Source: Geovibrio thiophilus (lineage in GTDB: Bacteria > Chrysiogenota > Deferribacteres > Deferribacterales > Geovibrionaceae). Taken from it: a stretch of DNA of 64,000 nt. Shown here piece by piece: positions 1 to 64,000 of this stretch. Where the stretch lies: contig NZ_CP035108.1 of the NCBI RefSeq assembly GCF_004087915.1, forward strand, positions 1,550,001 to 1,614,000, read 5' to 3'. The notes below the pieces were generated by a model. The model worked only from the letters and a program-made list of their open reading frames with translations, did not search any database and was not told the origin of the DNA. How positions within the stretch are numbered: the first letter of the stretch is position 1; each line of letters starts with the position of its first letter. The translations under genes and the position numbers were made by a program.

Positions 1-283
1 TTATAGAAAAATTCAATTATAAAATAATATTATTATTAATATATTAACTTTATTTTGGCTTGTGCTATGTATTTTAGTATTATGTTCAATTTTTATGCTT
101 TCTATGATCTGAATGACAATTTATGATTATTTCATAATTGCGCATATGTCAGTTTTATGGTGAAAGGAGTCTGATGTCAGGTTAAAGAGTGTCCGGTTAG
201 TTAACAATGAAATTTTTTTTATTTTGATCCCAGTGCCGAGAAAGCCTCATTGCTCCTTTGTATTTGATATGGTAAAAGTGATC
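1..283 (+). promoter_or_regulatory. AT-rich region upstream of the xer gene
   Basis: Very AT-rich stretch without a convincing long reading frame. A good Shine-Dalgarno (AAAGGAG, 163-169) is followed by ATG at 174, but that frame closes after three codons (ATG TCA GGT TAA), so it is at most a leader minigene or the remnant of a start region. No clear -35/-10 pair could be fixed. It probably carries the promoter of the xer gene. Confidence 0.3.
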
Positions 284-1186
284 ATGGAGAAAGATAAGCA
301 TACCAAGGCTTTTGAGTCGTTTCTGAAATACGAGTACTCGGCAAGTTCAAATACTGTGGAAGCCTATGTGCATGATGTTAAAGACTTTCATCAGTTTACT
401 GCCGGAAGGGATGATCCTTATTCCCTGAAGGAAGTCATAGGTTTCATGACGGAGCTGAGGATAAGAGGCAACTCTGTTGAGACTCTTTTGCGGCGGCTTT
501 CAGGGCTGAGCACCTTTTTTGATTTTCTCATAAAAGAAAAGGAACTGAAGGTTAATCCCGTTACTCTGGTAACCAAACCGAAAAAGTGGGAGAAGCTGCC
601 TGCCTTTTTGGATTTCTCTGAGGTTGATGAGTTGCTGAGAGCTCCTGATGTTTCAACTCATTTGGGTTTCAGAGATCAGATAATGCTTGAGACAATGTAC
701 TCCTCCGGCATAAGGGTGAGCGAGCTTGTGAATATAAAGCTGAATGACATAGATATGAAAAGAGGAATATTTAAAGTAACCGGTAAGGGGAGCAAGCAGC
801 GTATCGTGCCGTTTTATGAAAGCCTAAGAGAGAAAATGGAAAGCTATCTGACTGTGCGGAAGGAATATTTTGTGAAGGAATCCGATAATGGCTACCTGTT
901 CCTCAGCCGCACCGGAAATAAGATTGACAGGGAATACTTTTGGATGTTGGTTAAAAAATACTGCGAGAAAACAGGGATAAAGAAACATGTATCCCCTCAC
1001 ACTCTCCGCCACTCATTCGCCACGCATATGCTTACCAACGGAGCGGATCTCCGCACCATCCAGCTTTTTCTCGGTCACTCCGACTTAAGCACAACCGAGA
1101 TATATACCCATGTAACAACAGACAAGGCGAGAAATATAATGAATGAGTGCCATCCGAGATTTTCCCGAAACAGAGGCAAGCAATGA
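284..1186 (+). CDS. xerD: Site-specific tyrosine recombinase, XerC/XerD family
   Basis: About 300 residues, the usual Xer length. An N-terminal SAM-like core-binding domain (about 1-90) precedes the catalytic domain. The catalytic set is visible: Arg in SSGIRVSELV, Lys in TGKGSKQR, HTLRH, then LGHSDLSTTEIYTH with the nucleophilic Tyr. The family resolves chromosome dimers at dif with FtsK. RVSELV and the VTGKGSKQRIVP stretch look more XerD- than XerC-like, but the two are hard to separate. ATG 284 is preferred because it gives the normal N-terminus; ATG 269 and a non-ATG start at 224 are in frame, and none has a strong ribosome site. The last codons of this gene are copied three more times in the array just downstream. 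Confidence 0.88.
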   Translation: MEKDKHTKAFESFLKYEYSASSNTVEAYVHDVKDFHQFTAGRDDPYSLKEVIGFMTELRIRGNSVETLLRRLSGLSTFFDFLIKEKELKVNPVTLVTKPKKWEKLPAFLDFSEVDELLRAPDVSTHLGFRDQIMLETMYSSGIRVSELVNIKLNDIDMKRGIFKVTGKGSKQRIVPFYESLREKMESYLTVRKEYFVKESDNGYLFLSRTGNKIDREYFWMLVKKYCEKTGIKKHVSPHTLRHSFATHMLTNGADLRTIQLFLGHSDLSTTEIYTHVTTDKARNIMNECHPRFSRNRGKQ

Positions 1187-1876
1187 CACCGTCTGTTGTT
1201 ACATCCGCTCCCAAGGAAGGGAGCGCGCCGTGCGGAGCGAAGCCTTGCCTAGCAAGGCGCGAGCGTGTATCCGAAATTTCCATGGATGGGAAATTTTGGA
1301 TAATGGGATCCGACAAGGTGAGAAATATAATGAATGAGTGCCACCCGAGATTTTCCCGAAACAGAGGCAAGCAATGACACCGTCTGTTGTTACATCCGCT
1401 CCCAAGGAAGGGAGCGCGCCGTGCGGAGCGAAGCCTTGCCTAGCAAGGCGCGAGCGTGTATCCGAAATTTCCATGGATGGAAAATTTTGGATAATGGGAT
1501 CCGACAAGGCGAGAAATATAATGAATGATTGCCATCCGAGATTTTCCCGAAACAGAGGCAAGCAATGACACCGTCTGTTGTTACATCCGCTCCCAAGGAA
1601 GGGAGCGCGCCGTGCGGAGCGAAGCCTTGCCTAGCAAGGCGCGAGCGTGTATCCGAAATTTCCATGGATGGAAAATTTTGGATAATGGGATCCGACAAGG
1701 CGAGAAATATAATGAATGATTGCCATCCGAGATTTTCCCGAAACAGAGGCAAGCAATGACACCGTCTGTTGTTACATCCGCTCCCAAGGAAGGGAGCGCG
1801 CCGTGCGGAGCGAAGCCTTGCCTAGCAAGGCGCGAGCGTGTATCCGAAATTTCCATGGATGGAAAATTTTGGATAA
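1121..1876 (+). repeat. Array A: four 191-bp tandem units of 3'-end of xer plus three-hairpin element
   Basis: Units begin at 1121, 1312, 1503 and 1694 (period 191). Each holds the last about 22 codons of xer with its stop, a 19-nt spacer and one three-hairpin element; elements lie at 1206-1300, 1397-1491, 1588-1682 and 1779-1873. In element 1, H1 is 1206-1225 (CGCTCCC/GGGAGCG, loop AAGGAA), linker GCGCCGTGCGGAGCGAAG 1225-1242, H2 1242-1258 (GCCTTGC/GCAAGGC), linker GCGAGCGTGTA 1259-1269, and H3 1270-1300 with loop ATGGAT. The units are almost identical; differences are single bases. Short open frames of 64-120 codons across the array are repeat artefacts. It fills the whole xer to CCA-enzyme gap. 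Confidence 0.95.
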
Positions 1877-1919
1877 TAAAAACAAATGAGGGATCTCAAA
1901 TAGTTTCCGGTGCTGCTGC

Positions 1920-4571
1920 ATGAAACTCCTTAAAGATATAAAAAAAGCGGTTATAACCCATAAAACCCCGGATTTTGACGCTCTCGCCAGCGCATGTGCC
2001 GCATGCGTTCTGCACGGGTGCGATGCGGTGCTGACGGTTACGTCATTTGAGGCTAACGTTGAGGACTATTTCAACGAAGAGGAAGTGACTCTCCCTGTGA
2101 TACGCCTGAAAGAGAAGGAGTTTGAGGAAATAAAAAGCCTTGAGCTGCTTGTGGTCACCGACTGCAAGCTGGCGGAAAGAACCGCTCCTCTTGAGTGGCT
2201 GCTGAAAAAAGCGGACAAAATCATAATGTACGATCACCACCCCTCCCACGGGCGGGATATAGAAGCGGACGAAACTTATGTGGACGAAACAGGCTCAACT
2301 GTAACGATCATTATCAGAAAAATGAAGGAAACAGGCTTCACGCCTGATAAGCCTCTCGCAACCTTGATGATGCTGGGTCTGTATGAGGACACGGGGCTGC
2401 TCTCCTTCTCCAGCACCACCGCAGAGGATATACTGGCAGGCGCTTTTCTGCTGGAATCCGGAGCGGATTTGGAGCTGATAAGCGAGTATGTGAAGCGTGA
2501 CATGAGCAAGGAGCAGATCTTCATTCTGAACGAACTGCTTGTGAATATGAATGTCTTTCATATTCAGGGCGCATCCGTGGGGCTCTCCTACGCAACCACA
2601 GACCGCTACATAGGCGAGATAGCCGTCATAGCCCACCGCATTATGGACATGGAGAGTATGGACGCGCTGTTCGTTGCTGTCCGTGCCGGAGAGCGCATAG
2701 TGCTTGTCGGGCGGAGCAGGGCGGACGAGATAGACTGCTCCGTTGTGATGGAACGTTTCGGCGGCGGCGGTCACTCCAGCGCAGCGAGCGCCATAGTAAA
2801 GAAGATGACTCTTACCGAATGCGTTGATCTGCTTAAAATAGTGATAAGCGAAAACATACACCCCGTGCGTCTTGCCAAGGATATAATGAATTCTCCGGTG
2901 AAAACCGTACCTATTACCGGCACGTTTGAGATGGCTATGGATCTTTTCATGAAATACAACCTGAATATGATGCCTGTGGTGGACAACGCGGGTCTGCCTG
3001 TGGGGCTTATATCCAGACGTGACATATTGCAGGGCATCAAGCACGGGCTTGACGGAGAACCTGTCCGCTCGCTTATGCAGATAGAGTTCCGCACTGTGGA
3101 GCCTGATGTGCCTTATTATCTGGCGGAGGAGATGATGCTCTCCCTGAATCAGAAAATGCTTCCTGTAGTTCATGAAGGCAGACTGAAAGGGGTTATTACC
3201 CGTACGGACCTTCTCCGTCTTATGCACGAGGAGATAACCAAGCTGCCGAGGCATCAGCAGAGTAAGCAGGCTCAGAAACTGAAAAATATAAGCTCACTGG
3301 TCAAAACATGTCTGCCCGACAGGGTAAGCAGGATACTGGAAGATATAGGCAGACTGGCTGAGAGTATGGGGCTGAATGCTTATCTGGTGGGTGGTGTGGT
3401 GCGTGATATTCTCATGCAGAACACAAACATGGACATTGATATAGTCGTGGAGGGTGACGCTCCGGCTCTTGCCAAGCGTTTTGCCGCCATGAAAAAGGCG
3501 AAGGTTTCAGAGCATTTCAAATTCAAGACAGCCGTTGTTATATTCAGGGACGGCTTCCGTGTTGACTTTGCCACATCCCGGACAGAATACTATACTAACC
3601 CGGCCTCAGCGCCGGAGGTGGAGAACGCCTCCATACGCAACGACCTCTACAGGCGTGATTTCAGCATAAACGCCATGGCGGTGAAGCTCACAGGGGACGA
3701 TTTCGGACTGCTGCTGGATTTTTTCGGCGGACAGAAAGACATAATTGATAAAAAAATAAGGGTTCTGCACAGCCTGAGCTTTGTGGATGACCCGTCCAGA
3801 TGCCTGCGGGGAGTGCGTTTTGCCGTGCGTTACGGTTTTGCTGTCGGTCCTCATACGGAGAAACTCCTGAAGCATGCGGTCTCCCTGAAGCTGCTTGAAA
3901 GGGTGGTGGGGCAGAGGATGTATCTGGAGCTGAAATACATCCTCTCCGAAGACAGCTATGTTGACGCGCTTTTGATGATGAAAAAGTACGATATGCTTAA
4001 GTTTTTCCATGAAAAACTGGCGATCGATGATTTCAAGCTGGACAGATTCGCTGTTTTGAAGAAGATTAACGGGTGGTACTCGTTTCAGTTTGAGGATAAA
4101 CTTGAGCTTTGGATAAGCCGTTTCTGCATCCTTTTTGCCGATTTGAACAGGCAGGAGATGAAGCGCCTAGCCTCAAGGTTTGAGATCACCGGCAGGCTTT
4201 ATGACGAGCTGGCGGACACTTTTTACAAGTTTAAACATGCCGTCTGGCAGGTGAGGCGTCTGAAAGATGTGAAAGCCTCCGCCATAACAGGGATTTTTGA
4301 AGGGATGAAGACAGAGGCGGTTACCGCCGCCGTGGCTGTTCTGGGGCAGGAATATGAATGGCTTCTGAAAGAATACCTCACTGTTTACAGGTTTGTGACG
4401 CCGTCTGTGGACGGAAACGACCTCAAATCGATGGGGATACCGCCTTCGGGCATTTACGGAGAAATACTTAAGGAAATTAAACGGGCTAAGCTTGATCATG
4501 AAATATCCTCAAAAGAGGAAGAACTTGACCTCGCAGAAAGAATTGCACGGGAAAGGGGAATAAAATTTTGA
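1920..4571 (+). CDS. DHH phosphoesterase - CBS pair - CCA/poly(A) nucleotidyltransferase fusion
   Basis: 883 residues in four parts. An N-terminal DHH domain has D18-x-D20, D81 and the DHH triad at 105-107, with the DHHA1 motif GGGGHSS near 280. Two CBS domains follow (about 316-370 and 376-432). The class II nucleotidyltransferase head starts near 480 with LVGGVVRD (489-496), catalytic D505-x-D507 and YRRDFSINAMAV (577-588), then the neck/body helices. This architecture is known in several deep-branching and delta-type bacteria, where the enzyme adds A, C or CCA to tRNA 3' ends. The DHH part may be a nano-RNase or regulatory module; I cannot tell which nucleotides are added. ATG 1920 lies 44 nt after the last element of array A. 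The stop overlaps the phoH TTG start. Confidence 0.9.
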   Translation: MKLLKDIKKAVITHKTPDFDALASACAACVLHGCDAVLTVTSFEANVEDYFNEEEVTLPVIRLKEKEFEEIKSLELLVVTDCKLAERTAPLEWLLKKADKIIMYDHHPSHGRDIEADETYVDETGSTVTIIIRKMKETGFTPDKPLATLMMLGLYEDTGLLSFSSTTAEDILAGAFLLESGADLELISEYVKRDMSKEQIFILNELLVNMNVFHIQGASVGLSYATTDRYIGEIAVIAHRIMDMESMDALFVAVRAGERIVLVGRSRADEIDCSVVMERFGGGGHSSAASAIVKKMTLTECVDLLKIVISENIHPVRLAKDIMNSPVKTVPITGTFEMAMDLFMKYNLNMMPVVDNAGLPVGLISRRDILQGIKHGLDGEPVRSLMQIEFRTVEPDVPYYLAEEMMLSLNQKMLPVVHEGRLKGVITRTDLLRLMHEEITKLPRHQQSKQAQKLKNISSLVKTCLPDRVSRILEDIGRLAESMGLNAYLVGGVVRDILMQNTNMDIDIVVEGDAPALAKRFAAMKKAKVSEHFKFKTAVVIFRDGFRVDFATSRTEYYTNPASAPEVENASIRNDLYRRDFSINAMAVKLTGDDFGLLLDFFGGQKDIIDKKIRVLHSLSFVDDPSRCLRGVRFAVRYGFAVGPHTEKLLKHAVSLKLLERVVGQRMYLELKYILSEDSYVDALLMMKKYDMLKFFHEKLAIDDFKLDRFAVLKKINGWYSFQFEDKLELWISRFCILFADLNRQEMKRLASRFEITGRLYDELADTFYKFKHAVWQVRRLKDVKASAITGIFEGMKTEAVTAAVAVLGQEYEWLLKEYLTVYRFVTPSVDGNDLKSMGIPPSGIYGEILKEIKRAKLDHEISSKEEELDLAERIARERGIKF

Positions 4572-5527
4572 ACAGAGAATACTCCGAAATTATAAGCATC
4601 CACCAGCCGCTGATACCTATTATACTCGGCAGCGGCGATCAGCACCTTAAGGCGGTTAAATCCGCATTTGATGTAAGCATAGCGGTAATCGGCGATGAAT
4701 TTACCATAAAAGGCGCCAGAGCCGATGTTATGAGGGCTGTCCGCCTGATTGATCATCTGCGTGAGATGGCGATGAAGGGCGAGTTCACGGAAACAGGCGT
4801 AAGCGACGCTCTGAGGATGATGGACGATGATCAGGAGGTTGACGTAAGCGGAATCCTCCTTGAATCAATCAAAGTGTCGGGCAGAATCAAGAGCGTTTCG
4901 CCCAAATCTCCTAAGCAGAAGGAATATTTACAGACTATAAAGGATAAGGATCTTGTTTTCGGCATAGGTCCGGCAGGAACGGGAAAAACGTATCTCGCTA
5001 TGGCGATGGGCGTTCATCTTTTTCTGAAGAAGAAGGTGGGGCGCATAATCCTCACCCGTCCGGCGGTTGAGGCGGGGGAAAATCTCGGCTTTCTGCCCGG
5101 TGACATAGCGGACAAGATAAACCCGTATCTTCGTCCTCTGTACGACGCGCTGTACAGCATGATGAACATAGAGCAGGTTGCGGCTCTGGTGGAAAAGAAT
5201 ATAATAGAGGTAGCGCCGCTGGCGTTCATGCGGGGGCGTACGCTGAATGACTCGTTCATTATTCTGGACGAAGCGCAGAACACCACAAGCGAGCAGATGA
5301 AGATGTTCCTCACCCGTCTGGGGTTCCGCTCCAAGGCGGTTGTCACGGGGGATATAACTCAGGTTGACCTGCCTTCCTCCAAGAAATCGGGACTGATACT
5401 TGTTAAGGATATACTGAAAGGGATAGACGACATAGGCTTTGTGGAATTCAGTCAGAAGGATGTTGTAAGACATTCTCTGGTGCAGAAAATTATTCAGGCT
5501 TACGAAGTATTTGAGGAGAAAAAATAA
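4568..5527 (+). CDS. phoH: PhoH-like ATPase
   Basis: 319 residues. An N-terminal KH-like region (about 1-110) precedes the PhoH P-loop ATPase domain with Walker A GPAGTGKT (134-141) and Walker B FIILDEAQN (230-238). PhoH proteins are cytoplasmic NTPases linked to RNA metabolism. In very many bacteria the gene sits directly before ybeY, as here, and the pair is thought to act in rRNA processing. The TTG start at 4568 overlaps the previous stop, implying translational coupling. Confidence 0.93.
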   Translation: MNREYSEIISIHQPLIPIILGSGDQHLKAVKSAFDVSIAVIGDEFTIKGARADVMRAVRLIDHLREMAMKGEFTETGVSDALRMMDDDQEVDVSGILLESIKVSGRIKSVSPKSPKQKEYLQTIKDKDLVFGIGPAGTGKTYLAMAMGVHLFLKKKVGRIILTRPAVEAGENLGFLPGDIADKINPYLRPLYDALYSMMNIEQVAALVEKNIIEVAPLAFMRGRTLNDSFIILDEAQNTTSEQMKMFLTRLGFRSKAVVTGDITQVDLPSSKKSGLILVKDILKGIDDIGFVEFSQKDVVRHSLVQKIIQAYEVFEEKK

Positions 5528-5528
5528 A

Positions 5529-5984
5529 GTGACGGCAGATGTTCTTTTAACCGATAAAATGTCCGGAGGCTTTACGGAGGAGTTTCTGACGAAGATTTCC
5601 ATGGAGGTTTTCGCCTTCGCCGAAGCTGCGTTTGAAGAGGCTGAAATATCCGTTCTGATTACTGACGATGCCGAGATCCGAACCCTGAACTCTCAGTACA
5701 GGCAGAAGGATTACGCAACGGATGTGCTCTCGTTCCCCATGGCTGAATACCCGCTGAATGACGGCGGAATGCTGGGTGATATAGTTATTTCTCTGGATAC
5801 CGCTAAGAAGCAGGCGGAAGAGAATGAGATTCCTCTTGTAAGAGAGTTTTCTTTTCTGTATATTCACGGGCTTCTTCATCTTCTGGGGTTCGACCACGAA
5901 ACTTCCGAAGAGGATGAGAAGGAAATGTTTGATATGCAGGAGGAAATCCTGCGCAAACTTATTAAAAACGGATTGGTTTTGTGA
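5529..5984 (+). CDS. ybeY: Endoribonuclease YbeY (rRNA maturation factor)
   Basis: 151 residues. The zinc site is intact: H113-x3-H117-x5-H123 within IHGLLHLLGFDHE. YbeY is a single-strand endoribonuclease for 16S rRNA 3'-end maturation and ribosome quality control. I chose GTG 5529, 1 nt after the phoH stop, because GAGGAG (5513-5518) is then at proper spacing; an in-frame TTG at 5511 would lie on the ribosome site and inside phoH. Part of the phoH-ybeY-corC-era run common in bacteria. Confidence 0.93.
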   Translation: MTADVLLTDKMSGGFTEEFLTKISMEVFAFAEAAFEEAEISVLITDDAEIRTLNSQYRQKDYATDVLSFPMAEYPLNDGGMLGDIVISLDTAKKQAEENEIPLVREFSFLYIHGLLHLLGFDHETSEEDEKEMFDMQEEILRKLIKNGLVL

Positions 5985-6064
5985 AATTGTCAAATTATTT
6001 AAAGTCGCTGTTTTCAGGTATTTTTAGTATGGAACAGCAGTTTTTTTTGTGTTAATATCCGCTC

Positions 6065-6217
6065 ATGAAAAAGAAACCTCCTTCCGAACCTTGCCCGAGT
6101 CCCATGTTTCCTTTTGACGGAAACACCGCACTTAAATTTTCTTACGGATATACTGCGCTCTTTTCTGCGGCGTATTTATTTATATTCTCATCAGAGGTGA
6201 ATTGTTTTGGAAACTGA
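6065..6217 (+). CDS. Possible small protein of 50 residues, unknown
   Basis: ATG 6065 opens a 50-codon frame ending at TGA 6217, overlapping the first 11 nt of the corC-like gene. The product is MKKKPPSEP... with a hydrophobic stretch near the C-terminus (about 27-42), so it could be a small membrane peptide. There is no clear Shine-Dalgarno and I recognise no family. The 5985-6064 gap before it also has a 24-codon GTG frame that I do not consider a gene. Confidence 0.25.
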   Translation: MKKKPPSEPCPSPMFPFDGNTALKFSYGYTALFSAAYLFIFSSEVNCFGN

Positions 6218-7502
6218 CAGTATACTGTTTCAGTCGGTCTCAATATTCGTTTGTCTTATCCTTTCAGGCTTTTTTTCCGGCAGCGAGACTGCCCTGACCT
6301 CTCTCAGCGAGATGAAGGTCAGACATATGATCGAAGAAAACCCGAAGGCGAAAATCCTTGAGCTTTGGATTTACCACCCCAACAAGGTTCTTAACACAAT
6401 CCTTATCGGCAACAACATCGTAAACATCCTTGCCTCCGTAATAGCTGCGGACATGATGCAGAAGATATTCGGCAACACTCAGATCGCCGCTGTAACCGGC
6501 GTTATGACGCTGATGATCCTTATCTTCGGCGAAATCACACCGAAAACCTTCGCCAAGCACAATGCGAAAGCGATGGCTATCGCCCTTATGCGCATTCTGA
6601 AAGTGTTTTATACAGTGTTTTTCCCAGCGACTTATGTAATGAATAAACTTGTGGTGGCGATGATTAAACTTTCAGGCGGCAAGCTGGACAAAAAACCGCA
6701 GATAACGGAAGAGGAGCTTGAGTTCATCATCAACGTGGGCGAGAAGGAAGGTGTGCTTGAAAACGGTCAGAAGGAGATGCTTCAGAACATCTTTGAACTG
6801 GGCGACATGAGCATCAAGGAAATAATGGTTCCCCGAAGAGACATTATAGCCGTCAACGTTAACGAAGACTTTGACAGCATAATGAACAAGGTTGTGGAGA
6901 ACGAGTTCTCACGTCTGCCTGTTTATGAGGAAACCATTGATAAGATAATCGGCATTCTCAACGCCAAGGATCTGCTTGTGTTCACGAGAGAGGATGTAAG
7001 CAAGTTCAACCTCCGCGGCATGCTCCGTGCGCCTTACTTCATTCCCGGTACTAAAAAGATAGACAATATGCTCACAGAGTTTCAGAAGACAAGGAACCAT
7101 ATGGCGATTGTTCTGGACGAGTACGGCGGGGTGGCGGGACTTCTCACCCTTGAAAACGTGCTTGAGGAGATAGTGGGCGATATTTACGACGAGTATGATC
7201 AGGATGAAGTGAGCGATACAGAGGTCGAACAGACTGACGCTGATACTTATATACTTGACGCCATGATGGATATTGACGACTTCTGTGAAGAGTTCGGCAT
7301 TGAAAAAACCGAAGAAATGGAAAAGTACGAAACCCTCGCGGGACTGGTTTACGATCTCGCAGGCAGAGTGCCGGAGCAGGGTGATTCGTACGTTTTCGGC
7401 GGCAGTACGCTCACTGTCCTTGAAATTGAGGACAGAAAAATATGCAGAATAGAGATGAAAAAGATACAGGATACTCCTGTGGCTGATGACGTGGAGGTCT
7501 GA
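6207..7502 (+). CDS. CorC/HlyC-family membrane protein (CNNM domain, CBS pair, CorC_HlyC)
   Basis: 431 residues. The N-terminal CNNM/DUF21 membrane domain has about four hydrophobic segments in residues 5-190. Two CBS domains follow (about 205-325; the first begins near IMVPRRDIIAV), and a CorC_HlyC domain closes the protein (about 345-425). The family is linked to Mg/Co ion efflux; older annotations call it hemolysin. TTG 6207 is preceded by AGAGGTGA (6193-6200). The stop overlaps the era ATG by one base, so the two are probably cotranscribed. Position between ybeY and era is conserved in many genomes. Confidence 0.9.
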   Translation: METDSILFQSVSIFVCLILSGFFSGSETALTSLSEMKVRHMIEENPKAKILELWIYHPNKVLNTILIGNNIVNILASVIAADMMQKIFGNTQIAAVTGVMTLMILIFGEITPKTFAKHNAKAMAIALMRILKVFYTVFFPATYVMNKLVVAMIKLSGGKLDKKPQITEEELEFIINVGEKEGVLENGQKEMLQNIFELGDMSIKEIMVPRRDIIAVNVNEDFDSIMNKVVENEFSRLPVYEETIDKIIGILNAKDLLVFTREDVSKFNLRGMLRAPYFIPGTKKIDNMLTEFQKTRNHMAIVLDEYGGVAGLLTLENVLEEIVGDIYDEYDQDEVSDTEVEQTDADTYILDAMMDIDDFCEEFGIEKTEEMEKYETLAGLVYDLAGRVPEQGDSYVFGGSTLTVLEIEDRKICRIEMKKIQDTPVADDVEV

Positions 7503-8392
7503 TGTCCGAAATATATAAAGCGGGGTTTGTCTCCATACTTGGCAGACCCAACGTGGGCAAATCCACACTGATTAACAGCCTCATAGGTGAGAAGATAGCC
7601 ATAGTCTCCAACAAACCCCAGACGACAAGAACCAATATTCAGGGGATAAAGACAGGCGAGAACTACCAGATAGTTTTCATCGATACGCCCGGCTACCACA
7701 AGGCGAAGGATACTCTTAACAGGCTTATGGTTCAGCAGGCAGCGGACTCCATAGACATGGCGGATATTATCTTCCTTATGGTTCAGGCTGACGAGCATAT
7801 GGGACCGGAGTTCAGAAACCTTGTGAAGATACTTGAAGAGTCAAAGGCGACAAAGTTTCTCGTGATAAACAAGCTGGACATATTCAAGAAGGAGAAGGCG
7901 TTTCTTCTTGCTGAAAAGATGTTTCCCGTGCTGAATTTTACCGAGGTAGTGCCTATAAGCGCACGTACAGGCAAAAATATTGACCTTCTTGTTGAACTTG
8001 CCGTGAAGCATCTGCCTGAGGGCATGCCCATGTTTGACAGTGAGGAGATAACGACTGTTCCCGAAAAGATGCTCATAGCGGAGTACATAAGGGAACAGGT
8101 GTTCGAGCAGCTTCAGGATGAGCTTCCGTACCGCATAGTGGTGGAAACCGAATCCGTTGAGGACACCGAGGACGGACGCATGGAGATAAGCGCGTCGATT
8201 ATTGTCGATCGTGAAAGCCACAAGGGAATGGTCATCGGCAAGCAGGGCGCACGCCTCAAAGAGATTGGAACAAAAGCGAGAATGAATCTGGAGAAATTTT
8301 TCGGAGTCAAAATTCATCTTGCATTATGGGTTAAGATTCGTAATGATTGGGCAGACAAGAATGAATTTTTGAGAATACAAGGACTCCGGTAG
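7502..8392 (+). CDS. era: GTPase Era
   Basis: 296 residues. All G motifs are present: GRPNVGKS (14-21), switch I PQTTRTN, DTPG (61-64) and NKLD (123-126). A C-terminal KH domain (about 200-285) contains GKQGARLKEIG. Era binds the 3' end of 16S rRNA near the anti-Shine-Dalgarno and couples 30S maturation to growth; it works with YbeY, encoded two genes upstream. The next gene starts immediately after the stop. Confidence 0.97.
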   Translation: MSEIYKAGFVSILGRPNVGKSTLINSLIGEKIAIVSNKPQTTRTNIQGIKTGENYQIVFIDTPGYHKAKDTLNRLMVQQAADSIDMADIIFLMVQADEHMGPEFRNLVKILEESKATKFLVINKLDIFKKEKAFLLAEKMFPVLNFTEVVPISARTGKNIDLLVELAVKHLPEGMPMFDSEEITTVPEKMLIAEYIREQVFEQLQDELPYRIVVETESVEDTEDGRMEISASIIVDRESHKGMVIGKQGARLKEIGTKARMNLEKFFGVKIHLALWVKIRNDWADKNEFLRIQGLR

Positions 8393-9754
8393 ATGCTCAC
8401 TCCGAGATTAAAGGTTTCACTAGAAAGCGTCAAAAAACTTATCAGAAGAAACGCGAAGGTCGCACTTGAGAAAACGCTTTCCAAGCTGCATCCTGCGGAT
8501 ATTGCAATTATATACAATAACCTCAACGATATAGACGGAAAAAAACTCTGGAACAACATCAAAGATGAAAAGCTTATGGCGGAAATCATCGCTGAGATGA
8601 ACGAAGCCGATGTAATTGATGTTATTTCCGATCAGAAGCCCGAGAAAATCGCCAGAATAGTTGAACACATGGAAAGTGACGACGCGGCGGATGTCGTGCG
8701 TCTGCTCCCTGATGAAATATCTGATTCCGTTCTCAGTTTCATGGGTGACAGCGATCAGATAAGCGAAGTGGAACAGCTCCTTAACTACGAAGAATATACG
8801 GCTGGTTCAATAATGAACACCAGCTATTTTTCTCTGAACGAGGAGACCACTGTTAAGGAAGCCACCAAGTCGCTCCACGGGGCAAAAAATGTGGACATGG
8901 TTTTCTATCTCTATGTTACGGATGATGAAAACAGGCTTGTGGGCGTTATCTCCCTCCGTCAGCTTATCCTGAACCCGCCCGAGAAAAAGCTTTATGAAAT
9001 AATGACCACCGATGTAATACACGTGACCACCTATGAGGATCAGGAAGACGTGGCAAAGGTGGTTGAAAAATATGATCTTCTCGCCGTTCCTGTTGTAGAT
9101 GAGTTTAATGTTCTCGCCGGTATTATCACTGTTGACGACGTAATCGACATCATCCGTGAGGAAGCCACGGAAGACTTCTATATGATGGTCGGTTCATCGG
9201 ATGATGAGCTTCTCTTCGCCAACAATTCTATGAAAATCGCCAAGGTCAGACTGCCGTGGCTCATTGTAACCTTTGTGGGCTCAATAGTCGCCAGTATTGT
9301 TCTTACCTTTTTTCAGGGGCATGCAAGGGATTTTGCCATGCTTGTTCCCTTTGTTCCTATTATCATGGCTATGGCGGGCAACGCGGGCAGCCAATCCGCC
9401 ACAATCCTCATACGGGGCGTGGCTCTGGGTAAAATATCCACTTCGGATATTATTCCCATCATGCTGAAAGAGATGCGGGTGGGCATGATAATGGGCATAA
9501 CCATAGGCGTCCTTCTTGTCTTTATTGCCCCTTTATGGTCGGGCTCTCCGATCATCGGGTTTGTGGTAGGAACGGCAATGTTTTTTGCTATGACTCTCGC
9601 CACTTTCTCAGGCACATTTGTTCCCGCTACGCTGATCAGGTTCAATTTTGACCCTGCGGTTGCCTCCAGCCCCTTTATCAGCATGCTTAACGACATCTTG
9701 GGTCTTTCCATATACTTCTCGGTTTCAGCGGTTCTTCTTCGCTATTTCGGATGA
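8393..9754 (+). CDS. mgtE: Magnesium transporter MgtE
   Basis: 453 residues with the MgtE order: an N-terminal superhelical domain (about 20-130), two CBS domains (about 135-255), then a C-terminal channel domain with about five membrane segments from residue 283. The conserved pore-region segment GNAGSQSATILIRGVALG begins near residue 329. The protein is an inner-membrane Mg2+ channel gated by cytosolic Mg2+. ATG 8393 directly follows the era stop, and the stop overlaps the recO start by 4 nt (ATGA), so it is part of the same transcript. Confidence 0.95.
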   Translation: MLTPRLKVSLESVKKLIRRNAKVALEKTLSKLHPADIAIIYNNLNDIDGKKLWNNIKDEKLMAEIIAEMNEADVIDVISDQKPEKIARIVEHMESDDAADVVRLLPDEISDSVLSFMGDSDQISEVEQLLNYEEYTAGSIMNTSYFSLNEETTVKEATKSLHGAKNVDMVFYLYVTDDENRLVGVISLRQLILNPPEKKLYEIMTTDVIHVTTYEDQEDVAKVVEKYDLLAVPVVDEFNVLAGIITVDDVIDIIREEATEDFYMMVGSSDDELLFANNSMKIAKVRLPWLIVTFVGSIVASIVLTFFQGHARDFAMLVPFVPIIMAMAGNAGSQSATILIRGVALGKISTSDIIPIMLKEMRVGMIMGITIGVLLVFIAPLWSGSPIIGFVVGTAMFFAMTLATFSGTFVPATLIRFNFDPAVASSPFISMLNDILGLSIYFSVSAVLLRYFG

Positions 9755-10449
9755 GCAGGCACTTAACAGACGCCATAATCTATAAACTCCACAGATATTC
9801 AGACTCTTCCGCAATCGCGCGGGCTTTCACTGCGGATTTCGGCAAAATCAAGCTGTTTGTGCCCAAGGCTTTCAGCAAAAAGGGCGGGCTCCTCACCTGT
9901 TTTCCGGGTATTCTGGATTTTCAGATGAAGGAAACATCCGACCTCAGCCGCTTTTACGCTTTCACTCAGAAACCTGAATTTCACAGATTCATCAACAGCC
10001 ATGAAATAATGATCCGCCTGCATTTTATCTTTGAGGTTATGGACGCTCTCTACGAGGAAAGAGAAAAGGACGGATACCTTATGCGCCTTATTATGAAAAT
10101 TGATGATACCAACTTCCGGAAGGCGGCTTCCTTCACTGTGAGGCATATGTTTGAGAAAAACGGCGTGCTGCCGGATTTCAGAGAGTGCGCAGGCTGCGGA
10201 ACTGCCGAATGCGCCGAGGGGATTGTTCTCGGAGGTGAGTTCTTCTGCGGAAACTGCCGCAGGGCAGGGGTAAAAGTTACGGGCGCAGTCATGCTTTTCA
10301 TGAAGAGCGCCCTTAGCAGCGAGATGATGAAAAACCTGATAATAAACAGAGAAAATGAAACAGAGATTATTTCATTTTTTACTGACTTCTATAAATCCCT
10401 TTACAGTAAGGAGCTTAAGAGCGCCGCCACACTCAGCGTACTTCTTTAA
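9751..10449 (+). CDS. recO: DNA repair protein RecO
   Basis: 232 residues. An N-terminal OB fold (about 1-80) is followed by a helical domain and a zinc site: C146-x2-C149 and C166-x2-C169 in CAGC...CGNC. RecO loads RecA onto SSB-coated DNA with RecR in the RecF pathway. The era-recO proximity is common. It is the last gene of the 1.9-10.4 kb run; a weak hairpin with a T-tract (10464-10489) follows. Confidence 0.93.
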   Translation: MSRHLTDAIIYKLHRYSDSSAIARAFTADFGKIKLFVPKAFSKKGGLLTCFPGILDFQMKETSDLSRFYAFTQKPEFHRFINSHEIMIRLHFIFEVMDALYEEREKDGYLMRLIMKIDDTNFRKAASFTVRHMFEKNGVLPDFRECAGCGTAECAEGIVLGGEFFCGNCRRAGVKVTGAVMLFMKSALSSEMMKNLIINRENETEIISFFTDFYKSLYSKELKSAATLSVLL

Positions 10450-10463
10450 GCATCCTAAAGCTT

Positions 10464-10489
10464 TACAAATCTTTGTGAATTTTTTACTA
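10464..10489 (+). terminator. Possible weak intrinsic terminator after recO
   Basis: ACAAA-TCT-TTTGT short stem followed by GAATTTTTT. The stem is only 5 bp, so termination may be inefficient. Confidence 0.35.
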
Positions 10490-10539
10490 TAGCAAAAAGC
10501 TATATGACTTAGACACAGTCAGAGTAATATACACAGATT

Positions 10540-10579
10540 ACTGCGGTAAAAACCGTTCCATGGATGGAACTGCGGTAAA
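10540..10579 (+). promoter_or_regulatory. fbp leader hairpin with GGA hexaloop, flanked by direct repeats
   Basis: GTTCC (10555-10559), loop ATGGAT, GGAAC (10566-10570) form a perfect stem whose hexaloop has the ANGGAN form closed by C-G. The hairpin is flanked by two exact 11-nt copies of ACTGCGGTAAA (10540-10550 and 10569-10579). It lies about 31 nt upstream of the fbp ATG, in the presumed 5' leader. The loop is the same as that of H3 in arrays A, B and E. CsrA/RsmA target sites have this form (established for E. coli and Pseudomonas); its role here is inference. Confidence 0.5.
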
Positions 10580-10600
10580 TTAAGGTCGGGAGACATCGCA

Positions 10601-11596
10601 ATGCAGAAGGGGTTGACTAATCTCAACAGGTATCTGCTTGAGGAGCAGAGAAAATATCCTCACGCCACAGGTGACTTTACATTTATCATAGAACAGATCG
10701 CCTTCGCCTCCAAAATAATAGCCCGTGAAGTAAACAAGGCGGGCATAGTGAACATTCTCGGGAAAGCCCAATCCGTGAATGTTCATGGTGAAGACCAGCA
10801 GAAGCTGGACGTGTACTCCAATGCCAAGATGATCGAAGCTCTCGATCACATAGGCAAGCTCTGCGCCATGGGGTCTGAGGAGTGTGAGGATATTGTTCCC
10901 ATCCCCGATAAATATCCCAAGGGCAAATATGTAGTGGTGTTTGATCCGCTGGACGGTTCAAGCAACATCGATGTGAACATCAGCATCGGAACAATTTTCG
11001 GTGTGTACAGAGCAGTGACAGAAGGCAATCAGGGCACTGTGGAGGATTTTCTTCAGTCCGGCAGAAACCTTGTCGCCTCTGGCTATGTTATCTACGGCTC
11101 AAGCACAATGCTTGTATACACTGCGGGCAACGGGGTGAGCGGCTTCACCCTTGATCCGGGTGTGGGTGAGTTTCTTCTCAGCCATGAAAACATCAAAATA
11201 CCCGAAAAGGGCAAAATATACAGCTTTAATGAAGCTAACTTCGACAGATGGACTCCTGAAATTCAGAACTATGTCAAATCACTTCGCAGCAATAAGGAAA
11301 GGCAGTATACGGGACGCTACATAGGCTCCCTTGTTGCCGATTTCCACCGCAATCTTCTGAAAGGCGGCGTATTCGCTTACCCGGGCGACACCAATAATCC
11401 CAACGGCAAGCTGAGGCTTCTTTACGAAGCGGCTCCCCTTGCCTACATTGTCGAGCAGGCAGGCGGCGCGGCAACGGACGGGATAAACAACATCCTTGAC
11501 ATCAAACCTGAAGGAATCCATCAGAGAACGCCTCTTGTGATAGGCTCCAAATACGAAGTCGAGCTCTACCGCAAGTATGTAACGGGTGAGGTTTAA
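10601..11596 (+). CDS. fbp: Fructose-1,6-bisphosphatase, class 1
   Basis: 331 residues, the standard class I length. The metal/active-site signature FDPLDGSSNIDVN lies near 114-126, and the C-terminal catalytic region includes KLRLLYEAAPLAYIVEQAGG. The cytoplasmic enzyme removes the 1-phosphate in gluconeogenesis. ATG 10601 has GGGAG about 9 nt upstream. The stop overlaps the nfo ATG by 1 nt, so the two are cotranscribed. The leader carries a GGA-hexaloop hairpin; in E. coli the Csr system is known to affect gluconeogenic enzymes including this one, which makes that hairpin notable. Confidence 0.96.
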   Translation: MQKGLTNLNRYLLEEQRKYPHATGDFTFIIEQIAFASKIIAREVNKAGIVNILGKAQSVNVHGEDQQKLDVYSNAKMIEALDHIGKLCAMGSEECEDIVPIPDKYPKGKYVVVFDPLDGSSNIDVNISIGTIFGVYRAVTEGNQGTVEDFLQSGRNLVASGYVIYGSSTMLVYTAGNGVSGFTLDPGVGEFLLSHENIKIPEKGKIYSFNEANFDRWTPEIQNYVKSLRSNKERQYTGRYIGSLVADFHRNLLKGGVFAYPGDTNNPNGKLRLLYEAAPLAYIVEQAGGAATDGINNILDIKPEGIHQRTPLVIGSKYEVELYRKYVTGEV

Positions 11597-12426
11597 TGCG
11601 CATTGGCGCGCACCAGTCCATATCAGGCGGAATATATAAAAGCATTGAAAGAGCCTTGCATGACGGATGCGAGGCTCTTCAGGTTTTTGTGCGCAACGCC
11701 AGCAGGTGGGAGTCGAAACCTCTAAACGAAAAAGATGCGGAAAAATTCAGACAGAAGGCGGAAGATTTCGGCACAGAGAATATCTGCGCCCACGCCTCAT
11801 ATCTCATCAACCTTGCCTCCGCCAGCGGAGATATATACTCCAAATCGCTTAAAGCATGCGCAGACGAGCTTTCCAGATGCGGGAAACTCGGTATTCCCTA
11901 TTATGTGATTCATCCCGGTTCCTTCACCGGTTCAACACTTGAAGACGGAATCAGACGCATCGCCGTCTCTCTGGACAGAATTTACCATGAAAACGGATTC
12001 AGAACCATGACTCTGCTTGAGATAACCGCAGGGCAGGGTTCATCCGTGGGCTGCTCTTTTGAGCATATGGAAGAAATAATAAATCTTGCGTCATGCAGTG
12101 AAAAGATAGGTTTATGCCTTGACTCATGTCACATGTTCAGCGCAGGATATGATATTGTGAATGATTATGATTCGGTTTTTGACTCTCTTTCTGAAAAATT
12201 CGGCGATAAAATAAGGGTGTTTCACCTCAACGATGCCAAAAAACCTCTGGGAAGCAGAGTTGACAGGCATGCGATGATAGGAAAGGGTGAAATAGGCGAA
12301 GAATTTTTCAGAAAAGCGGTTAACGAATCCGGATTCGGGCATATGCTGGGCATTCTGGAAACACCGATAGGAGAGGGCAGCACCTACGCCTCTGAGGTGA
12401 ATCTGCTTAAGTCATACAGAATATAA
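11596..12426 (+). CDS. nfo: Endonuclease IV (AP endonuclease)
   Basis: 276 residues, TIM-barrel family. The trinuclear zinc ligands can be placed: H66, H106, E142, D176, H179, H210, D223, H225 and E255. The enzyme cleaves 5' to abasic sites in base excision repair. ATG 11596 overlaps the fbp stop by one base. Confidence 0.95.
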   Translation: MRIGAHQSISGGIYKSIERALHDGCEALQVFVRNASRWESKPLNEKDAEKFRQKAEDFGTENICAHASYLINLASASGDIYSKSLKACADELSRCGKLGIPYYVIHPGSFTGSTLEDGIRRIAVSLDRIYHENGFRTMTLLEITAGQGSSVGCSFEHMEEIINLASCSEKIGLCLDSCHMFSAGYDIVNDYDSVFDSLSEKFGDKIRVFHLNDAKKPLGSRVDRHAMIGKGEIGEEFFRKAVNESGFGHMLGILETPIGEGSTYASEVNLLKSYRI

Positions 12427-12436
12427 AGGAGCAAAA

Positions 12437-13972
12437 GTGATGGAAGCGCCGATAGTTATGATAATGAAGGATCTCCTCAAGCCTGAAAAGGTTGTGGAGA
12501 CGCATATATCCTATGTTTTTCTCACAGCGGACAAAGTTTACAAGGTCAAAAAGAACGTGAATTTCGGTTTTCTGGATTTCTCAAGACTCAAGCTTCGCAA
12601 GCAGTACTGCCTTCTGGAAAAGGAGCTGAACGGACGCTTCTGTGAGGGGATTTACGGCGAGGTGCTGAAGGTCGCCCGCAAGGAAAAATCCTTTGAAATA
12701 ACCGAATATGAAAATACACAGAACACACTGGAGTATGTGGTGACCATGAAGCGCATACCGGAAGACTGCTTCCTTTCATATAAGGTCAAAGAAGGGCTTA
12801 TAACAGTGGACGATATGCGCAAAACAGGCAGGCATATAGCCGATCTCTTTTCGTCAATCAATACTGATGAGGCTTCTGCGGAGGAGAACGGAGGGGCGTC
12901 CGTGGTGCGTTTTAACTGCGGGGAAAACTTCTCACAGACTGAAAGCTTCGCAGGAAGATTCATCGATAAGTTATTCTATGATTTCATAAAAAAGGAAACA
13001 CTGGCGTTTTTGGACAAGCATAGTGACATATTCGCCTCAAGAGTGAAAAGCGGCTTTGTTGTCAACGGACACGGTGATCTTCGTGCCGAGCATGTATTTT
13101 TTGAAAGAGACAAGGTCGGACTTATAGACTGCATTGAGTTCAATAAACGCTTCCGCTACAATGATGTAGTGTCTGAGGCGGCGTTCATCTGCATGGAGCT
13201 TGATGAGCTGGGCAGAACCGATCTGTCGGACGCTCTGGCAGAGGGCTTCTTTGAAAAATATAATGATGAAAACAGCATAAAGCTTTTTAATTTCTATAAA
13301 TGCTACAGGGCTTTTGTCCGAGCTAAGGTAACCTGCTTCCTCCTTGCGCAGAAAGGTGAGGAATGGGAAGGCTTTGCGGGTGCAAAAAAGAGTGTTGACA
13401 GGCTTATTGATCTCGCCGCTGCCTACGCTCTAAATATGGAACAGGCTAAAACACTGATGTTTTACGGATATATGGGCTGCGGAAAGTCCAAGAACGCTAA
13501 AGTGTTTTCGGAAAAATTTGCCGCCGCTAACTATAACACAGACGTGGAGCGTAAGCTCCTCTGTGGTCTTCAGCCTACGGACAGCAGAAAGATAGAGATG
13601 GAGACGGGCATTTACATCCGTGAAAAATCCCTTGAGGTCTATGCTCACCTAGGCAGAAAAGCCGCAGAAAAGGCGAAAACAGGGCGAATGACTGTTCTGG
13701 ACGGAACATTCTCCGATCCGGCGTTTGTTAAAGCGGCGGAAGAGAGCACGGATTTTGACAAAAAAATCCTATTCACCGCTGATGATTCCGTTATTTTGGA
13801 ACGCTTTAAGGAAAGAGCCAAAAAAACGGCTGTGACAGACGGCAGGGAAGAGATATATTTTCAGCACAAGGATAAATTTGTTGACGCCGGAGCGGATCTG
13901 TCTGTCGAAACAACGGGCTGCATAGAGGACAACGCAAGGCGTATTATGGAGTTTCTGATTAATGAAGAATAA
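12437..13972 (+). CDS. Bifunctional APH-like kinase / AAA ATP-binding protein
   Basis: 511 residues. The N-terminal half is aminoglycoside-phosphotransferase-like (COG2187 type) with the catalytic-loop-like HGDLRAEH (212-219) and metal-binding DCIEF (231-235). The C-terminal third is a P-loop kinase-like domain (COG0645 type) with Walker A GYMGCGKSK (344-352). This fusion is widespread in proteobacteria but its substrate is unknown to me, and there is no reason to call it a resistance enzyme. GTG 12437 or ATG 12440 could start it, behind AAGGAG. The 3' end overlaps the next gene by 11 nt. Confidence 0.82.
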   Translation: MMEAPIVMIMKDLLKPEKVVETHISYVFLTADKVYKVKKNVNFGFLDFSRLKLRKQYCLLEKELNGRFCEGIYGEVLKVARKEKSFEITEYENTQNTLEYVVTMKRIPEDCFLSYKVKEGLITVDDMRKTGRHIADLFSSINTDEASAEENGGASVVRFNCGENFSQTESFAGRFIDKLFYDFIKKETLAFLDKHSDIFASRVKSGFVVNGHGDLRAEHVFFERDKVGLIDCIEFNKRFRYNDVVSEAAFICMELDELGRTDLSDALAEGFFEKYNDENSIKLFNFYKCYRAFVRAKVTCFLLAQKGEEWEGFAGAKKSVDRLIDLAAAYALNMEQAKTLMFYGYMGCGKSKNAKVFSEKFAAANYNTDVERKLLCGLQPTDSRKIEMETGIYIREKSLEVYAHLGRKAAEKAKTGRMTVLDGTFSDPAFVKAAEESTDFDKKILFTADDSVILERFKERAKKTAVTDGREEIYFQHKDKFVDAGADLSVETTGCIEDNARRIMEFLINEE

Positions 13973-14966
13973 CTTTTCCGTGGTGCAGGTAAACTCCCCG
14001 TTTGAGGATACGGCGTTTTTTGTCCGCAATATATATAAAAAAAACGCGTTTCTGCTGGACTGCGGCAAAATAGGCTCACTGACCAATCAGGAAGTACTGA
14101 GCATTTATGATATATTCATAAGCCACACTCACATAGACCATTTTTACGGATTCGACCGCATACTGCGCGGCTCGCTTATGGCGGAGAAAACCATCAGGAT
14201 TTTCGGTCCGCCGGGGATAATAAAAAACGTTCGGGGTAAGCTGGATTCATACACATGGAACCTGATTAAAAGCTACGCAATTAATTTTGATGTGATAGAA
14301 CTCAGCGAGACAAGGCTTCACAAACGTGCCCTGTTTATGGCTGAGAACGGCTTTGAAGGCATTTACTCTGAGATACTTCATGATGACATAGATTTGGGAG
14401 AGGGCTTCACATTCGATTTCGTATTCTTTGAACACAGGGTAACGTCTGTGGGCTACCGAATAAAGGAGAAGCCGCTGATCTCTGCGGACGGAGAGCTCAT
14501 GGAGAAGTCGGGCTTTCGTCCGGGCAAATGGGTGGGGCAGCTTAAGAAAAAGGTTGAGAACGGCTACCCGCATGATGAAACCATAGATGTCCAGACGGCA
14601 GACGGTTTTGTGTCTGTGACTGTTTCTGAGCTTGAGGCGAAATTCATTACAAAACATTATCCGCAGGATATAACTTTCGTAACGGACATAGCGCCCAGCT
14701 ACTCCAACTACCTGAAAGCCATAGAGTTTGCGAAGGGAGCAAAATCTCTTCTCATAGAAGGGGTTTTTATGAAGGAGGACATTCTCCACGCCATAGATAA
14801 GCAGCACCTCACCCTTGATCTGGCGAAAACTATTTACGCCAGATCCGGCGCTGAAAAAGTGCGTTTTTTTCACTTCGCTCCAAGATACGACCGTGACAGA
14901 GGACCTTTTCTGAAAAGGCTTTATGACGGTTTTGACGGTGAAATACTTGAGGTTGAGGTAAGATGA
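13962..14966 (+). CDS. MBL-fold hydrolase, RNase Z-like
   Basis: 334 residues. The metallo-beta-lactamase motif is ISHTHIDHFYG (H55-x-H57-x-D59-H60), with a second metal-site region VTDIAPSY and a C-terminal HFAPRYDRD resembling the HFSxRY motif of tRNase Z. Length fits an RNase Z-like protein. True tRNA 3' processing is not certain, because the protein diverges from textbook RNase Z around the first motif. ATG 13962 lies inside the previous gene and its stop overlaps the next start by 4 nt, giving a tightly coupled trio. Confidence 0.72.
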   Translation: MKNNFSVVQVNSPFEDTAFFVRNIYKKNAFLLDCGKIGSLTNQEVLSIYDIFISHTHIDHFYGFDRILRGSLMAEKTIRIFGPPGIIKNVRGKLDSYTWNLIKSYAINFDVIELSETRLHKRALFMAENGFEGIYSEILHDDIDLGEGFTFDFVFFEHRVTSVGYRIKEKPLISADGELMEKSGFRPGKWVGQLKKKVENGYPHDETIDVQTADGFVSVTVSELEAKFITKHYPQDITFVTDIAPSYSNYLKAIEFAKGAKSLLIEGVFMKEDILHAIDKQHLTLDLAKTIYARSGAEKVRFFHFAPRYDRDRGPFLKRLYDGFDGEILEVEVR

Positions 14967-15859
14967 AGCTGCTCATAATCCTTGTTATATTTTTTGCCGC
15001 CGCAGGATTGTTTTTTGCGGGCAGGTCAAAACTTATCACTCTCAAGCCGTTCGTTAATCTCAAAGGGGTTCAGGATTACGAGCTTGAGGTAATGGACTAT
15101 AAGCGGGCTGAATCAGAGATAGTGACAGAAAAAGAGAATTACCCCAAATTCTATAAAGGCGGTAAGACCGGCGTGCTGCTTATTCACGGCTTTACGGGAG
15201 CCCCCTACGAGCTTATTCCTCTGGCTGAGTACCTGCACAGTGAAGGCTTTACGGTTTATCTTGCCAGAGTCGCCGGACACGGCTCAGACCCGGAGAACCT
15301 CAATGAGCTTACCTATGAGGATTGGTATGAGTCGGTGAAATACGGCTACTTCCTCCTGAAGAATAATTGTGATAAGATAATTGTCACGGGTCAGAGCATG
15401 GGCGGACTGATTGCCTTGAACACAGTGATTAAAAACGGTGCGGACGGACTCATTCTCCTTGCTCCTTGCATAAAAATAAAGAATCCGCTCTCGGTTTTTG
15501 TGCCTTATGTAAAACACTTTAAAAAGTATGATCACAAAAATATTGAAGCGGATGAACAAAAATTCTTCTATAATACATATCCCATGGAAGGCGTACATCA
15601 GCTGATTATGTTCACTGAATATACTGAACCTCTTGCGGAAAAGATAAATATTCCTGTCCTCATGTTTCAGCACATGGGGGATAAGGTAGTCAGCGCTGAG
15701 GCTTCACGTGAGTTTTTCGGACGCATAGGCAGCCAAAATAAGAAGGCTGTGTATTTCGACAATGATGACAGCGGCTATCATGCTCTCTGCGGTGCAAAAA
15801 ACCCGCACAGGGATGATATGTTCGCTGAGATTAAGGAGTGGATAGATGTCATTAAGTAA
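14963..15859 (+). CDS. Alpha/beta-hydrolase, carboxylesterase/lysophospholipase-like
   Basis: 298 residues. An N-terminal hydrophobic segment (about 3-20) suggests a membrane anchor or uncleaved signal. The alpha/beta-hydrolase core has the oxyanion motif LLIHGFTGAPYE and nucleophile elbow GQSMGG; the C-terminal His is likely in DSGYHALCG. Similar to short-chain carboxylesterases and monoacylglycerol-lipase-like proteins; substrate unknown. Overlaps its neighbours by 4 nt upstream and 14 nt downstream. Confidence 0.8.
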   Translation: MKLLIILVIFFAAAGLFFAGRSKLITLKPFVNLKGVQDYELEVMDYKRAESEIVTEKENYPKFYKGGKTGVLLIHGFTGAPYELIPLAEYLHSEGFTVYLARVAGHGSDPENLNELTYEDWYESVKYGYFLLKNNCDKIIVTGQSMGGLIALNTVIKNGADGLILLAPCIKIKNPLSVFVPYVKHFKKYDHKNIEADEQKFFYNTYPMEGVHQLIMFTEYTEPLAEKINIPVLMFQHMGDKVVSAEASREFFGRIGSQNKKAVYFDNDDSGYHALCGAKNPHRDDMFAEIKEWIDVIK

Positions 15860-16658
15860 CAGGAAAATCGGGTTTATCGGAGCAGGAAACATGGCGTTTG
15901 CCTTAATGAAAGGGCTTGTGAACTCCGGTCTTGTACCACCTGAAAACATAATGGCATCTGATCCGGAACCGTCAAGGTTTGAAGGCTTGAGCAAATCTCT
16001 GAATATCACCATTACCACCGATAATATAGCGGTCGCTAAAAAGAGCGATATTATAATGATTTGTGTAAAACCGCAGGTAGCAAAATATGTGATGGATGAA
16101 ATAAGCCAGTTTCTGAAAGATAAGCTGCTTATTTCCATTGCCGCAGGTGTCAAAACAGATTTTTTTGAGCATTACCTCAGCGGACTTCGGGTTATCAGGG
16201 TTATGTCAAATACTCCCGCGCTGGTAGGCGAGGGCTCATCCGCCATATGCGCCGGCAAATACGCCGGAAAGCCGGAGCTTGAGATAGCGGACAAGCTTTT
16301 CTGCTCTGTGGGCAAGGTGGCTGTGATAGAGGAAAAATATATGGACGCTGTGACGGGTCTCTCCGGCAGCGGTCCTGCCTATGTTTTCAAGTTTATTGAG
16401 GCTCTTTCCGATGCGGGTGTGAAGCTGGGCTTAAGCCGTGAGACATCCCGCATGCTTGCTGCTCAGACTGTTTACGGCTCCGCTAAGCTTGTTCTAGAAA
16501 CGGGTGAGCATCCCATGGCGCTTAAGGATATGGTTACCTCCCCCGGCGGAACGACCATTGTCGGCGTCCACATGCTTGAGAAAGGCGGCTTCTCCGCGGC
16601 TATTATTGATGCAGTGGAAGAAGCTACGAAACGTTCGGAAGAGCTCGGGAAGAAATAG
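15846..16658 (+). CDS. proC: Pyrroline-5-carboxylate reductase
   Basis: 270 residues. The NAD(P)-binding motif GFIGAGNMAFAL is near the N-terminus and the ProC dimerisation signature with SGSGPAYVFKFIEAL lies in the C-terminal half. It performs the last step of proline synthesis. ATG 15846 is within the preceding gene. The last 13 codons (EEATKRSEELGKK and stop) are repeated once downstream inside array B. Confidence 0.95.
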   Translation: MSLSNRKIGFIGAGNMAFALMKGLVNSGLVPPENIMASDPEPSRFEGLSKSLNITITTDNIAVAKKSDIIMICVKPQVAKYVMDEISQFLKDKLLISIAAGVKTDFFEHYLSGLRVIRVMSNTPALVGEGSSAICAGKYAGKPELEIADKLFCSVGKVAVIEEKYMDAVTGLSGSGPAYVFKFIEALSDAGVKLGLSRETSRMLAAQTVYGSAKLVLETGEHPMALKDMVTSPGGTTIVGVHMLEKGGFSAAIIDAVEEATKRSEELGKK

Positions 16659-17138
16659 ACCTGCGATTCCAATGATGGAATCGCGCCGTGCGAAGCGAAG
16701 CCGCATTTACTGCGGCGCGAGCGTGTATCCAAAATTTCCATGGATGGCAAATTTTGGATTGTCAAAACAGAAGAAGCTACGAAACGTTCGGAAGAGCTCG
16801 GGAAGAAATAGACCTGCGATTCCAATGATGGAATCGCGCCGTGCGAAGCGAAGCCGCATTTACTGCGGCGCGAGCGTGTACATCAAACTGACAGGATGTG
16901 CAGTTTGATGTTATTGATATAGACGTAAACAGTCCCAAGGACGGGACTGCGCCGTGCGAAGCGAAGCCGCATTTACTGCGGCGCGAGCGTGTACATCAAA
17001 CTGACAGGATGTACAGTTTGATGTTATTGATATAGACGTAAACAGTCCCAAGGACGGGACTGCGCCGTGCGAAGCGAAGCCGCATTTACTGCGGCGCGAG
17101 CGTGTACATCAAACTGACAGGATGTGCAGTTTGATGTT
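16619..17138 (+). repeat. Array B: mosaic of four three-hairpin elements after proC
   Basis: Elements are at 16663-16758, 16816-16911, 16930-17024 and 17043-17137. The linkers GCGCCGTGCGAAGCGAAG and GCGAGCGTGTA and H2 (GCCGCA/TGCGGC) are identical in all four. H1 and H3 are not: copies 1-2 have H1 GCGATTCCA/TGGAATCGC while copies 3-4 have CAGTCCC/GGGACTG. Copy 1 has H3 with an A/T stem and loop ATGGAT, whereas copies 2-4 have ACATCAAACTG/CAGTTTGATGT with CAGGATG (copy 3 CAGGATG followed by TAC) near the apex. The first two units (period 153) include the proC 3' end; later spacing is 113 bp. Hairpins have been exchanged as modules. Confidence 0.93.
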
Positions 17139-17158
17139 ATTGATATAGACGTAAAAAA

Positions 17159-17185
17159 GCGGGGAGTTCTTCAGCATCTCCCCGC
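17159..17185 (-). terminator. Intrinsic terminator, mainly for the DUF2917 gene
   Basis: GCGGGGAG/CTCCCCGC 8-bp stem (17159-17166 and 17178-17185). On the minus strand it runs directly into a T6 tract, which fits the minus-strand gene ending at 17257. It could also stop plus-strand transcripts leaving array B. Confidence 0.75.
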
Positions 17186-17256
17186 CTCTATTGTTATTTC
17201 AGGGGTAAACCTGAAACAGGAGCCACAGTAGAGGACAGGCGCTCAAGCCTGCATAA

Positions 17257-17481
17257 TCAGTTTATTTCCATTGAGAACATTGATTCTGTTCCGCCCTGAA
17301 TGACAAGGCGGTGCAGGGGAAAAAGGCTTACCTTTTCTCCGCTTTTCACCACAATATCGCCTTCCTTTGTTCCGGTTATCCACAGCTTTCCCTGTTCGCA
17401 TACAAGGCTCGCCTTTTTGACGCCGTTAAGTGATACGAGCTTGTCTTTCCCGAGAGACATTCTAAGGCTTTTTCCTTTCAT
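17257..17481 (-). CDS. DUF2917-family small protein
   Basis: 74 residues, all-beta in appearance, with LVCEQGKLWITGTKEGDIVVKSGE typical of DUF2917 (cupin-like strand pattern around a W-x-T-G core). Function unknown. It is divergent from a LysR gene, and DUF2917 genes are often found beside LysR regulators, so LysR control is likely. No signal peptide, hence cytoplasmic. Confidence 0.7.
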   Translation of the reverse strand: MKGKSLRMSLGKDKLVSLNGVKKASLVCEQGKLWITGTKEGDIVVKSGEKVSLFPLHRLVIQGGTESMFSMEIN

Positions 17482-17534
17482 GGCGCACTCCTATGAAGCG
17501 TTCATTATAACAGAATATACATTACCCAAACTTA

Positions 17535-17563
17535 TTGACCGTTAACTTTTGATATGCTTAAAT
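17535..17563 (+). promoter_or_regulatory. Putative promoter of the lysR gene
   Basis: TTGACC (17535-17540), 17-nt spacer, TTAAAT (17558-17563). It lies in the 154-bp divergent region between the DUF2917 and LysR genes, the usual place for a LysR operator; I could not identify an unambiguous T-N11-A site. Confidence 0.4.
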
Positions 17564-17635
17564 ATCACTGAAAAACGGATAAAACAAATATTGCTTTTCA
17601 ATCACAGCGTTCGGAAAAATAGAACGGAGATTAAT

Positions 17636-18556
17636 ATGGAGCTTTATCAGCTAAAATCATTCGCCGTAATAGCGGAGATGAAAAACCTCACAAAAGCCGC
17701 CGGAAGCCTCAATATAAGCCAGTCTGCGCTGAGTACTCAGATTAAAAGTCTTGAGGACGAGCTGGGGCTGGAACTCTTCACCCGCAACTCCAGAGGGATG
17801 GAACTGAACGATAAAGGGAGAGTGCTTCTTACCCACGCTCAGGAAATTCTTAAAGCCGCTGACAGTATGAAACGCAAGGCGGGTTTGCTGGGCGATACGG
17901 TTATCGGTGATGTGACGGTAGGGATAAACACCGAGCCCGCCTTTCTGCGTGTGAGTGAAATCTCAAGGCTGATAGCTCTTGAATATCCGGAACTGAATGT
18001 GATTCTCATGGCATGCCAGAGTGTGGACACAGAAGATATGCTCAAACGGAGAGTACTGGACGCCAGCTTCTTTTACCATCATCCCATAAGCAGCGAGATC
18101 GAGTATGAGGTTCTGGAAGATGCCGAAATCTGCATAGCCGGAACACCTGATTTCCTTGAGGGCAAATCCTCATGGCAGGAGATAGCCGCAACTCCGTGGG
18201 TCTGGGCGGGCTACGGATGTCCCTTTTATATAGCTGTTTTGTCGAAGTTCGAGGCGCTGGGGCTAAAGATCAAACAAGCAATAAACTGCGAGGACGAATA
18301 TGTTATCAGAGAGCTTGTTCTGGACGGTCACGGTCTGGGAATGCTCCGTCTTGAAAGGGCGAAGCAGCTTGAGAAGGAGGGAAGGCTTGTGATCTGGAAG
18401 GACGGCATAATCCCCGTCAAGCTTTGTTTGGGCTGGCTCAAGGGACGCAGCGAAGATTCCGAGGTAAATGTAGTGAGAAACGCTGTGAGAAAAGTTTTTC
18501 AGCATAATGTGGAACCCGCTGTTGGGGCGCATGGTGTCATGTGGAGCTTAACCTGA
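17636..18556 (+). CDS. LysR-family transcriptional regulator
   Basis: 306 residues from ATG 17636, which has CGGAG upstream; the in-frame start at 17549 would add a non-family N-terminus. The winged HTH occupies residues 1-60 (AAGSLNISQSALSTQIKSLEDELGLELFTRNSRGMEL). The effector-binding domain covers about 90-295. The effector is unknown. It likely controls the divergent DUF2917 gene and itself. Confidence 0.88.
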   Translation: MELYQLKSFAVIAEMKNLTKAAGSLNISQSALSTQIKSLEDELGLELFTRNSRGMELNDKGRVLLTHAQEILKAADSMKRKAGLLGDTVIGDVTVGINTEPAFLRVSEISRLIALEYPELNVILMACQSVDTEDMLKRRVLDASFFYHHPISSEIEYEVLEDAEICIAGTPDFLEGKSSWQEIAATPWVWAGYGCPFYIAVLSKFEALGLKIKQAINCEDEYVIRELVLDGHGLGMLRLERAKQLEKEGRLVIWKDGIIPVKLCLGWLKGRSEDSEVNVVRNAVRKVFQHNVEPAVGAHGVMWSLT

Positions 18557-18908
18557 TAAGAAATTTATATATTATGTATTTATTCAATAAAGCATGAATC
18601 CTTCCTACCCGTTCGGGTAGTTGTGCGTCATATGTTTCAAAGTGTATATTAACTTTGCCCGTAAAAGCTTGGAAAGTTTCTGTTTTCTTTCTGCCGGAGC
18701 CCCCTGAACGCTGAATTCAGAGGAAAGAGCAATAATGACGCTCATGGACGGAGAGATTGCAAAACTGTGCCGGCTGCCGCTCCCGGCTTGTCCGGTACGG
18801 GAGCGGTAATCGGTGTGGTATGCTTTTAAAAAAATCAGCAGAAGTATTCACTGTTGTTCGGCAATCTGCCAGAAATAAAAATAAAGCTATTTCTGATCCG
18901 GGGCTGAT
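18557..18908 (+). promoter_or_regulatory. 352-bp intergenic region with structured leader
   Basis: Contains a small hairpin CTACCC-GTTC-GGGTAG (18605-18620) after lysR, without a T-tract. A larger nested hairpin follows: core stem CCGCTCCCG/CGGGAGCGG (18777-18785 and 18797-18805), extended outward by further short pairings to about 18757 and 18822. A 24-codon frame (ATG 18734, after AGGAAAGAG) overlaps that hairpin and could be a leader peptide. I compared it with c-di-GMP-I/II, cobalamin, glycine, TPP and Moco riboswitch consensus sequences from memory and found no convincing match. Confidence 0.4.
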
Positions 18909-21791
18909 ATGAAATATTCGCGCAGTTATTCTTTCTTTTTTACCGTTTTGCTTATTATGATATTCTCCATTTCCTGCGGAAGCGGCAGCGGAGGTGCTGA
19001 TAATGGAAACGGTGACAGTGATGAAGACGGAAATACAAACTCGGCTCCACAACTCACGGGAATCCCTCAGACATCCGTAACAGCCGGTTCTGTTTACAGC
19101 TTCATCCCTCAGGCAAGCGATCCTGATGGGGATGTACTGATCTTCGAGGTATTCAACAAACCGTCATGGGCATCTTTCAGCAGCTCAACAGGAGAACTGA
19201 GAGGCACGCCTTCAACGGGAGACACAGGAACCTACAACGGAGTGATAATAACTGTCAGAGATGCTTCCGATGCCGCCGTATTACCTCCTTTCAGTGTAAG
19301 TGTTTATTATGATAATTCTCCGCCGGATATAACAGGCACGCCCCAAACATCGGCAACGGCGGGCAGCTCATACTCCTTTAGTCCGTCCGCAACTGACCCG
19401 GATGGAGACAGTCTCTCCTATGAAATAGTCAATAAACCCTTATGGGCTTCCTTCAGCGCATTAACAGGAATCCTCAGCGGCACTCCGCAGACAGAGCATA
19501 CTGGTGTGTACAACGGCATTATTATAAAAGTTACAGATAATAAAGGCGGTTCAGATTACCTTTCTTCTTTTTCCGTAACCGTTTATGCGGTTAATACTCC
19601 GCCGCAGATAAATGGAACACCGATCATGGCAATAACATCCGGCACAGCGTATGCCTTTGCTCCCTCAGTCAGCGACGCAGACGGAGACACACTCACTTAC
19701 AATATACTGAATAAGCCTTCATGGGCTGCTTTTGACAATTCCACAGGCGTACTCACCGGAACTGCGGTTGCGGGTGTTTACGGCGGCATAGTTATAACCG
19801 TTTCAGATGGTAAAGGCGGCATGTCAGCGCTGCCTGCGTTCGGTATCACTGTTTATGCGGTTAACACTCCGCCGCAGATAAACGGAACGCCTCTTGCTTC
19901 ACTTACATCCGGCACAGCGTATGCCTTTGTTCCCTCAGTCAGCGACGCAGACGGAGACACACTCACTTGCAATATACTGAACAAGCCTTCATGGGCCGCT
20001 TTTGACAATTCCACAGGCGTACTCACCGGAACTGCGGTTGCGGGTGTTTACGGCGGCATAGTTATAACCGTTTCAGATGGTAAAGGCGGCATGTCAGCGC
20101 TGCCTGCGTTCGGTATCACTGTTTATGCGGTTAACACTCCGCCGCAGATAAACGGAACGCCTCTTGCTTCACTTACATCCGGCACAGCGTATGCCTTTGT
20201 TCCCTCAGTCAGCGACGCAGACGGAGACACACTCACTTGCAATATACTGAACAAGCCTTCATGGGCCGCTTTTGACAATTCCACAGGCGTACTCACCGGA
20301 ACTGCGGTTGCGGGTGTTTACGGCGGCATAGTTATAACCGTTTCAGATGGTAAAGGCGGCATGTCAGCGCTGCCTGCGTTCGGTATCACTGTTTATGCGG
20401 TTAACACTCCGCCGCAGATAAACGGAACGCCTCTTGCTTCACTTACATCCGGCACAGCGTATGCCTTTGTTCCCTCAGTCAGCGACGCAGACGGAGACAC
20501 ACTCACTTACAATATACTGAATAAGCCTTCATGGGCTGCTTTTGACAATTCCACAGGCGTACTCACCGGAACTGCGGTTGCGGGTGTTTACGGCGGCATA
20601 GTTATAACCGTTTCAGATGGTAAAGGCGGCATGTCAGCACTGCCTGCGTTCGGTATCACTGTTTATGCGGTTAACACTCCGCCGCAGATAAGCGGAACGC
20701 CGGACACATCTGTTCATCCGGGGTATGTATATCTTTTTGAACCTGTCGGAAACGATCCAGATGGAGATATTGTGATTTACTCCATTGAAAATATGCCCTC
20801 ATGGGCTGATTTCAGCAGGTATTTCGGTATACTCACCGGAACACCTTCTGCGAGAGATGTCGGTACTTACGCAGATATTGTGATAAGCATCAGTGACGGC
20901 ATAAGCACCGTCCTGCTTGCTCCTTTCACTGTCAATGTGGCGTTCCCGCCTTTAGGAGTGCTGAAAACAGGGCAGACAGTGAGCTATATGAACTATGATG
21001 ACGGCTTTTATCAGAAGGGTATCACCAGAAGCTACAGCAGGACAGATGAAATAGTAACCGATACGGTAACAGGGCTTCACTGGCAGGATAATGCAGATGT
21101 TGAAACAGTACAAAGAGACTGGCAGGGGGCTATTGACTATTGTGACGCGCTTGAACTGGGCGATTATGATGACTGGCGTTTACCCGTTGGAAAAGAACTT
21201 ATGTCAATTGTTGATCACACAAGGAATGTTCCGGCTCTTGATCCGATCTTTGAGAATATAAATCCGGATCCGTATATGCAGTACTGGTCATCAACAGATT
21301 ATAGTACCAATGATGCTTTACGTGTCAGTTTTTGGTCAGGTGTAGAGTCTTCCTTTGATAAAACATCTGCTTTATTTGTTCGTTGCGTACGGGGGGACAC
21401 TTTACCTCAGAGCAGTTTTACCAGAGACAATGTGGAGGAAACAGTGGAGGACACAGCAACAGGCTTGATATGGCAGGACAATGCGGAGGTTGCTTCTGAA
21501 ACATATGCTTGGCAGGGTGCAATAAGCAACTGTGAACTGCTTATTACTGGCGGGCACGATGACTGGCGTTTGCCTAACATAAATGAACTTAAAACTCTAG
21601 CTGACTACACAATGTCCAATCCTGCTATATACTCCGCATTCCAGAATACGGCAAATGCTTACTATTGGTCATCAACTACAAATCCTCTCATTCTATCCGG
21701 CGCATGGGAAGTTAATTTCGGTACCGGTTTCACTTACAATAGCCCCAGAACCGATGGTCGTTATGTCCGTTGTGTCCGAGGCGGGCAGTGA
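18909..21791 (+). CDS. Large lipoprotein with Ig-like repeats and two DUF1566/Lcl C-terminal domains
   Basis: 960 residues. A signal peptide with lipobox-like SISC (Cys about 23) is followed by a Gly/Asp/Asn-rich linker, so it is probably a surface lipoprotein. About seven 90-residue Ig/cadherin-like (He_PIG type) modules cover residues 40-680, with motifs such as SDADGDTLTYNILNKPSWA. Four of them are encoded by almost identical 270-bp DNA repeats (19591-20670). Two DUF1566 (Lcl C-terminal) domains end it, at about 711-830 and 841-958, each with WQGAI, DDWRLP, YWSST and VRCVRG motifs. Likely an adhesin or carbohydrate-binding surface protein; that is inference. A long structured leader precedes it. 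Confidence 0.82.
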   Translation: MKYSRSYSFFFTVLLIMIFSISCGSGSGGADNGNGDSDEDGNTNSAPQLTGIPQTSVTAGSVYSFIPQASDPDGDVLIFEVFNKPSWASFSSSTGELRGTPSTGDTGTYNGVIITVRDASDAAVLPPFSVSVYYDNSPPDITGTPQTSATAGSSYSFSPSATDPDGDSLSYEIVNKPLWASFSALTGILSGTPQTEHTGVYNGIIIKVTDNKGGSDYLSSFSVTVYAVNTPPQINGTPIMAITSGTAYAFAPSVSDADGDTLTYNILNKPSWAAFDNSTGVLTGTAVAGVYGGIVITVSDGKGGMSALPAFGITVYAVNTPPQINGTPLASLTSGTAYAFVPSVSDADGDTLTCNILNKPSWAAFDNSTGVLTGTAVAGVYGGIVITVSDGKGGMSALPAFGITVYAVNTPPQINGTPLASLTSGTAYAFVPSVSDADGDTLTCNILNKPSWAAFDNSTGVLTGTAVAGVYGGIVITVSDGKGGMSALPAFGITVYAVNTPPQINGTPLASLTSGTAYAFVPSVSDADGDTLTYNILNKPSWAAFDNSTGVLTGTAVAGVYGGIVITVSDGKGGMSALPAFGITVYAVNTPPQISGTPDTSVHPGYVYLFEPVGNDPDGDIVIYSIENMPSWADFSRYFGILTGTPSARDVGTYADIVISISDGISTVLLAPFTVNVAFPPLGVLKTGQTVSYMNYDDGFYQKGITRSYSRTDEIVTDTVTGLHWQDNADVETVQRDWQGAIDYCDALELGDYDDWRLPVGKELMSIVDHTRNVPALDPIFENINPDPYMQYWSSTDYSTNDALRVSFWSGVESSFDKTSALFVRCVRGDTLPQSSFTRDNVEETVEDTATGLIWQDNAEVASETYAWQGAISNCELLITGGHDDWRLPNINELKTLADYTMSNPAIYSAFQNTANAYYWSSTTNPLILSGAWEVNFGTGFTYNSPRTDGRYVRCVRGGQ
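19591..20670 (+). repeat. Four in-frame 270-bp tandem repeats inside the lipoprotein gene
   Basis: Repeat starts are at 19591, 19861, 20131 and 20401. Each is exactly 270 bp (90 codons). The middle two are essentially identical, while the outer copies differ at a few bases (TAC/TGC codon, GCT/GCC). Such identity at synonymous sites means recent duplication or gene conversion, so copy number may vary between strains and assemblies. Confidence 0.95.
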
Positions 21792-21810
21792 CCGCAAAGT
21801 ATTTATAATT

Positions 21811-22049
21811 GCCGGACGCACATCCTGTCGTCCGCCTGAACCGCTCGCGCCGCAGTGAATGCGGCTTCGCTCCGCACGGCGCACTCCCATCCGTGGGAGT
21901 GTATACGCAGCTATATCCTGCTTACTATCAAGTCGCCCATCTCGTCGTATTTATAATCGCCGGACGCACATCCTGTCGTCCGGCTGAACCGCTCGCGCCG
22001 CAGTGAATGCGGCTTCGCTCCGCACGGCGCACTCCCATCCGTGGGAGTG
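21811..22049 (-). repeat. Array D: two three-hairpin elements after leuB
   Basis: Minus-strand elements at 22049-21959 (next to leuB) and 21901-21811, period 148. Read on the minus strand, H1 is CACTCCCA/TGGGAGTG with ACGGAT loop, then linker GCGCCGTGCGGAGCGAAG, H2 GCCGCA/TGCGGC, a shortened second linker (GCGAGCG then GTTCA rather than TGTA), and H3 GCCGGACG-type arms around CAGGATG. The unit between the elements (about 21902-21948) copies the last codons and stop of leuB. Element 1 starts 9 nt after the leuB stop. The 21792-21810 remainder holds nothing recognisable. Confidence 0.93.
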
Positions 22050-22058
22050 TATACGCAG

Positions 22059-23135
22059 CTATATCCTGCTTACTATCAAGTCGCCCATCTCGTCGGTGTT
22101 GACGAGTCTGAGTCCCTGTCCGTCACGGAAGATGTCACGGGTTCTCACACCTTCGGCGAGGAGGGCTTCAATCGCATTTTCAATATCTGCCGCCGCATCG
22201 TCCATTTTGAAGCTGTAGCGGAGCATCAGCGCCGCTGACATAATCTGCGCTATGGGGTTTGCTATGTTCTGTCCTGCTATATCCGGAGCTGTGCCGCCGA
22301 TGGGTTCATACAGCCCGAATCCGTCTTCATTGAGAGAGGCGGAAGGGAGCATACCCAGAGAACCGGTGAGCATGGCGGCTTCATCGCTGAGTATATCGCC
22401 GAACATGTTTTCCGTCACTATTACGTCAAACTGTGAGGGGTAACGCACAAGCTGCATAGCGGCATTGTCCACATACATATGAGCCAGTTCCACATCGGAA
22501 TATTCTTCCTTGTGAAGCCTTGTTACCGTCTCTCTCCAGAGAACGCTTGTCATGAGTACATTCGCCTTGTCAACGCTCATTACTTTGTTGCCGCGCAGTT
22601 TCGCAGCCTCAAAAGCCTGTCTTGCTATGCGCTCAACCTCCGGCACTGTGTAAAGCATGGTATCTCTGGCACTTTGCCTGTCCTCACTGATTTCCTTCGG
22701 CTGACCGAAGTATATTCCGCCTGTGAGCTCACGGAAGAAAACAATGTCAAGCCCGTCGGGTATGAGGGAGTTCTTAAGAGAGCTTGAATCTATAAGCGCT
22801 TTGAATATTTTTACCGGACGAAGGTTAGCAAAAAGCCCGAAATGCTTTCTCAGAGGGAGAAGAGCGCCTCTCTCAGGCTGCTGGGCGGGGGGAAGGTTCT
22901 CCCATTTGGGTCCGCCGACAGAGCCGAAAAGAATGGCTTCCGAAGCCTCACAAAGTTTCAGTGTCGAATCGGGAAGTGGGGTTCCGTGGTTATCTATGGC
23001 TATTCCGCCTACATCGGCGAACTTGAACTCAAATTTTGTATTATATTTTTCAGATATTCTGCCTAGAACTTTGATCGCCTGTTTCATTACTTCGGGTCCT
23101 ATGCCGTCACCGGGCAGTACCGCAACTTTACGCAT
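22059..23135 (-). CDS. leuB: 3-isopropylmalate dehydrogenase
   Basis: 358 residues. Family signatures include [13 protein letters not shown] at the N-terminus, [19 protein letters not shown], and the metal/NAD segment [28 protein letters not shown] with GSAPDIAG-like [14 protein letters not shown]. It oxidises and decarboxylates 3-isopropylmalate in leucine synthesis. No leuACD genes are adjacent. GGAGG lies just upstream of the ATG and it has its own promoter at 23168-23196. Its 3' end is duplicated in array D. Confidence 0.96.
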
Positions 23136-23167
23136 GCCTGTTCCTCCTCTTCGATTATTGAATGCTC

Positions 23168-23196
23168 AAAATACATGATCGGGTATGTAAAGTCAA
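23168..23196 (-). promoter_or_regulatory. Putative sigma-70-type promoter of leuB
   Basis: On the minus strand TTGACT (23196-23191), 17-nt spacer, TATTTT (23173-23168), about 33 nt upstream of the leuB start. Confidence 0.5.
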
Positions 23197-23223
23197 AATA
23201 AATATACTTTGGCGAGATTTAAC

Positions 23224-24309
23224 TTACGAGGCGGTTTCCCTGCGGTAAACCAGATATACGGCGACAGCAAGAAACAGGATATTAGGTATAATGCTCACTA
23301 ACAGAGGAGACATTACTCCTGTTTTGCCGAGTGACTGGAAGGAACTGACCGAAAGCCAGTAAGCCACAGCAAGGGCGAGGGCGTTGACAGCACTTATGAT
23401 GTATGAGGAATGTCTGCTGAAATTCACGCAGACGGGGAATACAAGAAACATTATTATAACAGCGCTTATGGCGTGTCCATAGCTTTTGAATACCATGAGC
23501 TCGTAAGCCGCGGCATTGAGCTTCTGTTTTTTCAGCAATTTGATTATTTTGGAAAGTTCACCCAGTGACAGGAATTTTGGCTTGTTCACCGGCAGATCCG
23601 CAAGATCTGAGAACAGGCGGGATTCGACAGTGTTATTGTCCTGCGTGAGTATAAGCTCCGGTCTGGGTTTGATGTCATAAACCTTTATTTTTGACAGTTC
23701 CCATTTGCCGCCTCTCGGTTTTGCGTCCTCTATGCTTGTGACTCTGTCAATCTCAAAGGAATCGTCCATGCGGTAGAAGGTTATGTCAAAAAATTCACGG
23801 TTTATAGGGTCGACAAGCTCCATATGGACAAAGCCTTCCTCACCGTCCTTCATCCAGACATCGGTAAGCTTGCCTTTGGTCACGTACGGCTGTCTGTCAA
23901 ACTGTTCGGTTTCGTATTTCTTTCGGGCATTCTCAACCCAAGGGTTAACCCTGTCCGCCATGAACATAAGTATGCAGAAAACAACCGCGCCTATGCCCAG
24001 CAAGGGGAAAAGCAGATCCCGCAGCCTTCCGCCGAGGCTCACATAAGCCAGAAGCTCGTTGCTGCGTATCATCATAATGATTGTTACCATTGTGGTTATG
24101 GCGAGCGCCATTGGCATGGATTCGTAAATGGCGCTGGGAAGCTCTATGGACTCGAATACAAGGAGCGACAGAAACGAGATGTTGTGCTTCGCCATCAGCT
24201 TGGTGTGCATGGATGTGTTGGCGACGATGTTCAGTATCACAACGAATATCTGTATAAAAAACGCCAGCTTCAAAAACTGCTTTATGAAATAGACATGGAA
24301 CTTTTTCAT
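23224..24309 (-). CDS. lptG: LPS export permease, YjgP/YjgQ family (LptG)
   Basis: 361 residues with the LptF/G layout: three N-terminal membrane segments, a periplasmic beta-jellyroll domain (about 130-260) and three C-terminal membrane segments. As second gene of the pair, overlapping lptF by 4 nt, it is taken as LptG. The LptB2FG ABC transporter extracts lipopolysaccharide from the inner membrane. The assignment of F versus G rests on order and similarity only. Confidence 0.82.
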   Translation of the reverse strand: MKKFHVYFIKQFLKLAFFIQIFVVILNIVANTSMHTKLMAKHNISFLSLLVFESIELPSAIYESMPMALAITTMVTIIMMIRSNELLAYVSLGGRLRDLLFPLLGIGAVVFCILMFMADRVNPWVENARKKYETEQFDRQPYVTKGKLTDVWMKDGEEGFVHMELVDPINREFFDITFYRMDDSFEIDRVTSIEDAKPRGGKWELSKIKVYDIKPRPELILTQDNNTVESRLFSDLADLPVNKPKFLSLGELSKIIKLLKKQKLNAAAYELMVFKSYGHAISAVIIMFLVFPVCVNFSRHSSYIISAVNALALAVAYWLSVSSFQSLGKTGVMSPLLVSIIPNILFLAVAVYLVYRRETAS

Positions 24310-25355
24310 TTAAGCACCCTGTAGGCGAATACTGCTGTTACAGCGGTGAAGAATATATTTGCCAGCCACGGGGCAAAGAAAGCGTCCATGGCGCCTGCGC
24401 GGGCAAGGTTCAGGGATGTGAAGAATATCATATAGTAAAAAAGCGTAAGCCCCAGTGAGAGAGGAATGCCTATCGAACGTCCGGAGCGGTGGAAAAAAAT
24501 ACCCAGAGACATGCCGAGTATACCCATGAGAAGACCCGCTACGGGCAGGGCAAGGCGTTTTGAAAACTCGAATCTGTAGTTTACGTGTTCGCCGAAGTTT
24601 TCCGCCAGCTCTGTCATGGTCATGAAGTACTCGTCCCTTTTGCTGAACTTGTCCTTAAGCTCGAAGGGCAGGTTCATCGCCATTTCTCCGAAGCGCACCA
24701 CTGTTCTTTCGTCGCCTGCGGTTTCCGCTACCACACGTCCGTTGGAGAAGTTCATAACAAGTGCGGCTTCTTCCGACGGCACAATGGCTCCGGTTTCAGC
24801 GGTGATGATTGTTCCTGTGTTTTTATCTATGACGACGATTTTGCCGAACTCATTGTCATCGGGACGTTTATCCGCATAGAAAAGGAGTCCGGGTATTTCG
24901 TCATACATTTCGTTTTCTTTCATATCTTTGACAGAAATGCTTTTTGCGATTTTCGTAAGGTTATTGATGGCAAGTGTGCTGCCCAGAGGCATGAGGTAAA
25001 CGCTCATCACCAATGAAAGCAGAAAAGCGCCGATACCCACAGCCGCCGCAGGCTTGAGAAAAAAAACTCCGCCCGCTCCCGCGGCTTTCATGACAGTTAT
25101 TTCGGAATCGGAGGACATTCTGCCGAACCCCACCATGCTCGCCATGAGAGCGGATGTGGGAATGGTTATCATGAGGAAAGAGGGAAGATAATAGATAACT
25201 GTCTGAGCTATGAGCAGACCGGGAACATTTTTTGTGAAGAACAGATCCGCAAGGTTTATGAGCTTTTCAAGTAATAGAAAAACGACAAAGAGAACATTTC
25301 CGAATATAAACAGCGGAACTATCTCTCTGATAATGTATCTCTGCAAAGTGTTCAT
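24306..25355 (-). CDS. lptF: LPS export permease, YjgP/YjgQ family (LptF)
   Basis: 349 residues. The N-terminus MNTLQRYIIREIVPLFIFG and the following motif with PTSALMASMVGFGRMSSDSEI are characteristic of LptF. Six membrane segments flank a periplasmic domain. It partners with the downstream gene product. The gene follows the DUF1820 gene by 8 nt and overlaps the next start, so the whole minus-strand run from 26.5 to 23.2 kb appears to be one operon. Confidence 0.85.
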   Translation of the reverse strand: MNTLQRYIIREIVPLFIFGNVLFVVFLLLEKLINLADLFFTKNVPGLLIAQTVIYYLPSFLMITIPTSALMASMVGFGRMSSDSEITVMKAAGAGGVFFLKPAAAVGIGAFLLSLVMSVYLMPLGSTLAINNLTKIAKSISVKDMKENEMYDEIPGLLFYADKRPDDNEFGKIVVIDKNTGTIITAETGAIVPSEEAALVMNFSNGRVVAETAGDERTVVRFGEMAMNLPFELKDKFSKRDEYFMTMTELAENFGEHVNYRFEFSKRLALPVAGLLMGILGMSLGIFFHRSGRSIGIPLSLGLTLFYYMIFFTSLNLARAGAMDAFFAPWLANIFFTAVTAVFAYRVLK

Positions 25356-25363
25356 ATGTGTTT

Positions 25364-25651
25364 TCAGTCCTGCTTCTCGTACAGACGGATCACCGGGGTC
25401 TCTTTTTCCAGAATCACTTCGTCTATCCTGATTATGGAGTTGAGGGGCAGAAATGTGCGCTCAACATTCTTAAATTCTTTTTTGATTTTATCGTCCTGCG
25501 GGTTGAGAATAATGTCGGAGGAGTCCATGAAGACTATATCCGCCACTTCTATGAGCCCGAGAAAGGAGGAAGGGTTCACTTTTGAGGCGTGAATGGTGAG
25601 GTTTTCTTTTGCTGCATTTATGAAGTCAATTCTGAAGAGTTTTTTTTTCAT
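25364..25651 (-). CDS. DUF1820-family protein
   Basis: 95 residues. The pattern LGLIEVADIVFMDSS...LNPQDDKIKKEFKNVERTFLPLNSIIRIDEV matches what I know of DUF1820 (short cytosolic protein of unknown function). Start overlaps the upstream gene by 26 nt; lptF follows after 8 nt. Confidence 0.72.
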   Translation of the reverse strand: MKKKLFRIDFINAAKENLTIHASKVNPSSFLGLIEVADIVFMDSSDIILNPQDDKIKKEFKNVERTFLPLNSIIRIDEVILEKETPVIRLYEKQD

Positions 25652-26135
25652 CTTTGGTTATTATCCTCAAGCGGGGTTTTCCGTTTTCAATTTCAAGAGA
25701 AACATCAATATCAGCATATCCCTGTGATTTCAACTCATTTATTTTCGCGTTCAGGACGGCAATAACCTTCTGTTTATCATAGTTTGCAGGGAGCTCATTG
25801 AGCTTGCTGAACAGTTTTTCATCCTGCGGGGCTTCCTCATCCTGATGCGCCTCCGCGTAAGGGTTTTTGATAAAGCCGTCTCTTATGCCCATGTCACGCT
25901 GAATCTTCTGGCGTATGGACAGAAAACGGGCAGTAAGATTATTAAATTTAAATCGCAGGCTGGTATTCGTCAGCGGTTTGCGGTTGTAGTTCTGAACAAT
26001 GTTGTTGATCTCCCGCTCGACAGAGGAGGGAGGAAGTTTCAGGTTACCCCTGATATACTGCTCATACTCAAACTTCATCTTTATGATGAGCTTTTCAAGC
26101 CGCTCAATATCTTCCTTCGCCGTTTTCGGATCCAT
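25626..26135 (-). CDS. Hypothetical protein, MXAN_5187-C-like
   Basis: 169 residues, charged and largely helical. The N-terminal part (about 10-85) with EYEQYIRGNLKLPP, NTSLRFKFNNLTARF and QKIQRD resembles the C-terminal domain of myxobacterial MXAN_5187 proteins. The C-terminus has a short alpha/beta segment (VIAVLNAKINELKSQGYADIDVSLEIENGKPRLRI) of the same kind. Function unknown; no signal peptide. It overlaps both neighbours. Confidence 0.6.
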   Translation of the reverse strand: MDPKTAKEDIERLEKLIIKMKFEYEQYIRGNLKLPPSSVEREINNIVQNYNRKPLTNTSLRFKFNNLTARFLSIRQKIQRDMGIRDGFIKNPYAEAHQDEEAPQDEKLFSKLNELPANYDKQKVIAVLNAKINELKSQGYADIDVSLEIENGKPRLRIITKDEKKTLQN

Positions 26136-26499
26136 TTCTCGTCATCCTCTGTCTGCGCGCCAGTCCGTCCAGCACCATATTTACCAAGCTTATCATAACC
26201 GCGGCGCCCAGAGCGGGTAAGAATCCTTCCGCCACTATATCCTTCACAATTACCGATGTTATCTTGACATACAAAGCGTTGAAAATAACATAAGCAAGCC
26301 CAAGGCTGAACACCTGAAGGGGAAGTGTGAGGACAACCATCAGCGGGCGTATGAAAATGTGCAGAAAAGTAAGGACAACGGATGCGCTTATCAGGCTCAG
26401 CATATCCCCTGTCGCAAATCCGGGAATTGTTTTGCCCGCCACCCAGAAAGCTACCAAGTTCGCAAAAATTCGGTATATAATGAAACTGTTTATATTCAT
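26104..26499 (-). CDS. Phage-holin-4-like small membrane protein
   Basis: About 131 residues from ATG 26499; in-frame starts also exist at 26523 and 26529 and none has a clear ribosome site. Four hydrophobic segments and motifs such as GFATGDMLSLISASVVLTFLHIFIRPL match the DUF-type holin_4_2 / YvlD family, common in non-phage contexts. No phage genes are nearby, so a lytic role is not implied. It heads the minus-strand operon. Confidence 0.75.
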   Translation of the reverse strand: MNINSFIIYRIFANLVAFWVAGKTIPGFATGDMLSLISASVVLTFLHIFIRPLMVVLTLPLQVFSLGLAYVIFNALYVKITSVIVKDIVAEGFLPALGAAVMISLVNMVLDGLARRQRMTRNGSENGEGRY

Positions 26500-26566
26500 G
26501 CTAAAACTATATTGCCTAAACATGAACAAAACAAGATAATTATTATAGGAATACAGGTGAACTTTT

Positions 26567-27406
26567 ATGATAGATCTCCATTGTCACTCGGTTTTTTCAG
26601 ACGGAACCAAGACTCCCGCAGAGATTGTAAGGATGGCGGATTCCAAGAGGATAAGGCATATAGCGCTCACTGACCATGATACGGTTGCCGGTCTTCCTGA
26701 TTTTTTCGCCGCTAAAGGGAATGCGGAGCGTATCGCGGGCACGGAGATAAGCATTGATTTCTCGCCCGGCACTATGCACGTTGTGGGGCTGTTTATAGAC
26801 TACAAAAGCGCGGAGCTGACCGCAAAACTCGGAGAGCTGCTAATCGCCAGAAAAGAAAGGAATGACAGCATGCTTAAAGAAGTCAGCAGGCTTGTAGACA
26901 GGGAGATTACGGAGAATGAGGTCAGCACATCGAACCTTGGCGAACTCGGCAGACCGCATATAGCGAAGTTTCTTATAAGAGAAGGCGTTGTGGCGGATAT
27001 GGAAGAGGCGTTCGACAAATACTTAGCCAAAGGTAAGCCGATTTACAGAGAGAGGAAACGCTTCAGCTTTGAGGAAAGCGCGGAGATGATACACGCAGCA
27101 GGGGGTATAACAATACTCGCCCATCCGTTCAGCATGCGTTTGGAGAAGGATGCTTACCTGCCTTATATCAAAGGGATGACGGATAAGGGGCTTGACGCCG
27201 TTGAGACTTACTGCTCGTACCATTCCGAAGAGGATACCTTGTTTTTCAATGACTTGACAAAGAAACTCGGACTCCCTGTCTCCGCCGGAAGCGATTACCA
27301 CGGCGAAAACAAAACAAACGTCAAGCTGGGCAAATGGAACTGCCGTCTGCACAACCCCGAAAATGTTTTGTACGCTTTAAGGAAGAAGGCGGAGCAGTAC
27401 AGGTGA
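26567..27406 (+). CDS. PHP-domain phosphoesterase (RNase AM/YciV-like)
   Basis: 279 residues. The PHP metal motifs are DLHCHSVFSDGT at the N-terminus, LTDHDT near 36-41, an internal ILAHPF and GSDYHG near the C-terminus. Similar E. coli YciV/TrpH acts on 5' ends of RNA precursors and on 3',5'-bisnucleotides. AGGTGA lies 9 nt before ATG 26567. The last 22 codons are copied three more times downstream in array C. Confidence 0.85.
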   Translation: MIDLHCHSVFSDGTKTPAEIVRMADSKRIRHIALTDHDTVAGLPDFFAAKGNAERIAGTEISIDFSPGTMHVVGLFIDYKSAELTAKLGELLIARKERNDSMLKEVSRLVDREITENEVSTSNLGELGRPHIAKFLIREGVVADMEEAFDKYLAKGKPIYRERKRFSFEESAEMIHAAGGITILAHPFSMRLEKDAYLPYIKGMTDKGLDAVETYCSYHSEEDTLFFNDLTKKLGLPVSAGSDYHGENKTNVKLGKWNCRLHNPENVLYALRKKAEQYR

Positions 27407-28135
27407 CTGTTCAGGCAGTTTCATTTGAGTTACAACTCCATAGATGGAGTTGCGCCGTGCGGAGCGAAGGCGGGTTTATCCCGCCGCGAGCGTGTATCCA
27501 AATCCGGCAGGACGCGCGGATTTGGATTGTCATAACAGAGCCTGCCGTCTGCACAACCCCGAAAATGTTTTGTACGCTTTAAGGAAGAAGGCGGAGCAGT
27601 ACAGGTGACTGTTCAGGCAGTTTCATTTGAGTGACAACTCCATAGATGGAGTTGCGCCGTGCGGAGCGAAGGCGGGTTTATCCCGCCGCGAGCGTGTATC
27701 CAAATCCGGCAGGACGCGCGGATTTGGATTGTCATAACAGAGTCTGCCGTCTGCACAACCCCGAAAATGTTTTGTACGCTTTAAGGAAGAAGGCGGAGCA
27801 GTACAGGTGACTATTCAGGCAGTTTCATTTGAGTTACAACTCCATAGATGGAGTTGCGCCGTGCGGAGCGAAGGCGGGTTTATCCCGCCGCGAGCGTGTA
27901 TCCAAATCCGGCAGGACGCGCGGATTTGGATTGTTATAACAGAGCCTGCCGTCTGCACAACCCCGAAAATGTTTTGTACGCTTTAAGGAAGAAGGCGGAG
28001 CAGTACAGGTGACTATTCAGGCAGTTTCATTTGAGTTACAACTCCATAGATGGAGTTGCGCCGTGCGGAGCGAAGGCGGGTTTATCCCGCCGCGAGCGTG
28101 TATCCAAATCCGGCAGGACGCGCGGATTTGGATTG
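27341..28135 (+). repeat. Array C: four 202-bp units of 3'-end of PHP gene plus three-hairpin element
   Basis: Units start at 27341, 27543, 27745 and 27947 (period 202). Elements lie at 27433-27526, 27635-27728, 27837-27930 and 28039-28132. In copy 1, H1 is CAACTCCA/TGGAGTTG with hexaloop ATAGAT (27433-27452), linker 27452-27469, H2 GGCGGG/CCCGCC (27469-27485), linker 27486-27496, and H3 TCCAAATCCG/CGGATTTGGA around GCAGGACGCG (27497-27526). Copies differ by single bases only. The last copy abuts the stop of the minus-strand HAD gene at 28136. Confidence 0.95.
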
Positions 28136-28753
28136 TTAAGTCAGATGTTTAAATACTTCCATGTGATTATCTATCCTTATGCTCTCATGCAGGCTGCTTC
28201 CGAATGACAGGAACGGCATGTTAGCCCCCTTCGCAGCTTTATAATCCGCTTCCGAGTCACCGAGAAAGAGCATATTTCTCTTATGAACGGAGAAGTGCTC
28301 TGCTATTTTATTCAAGCCTTCGGGATGCGGCTTAGGGCGCACAACATCAAAGCTGCAAACCAGCCTGTCAAAGTAATCATACATTTTGAAATGCTTGAGA
28401 AGCGGATCTATGGAAACACCTCTGTTGGTGCATACCGCCATTTTATGCCCTTCGGATTTCAGCTTTTCCAGCGCCTCAAACACTCCGGCTGCGGGTATCA
28501 TCTTATCCAGAAACATGCGGAAGTTCAGCTTGGTGGCAAACTCCATTATCGCATTAAACTTCTTCTCATCCTTGCAGAAATGACCTATGATCTCGCTGTT
28601 GGTACTCATCATGGCAAGCTCAAACGTCTTGGGGTCGCTCCAATCGGGCATGCTCAGCTCAAACTTTTCAAACACATGATCATAATAGGCTTTTACAGCC
28701 AACGAGCTGTCAAAAAGAACTCCGTCGCAATCGTACACAATAACTTTTTTCAT
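28136..28753 (-). CDS. HAD-superfamily phosphatase, phosphoglycolate-phosphatase-like
   Basis: 205 residues. Motif I DCDGVLFDSS (nucleophile D8/acid D10), motif II around CTNRG, Lys in RPKP, and motif IV LGDSEADYKAAK define a HAD hydrolase with a helical cap inserted after motif I (about 15-80). Substrate unknown. The stop codon lies at the outer end of array C, so this gene and the PHP gene converge on the repeat. Confidence 0.82.
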   Translation of the reverse strand: MKKVIVYDCDGVLFDSSLAVKAYYDHVFEKFELSMPDWSDPKTFELAMMSTNSEIIGHFCKDEKKFNAIMEFATKLNFRMFLDKMIPAAGVFEALEKLKSEGHKMAVCTNRGVSIDPLLKHFKMYDYFDRLVCSFDVVRPKPHPEGLNKIAEHFSVHKRNMLFLGDSEADYKAAKGANMPFLSFGSSLHESIRIDNHMEVFKHLT

Positions 28754-28874
28754 AACCGGAAATTAATATATTCCGTCCTGAATAGCAAGGTGCATGATTT
28801 TCCTTTAAGAAAAAATTACCCCGCTGGATCAGGAAAAAAATGCCTTTTTGCCTGTATTTTCATTGGTTCCTGTG

Positions 28875-28890
28875 TGGCTCGGCATTTGCT
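28875..28890 (+). promoter_or_regulatory. Sigma-54 (RpoN) promoter of fliD
   Basis: TGGCTCGGCATTTGCT differs from the consensus TGGCACGNNNNTTGCW at one position, with the invariant GG (28876-28877) and GC (28888-28889) at correct spacing. It is about 95 nt upstream of fliD. Sigma-54 control of filament-cap genes is common. A leader hairpin (28913-28941, CCCC-GATTC/GAATC-GGGG arms) lies between promoter and gene. Confidence 0.7.
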
Positions 28891-28983
28891 AATGCAGTGT
28901 ATGGCGCGCTATGCCCCTGATTCAGCGCTAAAGAATCGGGGCAGAAGTGCCGATAATATGATCACATCGGAGGAGTTGCAGTT

Positions 28984-31644
28984 ATGGGCGCAATAAAGAT
29001 GAGCGGCATTGTTTCAGGCATGGACACTAATGCGATAGTGGAACAGCTTGTCGCGCAGAGTCAGATTCCGATTACTAACCTTGAAAACAAATACGAACTC
29101 AAACAGCTTGAGAAAGATATATATCAGGATGTCAGCGACAGACTGGGGACTCTCAACAGCAATCTGCTTACTCTCAGGCTTGAATCCACCTATAAAACCA
29201 AAAGCACGGAAAGCTCCAATACCGCTGTTTTGGCTGCTACCGCCACTACAGAAGCCGCAAAGGGCTCATACTCAGTGGTTGTCAAACAGACAGCGAAAAA
29301 CGCTTCATGGGTCAGTTCCTACACCAGACAGAGGCTTACCGCAAAAGGAGCAGGAGTTACAGGCTCCACAGGCACACCTGCGGATTATCTGGAGGGAAAG
29401 CACACTGTAACAGTCACAAACGAAGGCTCAAGCTACATGGCAGTCAACAGCTTCAAACCGAACGAGTGGGGGACTGTAAAAAAACAGAACGGTATGGCAA
29501 TAGACTCCGCTGTTGTTTCATCTGACGGAACCATACAAAGTGACATCAGCGGTACAGTCACCTTTCAGGTTTCTGACGGCACGGACACCAGCAGTATATG
29601 GTCTTCAGTGAATGTTGATTCAGGAGATAATATAAACGAAGTCGCGAGAGATCTGGAAACGCGTCTTAATAACAACATAAATTCGGATAAAGGAACGACC
29701 GGAGTTCAGTACGTTGCTGTACGGGCTGACTATAATCAGGAAGACGATGAATGGAGCATTGCGGTTTACTCTCCGACGACAGTAACAGGGCTGACGATAA
29801 CGCCCACAGGCGGGGATATTGACGAAACATTGGGGCTGGAGTATGGTTACGAGTCTACTTCGTCCGTAAGCACCGTTACTTCATATTTCATCGCTTCGGA
29901 TCTCACTACTCTCGGTCAGAAGATCAACAATACCGAAAGCGGGCTTATAAAAGGCATCACCCTCACAGGCACAGGACTGACCGAAGGCTCATTTTCCATA
30001 ACTCAGGATGCGTCGCTTCTTGTAGCTTCCGAGTCATATTCCACTGTCACAGGCGCAACCGGATTTTCAGCCACTCCTTCCACGGCTCTTACACAAAATC
30101 TTTCTGATGCGGGCGGTACAACTGCTTCCAACGGATATTTTACAATAAACGACACAAAAATATACATTGATGATTTTTCAGCCCTCACTGTGAACGATCT
30201 TCTCGCCAAGATAAACTCATCCGGAGCTGGAGTCACCGCCACATATGACGAAGCGGCGAATAACATAGTGCTTTCAAGCAATACCGCCGGTTCAGGCTCT
30301 ATAACCGTGGGTGATTCTTCCGATACAAGCAACATGCTCACAGTCCTCAAGCTTACAGCTAATCAGGGTGCGGTTAAAACCACGGGCTCAACAAGCGGCA
30401 GCATATCCACCACAAGCGCTCTCAGTTCAGCAGGTCTTTCATCCGCACCCACAAGCGGAACCTTTTCTATAAACGGAGTATCAATTTATGTTGATGCCAC
30501 AACTGATTCCCTTAATGATGTAATCAAGAAGGTGAATGTCTCCGGCGCCGGCGTTACAATGGTTTACGACAGTGTGAGAGATAAAATCACTGTCACAGGC
30601 AGCGGCACCGAGCAGATAACCTTCGGCTCTCCCAGCGATACCAGCAGCTTTCTTGCCGCCGTAAACCTCACGCAGAGCACCACCACCACTCAGGCTTTGG
30701 GAACGGCGGGACGAAACTCAATAGTTGAGGTGAACGAAGTTACTTATGTCCGTGACAGTAACGAAATAAGCGACATAATAGCAGGTGTGACCCTTGATCT
30801 CCGCTCAGCAAGTGAAACTCCTGTGACAATCAGCATCACGGCAGATACCACAAAGGCAACCGAGGCCTTGGCAAGTTTTATTCAGACATACAACGAGATG
30901 GTGACTGTCCTCAATGCACCCATGCTGGATGATGATCAGAAAAAATACCTCACCGCTCTCACCGATGAGGACAAAGAGAGTATGTCTGACGACGACATTG
31001 CGGAGTATCAGGCTTATTACAAGGAATACAATACCTACAACATGATCCGCAAGAGTTCGGAGCTGAGGAGTCTTAAGCAAAACCTCAGAACTACTCTTTT
31101 CACGGAAATCCCCGGACTTACCGGATCCATATCAAATCTTCTGGAACTGGGTATAGATGTTGCAGGTGACGGGGATATTACAATCGAAGCTCTCGGTCTG
31201 CTTGTTACAGACTCCACAGATTATGATGAGATTCTGGCCGCTCTTGAGTCAAACGAGACACTTCAGGAAGTACTCTCAGACAACGCCGATGATGTTTACG
31301 AGTTTTTTTCCGCTAATATAATCGTGGGAAATGACGATAGTGATACAGAGGACGAAGACGGAAACCCGATTAACGAAAGTAACGACATACAGGGTTGGAC
31401 AAGAATTTACTCTTCTTTGATAACTCGTTATACTAATTACGACGGTATGATCCAGAAAAAAATCGTCAGTGAAGGTACTCTGGATAAAGAAATGCTGAGA
31501 ATAGCTGAACAGATAGAAACCTACCAGCTAAGGGCTGAACAGCAGCTTGAAAGATACTGGGCGCAGTTTACCGCGATGGAGCAGGCTATATCCGATGCGC
31601 AGGCGATGGGGGAATCTCTCAGTTCGCTGACCAGTTCATCATAA
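28984..31644 (+). CDS. fliD: Flagellar hook-associated protein 2 / filament cap FliD
   Basis: 886 residues, much longer than the roughly 450-700 of many FliD proteins. The N-terminal FliD domain (about 7-105) begins SGIVSGMDTNAIVEQLV; the C-terminal FliD_C region (about 585-880) ends in coiled coil. Between them lie two related flagellin hook-IN-like modules (about 380-458 and 492-565) sharing FSINGVSIYVD/FTINDTKIYID, VNSSGAGV-type motifs and GDSSDTSN. FliD forms the distal cap that folds exported flagellin. ATG 28984 follows GGAGGAG. Followed by fliS. Confidence 0.92.
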   Translation: MGAIKMSGIVSGMDTNAIVEQLVAQSQIPITNLENKYELKQLEKDIYQDVSDRLGTLNSNLLTLRLESTYKTKSTESSNTAVLAATATTEAAKGSYSVVVKQTAKNASWVSSYTRQRLTAKGAGVTGSTGTPADYLEGKHTVTVTNEGSSYMAVNSFKPNEWGTVKKQNGMAIDSAVVSSDGTIQSDISGTVTFQVSDGTDTSSIWSSVNVDSGDNINEVARDLETRLNNNINSDKGTTGVQYVAVRADYNQEDDEWSIAVYSPTTVTGLTITPTGGDIDETLGLEYGYESTSSVSTVTSYFIASDLTTLGQKINNTESGLIKGITLTGTGLTEGSFSITQDASLLVASESYSTVTGATGFSATPSTALTQNLSDAGGTTASNGYFTINDTKIYIDDFSALTVNDLLAKINSSGAGVTATYDEAANNIVLSSNTAGSGSITVGDSSDTSNMLTVLKLTANQGAVKTTGSTSGSISTTSALSSAGLSSAPTSGTFSINGVSIYVDATTDSLNDVIKKVNVSGAGVTMVYDSVRDKITVTGSGTEQITFGSPSDTSSFLAAVNLTQSTTTTQALGTAGRNSIVEVNEVTYVRDSNEISDIIAGVTLDLRSASETPVTISITADTTKATEALASFIQTYNEMVTVLNAPMLDDDQKKYLTALTDEDKESMSDDDIAEYQAYYKEYNTYNMIRKSSELRSLKQNLRTTLFTEIPGLTGSISNLLELGIDVAGDGDITIEALGLLVTDSTDYDEILAALESNETLQEVLSDNADDVYEFFSANIIVGNDDSDTEDEDGNPINESNDIQGWTRIYSSLITRYTNYDGMIQKKIVSEGTLDKEMLRIAEQIETYQLRAEQQLERYWAQFTAMEQAISDAQAMGESLSSLTSSS

Positions 31645-31670
31645 AATATTTTAAAAAAGGAGTTGATCTG

Positions 31671-32090
31671 GTGACAAAACCGTATCAAAATTACATCAGA
31701 CAGGAAGTTGAGGGAGCCACAAAAGGAAAGCTGGTGCTTTTGCTGTATGACGGCGCCATAAAGTTTATGCGTATCGCTGTTCTGGCAATGGAAGAGGGGA
31801 AAATCCCCGAAGCCCATAACAACATAATGAAAGCCCAGAACATAGTTTACGAGCTTATGTCTTCCCTCAATATGGACGCCGGAGAAATTTCCCAGAACCT
31901 CCTCAGGCTTTATGACTTCATGATCTGGTCGCTGATTGAGGCTAACAAAAGCAAGGACAAGGCAAAGGTGGAATCTGCTATCTCCGTTATGTGCGAGCTC
32001 AGAGAAGCATGGAAAGGCGTTGTTGAGCAGGAAGAAAGAGGAAACTCATCAATAGAGGCGGCTTCTAAGTCAATAAATTTTGCAGGGTGA
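31671..32090 (+). CDS. fliS: Flagellin export chaperone FliS
   Basis: 139 residues, helical; N-terminal YQNYIRQEVEGATKGKLVLLLYDGAIKFM is the FliS signature. It binds the flagellin C-terminus in the cytoplasm to stop premature polymerisation. GTG 31671 is preceded by AAAGGAG. It lies 26 nt after fliD and 3 nt before the next gene, so one operon. Confidence 0.93.
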   Translation: MTKPYQNYIRQEVEGATKGKLVLLLYDGAIKFMRIAVLAMEEGKIPEAHNNIMKAQNIVYELMSSLNMDAGEISQNLLRLYDFMIWSLIEANKSKDKAKVESAISVMCELREAWKGVVEQEERGNSSIEAASKSINFAG

Positions 32091-32093
32091 TAT

Positions 32094-32420
32094 GTGATCA
32101 ACGCAGACAACAGCATTGTCAATTTGCGTGAAAGACTTCTGGAAGCGGATAAAAGAAAGTCTCAGTCTGTGCAGACTGAAAAGTCTTCATCAGTTTCCTC
32201 TACTCCCGTTTCTCAGGGGCAGCAGAGCAGTATTGCGGACATAATAGAGATCCGCAATGAGAACAAGCTTGCGGCTGTCGGTCCGGTACGCACGGAAGAG
32301 GACGCGCGCGATATAGTCACAATGCTTAAAAGCAAATTCACAACTGAAAGCAAAGAATCGATCAATGCCCACAGGAAGGCAAGCGCTGAAACTGTGATGG
32401 GCTTTTATCCTTTTGAATAA
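32094..32420 (+). CDS. Hypothetical protein of the flagellar operon
   Basis: 108 residues from GTG 32094. The first half is Ser/Gln-rich and probably disordered. The second half (TEEDARDIVTMLKSKFTTESKESINAHRKASAETVMGF) resembles a short helical C-terminal segment found in small proteins of flagellin/fliD loci in other bacteria, but I cannot name a family. It is not a typical FlaG or FlgM. Position directly after fliS suggests a filament-assembly role. Confidence 0.65.
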   Translation: MINADNSIVNLRERLLEADKRKSQSVQTEKSSSVSSTPVSQGQQSSIADIIEIRNENKLAAVGPVRTEEDARDIVTMLKSKFTTESKESINAHRKASAETVMGFYPFE

Positions 32421-32525
32421 GTCTCCGGCTTTCCCTGTTGACAGAGTTTTCTGCGCTCATTTTTATCACCTGTCGTATTTTGTTGACTATCAGCGGTTTC
32501 TCCAATTATTTAAGAGTGATTTATC

Positions 32526-32864
32526 ATGAAAAACAGTCTCGAAATCATAAGCGACCAGATAATGGAACTTGCGTGTCGGCTTATCTCCTCAGAACTCAAC
32601 GATAATTATATGAAGCTCATTGAACGTTATAACAGCTATTTCAGCCAGTTTATACAGATTGTGAGCGCAATGCCAGAGGCGGAGAGAAAAGATAACAGCT
32701 TCATCCGTAAGGTTGGGGAGAAGCATAAAGAGCTTGAAAAAAAGTTTGAGAAGGACAAAACAGGCATACGTGAAGCTATAATGAAACTTAATTCCGATTT
32801 GAGCATTAAACAGAAATACTACGGGAAAAATATCACCCGCATGGGAGTAAACAGGAAAGGCTGA
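32526..32864 (+). CDS. Possible FliT-like small helical protein
   Basis: 112 residues, helical and basic, with a long charged central helix (RKVGEKHKELEKKFEKDKTG). Its place after fliD-fliS and its size fit the FliT/FlgN-type chaperone class, but sequence similarity is not decisive. TTGACT (32482-32487) with TTATTT 17 nt downstream could give it a separate promoter. Confidence 0.55.
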   Translation: MKNSLEIISDQIMELACRLISSELNDNYMKLIERYNSYFSQFIQIVSAMPEAERKDNSFIRKVGEKHKELEKKFEKDKTGIREAIMKLNSDLSIKQKYYGKNITRMGVNRKG

Positions 32865-32933
32865 TTAACATAACCGGAATAACGGCTTTCTTCGATGCTC
32901 AGATCCGGAAAAAAGCAAAATACAACCAAAACA

Positions 32934-32953
32934 CAGGCGGCTTTCACCGCCTG
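32934..32953 (-). terminator. Intrinsic terminator of the HU/IHF gene
   Basis: CAGGCGG/CCGCCTG stem (32934-32940, 32947-32953), loop CTTTCA on the plus strand. On the minus strand it is followed by a T-rich run, 50 nt beyond the HU stop. It also separates the convergent flagellar operon. Confidence 0.6.
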
Positions 32954-33002
32954 CGTAAACATCCGGAACAAAAAGTTATAAAAAAGGTTAAAGAAAGCTT
33001 TC

Positions 33003-33287
33003 TCAGTTCATTTTAATGAGAAGTTCTTTAATCTCCTTGCCGGGTTTGAAGTAGGGAACCTTTTTAGAAGGCACATCAACTTTGTCGCCGGTTTTGGGAT
33101 TTCTTCCCATCTTTGAGTTTTTCTCTCTGATTTTGAAACTTCCGAAGCCTCTTATTTCCACCTTGTCGTCGTTGCGCAGAGCATCTTTAATTGATGAAAA
33201 CACGCCGTTGACGATAAATTCAACCTGCTTTTTGGTAAGGTTAGTGTTCTCGGCAGAGATAATTTCGATAAGCTCAGACTTTGTCAT
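33003..33287 (-). CDS. HU/IHF-family DNA-binding protein
   Basis: 94 residues from ATG 33287 (GGGGAGG upstream; an in-frame TTG lies 6 nt earlier). Typical HU/IHF fold: KSELIEIISAENTNLTKKQVEFIVN helices, then KVEIRGFGSFKIREKNSKMGRNPKTGDKVDVPSKKVPYFKPGKEIKELL containing the DNA-bending beta arm with its conserved Pro. Closer to IHF-beta/HU-like single-copy proteins than to one named subunit. A nucleoid protein that could assist the sigma-54 promoter of fliD. Confidence 0.9.
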   Translation of the reverse strand: MTKSELIEIISAENTNLTKKQVEFIVNGVFSSIKDALRNDDKVEIRGFGSFKIREKNSKMGRNPKTGDKVDVPSKKVPYFKPGKEIKELLIKMN

Positions 33288-33338
33288 TTGCAACCTCCCC
33301 TTATTAGGGTGTCTTGATGGAATTTTTTAATTTACAAT

Positions 33339-33367
33339 ATTATATCCAATGCCTTATAAAGTGTAAA
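33339..33367 (-). promoter_or_regulatory. Promoter of the HU/IHF gene
   Basis: On the minus strand TTTACA (33367-33362), 17-nt spacer, perfect TATAAT (33344-33339), about 50 nt upstream of the start. Confidence 0.7.
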
Positions 33368-33429
33368 GTCTAATTGGGCAAATATTTATGCAATTTTTTC
33401 AATTGATCGTTTAAGCATAGGCGGATTTT

Positions 33430-34905
33430 GTGTCTGTTTTCCTCAAAAGCGTAATGAAGTCGTCCTTCGGGATATTTACCAGCCGCATCTTCGGACTTAT
33501 CAGAGACATAGCCGTGGCGGCGTTTTTCGGCGCCAATGCCCTTACTGATGCCTTCTTTGTGGCGTATGCGATTCCCAACCTTTTCAGGGCTTTTTTTGCC
33601 GAAGGCGCTCTCACCTCGGCATTTATTCCTTTTCTCAGCGACAATATGGCTGCTGACAAAAAAAAGGCATTTTCATACCTGACCAGCATGATGATCGTCC
33701 TTTTTGTGATGGTAACGTCCATTGTGATCCTGATTTCAATGTTTCCGAAGCAGATCATATTTCTTTTCATGCCCGGCTACCTCGGTTCTGCGGATATTCT
33801 CGCCACAGCAGGCGACATGCTGCGGCTTGTGATGCCTTATCTCGTGTTTATAACCCTTTGCGGGCTTTTTACAGGCTACCTTTACCTGCACAATTCTTAT
33901 TATGTGCCTTATTCATCAACTGCTCTGCTTAACATATCAATGATAGCCGGAGCTTACGCCGGATACAAGCTCGGCGGAAACATAATGTGGCTCTGCTACG
34001 GTGTGATTCTCGGCGGTGTTTTGCAGCTTCTTTATATATTTACCTATTCCGTTATGAAGGGATTCCGCTTCCGGTGGGACGGCATGCACCCTGATGTCGG
34101 GAAGACCTTCCGCCTGCTTGTGCCTTCACTAGCGGGACTGGGGATAAACCAGCTCTATTTTACTTTGGGCAGAATCATAGCCTCCTTCCTTGCGGCGGGG
34201 AGTATATCTTACCTTTATTATGCGGACAGGATCTTTCAGCTTCCTCTCGGTGTATTTTCCATTGCGGTGGGTGCCGTCTCGCTGACAGAGATAAGCAAGG
34301 CGAACACAGCTGGCAATTTTTCATACCGCAATACATTAATTGACAAGGCGTTTATCGCTATATTCGTTATAATAATGCCCGCCACTCTGGGTCTTGTGCT
34401 TCTGGCGGATGAAATAACCGCGCTTATATACGCCCGTAACCAGTTCACTGGCGTGGATGTATACAACACCGCTCAGGCGCTTGTTATGTTCAGTGTAGGG
34501 ATGATCTTCTTCTCTTACACAGGGCTTCTGGCAAAGGTGTTTTTCTCCGAGAAGGATATGCGCACACCTGTGAAGGGCGCTTTCATCGGTCTTTGCGTGT
34601 ACGCAGTTTCAAATATTATACTCATCAAACCCTTCGGTCATGCGGGCATAGCCCTTGCATCCGGTGTTTCAGCCTCGGCTAATTCATTTTATCTGTACTC
34701 AAAGCTCAGGGATTACAGATTCAATTTCAGGGGCAACGCCGCTCTTCTCGTTAAGATCATATTCGCTTGTTTTATAATGGGAGCCTGCGCTGTGGGGATG
34801 TCCGTCTCAGGTGTGCATCTGCTGATTAACATTCCTGTTGCGGCTCTGCTTTACTTTGCGGTGCTTAAAATAACCGGAGTAAACGTGCGCAAGGTGCTGA
34901 GATGA
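33430..34905 (+). CDS. murJ: Lipid II flippase MurJ
   Basis: 491 residues, about 14 membrane segments. The signature region FGLIRDIAVAAFFGANALTDAFFVAYAIPNLFRAFFAEGALTSAFIP is at the N-terminus. MurJ flips lipid II across the inner membrane for peptidoglycan synthesis. GTG 33430 gives the normal N-terminus (MSVFLKSVMKSS), with only a weak ribosome site. Overlaps dtd by 4 nt. Confidence 0.94.
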   Translation: MSVFLKSVMKSSFGIFTSRIFGLIRDIAVAAFFGANALTDAFFVAYAIPNLFRAFFAEGALTSAFIPFLSDNMAADKKKAFSYLTSMMIVLFVMVTSIVILISMFPKQIIFLFMPGYLGSADILATAGDMLRLVMPYLVFITLCGLFTGYLYLHNSYYVPYSSTALLNISMIAGAYAGYKLGGNIMWLCYGVILGGVLQLLYIFTYSVMKGFRFRWDGMHPDVGKTFRLLVPSLAGLGINQLYFTLGRIIASFLAAGSISYLYYADRIFQLPLGVFSIAVGAVSLTEISKANTAGNFSYRNTLIDKAFIAIFVIIMPATLGLVLLADEITALIYARNQFTGVDVYNTAQALVMFSVGMIFFSYTGLLAKVFFSEKDMRTPVKGAFIGLCVYAVSNIILIKPFGHAGIALASGVSASANSFYLYSKLRDYRFNFRGNAALLVKIIFACFIMGACAVGMSVSGVHLLINIPVAALLYFAVLKITGVNVRKVLR

Positions 34906-35360
34906 AGCTCTGCATACAAAGGGTCAGTTCAGCCTTTGTCCGTGTGAAGGGTGAAACAGTATCTGAGATAGGGAAGGGACTTCTTATCCTTTTCGGTGCT
35001 GAAAAGGGCGATCAGGAGGAATTTATCAGCTTCCTTGCCAAAAAAGCCTGCAACTTAAGAGTTTTTGAAGATGAAAACGGAAAAATGAGCTTCTCTGTTA
35101 AGGACATAGACGGCAGTGTGATAACCGTCAGTCAGTTTACCCTCGCAGCTGACTGCCGCAAAGGGCTTAGACCTGATTTCGGAAATGCTCTTGAACCGGA
35201 ACTCGCTGAGAAATATTATGAAAAGTTTGCCGATCTATGCCGCACGGAGCTTGGCGCAGACAAAGTCGGGACGGGTATTTTTCGCGCGGAGATGGAAGTG
35301 GGGCTTGTAAATGACGGTCCTGTGACTATAATTTTAGAGAAAAGCATTCAAGGCAGGTGA
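34902..35360 (+). CDS. dtd: D-aminoacyl-tRNA deacylase
   Basis: 152 residues. Both DTD motifs are present in recognisable form: SQFTLAAD (canonical SQFTL) and LVNDGPVTIILE (canonical NxGP[VF]T). The enzyme hydrolyses D-amino acids from mischarged tRNA. It is coupled to murJ by a 4-nt overlap and lies 3 nt before the next gene. Confidence 0.94.
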   Translation: MKLCIQRVSSAFVRVKGETVSEIGKGLLILFGAEKGDQEEFISFLAKKACNLRVFEDENGKMSFSVKDIDGSVITVSQFTLAADCRKGLRPDFGNALEPELAEKYYEKFADLCRTELGADKVGTGIFRAEMEVGLVNDGPVTIILEKSIQGR

Positions 35361-35363
35361 TAG

Positions 35364-35993
35364 ATGAAACTTGAGCATATGGTAGTAAGACCCCTTTTCG
35401 TAAACTGTTTTTTCCTTTCCGACGACGAAGGCAATCTTGTGATTTTCGATCCGGGCGGAGATGCGGATCTCATTATAAATAAAATAGAGACAGAAAACCT
35501 CAAGCCGAAGATGATCCTCAATACTCACGGTCACTTTGATCACATAGGCGCAGTGAGCGAGCTTAAGGAAAAATACAATATTCCTTTTTATATACACAAG
35601 GATGACGAGTTTCTCCTCGGTCAGTCGAGAAACCATGCGGCGCTTTTCGGCGCTGAACCTGCTCCTGTTCCGACTGCGGACAGATATGTCAAAGACGGAG
35701 ACGAAATAGAGTTCGGCGGCGGAAAGATCAAGGTTCTGCATACTCCCGGGCATACTCCGGGCGGAGTGTGTTATTTCATTGAACGGGTAAACGCCGTAAT
35801 AACAGGAGATACTCTGTTTTGTGAAGGAGTGGGGCGAAGCGACTTCCCCTATGCGGATCACAGTCAGCTTATCGAAGGCATAGCGCACAAACTGCTCACA
35901 CTGGACGATTCCGTAACCGTGCACCCCGGACATGAGGAGTTCAGCACTATCGGATGGGAGAAAAACAACAACCCGTACCTTAAAAGACTGTGA
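35364..35993 (+). CDS. MBL-fold hydrolase, glyoxalase II-like
   Basis: 209 residues. Metal motifs: NTHGHFDHIG (HxHxDH), LHTPGHTPGG, TGDTLF and the C-terminal VHPGHEEFSTIGWEKNNNP, typical of GloB-like hydrolases. It is shorter than true glyoxalase II (lacking most of the C-terminal substrate domain), so a role in thiol-ester detoxification is plausible but unproven. Confidence 0.85.
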   Translation: MKLEHMVVRPLFVNCFFLSDDEGNLVIFDPGGDADLIINKIETENLKPKMILNTHGHFDHIGAVSELKEKYNIPFYIHKDDEFLLGQSRNHAALFGAEPAPVPTADRYVKDGDEIEFGGGKIKVLHTPGHTPGGVCYFIERVNAVITGDTLFCEGVGRSDFPYADHSQLIEGIAHKLLTLDDSVTVHPGHEEFSTIGWEKNNNPYLKRL

Positions 35994-36008
35994 GGCGTCC
36001 TGCGGTTA

Positions 36009-36036
36009 TTGACTTCCGTATTAAATATGATACTAT
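36009..36036 (+). promoter_or_regulatory. Promoter immediately upstream of tsaB
   Basis: TTGACT (36009-36014), 16-nt spacer, TACTAT (36031-36036). The predicted start of transcription is around 36043, only a few bases before ATG 36046, so the mRNA may be leaderless. Confidence 0.55.
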
Positions 36037-36045
36037 GCTTTAATA

Positions 36046-36639
36046 ATGAACACATTAATCGTAGACACTTCCGGTGACATGCTTTTTGCCTCGCTCGGTA
36101 CTTCCGGCGGGGCTGTTTTGGCTGAGACCGGAGTGAAAATGAAATCAAACATTAACGAGAATCTTCTGAAAACCGTTGATTTTCTTCTGGAATCTTCGGG
36201 AACTTCTCTCAGTGAAATTGAAAATTTTTATACAATAACGGGACCCGGCTCTTTTACGGGCATAAGGATAGGCGTTTCGACTATGCTTGGGCTTGCTTCC
36301 TCCATGGGGAAAAAACTTAAAGGAATTTCATCGCTGGACGCTTACGCTCTTGTCTGCGGAGAGGAGTCGGTTGAGGTCTGGGCAAAGCTGAGATTAAAAA
36401 GTTTTGTCAGAAAAAGCTATGACTTTAAAAATATGGTATTTTCTGAGTATGAGACAGTTAAGCTGGATGATGAGGAATCCATTACCCATATTGTCAACCG
36501 CGAGCAGAAAAGCAGCCTTAACCTCACTCACTCAGTAAAAAATATCCATTTTACTAAATTCGGATGCGGCTACGAGCCCCTGTACTTCAGGAAATCCGAA
36601 GCGGAAATAAACTTTGATCAGAGACGTGCTTGCGGATGA
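36046..36639 (+). CDS. tsaB: tRNA t6A synthesis protein TsaB
   Basis: 197 residues, slightly short for TsaB. N-terminal LIVDTSGDMLFASLG and the helix with YTITGPGSFTGIRIGVSTMLGLA are characteristic. TsaB scaffolds TsaD and TsaE for threonylcarbamoylation of A37 in ANN-decoding tRNAs. No Shine-Dalgarno precedes the ATG, consistent with a leaderless transcript. The 3' end overlaps rimI by 26 nt, a common tsaB-rimI arrangement. Confidence 0.88.
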   Translation: MNTLIVDTSGDMLFASLGTSGGAVLAETGVKMKSNINENLLKTVDFLLESSGTSLSEIENFYTITGPGSFTGIRIGVSTMLGLASSMGKKLKGISSLDAYALVCGEESVEVWAKLRLKSFVRKSYDFKNMVFSEYETVKLDDEESITHIVNREQKSSLNLTHSVKNIHFTKFGCGYEPLYFRKSEAEINFDQRRACG

Positions 36640-37069
36640 TCTTGAATCCGTCACAGAGATAGAAAGAGCATCATTTAAAAAACCGTGGTCGAAGACAGAC
36701 TTTGAAACGGAAATAGAGAGAGAGCGCAGTATCTTCAAGCTTTTGGAAGAGGATGGGGCGGTTTGCGGCTATTTTGTTGTTTACACGGTTCTGGACGAGT
36801 CTGAACTGGCTGATATTGCCGTTTCCCCGAAACACCGCGGCAAAGGCTACGGCAGGCTTCTTCTGGCAGAGGCTGTCCGTTCGGCGGACAAGGCTTCAGT
36901 GATGTTTCTTGAGGTGGCGGTGGACAACTTTTCCGCTGTCGGATTATATGAATCTTTCGGCTTTGAAAAAGTCGGCTATATAAAAGACTATTACGGTCAG
37001 GACAATGACGCGTACATCATGAAGCTCAACATTAACGGCGAGGTGAGAAATGTTGAAAAGCAATACTGA
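36614..37069 (+). CDS. rimI: Ribosomal-protein-alanine N-acetyltransferase RimI-like
   Basis: 151 residues, GNAT fold. The acetyl-CoA loop is VSPKHRGKGYGRLLL (R-x-x-G-x-G) and the C-terminal motif includes LYESFGFEKVGYIKDYY. TTG 36614 gives the short standard N-terminus (IRDVLADDLESVTEIERASF). RimI acetylates the N-terminus of ribosomal protein S18 in E. coli. Overlaps both neighbours. Confidence 0.88.
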   Translation: MIRDVLADDLESVTEIERASFKKPWSKTDFETEIERERSIFKLLEEDGAVCGYFVVYTVLDESELADIAVSPKHRGKGYGRLLLAEAVRSADKASVMFLEVAVDNFSAVGLYESFGFEKVGYIKDYYGQDNDAYIMKLNINGEVRNVEKQY

Positions 37070-37286
37070 ACTTATTGAGAGCATCAAGAACGACAGCCCG
37101 GAGTTCAGAGAACTTTTTAATGAGCACATTAGAATGGAGCAGGATCTTGAAGCTCTGCTGAGTTTGAAATATTATCCGCCTGAAGTGGAAGCTAAGATAA
37201 AAGAGATCAAAAAGCAGAAGCTCATCGGAAAAGATAAAATGGAAAGAATCGCGGTTGAGTACCAGAAGCGCTTCTCTTCAAACTGA
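37050..37286 (+). CDS. YdcH/DUF465-family protein
   Basis: 78 residues, two-helix charged protein: SPEFRELFNEHIRMEQDLEAL and then IKEIKKQKLIGKDKMERIAVEYQ, the classic DUF465 pattern with a conserved HxxLd-type start and KKxKLxxKD core. Function unknown. Coupled to rimI by a 20-nt overlap. Confidence 0.8.
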   Translation: MLKSNTELIESIKNDSPEFRELFNEHIRMEQDLEALLSLKYYPPEVEAKIKEIKKQKLIGKDKMERIAVEYQKRFSSN

Positions 37287-37299
37287 AAAATAGAGGGTA

Positions 37300-38445
37300 A
37301 TGATGGATCAAAAGAAATATGTGTTTACTTCCGAGTCAGTTACGGAAGGGCACCCTGACAAGATTGCAGACCAGATTTCCGATGCCATTCTTGACGCCAT
37401 GCTCACTGACGACCCCATGAGCAGGGTTGCCTGCGAAACAATGGTTACGACAGGGCTTGTTATAGTTGCCGGAGAGGTTACCACAAGAACCTATGTGGAC
37501 ATTCCCGGCGTGGTGAGAGAAACGATAAAAGACATAGGCTACACCAGAGCCAAATACGGCTTTGATTACGAAACCTGCGGGGTTATCTCCACCATCGACA
37601 AACAGTCTCCTGATATTGCAATGGGTGTTGACACAGGCGGGGCTGGGGATCAGGGGCTTATGTTCGGTTTTGCGTGCGATGAAACCGAGGAACTCATGCC
37701 TCTGCCAATAATGCTTGCCCATAAGCTTACCATGCAGCTCTCCAAAGTTCGTAAAAATGAAGTTCTTCCCTATCTCAGACCGGACGGAAAATCACAGGTA
37801 ACAATAGAATACGACGGATATAAACCTGTCAGGGTCGACACGGTAGTCATATCCTCTCAGCACTCCAACGAAATTAAGCTGAAAGACCTCAGAGAGGATA
37901 TAATAGAAAAAGTAATCAAGCCTGTTATCCCTGCGGATCTCCTTGATGAAGAACATATAAAATATCACATAAACCCCACGGGGAGATTCGTTATCGGCGG
38001 TCCCATGGGCGACTGCGGTCTTACCGGAAGAAAAATCATCGTTGACACTTACGGCGGCGCTGGAAGACACGGCGGCGGCGCTTTCAGCGGAAAAGACCCG
38101 TCCAAGGTGGACAGAAGCGCGGCTTACGCAGCCAGATGGGTTGCCAAAAACATTGTTGCCGGCGGATTCGCCAAAAGATGTGAGATTCAGGTAGCTTACG
38201 CCATAGGCGTTGCAGAGCCTGTTTCCGTAAACGTAAACACTTTTGGTACGTCAACCGTACCCGAATCTGAAATAGAAAGAGCTGTGGGCAAGGTGTTTGA
38301 CCTCACTCCCAAGGGTATTATGGAAGCTCTTGACTTAAGAAAACCTATTTTCAGGAAGACTGCCGCTTACGGTCACTTCGGCAGAAACGAATTTTCATGG
38401 GAAAAAACCAATAAAGTTGACGAGCTTAAAAAAATCATAGGCTGA
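37300..38445 (+). CDS. metK: S-adenosylmethionine synthase
   Basis: 381 residues (ATG 37300 or 37303). Signatures: [39 protein letters not shown] (methionine loop) and [19 protein letters not shown]. It makes SAM from Met and ATP. With ahcY following it builds and recycles the activated methyl cycle. No SAM riboswitch was seen upstream. An intrinsic terminator follows. Confidence 0.97.
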
Positions 38446-38454
38446 CACAGCGGT

Positions 38455-38488
38455 TCCGGACTTTCCTGACAGAGAGTCCGGATTTTTT
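38455..38488 (+). terminator. Intrinsic terminator after metK
   Basis: TCCGGACT/AGTCCGGA stem (38455-38462, 38475-38482) followed by T6. It separates metK from ahcY, though read-through may occur because the gap is only 83 bp. Confidence 0.8.
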
Positions 38489-38528
38489 CTTTTACGGCAC
38501 TTCCGCCGTGTATGATTAAGAGGTAAAA

Positions 38529-39938
38529 ATGAGTTCTAGTGATTATAAAATAAGAGATATTTCCCTCGCCGAGTTCGGAAGGAAAGAGATTCAGATAGCG
38601 GAACACGAAATGCCCGGTCTTATGGCCGTGAGGGAGAAGTACGCAGAATCCAAGCCCCTTGAAGGTGTGAGGATCATGGGCTCTCTTCATATGACGGTTC
38701 AGACCGCCGTTCTGATTGAAACCCTCACCGCTCTGGGTGCTGACGTGCGCTGGTGCAGCTGCAACATCTTCTCAACGCAGGATCATGCGGCGGCAGCTAT
38801 TGCGGCGGCGGGAGTTCCCGTTTTCGCATGGAAGGGTGAAACGCTGGAGGAATACTGGTGGTGTACTGATCAGGCGCTGAAATTCCCCGGCGGCAAAGGT
38901 CCTGAGCTTATAGTTGATGACGGCGGAGACGCCACGCTCATGATTCATCTCGGATATAAGGGAGAGAAAGACCCCTCTCTTTTTGATAAACAGGTAAATA
39001 CTGAAGACGAAAAGCAGCTTTTCGGTCTTCTTAAATCAATATATAAAGAGGATGCAACCCGCTGGGCGAAAACAGTTGCCGAGTGGAGAGGCGTTTCGGA
39101 AGAGACCACAACAGGTGTTCACAGGCTTTATCAGATGCTTGAGAAGGGCGAGCTGCTTGTTCCCGCAGTCAATGTCAATGACTCTGTCACGAAATCCAAA
39201 TTCGACAACCTTTACGGCTGCCGAGAATCTCTCATAGACGGCATCAAGCGCGCAACAGATGTTATGATAGCAGGCAAGGTGGCTGTGGTATGCGGCTACG
39301 GCGATGTGGGCAAGGGCTCCGCTCAGTCCCTCAGAGGGCAGGGCGCGCGCGTAATCATTACAGAAATAGACCCCATATGCGCACTTCAGGCTGCTATGGA
39401 GGGTTATGAGGTCACAACGATTGAAGAAACCCTCGGCAGGGCGGACATATATGTCACCACGACAGGCAACAGAGACATTATCCGCATTGAACACATGGAG
39501 AAGATGAAGGATCAGGCGATAATATGCAATATCGGTCACTTCGACAATGAAATTCAGGTTGAAAAACTTGAAAACTACAAAGACATCAAGAAATTAAACA
39601 TAAAACCTCAGGTAGATAAATACACTTTCCCTGACGGACATGAGATATTCCTTCTCGCTGAAGGCAGACTGGTTAACCTTGGCTGCGCAATGGGACATCC
39701 ATCGTTTGTTATGTCAAACTCTTTTGCCAACCAGACTCTTGCCCAGTTGGATCTTTGGGAAAACAGGGATAAATACAAACCCGGCGTTTACATGCTGCCG
39801 AAAGTCCTTGACGAGGAAGTGGCGAGACTCCACCTTGAGAAGATCGGCGTCAGGCTCACCACTCTCACAAAAGAACAGGCTGACTACATAGGCGTGCCGA
39901 TTGAGGGTCCGTATAAGCCGGATCACTACAGGTATTAA
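38529..39938 (+). CDS. ahcY: S-adenosylhomocysteinase
   Basis: 469 residues. NAD-binding motif [20 protein letters not shown]; catalytic and substrate residues in the N-terminal part include [11 protein letters not shown] and the loop [17 protein letters not shown]. It splits SAH to adenosine and homocysteine. AGAGG precedes ATG 38529. No SAH riboswitch consensus was found in the short leader, only a small hairpin (ACGGC/GCCGT, 38494-38509). Confidence 0.97.
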
Positions 39939-39944
39939 GGTATA

Positions 39945-41312
39945 ATGGAAAATAATAAACACGTTCTGATACTGGGCGCAGGTCCTGCGGGGCTGAACGC
40001 TGCTAAGCTTCTGGCGACGGAAGGCTTCCGTGTAACTATAGTCGATAAGGAAATAGGCGGCAACTACTGCCGCTCGGGCAGCGTTATATCCAACTCGCTG
40101 TTGTATCAGAGCAAGATATTCGCAAACTGCACAGAGAAGCTTCAAACACTTGTAAGCGGTGATGAATGCTCCTCTGTGAGCTTTGACTTTAAAAAATCCA
40201 GAAAGCTAACTGAACAGTCGGTGATGAGGATCCGCAAGGCTCTCACTGAGGACATTGAGAATCTGAACATAAATTTCGTGTACGGGTTCGGTAAATTCGC
40301 TTCTGAATCTTCCGTTGCTGTCACCAGTGTTGAGGGCAATGTGGAGATTAAGTTCGACTACTGCATAATAGCCACAGGCTCCTCAGACATCAATCCCGGG
40401 CTCAGCTCATCGGTTAAGCTGCTCACTGTCTCAAGCATAAGCGACCTTGAAAAGGTTCCCTCCAAGATAACCATTCTCGGGGGCGGATTTGTGGGCTGTG
40501 AGTTTGCCACTGTTTTCAGAAGGCTCGGCTCCGCTGTTACAATCGTGGAAACCAAGGATGAAATCCTTCGTGACATGGATCAGCAGATAGTCAAAAAACT
40601 GGAAGAAAAATTTAAGAAAAGCGGCATTGAGGTTCTGAAAAATACCAAGGTAGAAAAGGCGGAAAAGGTCGGCAGCAAATATATTCTGTTCCTTTCCGGC
40701 GGTGTGAAGCTTGAAACGGAAGAGGTCTTCGTGGCTGTGGGCAGAAAAGCCAGCATCTGCGGACTTGATCTGGATAAGGCGGGAATAAAGCTTGAAGCAA
40801 ACGGCAACCTTAAACTGAATAAGAAGATGCGCACAACTAATGCCAATGTTTACGCAGTAGGCGACGCCTCCGGCGGAAACATGCTTGTAAGCTGGGCTTA
40901 CACCACCTCAGAGATTGCCTCTGACGCCGTGATCGGCAACAAAACCGCCAAACCGTGGGAAACCATGCCGAAAGTGCTTTATCTTGATCCGGAGCTTGCC
41001 AAGGTCGGTTTCACCGAAGATGAGCTTAAGGACTACGCAGGCGAGTACGCCTGCATTAAATACAACATATCAGACCTTGAGAAAACTCTTATCAGCGGTG
41101 CTCAGAAGGGCTATATGAAAGTGGTTTACGACAAGGACACAAGAAAAATTCTCGGCTGCCATGTGATAGGCGACGGAGCGGGACAGATATGCTCCATGTT
41201 TTCGCTGCTTATCCAGTCCGGCATCACGATTGATAAAATATCCGATTATGTGTTCAACCATCCCACCTATGCCGAAGTGCTTAACGATATAGCAAGTAAG
41301 GTGAAACAGTGA
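39945..41312 (+). CDS. FAD/NAD(P) oxidoreductase of the dihydrolipoamide dehydrogenase fold, SthA-like
   Basis: 455 residues. FAD motif LILGAGPAGLNAAKLL at the N-terminus, NAD motif ILGGGFVGCEFATVF near 175-190, and the C-terminal dimerisation domain with NHPTYAEVL. The redox-active CxxxxC is not intact: the segment is GGNYC42RSGSVISN, keeping one Cys only. Soluble transhydrogenase (SthA) also lacks the second Cys, so a transhydrogenase- or diaphorase-like role is more likely than lipoamide dehydrogenase. No lipoyl enzyme genes are near. ATG 39945 is 6 nt after ahcY; its stop overlaps plsC. Confidence 0.8.
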   Translation: MENNKHVLILGAGPAGLNAAKLLATEGFRVTIVDKEIGGNYCRSGSVISNSLLYQSKIFANCTEKLQTLVSGDECSSVSFDFKKSRKLTEQSVMRIRKALTEDIENLNINFVYGFGKFASESSVAVTSVEGNVEIKFDYCIIATGSSDINPGLSSSVKLLTVSSISDLEKVPSKITILGGGFVGCEFATVFRRLGSAVTIVETKDEILRDMDQQIVKKLEEKFKKSGIEVLKNTKVEKAEKVGSKYILFLSGGVKLETEEVFVAVGRKASICGLDLDKAGIKLEANGNLKLNKKMRTTNANVYAVGDASGGNMLVSWAYTTSEIASDAVIGNKTAKPWETMPKVLYLDPELAKVGFTEDELKDYAGEYACIKYNISDLEKTLISGAQKGYMKVVYDKDTRKILGCHVIGDGAGQICSMFSLLIQSGITIDKISDYVFNHPTYAEVLNDIASKVKQ

Positions 41313-42031
41313 TTTTCATCTACAGCTTTTTTTTCTGGATATATCTTGCGCTGGTTACCGCAGTGCTTGTGATACTCGGCATCCCTTCGGTTTTTTTCTC
41401 AAAACAGCCTTACAAACTCATGAGCAGAATCTGGGCTAAGATGCTTCTTCTTTATCTGGGCATCAGGGTGAAGACGGAAGGTCTGGAAAAACTGGATAAA
41501 AATACTTATTATGTCTTCATGGGCAATCATTTAAGCTATGCGGACATATTTGTTCTCCTTCATGTTTTCTCAGACAGACTGTTTCTGTTCATGGCTAAAA
41601 AAGAGTTGTTTAAAATTCCCTTTTTCGGCTTTGCCCTCAAAAAGATAGGTATGATCCCCATCGAAAGGGAAGACAGGAAGGACGGACTGAAAAGCCTTCT
41701 CAGCGCTGCGAAAAAAATCAGTGAAGGCTATTCCGTGCTGCTGTTTCCTGAGGGCACACGCTCCTCAGACGGAAAACTGGGCAGCTTTAAGCGCGGCGCC
41801 TTTGTTCTCGCCGGAAGAACTGGGAACAAAATAGCGCCTTTTATCATAAGCGGGACTTCAAGCGCTGTTCCTAAACATAGTTTCAGGGTTTATCCGTTTA
41901 AAAAAGTACACTTGAAATTCCTTGAACCCATGGATTCCGGCGGTATGAAGGACAGAGAACTGCTTGAGCATGTGCGCGGAGTGATGCTGAATGAACTCGG
42001 TCAGAAGGATAATTTTAGCTCTGGGGAGTAA
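41309..42031 (+). CDS. plsC: 1-acyl-sn-glycerol-3-phosphate acyltransferase
   Basis: 240 residues. One or two N-terminal membrane segments, acyltransferase motif I GNHLSYADIF (HX4D) and motif III FPEGTRSSDGKLGSFKRGAF. It makes phosphatidic acid at the inner membrane. GTG 41309 overlaps the upstream stop by 4 nt. Confidence 0.92.
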   Translation: MIFIYSFFFWIYLALVTAVLVILGIPSVFFSKQPYKLMSRIWAKMLLLYLGIRVKTEGLEKLDKNTYYVFMGNHLSYADIFVLLHVFSDRLFLFMAKKELFKIPFFGFALKKIGMIPIEREDRKDGLKSLLSAAKKISEGYSVLLFPEGTRSSDGKLGSFKRGAFVLAGRTGNKIAPFIISGTSSAVPKHSFRVYPFKKVHLKFLEPMDSGGMKDRELLEHVRGVMLNELGQKDNFSSGE

Positions 42032-42494
42032 TATCGGCGACAGGGAGCGGAACTTTGCCGATGCCCTGAAAGCCCTGTCATCCCTTATCATAATAGATAA
42101 AGTATCTTCCGTTTACTCCACCGCATCCCTGCTCAGGGACGGACAGGCGGATTATTACAACATCTGCTGCTCCGGCTGCACCGGATTAAGCACAGACAAA
42201 CTTCTCACTTTTATCAAAAAAACTGAAAAGGAACTGGGCAGAGAACAGTCCGCACGCTGGCAGAGCAGGCTCATTGATATAGACATTATAGATTTCGGCG
42301 GTGAAATCCACGAATCTGAAGGGCTTGCTGTACCCCACAAAGAAACGGCGAACAGAAGCTTTGTGCTTTATCCTCTGCGGGATGTGGACGCAGACTATGT
42401 TCATCCGGTAAGCGGTATGAGCATAGACAGGCTTATTGCTGGTTTAAAAGATGATCTGGATATAAAAAAAATCGGAGACTTATCATGGCGGTAA
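41991..42494 (+). CDS. folK: Hydroxymethyldihydropterin pyrophosphokinase
   Basis: 167 residues. N-terminal ALGSNIGDRERNFADALKAL and central SRLIDIDIIDFG plus VPHKETANRSFVLYPLRDV are HPPK signatures. It commits pterin to folate synthesis. ATG 41991 lies 41 nt inside plsC; its own end overlaps the next gene by 10 nt. Confidence 0.93.
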   Translation: MNSVRRIILALGSNIGDRERNFADALKALSSLIIIDKVSSVYSTASLLRDGQADYYNICCSGCTGLSTDKLLTFIKKTEKELGREQSARWQSRLIDIDIIDFGGEIHESEGLAVPHKETANRSFVLYPLRDVDADYVHPVSGMSIDRLIAGLKDDLDIKKIGDLSWR

Positions 42495-43180
42495 TTACTG
42501 TTTCAAGACAGTTCGGATGCGGCGGTGAGTATGTGGCTGAAAAAGTCGCGGAAAAACTTGGTTTCAAGCTATTTCATAAGGAGCTTATAAAATACATCGC
42601 AATCCTTACCGATACTGATGAGGAGAAAGTGAACAGGTTTGATGAGGAACAGCATTCAAATTTCCGCTCATTCATGTCTGACTATTTTGACGCAGACCTG
42701 TTCTCTAATGTTTTCAAAGATGAAAAGATAAATAAGGTCAATGATATGATCAAAAATGACGAAACCATATCATTTTTCGATACATATGCCGATCAGGAAC
42801 CTGTTTTCGACAGCAAAAGGTTCAGTTCTATGGTGGAGCTTATCATCAGGAATCTTGCCACGGATACGAACTGCGTGATAATGGGGCGGGGCAGCCAGTG
42901 TATTCTTGAAGATGAGCCAAATTGTCTGCATATAAGGCTAGTTGCTCCCTTTGATGACCGTGTGAAATGGCTCACGGATAAGGAAGAGCTTGAAGCGGCG
43001 AAAGCAGCGGAGCAGATAAAAGCTATAGAGAAGCATAAAAAAAGTTATATAAAGCATTATTATAAAAGAGATATTGACGACGTGTCTCTTTATCATTCCG
43101 TCTTTAATCTCAGTAAAACCTCAAACGATAATCTCGCAGACATGATTATTGCCTGCGCAAAGTCATTTCTGAAGTTCTGA
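42485..43180 (+). CDS. Cytidylate-kinase-like family protein
   Basis: 231 residues. N-terminal VITVSRQFGCGGEYVAEKVAEKLGF is the P-loop pattern of the Cytidylate_kin2 family, followed by VIMGRGSQCILEDEPNCLHIRLVAPFDDRV. This family is distinct from Cmk; substrate uncertain. Overlaps folK by 10 nt. Confidence 0.8.
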   Translation: MAVITVSRQFGCGGEYVAEKVAEKLGFKLFHKELIKYIAILTDTDEEKVNRFDEEQHSNFRSFMSDYFDADLFSNVFKDEKINKVNDMIKNDETISFFDTYADQEPVFDSKRFSSMVELIIRNLATDTNCVIMGRGSQCILEDEPNCLHIRLVAPFDDRVKWLTDKEELEAAKAAEQIKAIEKHKKSYIKHYYKRDIDDVSLYHSVFNLSKTSNDNLADMIIACAKSFLKF

Positions 43181-43239
43181 CCTTGTTTTAAAATGACTGA
43201 AACATAGCCGGAAAGCCTTTACTGTCAAGCTTAAATTTA

Positions 43240-43268
43240 TTGACTGTCCGCATGATTTGGAATATATC
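43240..43268 (+). promoter_or_regulatory. Promoter of hisS-aspS
   Basis: TTGACT (43240-43245), 17-nt spacer, TATATC (43263-43268), 24 nt before the hisS start. Confidence 0.6.
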
Positions 43269-43291
43269 TGTATTCTTATGCGGAGGTAGTT

Positions 43292-44545
43292 TTGTTCAGC
43301 AGGGTCAAAGGATTCAGAGACATATACGGCGAAGAGGCTGTATATTGGGAAAGAATAGAAAGAATTTTCAAGGAAACGTTTAATACATTCAATTTCAGGG
43401 AATTTATTCTCCCTGTACTTGAACGCGCTGATGTTTTCCACAGAGGCATAGGCGATACCACGGACATAGTCGAGAAGGAGATGTTCGCCTTCAAGGACAG
43501 GGACGATACAATGGTAGCTCTCCGTCCTGAAGGAACAGCGTCACTCGTGCGTGCCTATGTGGAGAACAAGCTCTACAACCCCCCCTCGGTTAAGAAATAC
43601 TATTACATTGGTCCCATGTTCCGCAGGGAACGCCCTCAGAAAGGACGTTTCCGCCAGTTTTATCAGGCAGGCGTGGAGGTTTTCGGAGCGGATGGAGCGG
43701 CGGCGGACGCGGAAGTCATCTATCTTCTGAAAACCCTTGCCGATAAAACAGGCATAGGCGATATGGTGACGATGGAGATCAACTCTATCGGGTGTCCCGA
43801 ATGCAGACCCGCGTATTACGGAAAGCTCGTTGGGTACTTTGAAGCTCATCAGGAAAGCCTTTGTGAGGACTGCAAGCGCAGGCTGGGCAAAAATCCTATG
43901 CGTATCCTTGACTGTAAGGTGGAGACTTGCCAAGCGATCACTAAGGGCGCTCCCGTGATGCTTGATTATCTTTGCGGGGAATGTGAAACTCATTTTTCAG
44001 ATGTAAAAAAATACCTCACCGCCTTCGGTGTGGAGTATAATATAAATAAGATGATGGTTCGGGGGCTGGACTACTATATCCGCACAGCCTTTGAAATGGT
44101 TACAAACCATCTCGGCTCACAGAACGCCGTTGGCGGGGGCGGCAGGTATGACGGGCTTATAAAGCTCCTCGGCGGACCGGAAGTGCCGGGAATAGGCTTC
44201 GCCCTCGGCATAGACAGGCTTGTGGCGCTTGCCATGCAGAAGGATAATGTTAAAGACAAAGGGGCGGATGTTTTCATCATCGCCTTTAAAGATATTTCGG
44301 ACATAAAGTGTGCGGAACTGGTAAAGAATTTCAGGGAAAGGTCGATTATAGCTGAGATTGATTACGCCTTCCGCGCCATGAAAAAACAGATTAAATCGGC
44401 TGATTCGTCAGGCGCACGCTTCACCCTCATACTGGGGGATGATGAAATGAACAGGGGCGAAGTTTCCGTAAAAAATATGGAAACAGGCGAACAGACCTCC
44501 GTTAAGCTTGACGCGGTTGCCGATTATATCCAAAATAAACTTTAA
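43292..44545 (+). CDS. hisS: Histidyl-tRNA synthetase
   Basis: 417 residues. KGFRDI at the N-terminus, class II motif 2 region FRRERPQKGRFRQFYQAGVEVFG, the His-specific MVRGLDYYIRTAFEM and motif 3 GIGFALGIDRLV, then an anticodon-binding domain. TTG 43292 follows GGAGG (43282-43286). The four Cys in CPECR/CEDCK and nearby suggest a possible metal-like insertion. Paired with aspS, a frequent order. Confidence 0.96.
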   Translation: MFSRVKGFRDIYGEEAVYWERIERIFKETFNTFNFREFILPVLERADVFHRGIGDTTDIVEKEMFAFKDRDDTMVALRPEGTASLVRAYVENKLYNPPSVKKYYYIGPMFRRERPQKGRFRQFYQAGVEVFGADGAAADAEVIYLLKTLADKTGIGDMVTMEINSIGCPECRPAYYGKLVGYFEAHQESLCEDCKRRLGKNPMRILDCKVETCQAITKGAPVMLDYLCGECETHFSDVKKYLTAFGVEYNINKMMVRGLDYYIRTAFEMVTNHLGSQNAVGGGGRYDGLIKLLGGPEVPGIGFALGIDRLVALAMQKDNVKDKGADVFIIAFKDISDIKCAELVKNFRERSIIAEIDYAFRAMKKQIKSADSSGARFTLILGDDEMNRGEVSVKNMETGEQTSVKLDAVADYIQNKL

Positions 44546-44558
44546 GCAGGAGGACCAC

Positions 44559-46352
44559 TTGGTTTCAAACCTTGGCGACTGGAGACGGACGCACGATTGT
44601 AATGCTCTCAGAGCGTCAGATATAGGAAAAAAGGTTACCCTCATGGGGTGGGTTCAGAGAAGAAGAGACCACGGCGGCGTTATATTCGTGGATCTCAGAG
44701 ACAGAGAAGGCATAACTCAGATCGTTATGAGCCCTGAACTCAATAAAGCCGTTCATGAAAAAGCGGAGAACCTCAGAAGCGAGTTTGTTATAGCTATAAA
44801 GGGCGAAGTTGCGAGCAGACCCGACGGCTCCCTTAATGAAAAACTCCCCACAGGCGAAGTGGAAGTGAATGTTGAAGAGCTTAAGATACTCAACACATCC
44901 ATTGTTCCGCCCTTCATGCTTGATGAATACAGCAACGTCAGCGAAGACGTAAGGCTGAAATACCGTTATCTCGACCTGAGAAGACCCGAACTGAAAAGCA
45001 ACCTGATCACAAGACATAAATTGACCAAAACAATGAGAGAATTTCTTTACTCCAAAGGGTTTATAGACGTTGAAACGCCTTTTCTCACAAAAAGCACACC
45101 CGAAGGCGCCAGAGACTATCTTGTTCCCAGCAGGGTAAACCCCGGTAAATGCTACGCTTTGCCTCAGTCTCCCCAGATGTTTAAGCAGCTTCTTATGATT
45201 GCCGGCTTCGAGCGTTATTTTCAGGTTGTAAGATGCTTCCGTGACGAAGACCTCAGAGCGGACAGACAGCCCGAATTCACTCAGCTTGACATTGAAATGT
45301 CCTTTATAGACTCTAATGACCTCATGAACATAATGGAGGAGCTTTTCATAACCATTTTCGACAAGGTTATGGGTATTAAGCTTGAAAAAGGCTTTCCCAC
45401 CATCAGCTATGACGAGGCTATGGAAAAATACGGTCACGACGCTCCCGACACACGTTTTGAGCTCTATCTCAAAACCATAAACGACACTGTCAAAGGATGC
45501 GGATTTAAAGTATTTAACGAAGCTGTAGAGAAAAACGGCTGCGTAAAAGCGGTTAACGCCATAGGCGCCGGCAAGACTTTCTCCAGAAAAGATATTGATG
45601 ATCTTACCGACTTTGTAGTTTCACTCGGTGCCGGCGGTCTGGCTTATATAAAAGTCAACGAGGACGGACTTCAGTCTCCCATAGTCAAGTTTCTCGGAGA
45701 GGATGTCGCCGCCGCTGTAGTTAAAGAGATGAACGGCAAGCCCGGAGATATTATATTCTTCGGCGCCGGTGACAAATATACCGTTAACCTGTATCTCTCC
45801 AAGCTCAGGCTTAAAGTCGGCGCTATGCTCGGACTCATTGACAGGGATAAGCACTCCTTCGTGTGGGTTCTTGACTTCCCGCTGCTTGAGTGGGATGCGG
45901 AAAACAAACGCTTCGCCGCTATGCACCACCCGTTCACATCACCCCTTGACGAAGATGTGCCTCTGTTCGATACAGACCCGGGCAAAATGCGCGCGAAAGC
46001 CTATGACCTTGTTCTTAACGGTTCGGAGATCGGCGGCGGAAGCATCAGGATTCACAGAAGCGATGTTCAGGAGAAAATGTTCTCCACCCTTGGTCTCACC
46101 GAAGAGGAAAGAACATATAAGTTCGGCTTTTTCATTGATGCGCTTAAATACGGCACACCGCCCCACGGCGGTATCGCCTTCGGAGTGGACAGGATAGCCA
46201 CTATCCTCACAAAATCCACATCTATCAGGGATGTTATAGCTTTCCCGAAAACCCAGAAAGCCACATGCCTCATGAGCGATGCTCCGAGTTTCATCGATGA
46301 TAAACAGCTCAAAGAGCTTTACATGAAATTTGAGATTGCTGAGAACAAATAG
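44559..46352 (+). CDS. aspS: Aspartyl-tRNA synthetase
   Basis: 597 residues from TTG 44559, which has GCAGGAGG just upstream; an earlier in-frame start would lie within hisS. OB anticodon domain (VTLMGWVQRRRDHGGVIFVDLRD), class II motif 2 (FRDEDLRADRQPEFTQLDIEMSF), the bacterial GAD insertion (about 300-420) and motif 3 (FGVDRIATIL). Whether it is discriminating for Asp only cannot be seen from sequence. Confidence 0.96.
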   Translation: MVSNLGDWRRTHDCNALRASDIGKKVTLMGWVQRRRDHGGVIFVDLRDREGITQIVMSPELNKAVHEKAENLRSEFVIAIKGEVASRPDGSLNEKLPTGEVEVNVEELKILNTSIVPPFMLDEYSNVSEDVRLKYRYLDLRRPELKSNLITRHKLTKTMREFLYSKGFIDVETPFLTKSTPEGARDYLVPSRVNPGKCYALPQSPQMFKQLLMIAGFERYFQVVRCFRDEDLRADRQPEFTQLDIEMSFIDSNDLMNIMEELFITIFDKVMGIKLEKGFPTISYDEAMEKYGHDAPDTRFELYLKTINDTVKGCGFKVFNEAVEKNGCVKAVNAIGAGKTFSRKDIDDLTDFVVSLGAGGLAYIKVNEDGLQSPIVKFLGEDVAAAVVKEMNGKPGDIIFFGAGDKYTVNLYLSKLRLKVGAMLGLIDRDKHSFVWVLDFPLLEWDAENKRFAAMHHPFTSPLDEDVPLFDTDPGKMRAKAYDLVLNGSEIGGGSIRIHRSDVQEKMFSTLGLTEEERTYKFGFFIDALKYGTPPHGGIAFGVDRIATILTKSTSIRDVIAFPKTQKATCLMSDAPSFIDDKQLKELYMKFEIAENK

Positions 46353-46372
46353 AAGATTTAACTGTCATTGGT

Positions 46373-46401
46373 TTGACAGACCTTTGGGGTTGTGTTAGCC
46401 T
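46373..46401 (+). promoter_or_regulatory. Promoter of the LysM lipoprotein gene
   Basis: TTGACA (46373-46378), 17-nt spacer, TAGCCT (46396-46401). Confidence 0.6.
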
Positions 46402-46449
46402 AAAAAGGTGTTATCTTAATAAATAATGAAGAAAAAGGGAGGATTCCGT

Positions 46450-47286
46450 ATGAAGACCTACAGACTTCTGCTCCTGATTGTGGTGCTTTCTGCTTTCGCT
46501 CTTGCCGGATGCAGCAAACCGCCTGTTCAGGAACTCGATCAGGCCAAGACGGCCATGCAGGCAGCTAAGGACAGCGGTGCCGAGAAGTGCCAGCTTCCCG
46601 AGTATCTTGAAGCTAAAGCTAAGCTTGAAGCCGCTCAGAGAAAAATGGACGAAGCTGAGAAAGGCGGTAAAAAAGGCGAGCTTTACGAATCAGCAAAAGC
46701 AGATCTGCTTTCTGCAATAGCCGATTTTGAAAAAGCTAAAGCTAATGCCGATGCTTACAAAGCTACTGATGCGAAAGTTCAGGCTGAACTTGCCGCTCTC
46801 AAAGCGAATATCGACAGATATAAAGAGAACGGCGAAAAATATGACCTTCCGTCATATAAGGCTGCCGTTGATAAGTATAGCAAAGCTAAAGAACTTGCAG
46901 ACAAATGCAAAGGCGAGGAAGCTCTCGCTCTCATAGCTCAGGCGAATGACGACCTTAAAAATGCTGAGGAAGAATACGCCGCTGCTAAAGCCGCAGAAAT
47001 GGCTGCTTCTCAGACTGAGATGAAAGCCGAATCAACTGCGCCTGCTTCAGAGAAGTACACAGTTATAAGAGGCGACAACCTTTGGAACATTTCCAAAGCC
47101 AAGTACATGAACCCCTTTATGTGGCCGATTATATACTGGGCTAACGAAGCGGCAATCAAAGATCCCGACCTCATTTTCCCCGGTCAGGTATTTGACATCA
47201 TGAAAGATGTTCCCGCCGCAGACAAGGACAAGGCTGAGAAATTCTCTCGCAACAGAGGACCTTGGTCACTCTTTGACGGCAAATAA
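46450..47286 (+). CDS. LysM lipoprotein with coiled-coil region
   Basis: 278 residues from ATG 46450 (GGGAGG upstream; an upstream in-frame ATG at 46426 precedes the ribosome site). Signal peptide with lipobox LAGC (Cys about 20). Residues 25-185 are Ala/Lys/Glu-rich helices of the DUF4398 kind. A LysM domain follows at about 202-252 (YTVIRGDNLWNISK...FPGQVFDI), which binds peptidoglycan. It probably tethers the outer membrane or envelope complexes to the wall. Confidence 0.85.
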   Translation: MKTYRLLLLIVVLSAFALAGCSKPPVQELDQAKTAMQAAKDSGAEKCQLPEYLEAKAKLEAAQRKMDEAEKGGKKGELYESAKADLLSAIADFEKAKANADAYKATDAKVQAELAALKANIDRYKENGEKYDLPSYKAAVDKYSKAKELADKCKGEEALALIAQANDDLKNAEEEYAAAKAAEMAASQTEMKAESTAPASEKYTVIRGDNLWNISKAKYMNPFMWPIIYWANEAAIKDPDLIFPGQVFDIMKDVPAADKDKAEKFSRNRGPWSLFDGK

Positions 47287-47312
47287 GAGCTTAAAAAAAA
47301 CAGAATACAAAA

Positions 47313-47345
47313 AAGCCGTACTCCCCGAAGGGTACGGCTTTTTTT
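47313..47345 (+). terminator. Intrinsic terminator after the LysM gene
   Basis: AAGCCGTAC/GTACGGCTT 9-bp stem with a 10-nt loop, followed by seven T. An A-run upstream makes it potentially bidirectional. Confidence 0.9.
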
Positions 47346-47368
47346 ATGACACCAATGCTTGCTTAAGA

Positions 47369-47397
47369 TTGCATCTTCAGATATAAAGAATTAATAT
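47369..47397 (+). promoter_or_regulatory. Promoter of the lipase-like gene
   Basis: TTGCAT (47369-47374), 17-nt spacer, TAATAT (47392-47397), about 31 nt before GTG 47428. Confidence 0.45.
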
Positions 47398-47427
47398 GAT
47401 ACTTATTATCAGTAGGAAGGTGTTATT

Positions 47428-49068
47428 GTGATAAAATACTTGATTTTAAGCCTGATCTCCGTGACGGTTCTTTCATGCGGCGGAAACGGAAGCGGTGTTA
47501 CTGGGGAGCCTGAACAATCCTCTGAACTGATTTTAGGTCATGCGAACCATGTCTCCAATATTCTTTTTGCCCATGGTTACCATGACAGTAATATTGCATG
47601 GGATACATATGTTGATTATATCCATGATAGCTATCCGGACTGGAAGACTTATCGCACCAGTGTTACATACAATGAATCCATCGAACAAAGAGGCGGAGAA
47701 CTGGCGCACTATATTGCATCACTGGATAATGTAAGTGATGACTCTCTGATTGCTGTCGGGCACAGCATGGGCGGACTGGATCTCCGCTATGTCGTGACAA
47801 TGGGAAACAGCAGACAGGCATTCCCTGATGATGAGTTTTATATGGCTGCGCGAAAGATCCATAAGGTATACACAATAGCCTCGCCGCACGGGGGCGATAT
47901 GTTCGGAGGATTGGGCGGAAGCTACAGCCCTCTTGATAACGGAGCAATAAGTCTCGGAATAGAGCAGATGCAGCAGTTCAATATAACGCATCCTTATTCT
48001 TCAATGTCTGTGGACGGCAGGAAAATTTCTTTGCTTGCTTTCAGATTCCATTGCGGCGATACAAGGCTTTCTGATGGGGGCGGAGCTTTGGAACCAAGCT
48101 CAGACACTGATTCGGACGGTACTGTAGCCGTACAGAGACAGATTTTATTCGGCGCTCCGTTCACTCAGTCTGTTTTTCACGGCAGGCATACGGAAAATTT
48201 TCCGAATATGTGTTCGACAGATATAATGGAAACTGAACACAAGCTTGATATTTTGGACGGTATTCTGACGAATAAACAGTATTATACTGATGTAAAAGAT
48301 ATAGTTTTTTATGACGGCAACAACTGTACAGGTGAAGAGAAAGGAGCATTCAGCAGCAGGCACAAAAACGGCAGTGTAAAATGCTCTTCCGCAGGTATTT
48401 GCGAAAATGATTCCGCAAAATCTGTAAAGCTTTATGCCGGTTTACAGGCTGATACTGCCATTGCCCTGTATGACAATGCTGACCATCACCATCTGGATGA
48501 CTGGACAAGGATACATGTCGGCGAAGAGCTTGAGCAGGATTACTGTATAAACACCCTTGAGCCGGAGAATGCTCTTTTAGTCGAAGAGTTTGGAAACGGG
48601 ATAACTATGACCTATCACGAAATGAACGGTCTGGACGGCAAAGTATCCGGTCTCAATGTGGGAACATCCTCAGAACAGTATGACCCGTATAATATTGTTT
48701 TTTATGATGATTATAACTGCGAAGGCGGAATCGCCGGAGGGTTCAGAAGCTCTGAAAGCATAACCAGAGACTGCACTGATTCCCCCGAATGCAGGAACGA
48801 TGCTGCAAAATCCGTGCTGATTTACAAGGGAGCAAAAGATACCCATGTGTATGTTTACAATGATCCTGACGGAGACACTGACCAGCAGTGGGGCAGGCTT
48901 GTAATAGGTGATACCGTTACCGATAATATATGTATAAATGATTTGGAAACCTCCCATAATCCGGATTCCGAAACCCTCGGATATGAATGGCATGATAACT
49001 CAGGATTTTGTGTCATAAACTGCGGAATAGCCGGTAATGTTTCCAGAATCAGAGTAGTTCCCCAATAA
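47428..49068 (+). CDS. Secreted lipase/esterase-like lipoprotein with two Cys-rich repeats
   Basis: 546 residues. Signal peptide with VLSC lipobox (Cys about 17). The alpha/beta-hydrolase domain (about 33-260) has FAHGYHDS as oxyanion strand and nucleophile elbow GHSMGG (S113), resembling PGAP1/triacylglycerol-lipase-like folds. Two homologous modules of about 110 residues follow (about 291-395 and 421-525), each with IVFYD-x-NC-x-G, CxxSxxCxNDxAKSV and CIN(T/D)LE. I do not recognise the module; a beta-rich, disulphide-bonded binding domain is likely. GTG 47428 sits 9 nt after AGGAAGG. Monocistronic, between two terminators. Confidence 0.75.
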   Translation: MIKYLILSLISVTVLSCGGNGSGVTGEPEQSSELILGHANHVSNILFAHGYHDSNIAWDTYVDYIHDSYPDWKTYRTSVTYNESIEQRGGELAHYIASLDNVSDDSLIAVGHSMGGLDLRYVVTMGNSRQAFPDDEFYMAARKIHKVYTIASPHGGDMFGGLGGSYSPLDNGAISLGIEQMQQFNITHPYSSMSVDGRKISLLAFRFHCGDTRLSDGGGALEPSSDTDSDGTVAVQRQILFGAPFTQSVFHGRHTENFPNMCSTDIMETEHKLDILDGILTNKQYYTDVKDIVFYDGNNCTGEEKGAFSSRHKNGSVKCSSAGICENDSAKSVKLYAGLQADTAIALYDNADHHHLDDWTRIHVGEELEQDYCINTLEPENALLVEEFGNGITMTYHEMNGLDGKVSGLNVGTSSEQYDPYNIVFYDDYNCEGGIAGGFRSSESITRDCTDSPECRNDAAKSVLIYKGAKDTHVYVYNDPDGDTDQQWGRLVIGDTVTDNICINDLETSHNPDSETLGYEWHDNSGFCVINCGIAGNVSRIRVVPQ

Positions 49069-49076
49069 AAGAAACC

Positions 49077-49104
49077 AGCGGGGCTTTGACCCCGCTTTTA
49101 TTTT
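49077..49104. terminator. Intrinsic terminator between convergent genes
   Basis: AGCGGGG/CCCCGCT stem (49077-49083, 49090-49096), followed on the plus strand by TTTATTTT. It stops the lipase gene; the minus-strand carbonic anhydrase gene ends at 49098, so the same stem could serve both. Confidence 0.8.
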
Positions 49105-49616
49105 CTGTCCAGATAAACGTTTTTATACATCACATATCTGTCGGCGTAATCTCGTATACTTTGAATCTCCGCATCCGAAAGCTTTTTGATTGCCTTCGCG
49201 GGGCTTCCCATTATGAGTGAACCGGGTTCATAGGTTTTGTTAGGCGGGACAAGACTTCCGGCGGCTACTATGCTGTTTTCACCTATCACTGAGTTATCGA
49301 GAATGATTGAGCCTATTCCCACCAGCACATTATTTTCAATTGTGCATCCATGAAGGGTTACACTGTGCCCTATGGTTACGCAGTCTTTGAGGATAGTCGG
49401 ATATTTGTCCTTGGTTACATGGATTACGCTTCCGTCCTGCACATTTGTGCATCCGCCGATTTCGATCCTCTCCACGTCCCCCCTGAGAACAACATTGTAC
49501 CATATGCTGGAATCATCCCCCAGCGTGACATCCCCTATAACAACCGCATTGTCAGCTATAAAAACTTTTTTACCCTTTGTTGTGCCTTTATTGAGTCTGG
49601 CAATCATGTTGTCCAC
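49098..49616 (-). CDS. Gamma-class carbonic anhydrase family protein
   Basis: 172 residues, left-handed beta-helix hexapeptide repeats (ADNAVVIGDVTLGDDSSIWYNVVLRGD). Metal-type His residues appear in SVIHVT, TIGHSVTLHG. Such YrdA/PaaY-like proteins may be carbonic anhydrases or other metal enzymes; activity is uncertain. GTG 49616 has AGGAGG at good spacing; ATG 49607 is the alternative. Confidence 0.85.
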   Translation of the reverse strand: MDNMIARLNKGTTKGKKVFIADNAVVIGDVTLGDDSSIWYNVVLRGDVERIEIGGCTNVQDGSVIHVTKDKYPTILKDCVTIGHSVTLHGCTIENNVLVGIGSIILDNSVIGENSIVAAGSLVPPNKTYEPGSLIMGSPAKAIKKLSDAEIQSIRDYADRYVMYKNVYLDRK

Positions 49617-49661
49617 CGTGTAACCTCCTGAAACACTATGAATTATCCCGTTTCGTCTGTT

Positions 49662-49795
49662 CTGTTAATATAACATTGCACTCAAAATCGCGCATCTGTT
49701 AAATATACTTATTTCGTAACTGACTTACTCTAATGAATATTTTTATAAGAACGCTGTTAATAAATAACTTGACATAAACTTCTCTGTTTAATATA
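49662..49795 (+). promoter_or_regulatory. Four iterated CTGTTWAWATA motifs upstream of the XRE-cupin gene
   Basis: Similar AT-rich words start at 49662 (CTGTTAATATA), 49696 (CTGTTAAATATA), 49754 (CTGTTAATAAATA) and 49784 (CTGTTTAATATA). The last overlaps the -10 region of the promoter. Direct repeats like these are compatible with operators for the XRE regulator encoded next. Confidence 0.4.
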
Positions 49796-49797
49796 TA
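49769..49797 (+). promoter_or_regulatory. Promoter of the XRE-cupin gene
   Basis: Perfect TTGACA (49769-49774), 17-nt spacer, TATATA (49792-49797); start of transcription about 49805, 36 nt before the ATG. Confidence 0.7.
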
Positions 49798-49840
49798 ATA
49801 GAAATAGGGATAATTATTAAATCAGATTCAGGGGTTATTA

Positions 49841-50377
49841 ATGGGATACGGAACCAAGCTGAGGGACATCAGAAAACGACTGGGGCTTACGCTGGAGGAC
49901 ATTTCACAGAAGACCGGATTTACCAAAAGTTTTATCAGTCAGATAGAAAACGGTAAAAACTCGCCTTCCATTGCCTCTCTTAAGAAAATCTGTTATGCGC
50001 TCGGTACCACAATCAGCGAGCTTTTTGAAGACGAACGCAATATTGTTAACACATTTTCTAATGAGGATTACAATGTGCTCAAAAACAAGAGCATAACTAT
50101 GACTTTTCCCGCCTCAAAAGTTGTTAACAGAAAACTTGAGCCGATCATAATCGAGCTTGAGCCTTACTCCGAAACCGGAACAGACAGCTATCACCACGTG
50201 GGCGAGGAGTTTGGTTTTGTCCTTGAAGGTGAAATAGTTGTGGTTATCGGTACGGAAGAATATAAAATTAAACAGGGCGAATCCATATATTTCAGCTCAA
50301 ATCTTCCGCACAGGATACGCAACAGAACGGACAAGCCGGCAAAAGCCTTCTGGGTGGATACGCCGCCGTCGTTTTGA
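49841..50377 (+). CDS. XRE-family regulator with C-terminal cupin
   Basis: 178 residues. N-terminal HTH_3 (about 6-62: LRDIRKRLGLTLEDISQKTGFTKSFISQIENGK) and a C-terminal cupin (about 105-172: YHHVGEEFGFVLEGEIVVVIG...GESIYFSSNLPHRIRNRTDKPAKAFWV). The PuuR/MtaR-like architecture usually senses a small molecule through the cupin. It may repress its own promoter through the upstream iterons. The stop is 3 nt before repeat element F. Confidence 0.88.
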   Translation: MGYGTKLRDIRKRLGLTLEDISQKTGFTKSFISQIENGKNSPSIASLKKICYALGTTISELFEDERNIVNTFSNEDYNVLKNKSITMTFPASKVVNRKLEPIIIELEPYSETGTDSYHHVGEEFGFVLEGEIVVVIGTEEYKIKQGESIYFSSNLPHRIRNRTDKPAKAFWVDTPPSF

Positions 50378-50380
50378 TAA

Positions 50381-50475
50381 TCACAAATTCCCCATTCATG
50401 GGAATTTGTGATACACGCTCGCGGACGGTTTAACCGCCCTTCGTTTCGCACGGCGCGCTCCCATCCTTGGGAGCG
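50381..50475 (-). repeat. Element F: single three-hairpin element, minus orientation
   Basis: Read on the minus strand: H1 50475-50456 (CGCTCCCA/TGGGAGCG, AAGGAT loop), linker GCGCCGTGCGAAACGAAG (50456-50439, one base off the usual form), H2 GGGCGGT...ACCGTCC (50439-50423), linker GCGAGCGTGTA (50422-50412), H3 50411-50381 (TCACAAATTCCC arm, loop ATGAAT). The only solitary copy, and the only one in antisense orientation to the gene it follows. Confidence 0.92.
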
Positions 50476-50480
50476 TTTGT

Positions 50481-50560
50481 GTCATTGCGAACCATGAAAT
50501 TGTGAAGCAATCTCTCAGTATATTCAGAGACTGCCGCGTCGCTGCGCTCCTCGCAGTGAC
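50481..50560. repeat. GTCATTGCGA-type interspersed palindromic repeat
   Basis: Begins GTCATTGCGA and ends TCGCAGTGAC, with internal GAAGCAATCTC and CTGCCGCGTCGCTGCGCTCC. Words of this kind are a well-known class of dispersed inverted repeats in unrelated bacteria. It abuts element F on the ferredoxin side. The remaining gap to 50640 has no feature I can name. Confidence 0.75.
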
Positions 50561-50646
50561 ACAGCAATGCTTCCGGTGAAGAATCTCAAAAACCATATAA
50601 TCTGATTATCACTTTCAAATTTTCTTGCACATCAGGTTAAGTATGT

Positions 50647-50703
50647 TATCATTGAATTAATCGGTGAATCGAAACTCCTCAGAAGTTCTTATTTTTCAAA
50701 TAA
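50647..50703 (+). promoter_or_regulatory. Promoter and conserved leader motif before the ferredoxin gene
   Basis: TTGCAC about 50625 and TATCAT (50647-50652) with a 16-nt spacer form a promoter. At 50667-50695 a 29-nt leader block is shared, with only two differences, with 63416-63444 upstream of the Tat-protein gene; its invariant 3' half is TCAGAAGTTCTTATTTT. The block can fold as GAA(R)CT/AGTTC with a bulged purine. In both places it lies at about +5 to +37 of the predicted transcript. Confidence 0.55.
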
Positions 50704-50778
50704 GTTCCCGCAAAATATTTGTAAATCCTGAATAATTATCAATTCCTGTTCGTTTAGGATTTCTCATGCGAGGTTGTT

Positions 50779-51136
50779 ATGAGAGAAAAAACTTCAGAAG
50801 AACTTCAAATTAAAGCATCTGCATTTGGAAACGATTAAAAAGCTTTTTCAGGATGAAGACGAAGATAACAACGCTCCATTGCCCAATCCTCTTCCTCAAC
50901 CTGATCCTCAACCAAGTACACCTACTCCCAGCTTTGTTTTTATTTCAATCACTACGAGCATTTGTATTGGTTGCAGTGTTTGTATAAATGAATGTAACTA
51001 TAATGTATTATCACTTTCAGAAGAAAAAGCCGAGGTTGTTGACCGTGGTGCCTGTAATGCTTGTGGAAAATGTGAGGACGCCTGTCCTACGGGTGCGATT
51101 AATGTATACACAGTGATTGATTTGGAAGATTATTAG
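50779..51136 (+). pseudogene. Two-cluster 4Fe-4S ferredoxin gene, probable 1-nt frameshift near the 5' end
   Basis: ATG 50779 follows GCGAGG but its frame closes at TAA 50836-50838 after 19 codons. From TTG 50825 another frame runs to 51136 (103 codons) without a ribosome site. Deleting one T in TTT at 50824-50826 would join them into a smooth 118-residue protein (MREKTSEELQIKASA + LETIKKLFQ...). The downstream part has an acidic, then Pro-rich linker and two [4Fe-4S] motifs: CIGCSVCINEC and CNACGKCEDACP. It is either a real or sequencing frameshift, or a translation-coupled TTG start. A YwqK/MORN-like gene follows after 10 nt. Confidence 0.6.
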
Positions 51137-51146
51137 GAGGTTTAAC

Positions 51147-51971
51147 ATGAAAGCATTGTTTGCAGTATTCTTTTTTTTTATATCATTATCTTTATTTGCA
51201 TCGGAAAAGGTCGAGCGTTTTTGGGTTTGCGACGGCAGAGATGCAGCCGAAACGGAACAGAAAAATTTTTTTTTTATTGAAAAAAATCAAACAGATGAAT
51301 TTGTCAGGCTAATGGATAAGGTGAACGGTACCTGCGAACGTGTTAACAATAAGAAAGAAAAACTTGTATCTGAAGTCCGCGCTGGGAAAAGAGAAGGCAT
51401 CTTCAGAAAATATGATCAGTATGAGAGATTAATATTGACAACCTATTATAAAAACGGATTGATGCACGGACAGGCTAGAGCGTATCACCCAAACGGAAAT
51501 GTCAATTATGAATTTTATTTGAAGGATGACCAAATTGAAGGTGTTTTGAAAATTTTCAATGAAGACGGAATAATAATCAGTGATGCCGTCTTAAAAAATG
51601 GTATGGCAAACGGGATTGTGCATAGATACTACGATAGCGGCGAGGTTTATACTTCATATCAGTTGTTGGAGAACAAAAGGGAAGGAGTTCAGCAGTTTTA
51701 TTTTAAAACTGGGGTTATAAGTGGTGAATTTCATTTTGCAGATAACTTGCTGAATGGAACAGCGAAAGCCTATTTGGATAACGGCAAACAAGTATTCGAG
51801 ATCAATTACATAAACCATGTTGCCGTATCAGGTATTTGCTTCAATGGAGAACAACGAATTGTTCTAACACAGGAAGAACTCTTGGACTGGCAAAAAGTCA
51901 AATGTTGGGAAACTGAGCAAACAGTCTTGCAGACAGATTTCAATAATCCTTTTATTCCGTTTCCTTTTTAA
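51147..51971 (+). CDS. Secreted YwqK/MORN-repeat protein
   Basis: 274 residues from ATG 51147, with AGGAGG ideally placed; an earlier in-frame start would overlap the ferredoxin gene. Signal peptide (1-20, FFFFISLSLFA-SE). Repeats of the YwqK/MORN-variant type, N-G-x-x-x-G-x-x-x-x-Y-x-x-x-G, span about 75-235 (KNGLMHGQARAYHPNGNVNYE and similar). Usual annotation is toxin-antitoxin YwqK family antitoxin, but no toxin is adjacent and a signal peptide argues for an envelope protein. AT-richer than neighbours, suggesting an acquired gene. Confidence 0.72.
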   Translation: MKALFAVFFFFISLSLFASEKVERFWVCDGRDAAETEQKNFFFIEKNQTDEFVRLMDKVNGTCERVNNKKEKLVSEVRAGKREGIFRKYDQYERLILTTYYKNGLMHGQARAYHPNGNVNYEFYLKDDQIEGVLKIFNEDGIIISDAVLKNGMANGIVHRYYDSGEVYTSYQLLENKREGVQQFYFKTGVISGEFHFADNLLNGTAKAYLDNGKQVFEINYINHVAVSGICFNGEQRIVLTQEELLDWQKVKCWETEQTVLQTDFNNPFIPFPF

Positions 51972-51999
51972 TAAGCAGGGTAAATATCTCTTAATTAAG

Positions 52000-52030
52000 A
52001 GGCGGGGTTTTCTCCGCCTTGCCTGTTTCT
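52000..52030 (+). terminator. Likely intrinsic terminator after the MORN gene
   Basis: AGGCGG/CCGCCT stem (52000-52005, 52014-52019) with an 8-nt loop, followed by a T-rich but interrupted tail. Confidence 0.5.
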
Positions 52031-52057
52031 TCCTTGTTTAACCATTTACATTTATCC

Positions 52058-52086
52058 TTGACATACGGTTCATAACTACTTATATG
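52058..52086 (+). promoter_or_regulatory. Promoter of the panBCD operon
   Basis: TTGACA (52058-52063), 17-nt spacer, TATATG (52081-52086); the leader to the panB start at 52192 is about 100 nt. Confidence 0.65.
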
Positions 52087-52191
52087 TAACTCAGCTTGGA
52101 TCCCTCAAAAGACCGAGACTTAACAATTCAATATCTCCCGTTAAGCCTCCCGTTTGCGGATCTGCGCAAAAAATCATGGGAGCGTGCCTTA

Positions 52192-53001
52192 GTGAGCAAA
52201 CACGCAGAAATCAAGAAGATCACTGTCTCCAACATCCGCAAAATGAAATCAGAAAATGAAAAAATATCCTGCATCACCGCCTATGACTATACATCCGCCA
52301 AAATTCTCGATCAGGCAGGTATTGACATAGTTCTTGTGGGCGACTCCCTCGGAATGGTGATGAACGGTTATGAAAACACCATCCCTGTCACTCTGGATGA
52401 GATGATCTACCATACCAAGTCAGTTAAAAGAGGGCTCCAGAGAGCATTTCTTGTCACAGACATGCCCTTCGGCACATATAACGTGAGCCATGAAAAGGCA
52501 ATCGAAAACTGTGTCCGTGTTATCAAGGAATCCGGCGCTGAGGCTGTGAAGCTTGAAGGCGGTGCAGAGGTAGCTCCTCTTGTGGAAAGACTTGTCAAAT
52601 CAGGTATAAATGTTATGGGGCATATAGGTCTTATGCCGCAGTCTGTCCATGTGATGGGCGGGTACAAAATTCAGGGCAAGGACGGAAGCGAAAAGCTTGC
52701 CGCCGATGCTATGGCTCTCGAAAAAGCCGGAGCATTTTCCATTGTTGTAGAAGGAGTTGTGGCGGATACGGCGAAAAAGATAACCGCAGCCGTGAGCATC
52801 CCGACAATCGGGATAGGCGCAGGAGTCCACTGCGATGGTCAGGTACTGGTTTATCACGATGTTTTCGGTTTGTTTGATGACTTTACGCCCAAATTTGTTA
52901 AAAGATATGCTAACCTCAAAGAGGTTGCGGTGAAAGCCGCAGAAAACTATGTTAGAGAGGTTAAAAGCGGTGTCTTTCCCGACGGCGGACACAGCTTCTG
53001 A
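52192..53001 (+). CDS. panB: 3-methyl-2-oxobutanoate hydroxymethyltransferase
   Basis: 269 residues from GTG 52192 (GGGAG at good spacing); a longer frame from 52096 would add about 32 residues without family match. KISCITAYDYTSAKILDQAGIDIVLVGDSLGM and the metal/substrate region with GIGAGVHCDGQVLVYHD are PanB hallmarks. First committed step to pantothenate. The panC start follows after 8 nt. Confidence 0.95.
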   Translation: MSKHAEIKKITVSNIRKMKSENEKISCITAYDYTSAKILDQAGIDIVLVGDSLGMVMNGYENTIPVTLDEMIYHTKSVKRGLQRAFLVTDMPFGTYNVSHEKAIENCVRVIKESGAEAVKLEGGAEVAPLVERLVKSGINVMGHIGLMPQSVHVMGGYKIQGKDGSEKLAADAMALEKAGAFSIVVEGVVADTAKKITAAVSIPTIGIGAGVHCDGQVLVYHDVFGLFDDFTPKFVKRYANLKEVAVKAAENYVREVKSGVFPDGGHSF

Positions 53002-53009
53002 GGTGCAGG

Positions 53010-53858
53010 GTGAAGATCATAACCAAAATCTCTGAGTCCAGAGAAGAAATTAATATTTTCAGATGCGTGGGCAAAAGAATCGGCTTTGTGCCTACAATGG
53101 GGTATCTGCATGAGGGGCATTTAAGCCTTGTAAAAAAATGCAGAGAGGAGAACGACATAGTGGTGGTGAGTATATTTGTTAACCCCACTCAGTTCGGCGC
53201 AGGGGAAGACTTTGAACGCTACCCGAAAGACATGAAAAATGACACGGACATGCTTCAGAAAGCCGGTGTCGACTTTTTGTTTGCTCCCTCAGCAGAGGAA
53301 ATGTACCCGACAGGTTCAAGTACAACAATAAGCGTTTCCGGTGTGAGCGACGGTCTCTGCGGAAGCTCCCGCCCCGGACACTTTGACGGTGTGGCTCTGG
53401 TTGTTACCAAACTTCTCAATATAATTATGCCCAACAAGGCATATTTCGGAATGAAGGATTATCAGCAGCTTCAGGTTATAAAAAGATTTGTGACCGACCT
53501 GAATATGAATACAAAAATAATCGGCATGCCCATTGTCCGTGAAGCGGACGGACTCGCCATGAGCTCCCGCAATGTTTATCTGAACAGTGAGGAACGCAAG
53601 TCGGCGCTCTGCCTCAGCAGATCATTTGCCCTTGTTCACGAGGCTATTGAAGGCGGAGAGACCGAGGTTTCCGAAGTTAAGCACATAGTCGAAAGCTTTA
53701 TAAAAGACCACCCGCACACAAGGATAGATTACGCACAGTTTGTAGACCCTGAAACACTGAAGCCTGTGAAGGATCTCAGCAGGGATTTTCTGCTAGCTCT
53801 TGCCGTTTATGTCGGCAAAACGAGGCTGATAGACAATAATCTTTTTAAGGTGATGTAA
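53010..53858 (+). CDS. panC: Pantothenate synthetase
   Basis: 282 residues. HIGH-like motif in PTMGYLHEGHLSLV, FVNPTQFG, YFGMKDYQQLQVI and MSSRNVYL (KMSKS-like) mark the adenylate-forming PanC fold. Joins pantoate and beta-alanine. GTG 53010; panD follows immediately. Confidence 0.96.
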   Translation: MKIITKISESREEINIFRCVGKRIGFVPTMGYLHEGHLSLVKKCREENDIVVVSIFVNPTQFGAGEDFERYPKDMKNDTDMLQKAGVDFLFAPSAEEMYPTGSSTTISVSGVSDGLCGSSRPGHFDGVALVVTKLLNIIMPNKAYFGMKDYQQLQVIKRFVTDLNMNTKIIGMPIVREADGLAMSSRNVYLNSEERKSALCLSRSFALVHEAIEGGETEVSEVKHIVESFIKDHPHTRIDYAQFVDPETLKPVKDLSRDFLLALAVYVGKTRLIDNNLFKVM

Positions 53859-54227
53859 ATGCTCAGAAATATGTTTAAAGCAAAGCTCCACAGAGCCACG
53901 GTAACCGATGCCAACCTCAACTATGAAGGCAGTGTCACTATCGACAAGGATCTCCTTGACGCCTCAGGGATACTTGAGTTTGAAAAGGTTGACATATGGA
54001 ACATAACAAACGGATCCCGTTTTTCTACCTATGTCCTTGAAGGGCGCAGAGGCAGCGGTGAGATCTGCCTTAACGGAGCCGCCGCAAGGCTTGTTCAGGT
54101 GGGGGACAGGGTGATAATCGCCACATTCGCAATGATGGATGAAAAGGAGCTTGAAGGCTTCAAGCCCACTGTTGTCCAGCTGGATGAGCAGAACAGGATA
54201 ATTTCCAAAGACGGAGTTCTGGTGTAG
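53859..54227 (+). CDS. panD: Aspartate 1-decarboxylase (pyruvoyl enzyme)
   Basis: 122 residues. The self-cleavage site is intact at G24-S25 in NYEGSVTID, which yields the pyruvoyl group. It supplies beta-alanine to PanC. Starts directly after panC. Confidence 0.96.
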
Positions 54228-54239
54228 AAAACCTCTATC

Positions 54240-54268
54240 TTGCCAATAAGCCTTTATACTGCTATTAT
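54240..54268 (+). promoter_or_regulatory. Promoter of cheW-recG
   Basis: TTGCCA (54240-54245), 17-nt spacer, TATTAT (54263-54268), 28 nt before the cheW ATG. Confidence 0.55.
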
Positions 54269-54295
54269 TTATAAAACGGGCTGAGAGGTTTACGC

Positions 54296-54748
54296 ATGGC
54301 TGAAATGAGACAGATAGTCAGTCTGATGCTGAGCGGCGAAAAATACGGCATCAATATCATGGATATAGAAGAAATACTCCGCATGATGGACATAACCAAG
54401 GTTCCCAAGGCTCCTGCATTTGTGGAGGGGATAATCAACCTGCGCGGTCAGGTTATCCCTATAGTTGACCTGCGCAAAAAGCTCGGAATAGCCGTTCCGG
54501 AAGAAAGCGGGCAGACAAGAATCATCAACGTTAACATAAAAGGGAAGAAAATCGGCTTCGTGGTGGATTGCGTGGACGAGGTTCTCAGGCTTGACCCCGA
54601 GGTGATAGACAAAGCGCCCGGCGCTTCCACCGGCACAAACTCCGGTTATATCGACGGAGTGGCGAGGACAAGGCACGGCATGATCATCATCCTTGATGTT
54701 CATAAAATATTCAACCCCAATGAAGCCAATGTGCTCAGCTATTTATAG
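54296..54748 (+). CDS. cheW: Chemotaxis coupling protein CheW
   Basis: 150 residues, two SH3-like lobes: GEKYGINIMDIEEILRMMDITKVPKAPAFVEGIINLRGQVIPIVDLRKKLGI and the second half with TRIINVNIKGKKIGFVVDCVDEVLRL. Links receptors to CheA. It is isolated from other che genes here, so it may serve one particular array. Confidence 0.93.
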   Translation: MAEMRQIVSLMLSGEKYGINIMDIEEILRMMDITKVPKAPAFVEGIINLRGQVIPIVDLRKKLGIAVPEESGQTRIINVNIKGKKIGFVVDCVDEVLRLDPEVIDKAPGASTGTNSGYIDGVARTRHGMIIILDVHKIFNPNEANVLSYL

Positions 54749-54757
54749 CGAAAGCTC

Positions 54758-57052
54758 ATGGAGCTTGGCAATCTTCGCAAACTCCTGAATTCAATAGGAA
54801 AAAACAGGTCGGATTTTATAAAAAGTCCGACCTCTTATCTTTTATCCGTATCTGAATACACCGCAAAACTCAGCCCCACTCTTTCTGCCCTTGCCGCGCG
54901 CACTGCGGAAAAGGAAAAGCCTTCTCTGGCGGAGCTTGACGCTGTTGTTCATGAACTAGCTATGTTTATAGCTTCGGCATCCGCCAATACAAAAACCGCC
55001 GCTCTTCTGCAAGCCTCTGTGGCAACGGTGAAGGGCATAGGCGGCAAAACTGCGGAAGCTCTTGAAAAAGCGGGAATAACAACCATGGAAGACGTACTTC
55101 TCCATTTTCCTTTCCGTTACGAGGCGATAGGCTATGAAGGAGGGGAGAAGGGAGTTCTCACCGGAGTGCTGGAAACTCACGGACCTACATTCACCAGAGG
55201 AAAAAAGCGTATATACAAGGCGGTTTTCCGTTCGGATGCCGGATTCTTCTCGGCATTGTGGTTCAATTTCTCAAAATCCTACCCCGCATCAGGGCTTTCC
55301 ATAGGCACAAAGTATCATCTTTACGGCAATATCGGCAGGATGGACGGTTCCTATTCCATGGTTCACCCTGAAATGATAAGTGAGTCGGACATAGGTAAAA
55401 TCCGTGCCGTATACAGCTTGCCGACTGCGGTTAATCACAAGACTTACGCTTCCGCCGTGTTCCGTGCCGTGCATGATTATCTGGAATATATGCCGGATAC
55501 TCTGCCGCTTCGTCTTGCGGATAAATATTCATATCCCGATATACGCTCTGCGGTGAAAACACTGCATTATCCGGACGATATAAGTCAGCTCGGAAAACTC
55601 CAGACCCGCAGCCATCCGGCTTATGAGCGTTTCGTGATGGAGGAGCTTTTCTACCTTCAGCTTGGGCTTCTTCTGAAAAAGAAGACATATCAGGAGGTTT
55701 CGGGCATAGCGTTTGATGTGAAGCCTGAGTTTCTGGAAGAAATAGCGTCCATGATGCCTTTCAAGCTCACCTCCGCACAGAAACGGGTTCTGGCGGATAT
55801 TTTTAATGATATGAAGCGCCCGAAGCAGATGAACAGGCTGGTTCAGGGTGATGTGGGGAGCGGAAAAACTATAGTCTGCTTTACCGCTGCTATGGTCGCT
55901 GTGAAAAACGGCTGTCAGGCGGCGATAATTGCTCCGACAGAGGTTTTGGCGGAGCAGCATTTCCGCAGCCTGCTGAATTTTCTGGACGGAACGAAATACA
56001 CCGCTGCTCTGCTTACAGGCTCAACGGCGGATAAGGATAAAAAGGCTTCCAAGGAATTGATAAGAGAAGGACAAATCAACTTTGTGGTGGGAACCCATGC
56101 TCTTATTCAGGAGGACACAGAGTTTGCCGCGCTAGGTTTCGTGGTGATAGACGAACAGCACCGCTTCGGCGTTTTACAACGTAAAACACTGGTGGAAAAG
56201 GGATATACTCCTGATATTCTGCTTATGACCGCTACTCCTATTCCCCGCACTCTGTCGCTTACGTTCTACGGCGACCTTGATATAAGCGTGATAGACGCCA
56301 TGCCGCCGGGAAGAAAACCGGTTATTACAAAAGCATTTCCCGAAAGCTCCCGCCAGCGGATATTTGATTCGGTGAAAAAAGAGCTGGAGAAGGGGCATAA
56401 GGCATATTTCATTTACCCGCTGATAGATGTAAGCGATAAACTCGCTCTGAAAGCGGCTACAGAAGGCTATGAAGAAATAGCCTCTCACTTCGGCAGGGAT
56501 ATTACAGGGCTTCTCCACGGACGCATGAAGGCTGAAGAAAAACGTGAGATGATGAGCGCCTTCAAAAGCGGACGGTTGAAAGTCCTTGTCTCCACAACGG
56601 TTATCGAAGTCGGCGTGGATGTTGCGGATGCCACAGTGATGGTCATTGAAAATGCCGAAAGGTTCGGTCTCTCCCAGCTTCATCAGCTCAGAGGCAGGGT
56701 GGGCAGGGGTGCTGAGCAGTCATACTGCGTTCTGGTTTATTCAAAACAAATAAGCGAGGACGGCAAATCCCGCATAAAAGCCATGGAACAGCATGCTGAC
56801 GGATTTAAACTCAGCGAGATCGATCTTGAGCTGAGAGGTCCCGGAGATTTTTTCGGCACAAGGCAGTCAGGTTTACCGCAGTTTCGGTTTTCAAATATCG
56901 TAAAAGATGTCAAAATATTACATAGGGCAAGGGCAGAAGCGGAAGAGCTTCTTGAAGATGATCCGGAGCTGGCAAAACCTGTGAACAAAACAGTTCTGGA
57001 AGCCCTGAAAACCAGATGGAAGGAGGGCATTGACTTTCTGAACATCGGGTAA
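54758..57052 (+). CDS. recG: ATP-dependent DNA helicase RecG
   Basis: 764 residues. An N-terminal helical region with HhH-like VKGIGGKTAEALEKAGI, the OB wedge domain (about 125-230), then SF2 helicase motifs: GDVGSGKTIV (I), VIDEQHRFGV (II, DEQH), MTATPIPRTL (III) and QLRGRVGRG (VI). It remodels stalled forks and Holliday junctions. Fitting for a genome full of hairpin-forming repeats, but that link is only suggestive. Confidence 0.95.
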   Translation: MELGNLRKLLNSIGKNRSDFIKSPTSYLLSVSEYTAKLSPTLSALAARTAEKEKPSLAELDAVVHELAMFIASASANTKTAALLQASVATVKGIGGKTAEALEKAGITTMEDVLLHFPFRYEAIGYEGGEKGVLTGVLETHGPTFTRGKKRIYKAVFRSDAGFFSALWFNFSKSYPASGLSIGTKYHLYGNIGRMDGSYSMVHPEMISESDIGKIRAVYSLPTAVNHKTYASAVFRAVHDYLEYMPDTLPLRLADKYSYPDIRSAVKTLHYPDDISQLGKLQTRSHPAYERFVMEELFYLQLGLLLKKKTYQEVSGIAFDVKPEFLEEIASMMPFKLTSAQKRVLADIFNDMKRPKQMNRLVQGDVGSGKTIVCFTAAMVAVKNGCQAAIIAPTEVLAEQHFRSLLNFLDGTKYTAALLTGSTADKDKKASKELIREGQINFVVGTHALIQEDTEFAALGFVVIDEQHRFGVLQRKTLVEKGYTPDILLMTATPIPRTLSLTFYGDLDISVIDAMPPGRKPVITKAFPESSRQRIFDSVKKELEKGHKAYFIYPLIDVSDKLALKAATEGYEEIASHFGRDITGLLHGRMKAEEKREMMSAFKSGRLKVLVSTTVIEVGVDVADATVMVIENAERFGLSQLHQLRGRVGRGAEQSYCVLVYSKQISEDGKSRIKAMEQHADGFKLSEIDLELRGPGDFFGTRQSGLPQFRFSNIVKDVKILHRARAEAEELLEDDPELAKPVNKTVLEALKTRWKEGIDFLNIG

Positions 57053-57070
57053 ACGATCGGACTGCAAAGG

Positions 57071-57131
57071 GTCATTATGAGCAGAGCGAAGAATCTCTGA
57101 CCTTGAGATGCTTCACTTCGTTCAGCATGAC
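57071..57131. repeat. GTCATTATGAGC-type interspersed palindromic repeat
   Basis: GTCATTATGAGC near one end and TTCAGCATGAC at the other, with GAAGAATCTC and GAGATGCTTC inside. This is a known kind of short dispersed inverted repeat found in many bacterial phyla. It lies between recG and array E. Confidence 0.7.
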
Positions 57132-57169
57132 GGTTCAATAGGGCGGTTTGCCCGTCCAAGTGTGTACAG

Positions 57170-57724
57170 AAAGTTTTCCCGTGAGGGATAGCTTATTCAT
57201 TAACCCCTGCGTTCCCACTGACGGGAACGCGCCGTGCGCAGCGAAGGTTTGCTCTGCAAACCGCGAGCGTGTATAAAGTTTTCCCGTAAGGGATAGCTTA
57301 TTCATTAACCCCTGCGTTCCCACTGACGGGAACGCGCCGTGCGCAGCGAAGGTTTGCTCTGCAAACCGCGAGCGTGTATAAAGTTTTCCCGTAAGGGATA
57401 GCTTATTCATTAACCCCTGCGTTCCCACTGACGGGAACGCGCCGTGCGCAGCGAAGGTTTGCTCTGCAAACCGCGAGCGTGTATAAAGTTTTCCCGTAAG
57501 GGATAGCTTATTCATTAACCCCTGCGTTCCCATTGACGGGAACGCGCCGTGCGCAGCGAAGGTTTGCTTTGCAAACCGCGAGCGTGTATAAAGTTTTCCC
57601 GTAAGGGATAGCTTATTCATTAACCCCTGCGTTCCCATTGACGGGAACGCGCCGTGCGCAGCGAAGGTTTGCTTTGCAAACCGCGAGCGTGTATAAAAAT
57701 TTTCCATGGATGGGAAAATTTTTA
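57170..57724 (+). repeat. Array E: five 105-bp tandem three-hairpin units
   Basis: Units begin at 57170, 57275, 57380, 57485 and 57590 (period exactly 105). H1 of unit 1 is 57210-57229 (CGTTCCC/GGGAACG, loop ACTGAC), linker GCGCCGTGCGCAGCGAAG (57229-57246), H2 GGTTTGC/GCAAACC (57246-57262), linker 57263-57273, and H3 AAGTTTTCCC/GGGATAGCTT with one mismatch. The last unit ends instead with H3 57694-57724 (TAAAAATTTTCC arm, loop ATGGAT), as in array A. Units 4-5 differ by C-to-T changes in loops only. Because 105 is divisible by 3, a 190-codon open frame appears on the minus strand; it is an artefact. Unlike arrays A-D it does not include the recG 3' end. Confidence 0.95.
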
Positions 57725-57746
57725 TTATATATTAAGGAGGTCGCCG

Positions 57747-58283
57747 ATGCAGTTGCCAAAGCTTAGTGAAGAACAGCTGAGAAATATTTCCACTCCTCTG
57801 AATCTCCAGAGGGCGGAAAATTATGTCGGTAAATTTATCGACTGCTCTGTTGAGGGCTCTCTGCTGAAGGGAACAATCAAAGGTAATCACGGTGCATATG
57901 TCACCACTCTTCAAATCGATTCAGACCCCGTCCGGTTTTCATGCGAATGTACTAACGCCAAGGAGGTTTTCTGCAAGCATGCCGCTGCTCTCGGTCTGAC
58001 TTACATTTACACGCCGTGGGTCTTTGCCAGCAACCGGAAACTGGAAAGGCAGCATATAAAAACTTTCGATGACATAAAGTTCTACATAAAAACCACCACG
58101 CTCAAATCACTTCTTGATGATGTGCGCGGCAAAAATATCAGCTCTTCTCAGGTGGCTGAGCTTGCTGGAGTTTCGATCCAGCAGCTTTCCTCCATAGTGA
58201 AGGAAGATCTGAACGGAAAAAACCATGTGTTGACAGATCCACTTAAGATAGCCTGCCTGTATTTGCTGTGCAGTCAGAAATAG
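57747..58283 (+). CDS. SWIM zinc-finger protein
   Basis: 178 residues from ATG 57747, with AAGGAGG at 57734-57740; earlier in-frame starts lie in array E. A SWIM motif CxCx(n)CxH is seen in FSCECTNAKEVFCKHAAALGL (about 65-85). The C-terminal third has a short helix-turn-helix-like stretch (SSQVAELAGVSIQQLSSIVKED). Likely nucleic-acid or protein binding; function unknown. Ends at a strong terminator. Confidence 0.75.
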   Translation: MQLPKLSEEQLRNISTPLNLQRAENYVGKFIDCSVEGSLLKGTIKGNHGAYVTTLQIDSDPVRFSCECTNAKEVFCKHAAALGLTYIYTPWVFASNRKLERQHIKTFDDIKFYIKTTTLKSLLDDVRGKNISSSQVAELAGVSIQQLSSIVKEDLNGKNHVLTDPLKIACLYLLCSQK

Positions 58284-58297
58284 TGACGAAGCTTAAA

Positions 58298-58326
58298 AAG
58301 CCCCTGTATTTCAGGGGCTTTTTTTT
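58298..58326 (+). terminator. Intrinsic terminator after the SWIM gene
   Basis: AAGCCCCTG/CAGGGGCTT 9-bp stem (58298-58306, 58312-58320), 5-nt loop, then T6. Confidence 0.92.
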
Positions 58327-58352
58327 GTATAATTTTTTTTGATTTTCAAGTG

Positions 58353-58381
58353 TTGTAAAAGGGAGATTATTCTGATATAAA
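58353..58381 (+). promoter_or_regulatory. Promoter of carB-pyrK-pyrD
   Basis: TTGTAA (58353-58358), 17-nt spacer, TATAAA (58376-58381), 34 nt before the carB TTG. Confidence 0.5.
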
Positions 58382-58414
58382 ACTCCAATTTTGCCCATAT
58401 ATTCGGAGGATGAG

Positions 58415-61400
58415 TTGCCAAGAAGAAACGACATCAAAACCATTTTGGTTATAGGTTCAGGTCCCATTGTAATCGGACAGGCCTGCGAGTTTGACTATTC
58501 GGGTACACAGGCTGTAAAAGCCCTTAAGGAGGAAGGATACAGAGTTGTCCTTATAAACTCCAACCCCGCCACGATCATGACAGATCCCGAAATAGCCGAT
58601 GCCACGTACATAGAACCTCTCACGGTCGAGATTCTGGACAAAATTCTTGAAGTGGAAAAACCCGATGCCATTCTTCCCACCGTCGGCGGACAGACAGCTC
58701 TTAATCTTGCTCTCGCCGCTTATGACGCAGGCGTGCTGGACAAGCATAAGGTTGAACTCATCGGCGCGAATGTTCAGGCTATCAGAAAAGCGGAGGATCG
58801 CGAGCTTTTTAAGGAAGCTATGTCAAAAATCGGTCTTGATATGCCTAAAAGTGCCATTGTACGCACCTTTCAGCAGGCGATGGACTGTGTAGAGGACATA
58901 GGCTTTCCCGCCATCATCCGTCCGTCATTCACCCTCGGGGGAACAGGCGGAAACGTTGCCTACAATATAGAAGAATACAAAAGCTATGTTGAATGGGGGC
59001 TTGAAGCCTCACCTGTGCATGAAATCCTCGTAGAGGAATCTGCCCTAGGGTGGAAGGAATACGAGCTTGAAGTAATGCGTGATCTTAAAGACAACGTAGT
59101 TATCATCTGTTCCATAGAAAACTTTGACCCCATGGGCGTTCACACGGGCGACAGTATCACTGTCGCTCCGGCGCAGACCCTGACCGATAAGGAATATCAG
59201 GAGCTCAGAAACGCGTCCATAAAGGTTATGCGTGAGATCGGCGTGGATACCGGCGGCTCAAACGTTCAGTTCGCCGTGAACCCCGCAAACGGAAGGCAGA
59301 TAATCATTGAGATGAACCCTAGAGTTTCCAGAAGCTCCGCTCTGGCGTCCAAGGCGACAGGCTTTCCCATAGCCAAAATTGCCGCCAAGCTCGCAGTGGG
59401 ATACACTCTTGACGAGATTCCCAATGACATCACCAAAAAGACTCCGGCTTCCTTTGAGCCTACAATAGACTACTGTGTTGTGAAATTCCCCAGATTCACC
59501 TTCGAGAAATTTCCCGGCGCGGACGACAGGCTGACAACTCAGATGAAATCCGTTGGCGAGGTAATGTCTATCGGCAGAACCTTTAAGGAATCTCTCCAGA
59601 AGGCTATCAATTCCCTTGAAACAGGCAAGACAGGCTTTGATGAAATTTTCCCCGCAGAAGATCTCGGCAAGGAGTCCGTAAGGGAGGAGATAGAAAAATA
59701 TCTCCGCCGTCCCACAGACAAACGCATGTGGTACATCGGGGATGCCTTCAGAGCGGGCTATACCACCGAAGAGATACACAATATCAGCGCAATTGACCCG
59801 TGGTTCCTTGATAATATTCTGGAAATTATTGAGTTTGAAGGAAAACTCAAGGCTAAGGGCTCACTGGGAGCGCTTGGCACAGAGATGATGGAGAGAGCGA
59901 AAAAGCTAGGCTTCTCTGACAAAAGGCTGGCGAAGCTGCTTAAAACTAACGAAGACGAAATCAGAAACTCACGCCGCAAGGCAGTTTATAAAAGAGTCGA
60001 TACCTGCGCCGCAGAATTTGAGTCTAACACTCCATACCTTTACTCAACCTTTGAGGATGAGTGCGAGGCGGAGCCAACCGACAGGAAAAAGGTGATCATC
60101 CTTGGCGGCGGACCCAACAGGATAGGGCAGGGGATAGAGTTTGACTACTGCTGTGTTCATGCGTCATTCGCTTTGGAAGAGGCAGGGTACGAGACGATCA
60201 TGGTGAACTGTAACCCTGAAACAGTCAGTACGGACTACGACACCTCCGACAGGCTGTACTTTGAGCCGCTCACGAAAGAGCATGTGCTTAACATAGTCGA
60301 GAAGGAAAAACCCATGGGCGTAATTGTCCAGTTCGGCGGACAGACACCTCTGAAACTCGCCGTGCCCCTTGAAAAAGCGGGCGTTCCGATACTCGGCACA
60401 TCCCCCGACAGCATTGACATAGCTGAGGACAGAGAGAGATTCAAAGACCTCATAGAGCGGCTGCACATCAAACAACCGCCCAACGGTATTGCGAAGAATG
60501 ACCAACAGGCATTTGAGATAGCCGAAAGAATAGGCTATCCCGTTGTTGTGCGCCCTTCATATGTTCTCGGCGGGCGGGCGATGGAGATAGTTTATGAGCG
60601 GGAAACGCTTGTGAACTATATGAAATACGCCGTCGAAGCCAGTGACGATCACCCTGTGCTCATAGATAAGTTCCTTGAAAATGCCATAGAAGTGGATGTG
60701 GACTCCGTGAGTGACGGTGATATGGTTGTAATAGGCGGCATAATGCAGCACATTGAGGAAGCGGGAATCCACTCCGGCGACTCCGCATGCTCCATTCCGG
60801 CGCGCACTATCTCAAAAGACATGCAGGCTAAAATAATCAGTGAGACCAAAAAGTTATCCAAAGAACTTAATGTAATAGGTCTGATGAATGTTCAGTGGGC
60901 GATCAAAGGGGATGAACTCTTTATCCTTGAGGTAAACCCCAGAGCATCCAGAACCGTTCCTTATGTGAGTAAAACCATCGGGCGCCCTCTGGCGAAGATC
61001 GCAAGTAAGGTTATGGTGGGTATAACTCTGAAAGAACTCGGCTTCACTGAGGAAATTTATCCTGACTACTATACAGTTAAGGAAGCTGTCTTCCCCTTCG
61101 TCAAGTTCCCGGGAACAGACCTTGTTCTCGGACCCGAAATGAAATCCACCGGCGAAGTAATGGGTATTGATACTGATTTCGGCATGGCTTTCTATAAGTC
61201 TCAGCTCGCTGCTGGCAATAAGCTGCCGGAAAAAGGCAAGGTGTTCATCAGTGTTAAGGACGCCTGCAAGGACGGCATTCTGCCTGTTGCTAAAAAGTTT
61301 GTGGAGCTTGGATTCACAGTTGTTTCCACAGCAGGGACATACGATTTCCTCGCCGGACACGGCATAGAGGTTGAGCGCATCAAAAAGGTCAGCGAAGGCA

Positions 61401-61630
61401 GACCGAACATAGTGGACGCCGTGAAAAACAGGGAGATCAGCTTCTGCCTGAACATCCCCGCCGGAAGGCGCTCAAGGCTTGATTCCGAATCGATCCGCAG
61501 AGCGATCCTCAGCTACAGCGTGCCTTACGCAACAACCCTTGAAGCGGCTCAGGCTGTTGTAACCGCTATTGAGTCGAAAATTCATAAAGGCATGACAGTC
61601 AAACCGATTCAGCAATATTTCGGGAAATAA
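58415..61630 (+). CDS. carB: Carbamoyl-phosphate synthase large subunit
   Basis: 1071 residues. TTG 58415 with GGAGG 6 nt upstream gives the family N-terminus [21 protein letters not shown]. Two homologous ATP-grasp halves follow ([13 protein letters not shown] in the first, [19 protein letters not shown] in the second), and a C-terminal MGS-like regulatory domain (from about 935: [20 protein letters not shown]...[10 protein letters not shown]). It feeds pyrimidine and arginine synthesis. carA is not in the window; the downstream pyrK-pyrD makes this a pyrimidine operon. Confidence 0.97.
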
Positions 61631-61631
61631 T

Positions 61632-62414
61632 ATGAAGGGAATTATCCTTAAAAATGAAAGACTTAATGATAAATACCGCCTGATGGAGATCGAATCGCCG
61701 GAATTTGCGCAAACTGCAAAGCCCGGTCAGTTCGTCATGGTGAAAACAGGTTTGCAGGACTACCTTGCAGACCCTCTCCTCAGGCGCCCCTTTGGGGTTG
61801 TGGACGTGCGGGGCAATACCTTTCGCCTTCTTTACATGCTTGTGGGTAAGGGAACCCGTCTCATGACGGAAAGCCCCGCAGGCTCGGTAATCGAGTTTTC
61901 CTCCAGCCTCGGAAACGGCTTTAAGTCTGTAAAAAATCAGAATATAGCTCTCGCTGCCGGCGGAGTGGGTATTGCCCCTCTGCTTTGGATAGCGAAGCTC
62001 CTTAAGGATGACGGGTGCAGGGTTACTCTGTATTTCGGCGGGCGTAATCAGGAGGATATTATCCTCGCTGATGAGTTTCGTCCGCACATAGACAAGCTCA
62101 TTATCACCACGGATGACGGCAGCATAGGGGAAAAAGCCCTTGTGACGGCGCCATTTGAAAAAGACGCAGCAGGGTTTGACAGGGTTTACGCCTGCGGTCC
62201 CAAGCGTATGCTTCAGGCCGTGAGCGAAATCTGCGTCAAGGGCGGCGTTCCTGTGGATGTCTCTCTGGATGAACGCATGGCGTGCGGCATGGGCGCCTGT
62301 CTCGGCTGCATCATCTATGTGAGGGAAGGAGAGGAAACAGTGCAGAAAAGGTGCTGTGTGGAAGGACCCGTGTTTGACGGCTCAAAGGTCGTTTGGGAAT
62401 CGGTTTGCAGGTAG
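61632..62414 (+). CDS. pyrK: Dihydroorotate dehydrogenase electron-transfer subunit
   Basis: 260 residues, ferredoxin-reductase-like. FAD-binding region (PLLRRPFGVVDV), NAD region with AAGGVGIAPLLWIAK, and the C-terminal [2Fe-2S] Cys set ACGMGACLGCIIY...RCCVEGP. It passes electrons from PyrD to NAD+. Starts 1 nt after carB. Confidence 0.94.
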   Translation: MKGIILKNERLNDKYRLMEIESPEFAQTAKPGQFVMVKTGLQDYLADPLLRRPFGVVDVRGNTFRLLYMLVGKGTRLMTESPAGSVIEFSSSLGNGFKSVKNQNIALAAGGVGIAPLLWIAKLLKDDGCRVTLYFGGRNQEDIILADEFRPHIDKLIITTDDGSIGEKALVTAPFEKDAAGFDRVYACGPKRMLQAVSEICVKGGVPVDVSLDERMACGMGACLGCIIYVREGEETVQKRCCVEGPVFDGSKVVWESVCR

Positions 62415-62420
62415 GTTGAA

Positions 62421-63338
62421 ATGTCCGTACTGAAAGTAAACATCTGCGGGGTGGAATTCAAAAACCCCGTTATCACGGCAAGCGGAACCTTCGGCTACGG
62501 GCTGGAGTACGCGCGCTTCATAGATATATCAAAACTCGGCGGAATCTCCGTTAAGGGGATTTCATACAACGAAGTCAGGGGCAACCCTATGCCCCGAATC
62601 ATGGAAACCACCTCTGGCATGCTGAACGCAATCGGCTTGCAGAACGTCGGTGTGCATAAGTTTCTCAAGGAAAAACTGCCGCTTTTAAGGAAGTATGACA
62701 CAAGAGTGATCGTAAACTTCTGGGGCAAAACCATAGAGGAATATGTTCAGGTGGCAGAAATTCTTGATAACGCTGATATTGATATGCTTGAAATGAATAT
62801 CTCATGCCCCAATGTGAAAGAGGGCGGAATAGCCTTCGGCTCTGACCCGTCCATGACGGCAAAGGTCGTGAGCGAATGCAGAAAAGCCATTAGGAACAAA
62901 CCTTTACTGGTGAAACTTTCACCTAATGTCACAGATATTAAGCCCTTCGCCAAAGCCTGTGAGGACAGCGGAGCGGATGGAATCAGCGCTATAAACACCC
63001 TGCTGGGCATGGCTGTGAATATCCATACCAGAAAGCCTTATATATCAAACGTTACAGGCGGTCTCAGCGGTCCTGCCATAAAGCCTGTCGCCGTGCGCAT
63101 GGTGCACGAGGTATCTAAAGTTGTGAAGATCCCCATAGTAGGCATGGGCGGCATAATCAGATGGGAGGACGCGGCGGAGTTCTTCCTTGTGGGCGCATCA
63201 GCAGTTCAGGTTGGTACGGCAAACTTCGTTGATCCGGAACTCACGCTTAAAATCGTTGATGGGCTTGAGAAATATGCCAAAAGTCAGGGACTCTCAAACA
63301 TATCTGAGCTCACCGGAAAGGTGGACTTGAGTAAGTAA
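62421..63338 (+). CDS. pyrD: Dihydroorotate dehydrogenase B, catalytic subunit
   Basis: 305 residues, class 1B. KNPVITASGTFGYGLEY, GNPMPRIMETTSGMLNAIGLQN, the active-site Cys in MNISCPNVKEGG, and C-terminal FMN phosphate-binding IVGMGGIIRWEDAAEFFLVGASAVQVGT. Oxidises dihydroorotate to orotate with PyrK. A terminator follows. Confidence 0.96.
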   Translation: MSVLKVNICGVEFKNPVITASGTFGYGLEYARFIDISKLGGISVKGISYNEVRGNPMPRIMETTSGMLNAIGLQNVGVHKFLKEKLPLLRKYDTRVIVNFWGKTIEEYVQVAEILDNADIDMLEMNISCPNVKEGGIAFGSDPSMTAKVVSECRKAIRNKPLLVKLSPNVTDIKPFAKACEDSGADGISAINTLLGMAVNIHTRKPYISNVTGGLSGPAIKPVAVRMVHEVSKVVKIPIVGMGGIIRWEDAAEFFLVGASAVQVGTANFVDPELTLKIVDGLEKYAKSQGLSNISELTGKVDLSK

Positions 63339-63345
63339 AAATAAG

Positions 63346-63367
63346 GCAGCCGTCCGGCTGCTTTTTT
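63346..63367 (+). terminator. Intrinsic terminator after pyrD
   Basis: GCAGCC-GTCC-GGCTGC (63346-63361) followed by T6. Confidence 0.9.
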
Positions 63368-63375
63368 CATATTCT

Positions 63376-63444
63376 GTTGAAAATCAAACTCATACTGATA
63401 TAATGCAGCAAGGTCAATCGAAGCTCTTCAGAAGTTCTTATTTT
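63376..63444 (+). promoter_or_regulatory. Promoter and conserved leader motif before the Tat-protein gene
   Basis: TTGAAA (about 63377) with a 16-nt spacer and perfect TATAAT (63399-63404). The 29-nt block 63416-63444 matches 50667-50695 except at two positions, both pyrimidine or purine transitions. AAGGAG precedes ATG 63482. Confidence 0.6.
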
Positions 63445-63481
63445 CCTAATCTATTCGTTTCAACAAAAATAAGGAGACTTT

Positions 63482-64000
63482 ATGAAATCATCACGCAGAA
63501 GTTTTATCAAAAATGCTGCTCTGACCGGAGTATTGGTTTGGAGTTTCGGATGTGCCGCTTACGGAAGTGAGATTGCTACGGATCCCGTCAGCATCAGAGA
63601 AGCTAAAATCAAAGGAGAGTCCTTTGATGATGGTAATTCGGCATATGACAAAGAAAAAAAACAGTTCAAATTGCGTAAGGACGGGGATGAGATAGTCTTT
63701 TCCGCAAAAGATATTCCTTATGATTATAATAAAAAACTCAAGAAGGCAGAATCCTTAGGATTTCCCGGAATGACTGTTACTTATAATAACACAACAATAA
63801 ATGTTGATTATCTTTCAAGCTTCACTGTGGAACGTAATGGTTACTGTATGATAATAAAAAACGGGAGTGATTTGATAGTAAACAGTTATTTTTTGACAGA
63901 AGGGGACATTGATCCCGAAATACCGGTTTTTCCGATAACTTTGAAATACAATAACCTGTTCTTCACAATTAACGACGATATTGTGACTCTTGAAGTAAAC
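63482..64000 (+). CDS. Tat-exported protein, 5' part only (runs off the window)
   Basis: 173 codons are open to the window end; the stop is not included. The N-terminus has a twin-arginine signal SRRSFIKNAALTGVLVW followed by a lipobox-like SFGC-AA, so it may be a Tat lipoprotein. The mature part begins hydrophilic (EIATDPVSIREAKIKGES) and is beta-rich; I recognise no family. AAGGAG lies 7-8 nt before the ATG. Its leader is shared with the ferredoxin gene at 50.8 kb, suggesting common control. Tat export often implies cofactor binding before export. Confidence 0.75.
   Translation, partial: MKSSRRSFIKNAALTGVLVWSFGCAAYGSEIATDPVSIREAKIKGESFDDGNSAYDKEKKQFKLRKDGDEIVFSAKDIPYDYNKKLKKAESLGFPGMTVTYNNTTINVDYLSSFTVERNGYCMIIKNGSDLIVNSYFLTEGDIDPEIPVFPITLKYNNLFFTINDDIVTLEVN

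Follow-up and report, generated by a model that had tools for sequence, protein, structure and literature searches.

A conserved 29-nt leader block behind extended -10 promoters as a candidate operator for exported MORN_2-repeat and redox genes in Geovibrio

The locus raises the question of why separate transcription units should begin with the same short sequence, and whether this sequence acts as DNA or as RNA. We analyzed a window of 64,000 nucleotides from Geovibrio thiophilus (genome G000, 2,997,552 bp), in which the original prediction had placed one 29-nt block at two sites, two transitions apart. This was exactly what we found: copy A (AATCGAAACTCCTCAGAAGTTCTTATTTT) lies at 50667..50695 and copy B (AATCGAAGCTCTTCAGAAGTTCTTATTTT) at 63416..63444, both on the + strand, with an A/G and a C/T exchange between them (27/29 identity). 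Assuming uniform bases, only about 5e-5 pairs of 29-mers this similar are expected in 64 kb, and all other same-strand 29-mer pairs in the window with two mismatches or fewer fall within tandem or local repeat families. Local direct-repeat arrays, with approximate periods, were observed at 1117-1880 (~191 nt), 16615-17158 (113-153 nt), 19578-20702 (270 nt), 27338-28140 (202 nt) and 57168-57702 (105 nt). Across the entire G000 genome, the 17-nt core of the block occurs exactly twice, in copies A and B, and matches with 2-3 mismatches are no commoner than those for a reversed control pattern.

Relatives were searched with a 25-nt pattern, permitting up to 3 mismatches, in three genomes of the genus, those of G. 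thiophilus and its two closest sequenced relatives, and in 57 others. The pattern identified one copy in G001 (a MAG, LUZY01000013) and two copies, a and b, in G002, amounting to five copies in three genomes, with no copy in the 57 other genomes. Copy A is identical to G002 copy a at 29/29 positions; as these two are orthologous, the five copies represent four independent sites. A 44-position sequence model derived from all five copies returned E-values of 4e-10 to 3e-12 for those five in a scan of 31 genomes, where nothing else scored better than E 0.02. Weak model matches elsewhere in the order (E of at least 0.02) were rejected, the three with inspected context falling in coding sequence. 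Scanning GTDB contigs with a degenerate pattern yielded no further credible copy, and a match in a Smithella MAG resides within the yraN coding sequence and was put down to chance. A virus origin was likewise rejected, the viral contig collection containing no match to the block. In the genomes scanned, the block thus appears to be restricted to the genus.

Both copies in the window directly follow promoter-like sequences with 16-nt spacers, in agreement with the original prediction. Unit A carries a -35-like hexamer TTGCAC (50625..50630, + strand) and a -10 hexamer TATCAT (50647..50652, +), whereas unit B carries TTGAAA (63377..63382, +) and TATAAT (63399..63404, +), and in both promoters a TG placed one base ahead of the -10 hexamer makes this an extended element. 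An extended -10 is present in 5/5 copies, as TGTTATCAT three times and as TGTTACCGT and TGATATAAT, and a TTG element at a spacing of 16-17 nt likewise accompanies all five. A generic promoter scanner scored the B promoter above and the A promoter below threshold; the support for the latter is its conservation among copies, its -10 region being retained as TGTTATCAT in G002 copies a and b and as TGTTACCGT in G001. Promoters and start sites are consensus matches predicted from sequence. If +1 is set 7 nt downstream of the -10, copy A of the block covers about +9 to +37 and copy B about +6 to +34.

The block is positioned at a nearly constant distance from these promoters, starting 20, 20, 20, 20 and 17 nt after the start of the -10 hexamer in the five copies. 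Its end, in contrast, is separated from the start codon by 18, 37, 55, 83 or 86 nt. Because the distance is fixed relative to the promoter and variable relative to the start codon, the arrangement points to an operator, an initially transcribed sequence or a 5'-end RNA element rather than to a translational thermometer. The original prediction had named random, promoter-unrelated positions as the outcome that would speak against it, but all five copies lie 17-20 nt from an extended -10. A dispersed repeat of the REP/MITE type was rejected, as there are only two copies in G000 and five in the genus, all of them directly behind promoter-like sequences.

Within the block, the core CAGAAGTTCT (50680..50689, +, in copy A), which harbors a perfect 9-bp dyad AGAAGTTCT, is identical in 5/5 copies, the other invariant parts being CTC and flanking positions. 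Comparing the block with its surroundings, we found that the copies share 23-29 of 29 positions (79-100%), whereas MORN coding DNA is 61-64% identical, and that 5' of the promoter non-orthologous copies exhibit no convincing similarity, only the orthologous A and G002-a being related. Since the block is more conserved than both the MORN coding DNA and the upstream flanks, and its core is invariant, these data argue for selection acting on the block itself. A second conserved stretch, ATAAGTTCCCG (50699..50709, +), is present in the leaders of A, G002-a and G001 only (3/5); it is located 17-19 nt after the core dyad, and its first nine bases equal the dyad at 7/9 positions.

The genes behind the block are predicted to encode mostly exported or redox proteins. 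In unit A, a ferredoxin-like ORF with two 4Fe-4S motifs (50825..51136, +; Pfam Fer4) uses a TTG start, no in-frame ATG having been found, and is followed by the gene for an exported MORN_2-repeat protein of 274 aa (51147..51971, +; PF07661, 3.4e-11), whose relatives in G001 and G002 are also block-led. A putative short ORF, MREKTSEELQIKASAFGND (50779..50838, +), with an ATG and a Shine-Dalgarno sequence, overlaps the ferredoxin ORF in a frame offset by one and has a six-A run at 50786-50791 near its start; the offset and the A run could reflect a frameshift, phase variation or a sequencing error. Unit B encodes a Tat-signal protein of 212 aa (63482..64000, +, its end lying beyond the window at 64120 in extended coordinates), for which no homologue was detected in 59 other genomes, and as second gene a 62-aa two-cluster ferredoxin ORF that overlaps the Tat gene just outside the window (64110-64298; L041:811-999). 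It contains no MORN gene, and its payload is unrelated to that of the other four units. G002 copies a and b each lead a MORN_2 protein, and the G001 copy leads a Tat-signal-like orphan followed by a double MORN_2 protein. Conversely, all MORN-family genes found in G000-G002 (4/4) reside in block-led units. The two Tat-type proteins, of unit B and G001, are orphans, and their predicted structures (pLDDT 38 and 34) were too poor for use. The two genes in the window, originally described as unrelated, are therefore less so than claimed, since both units hold a ferredoxin ORF, followed in A by the exported MORN_2 gene; the notion of a regulon of secreted and redox genes is a fair one, with the MORN family as its commonest member. 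Considering a toxin-antitoxin arrangement of the YwqK type, we observed no recognisable toxin beside the MORN_2 genes, their partners being ferredoxin-like, a Tat-signal orphan or absent. Searching a defence library with the unit genes gave a single weak match, of the ferredoxin to BrxP (E 0.0016).

The units are spread over four chromosomal sites across the three genomes, and at the sites of one species' units, other genomes of the three carry no such unit. Units follow an XRE/cupin gene in both G000 and G002, and otherwise pyrD in G000, phoH in G002 and a histidine kinase gene in G001, each of these last three in one genome alone. At site A, G000 and G002 (C10) are ~92% identical through promoter and leader to about 50736, ~40 nt beyond the block, and the neighbouring XRE/cupin protein is 100% identical. 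The common sequence ends at the junction 50736..50737, behind which the genes are unrelated or, for the MORN proteins, 28% identical at the protein level. Site A has the appearance of a clean payload swap between sister species, which have promoter and leader in common but differ completely in the genes that follow. A 17-nt terminator stem, GGCAGCCGTCCGGCTGC, flanks unit B on both sides: one copy follows pyrD at 63345..63361 (+), and the only other copy in G000, at 1614319-1614335, closes the unit downstream; the two stems may mark how unit B came in. The 3' flanks of the units share no consistent similarity and no common boundary, and no integrase was seen beside the units in the regions read.

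Taken together, we give about even credence to the block being a cis-regulatory element that is confined to the genus and coupled to transcription initiation, most likely as a DNA operator lying shortly after the start site. The candidate operator would be built on the core dyad AGAAGTTCT, which lies within GWARCTCYYCAGAAGTTCTYRTTYT, and would reach from about +6/+9 to +37 behind an extended -10. Its putative regulon would consist of a few units, differing between species, that encode predicted exported MORN_2-repeat, Tat-signal and ferredoxin-like proteins. A protein occupying this site would keep transcription from starting or from passing early elongation, and a signal, which may be the state of the envelope or the redox state, would release it; protein binding, repression and signal are all three what we infer. 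We favour an operator over an sRNA target because the distance to the promoter hardly varies and the dyad is perfect, a preference over an RNA site rather than a demonstration. Counting against an operator, the dyad is short (9 bp), the remainder of the block is asymmetric, and the copies number five, or four when the orthologous pair is taken as one.

Alternatively, though we regard this as doubtful, the block could act as single-stranded 5'-leader RNA, serving as an sRNA-pairing site, an RNA-binding-protein site or a 5'-end stability element. It lies wholly within the predicted 5' UTR, has no AUG inside it, and its core is conserved without structure, as a pairing seed would be. However, the block keeps a nearly constant distance to the promoter but not to the start codon, no Rfam covariance model gave a match overlapping it, and no extended near-complement occurs elsewhere in G000, where matches with 2-3 mismatches remain at control level and fall nearly all inside ORFs of at least 100 codons. 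A structured RNA fares far worse. The original prediction proposed an RNA thermometer or similar riboregulator built on a bulged stem, GAA-R-CT/AGTTC, and five pairs can indeed be drawn in 4/5 copies. Yet none of the 5 pairs proposed by RNAalifold is backed by a compensatory change, G002 copy b disrupts one of them, the consensus energy of the block is -0.18 kcal/mol, and none of the leaders folded better than shuffled sequences (MFE z -0.67 to +1.6). Moreover, with its end 18-86 nt from the start codon, the block is not placed to occlude the ribosome-binding site. With no covariation, an ordinary folding energy and a position away from the ribosome-binding site, we hold a thermometer to be highly improbable and have dropped the stem.

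The remaining explanations attribute the conservation to the history of the units. Paralogous promoters may simply have been duplicated together with their genes and have no special function, in keeping with the MORN family in 4/5 units and with promoter and leader sequences that, in A, G001 and G002-b, align gap-free over the stretch from the -10 to the block. We nevertheless judge common descent alone to be quite improbable, as coding DNA has diverged well beyond the block, similarity is lost in the flanks upstream of the promoter, and the MORN-free unit B, despite its unrelated payload, shares 27/29 positions with A. A somewhat better, though still unlikely, explanation is that promoter and leader, being constant, serve as an expression site at which recombination in the shared leader swaps the payloads, so that conservation stems from recombination and not from regulation. 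The swap at site A next to an unchanged XRE/cupin neighbour, the location of units at different sites per species and their absence from the matching sites in others, and the terminator stems around unit B would fit this scenario. Standing against it, the units lack a common 3' boundary and an adjacent integrase in the regions read, site A is the single clear swap, and the block is short for homologous recombination. The two ideas could also be merged into a promoter-plus-leader expression site for interchangeable, species-specific exported MORN, Tat and ferredoxin payloads, the block being both control site and constant exchange end; this we consider improbable to a similar or slightly greater degree.

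With the operator as the preferred reading, the block provides a concrete cis element in Deferribacterales, for which a brief literature search found no regulatory work, and it connects exported proteins that otherwise lack annotation. Should payload exchange as at site A prove general, the units would make up a small system of expression sites for proteins of the surface or periplasm. Roadblock-type repression operates in regulons defined by operators that sit shortly after the transcription start. As in such regulons, the block is short, conserved and partly dyadic, and its spacing from the sigma-70-type promoters of related units is nearly fixed, but here there are only one or two units per genome and the operator is putative. 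The Pc-attI platform of integrons resembles site A in combining a constant promoter and leader with differing payloads downstream; in contrast to it, the units have no shared 3' ends and occupy four chromosomal sites, and no integrase was seen. An integron cassette platform was rejected, as the 3' flanks lack the consistent similarity that a shared recombination site at cassette ends would give. Proteins of the MORN_2/YwqK family (PF07661), represented in 4/5 block-led units, have been discussed as possible adhesins in Fusobacterium, where the sRNA FoxJ upregulates a MORN gene that stands at the end of its operon and lacks a TSS of its own (PMC11005410). The arrangement here differs from that one, and in the literature consulted, which concerns the MORN_2 proteins themselves, we came across no mention of a common leader or operator. 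The block is best supported as a shared, transcription-linked control site, which we read as a putative operator-like element serving a small regulon.
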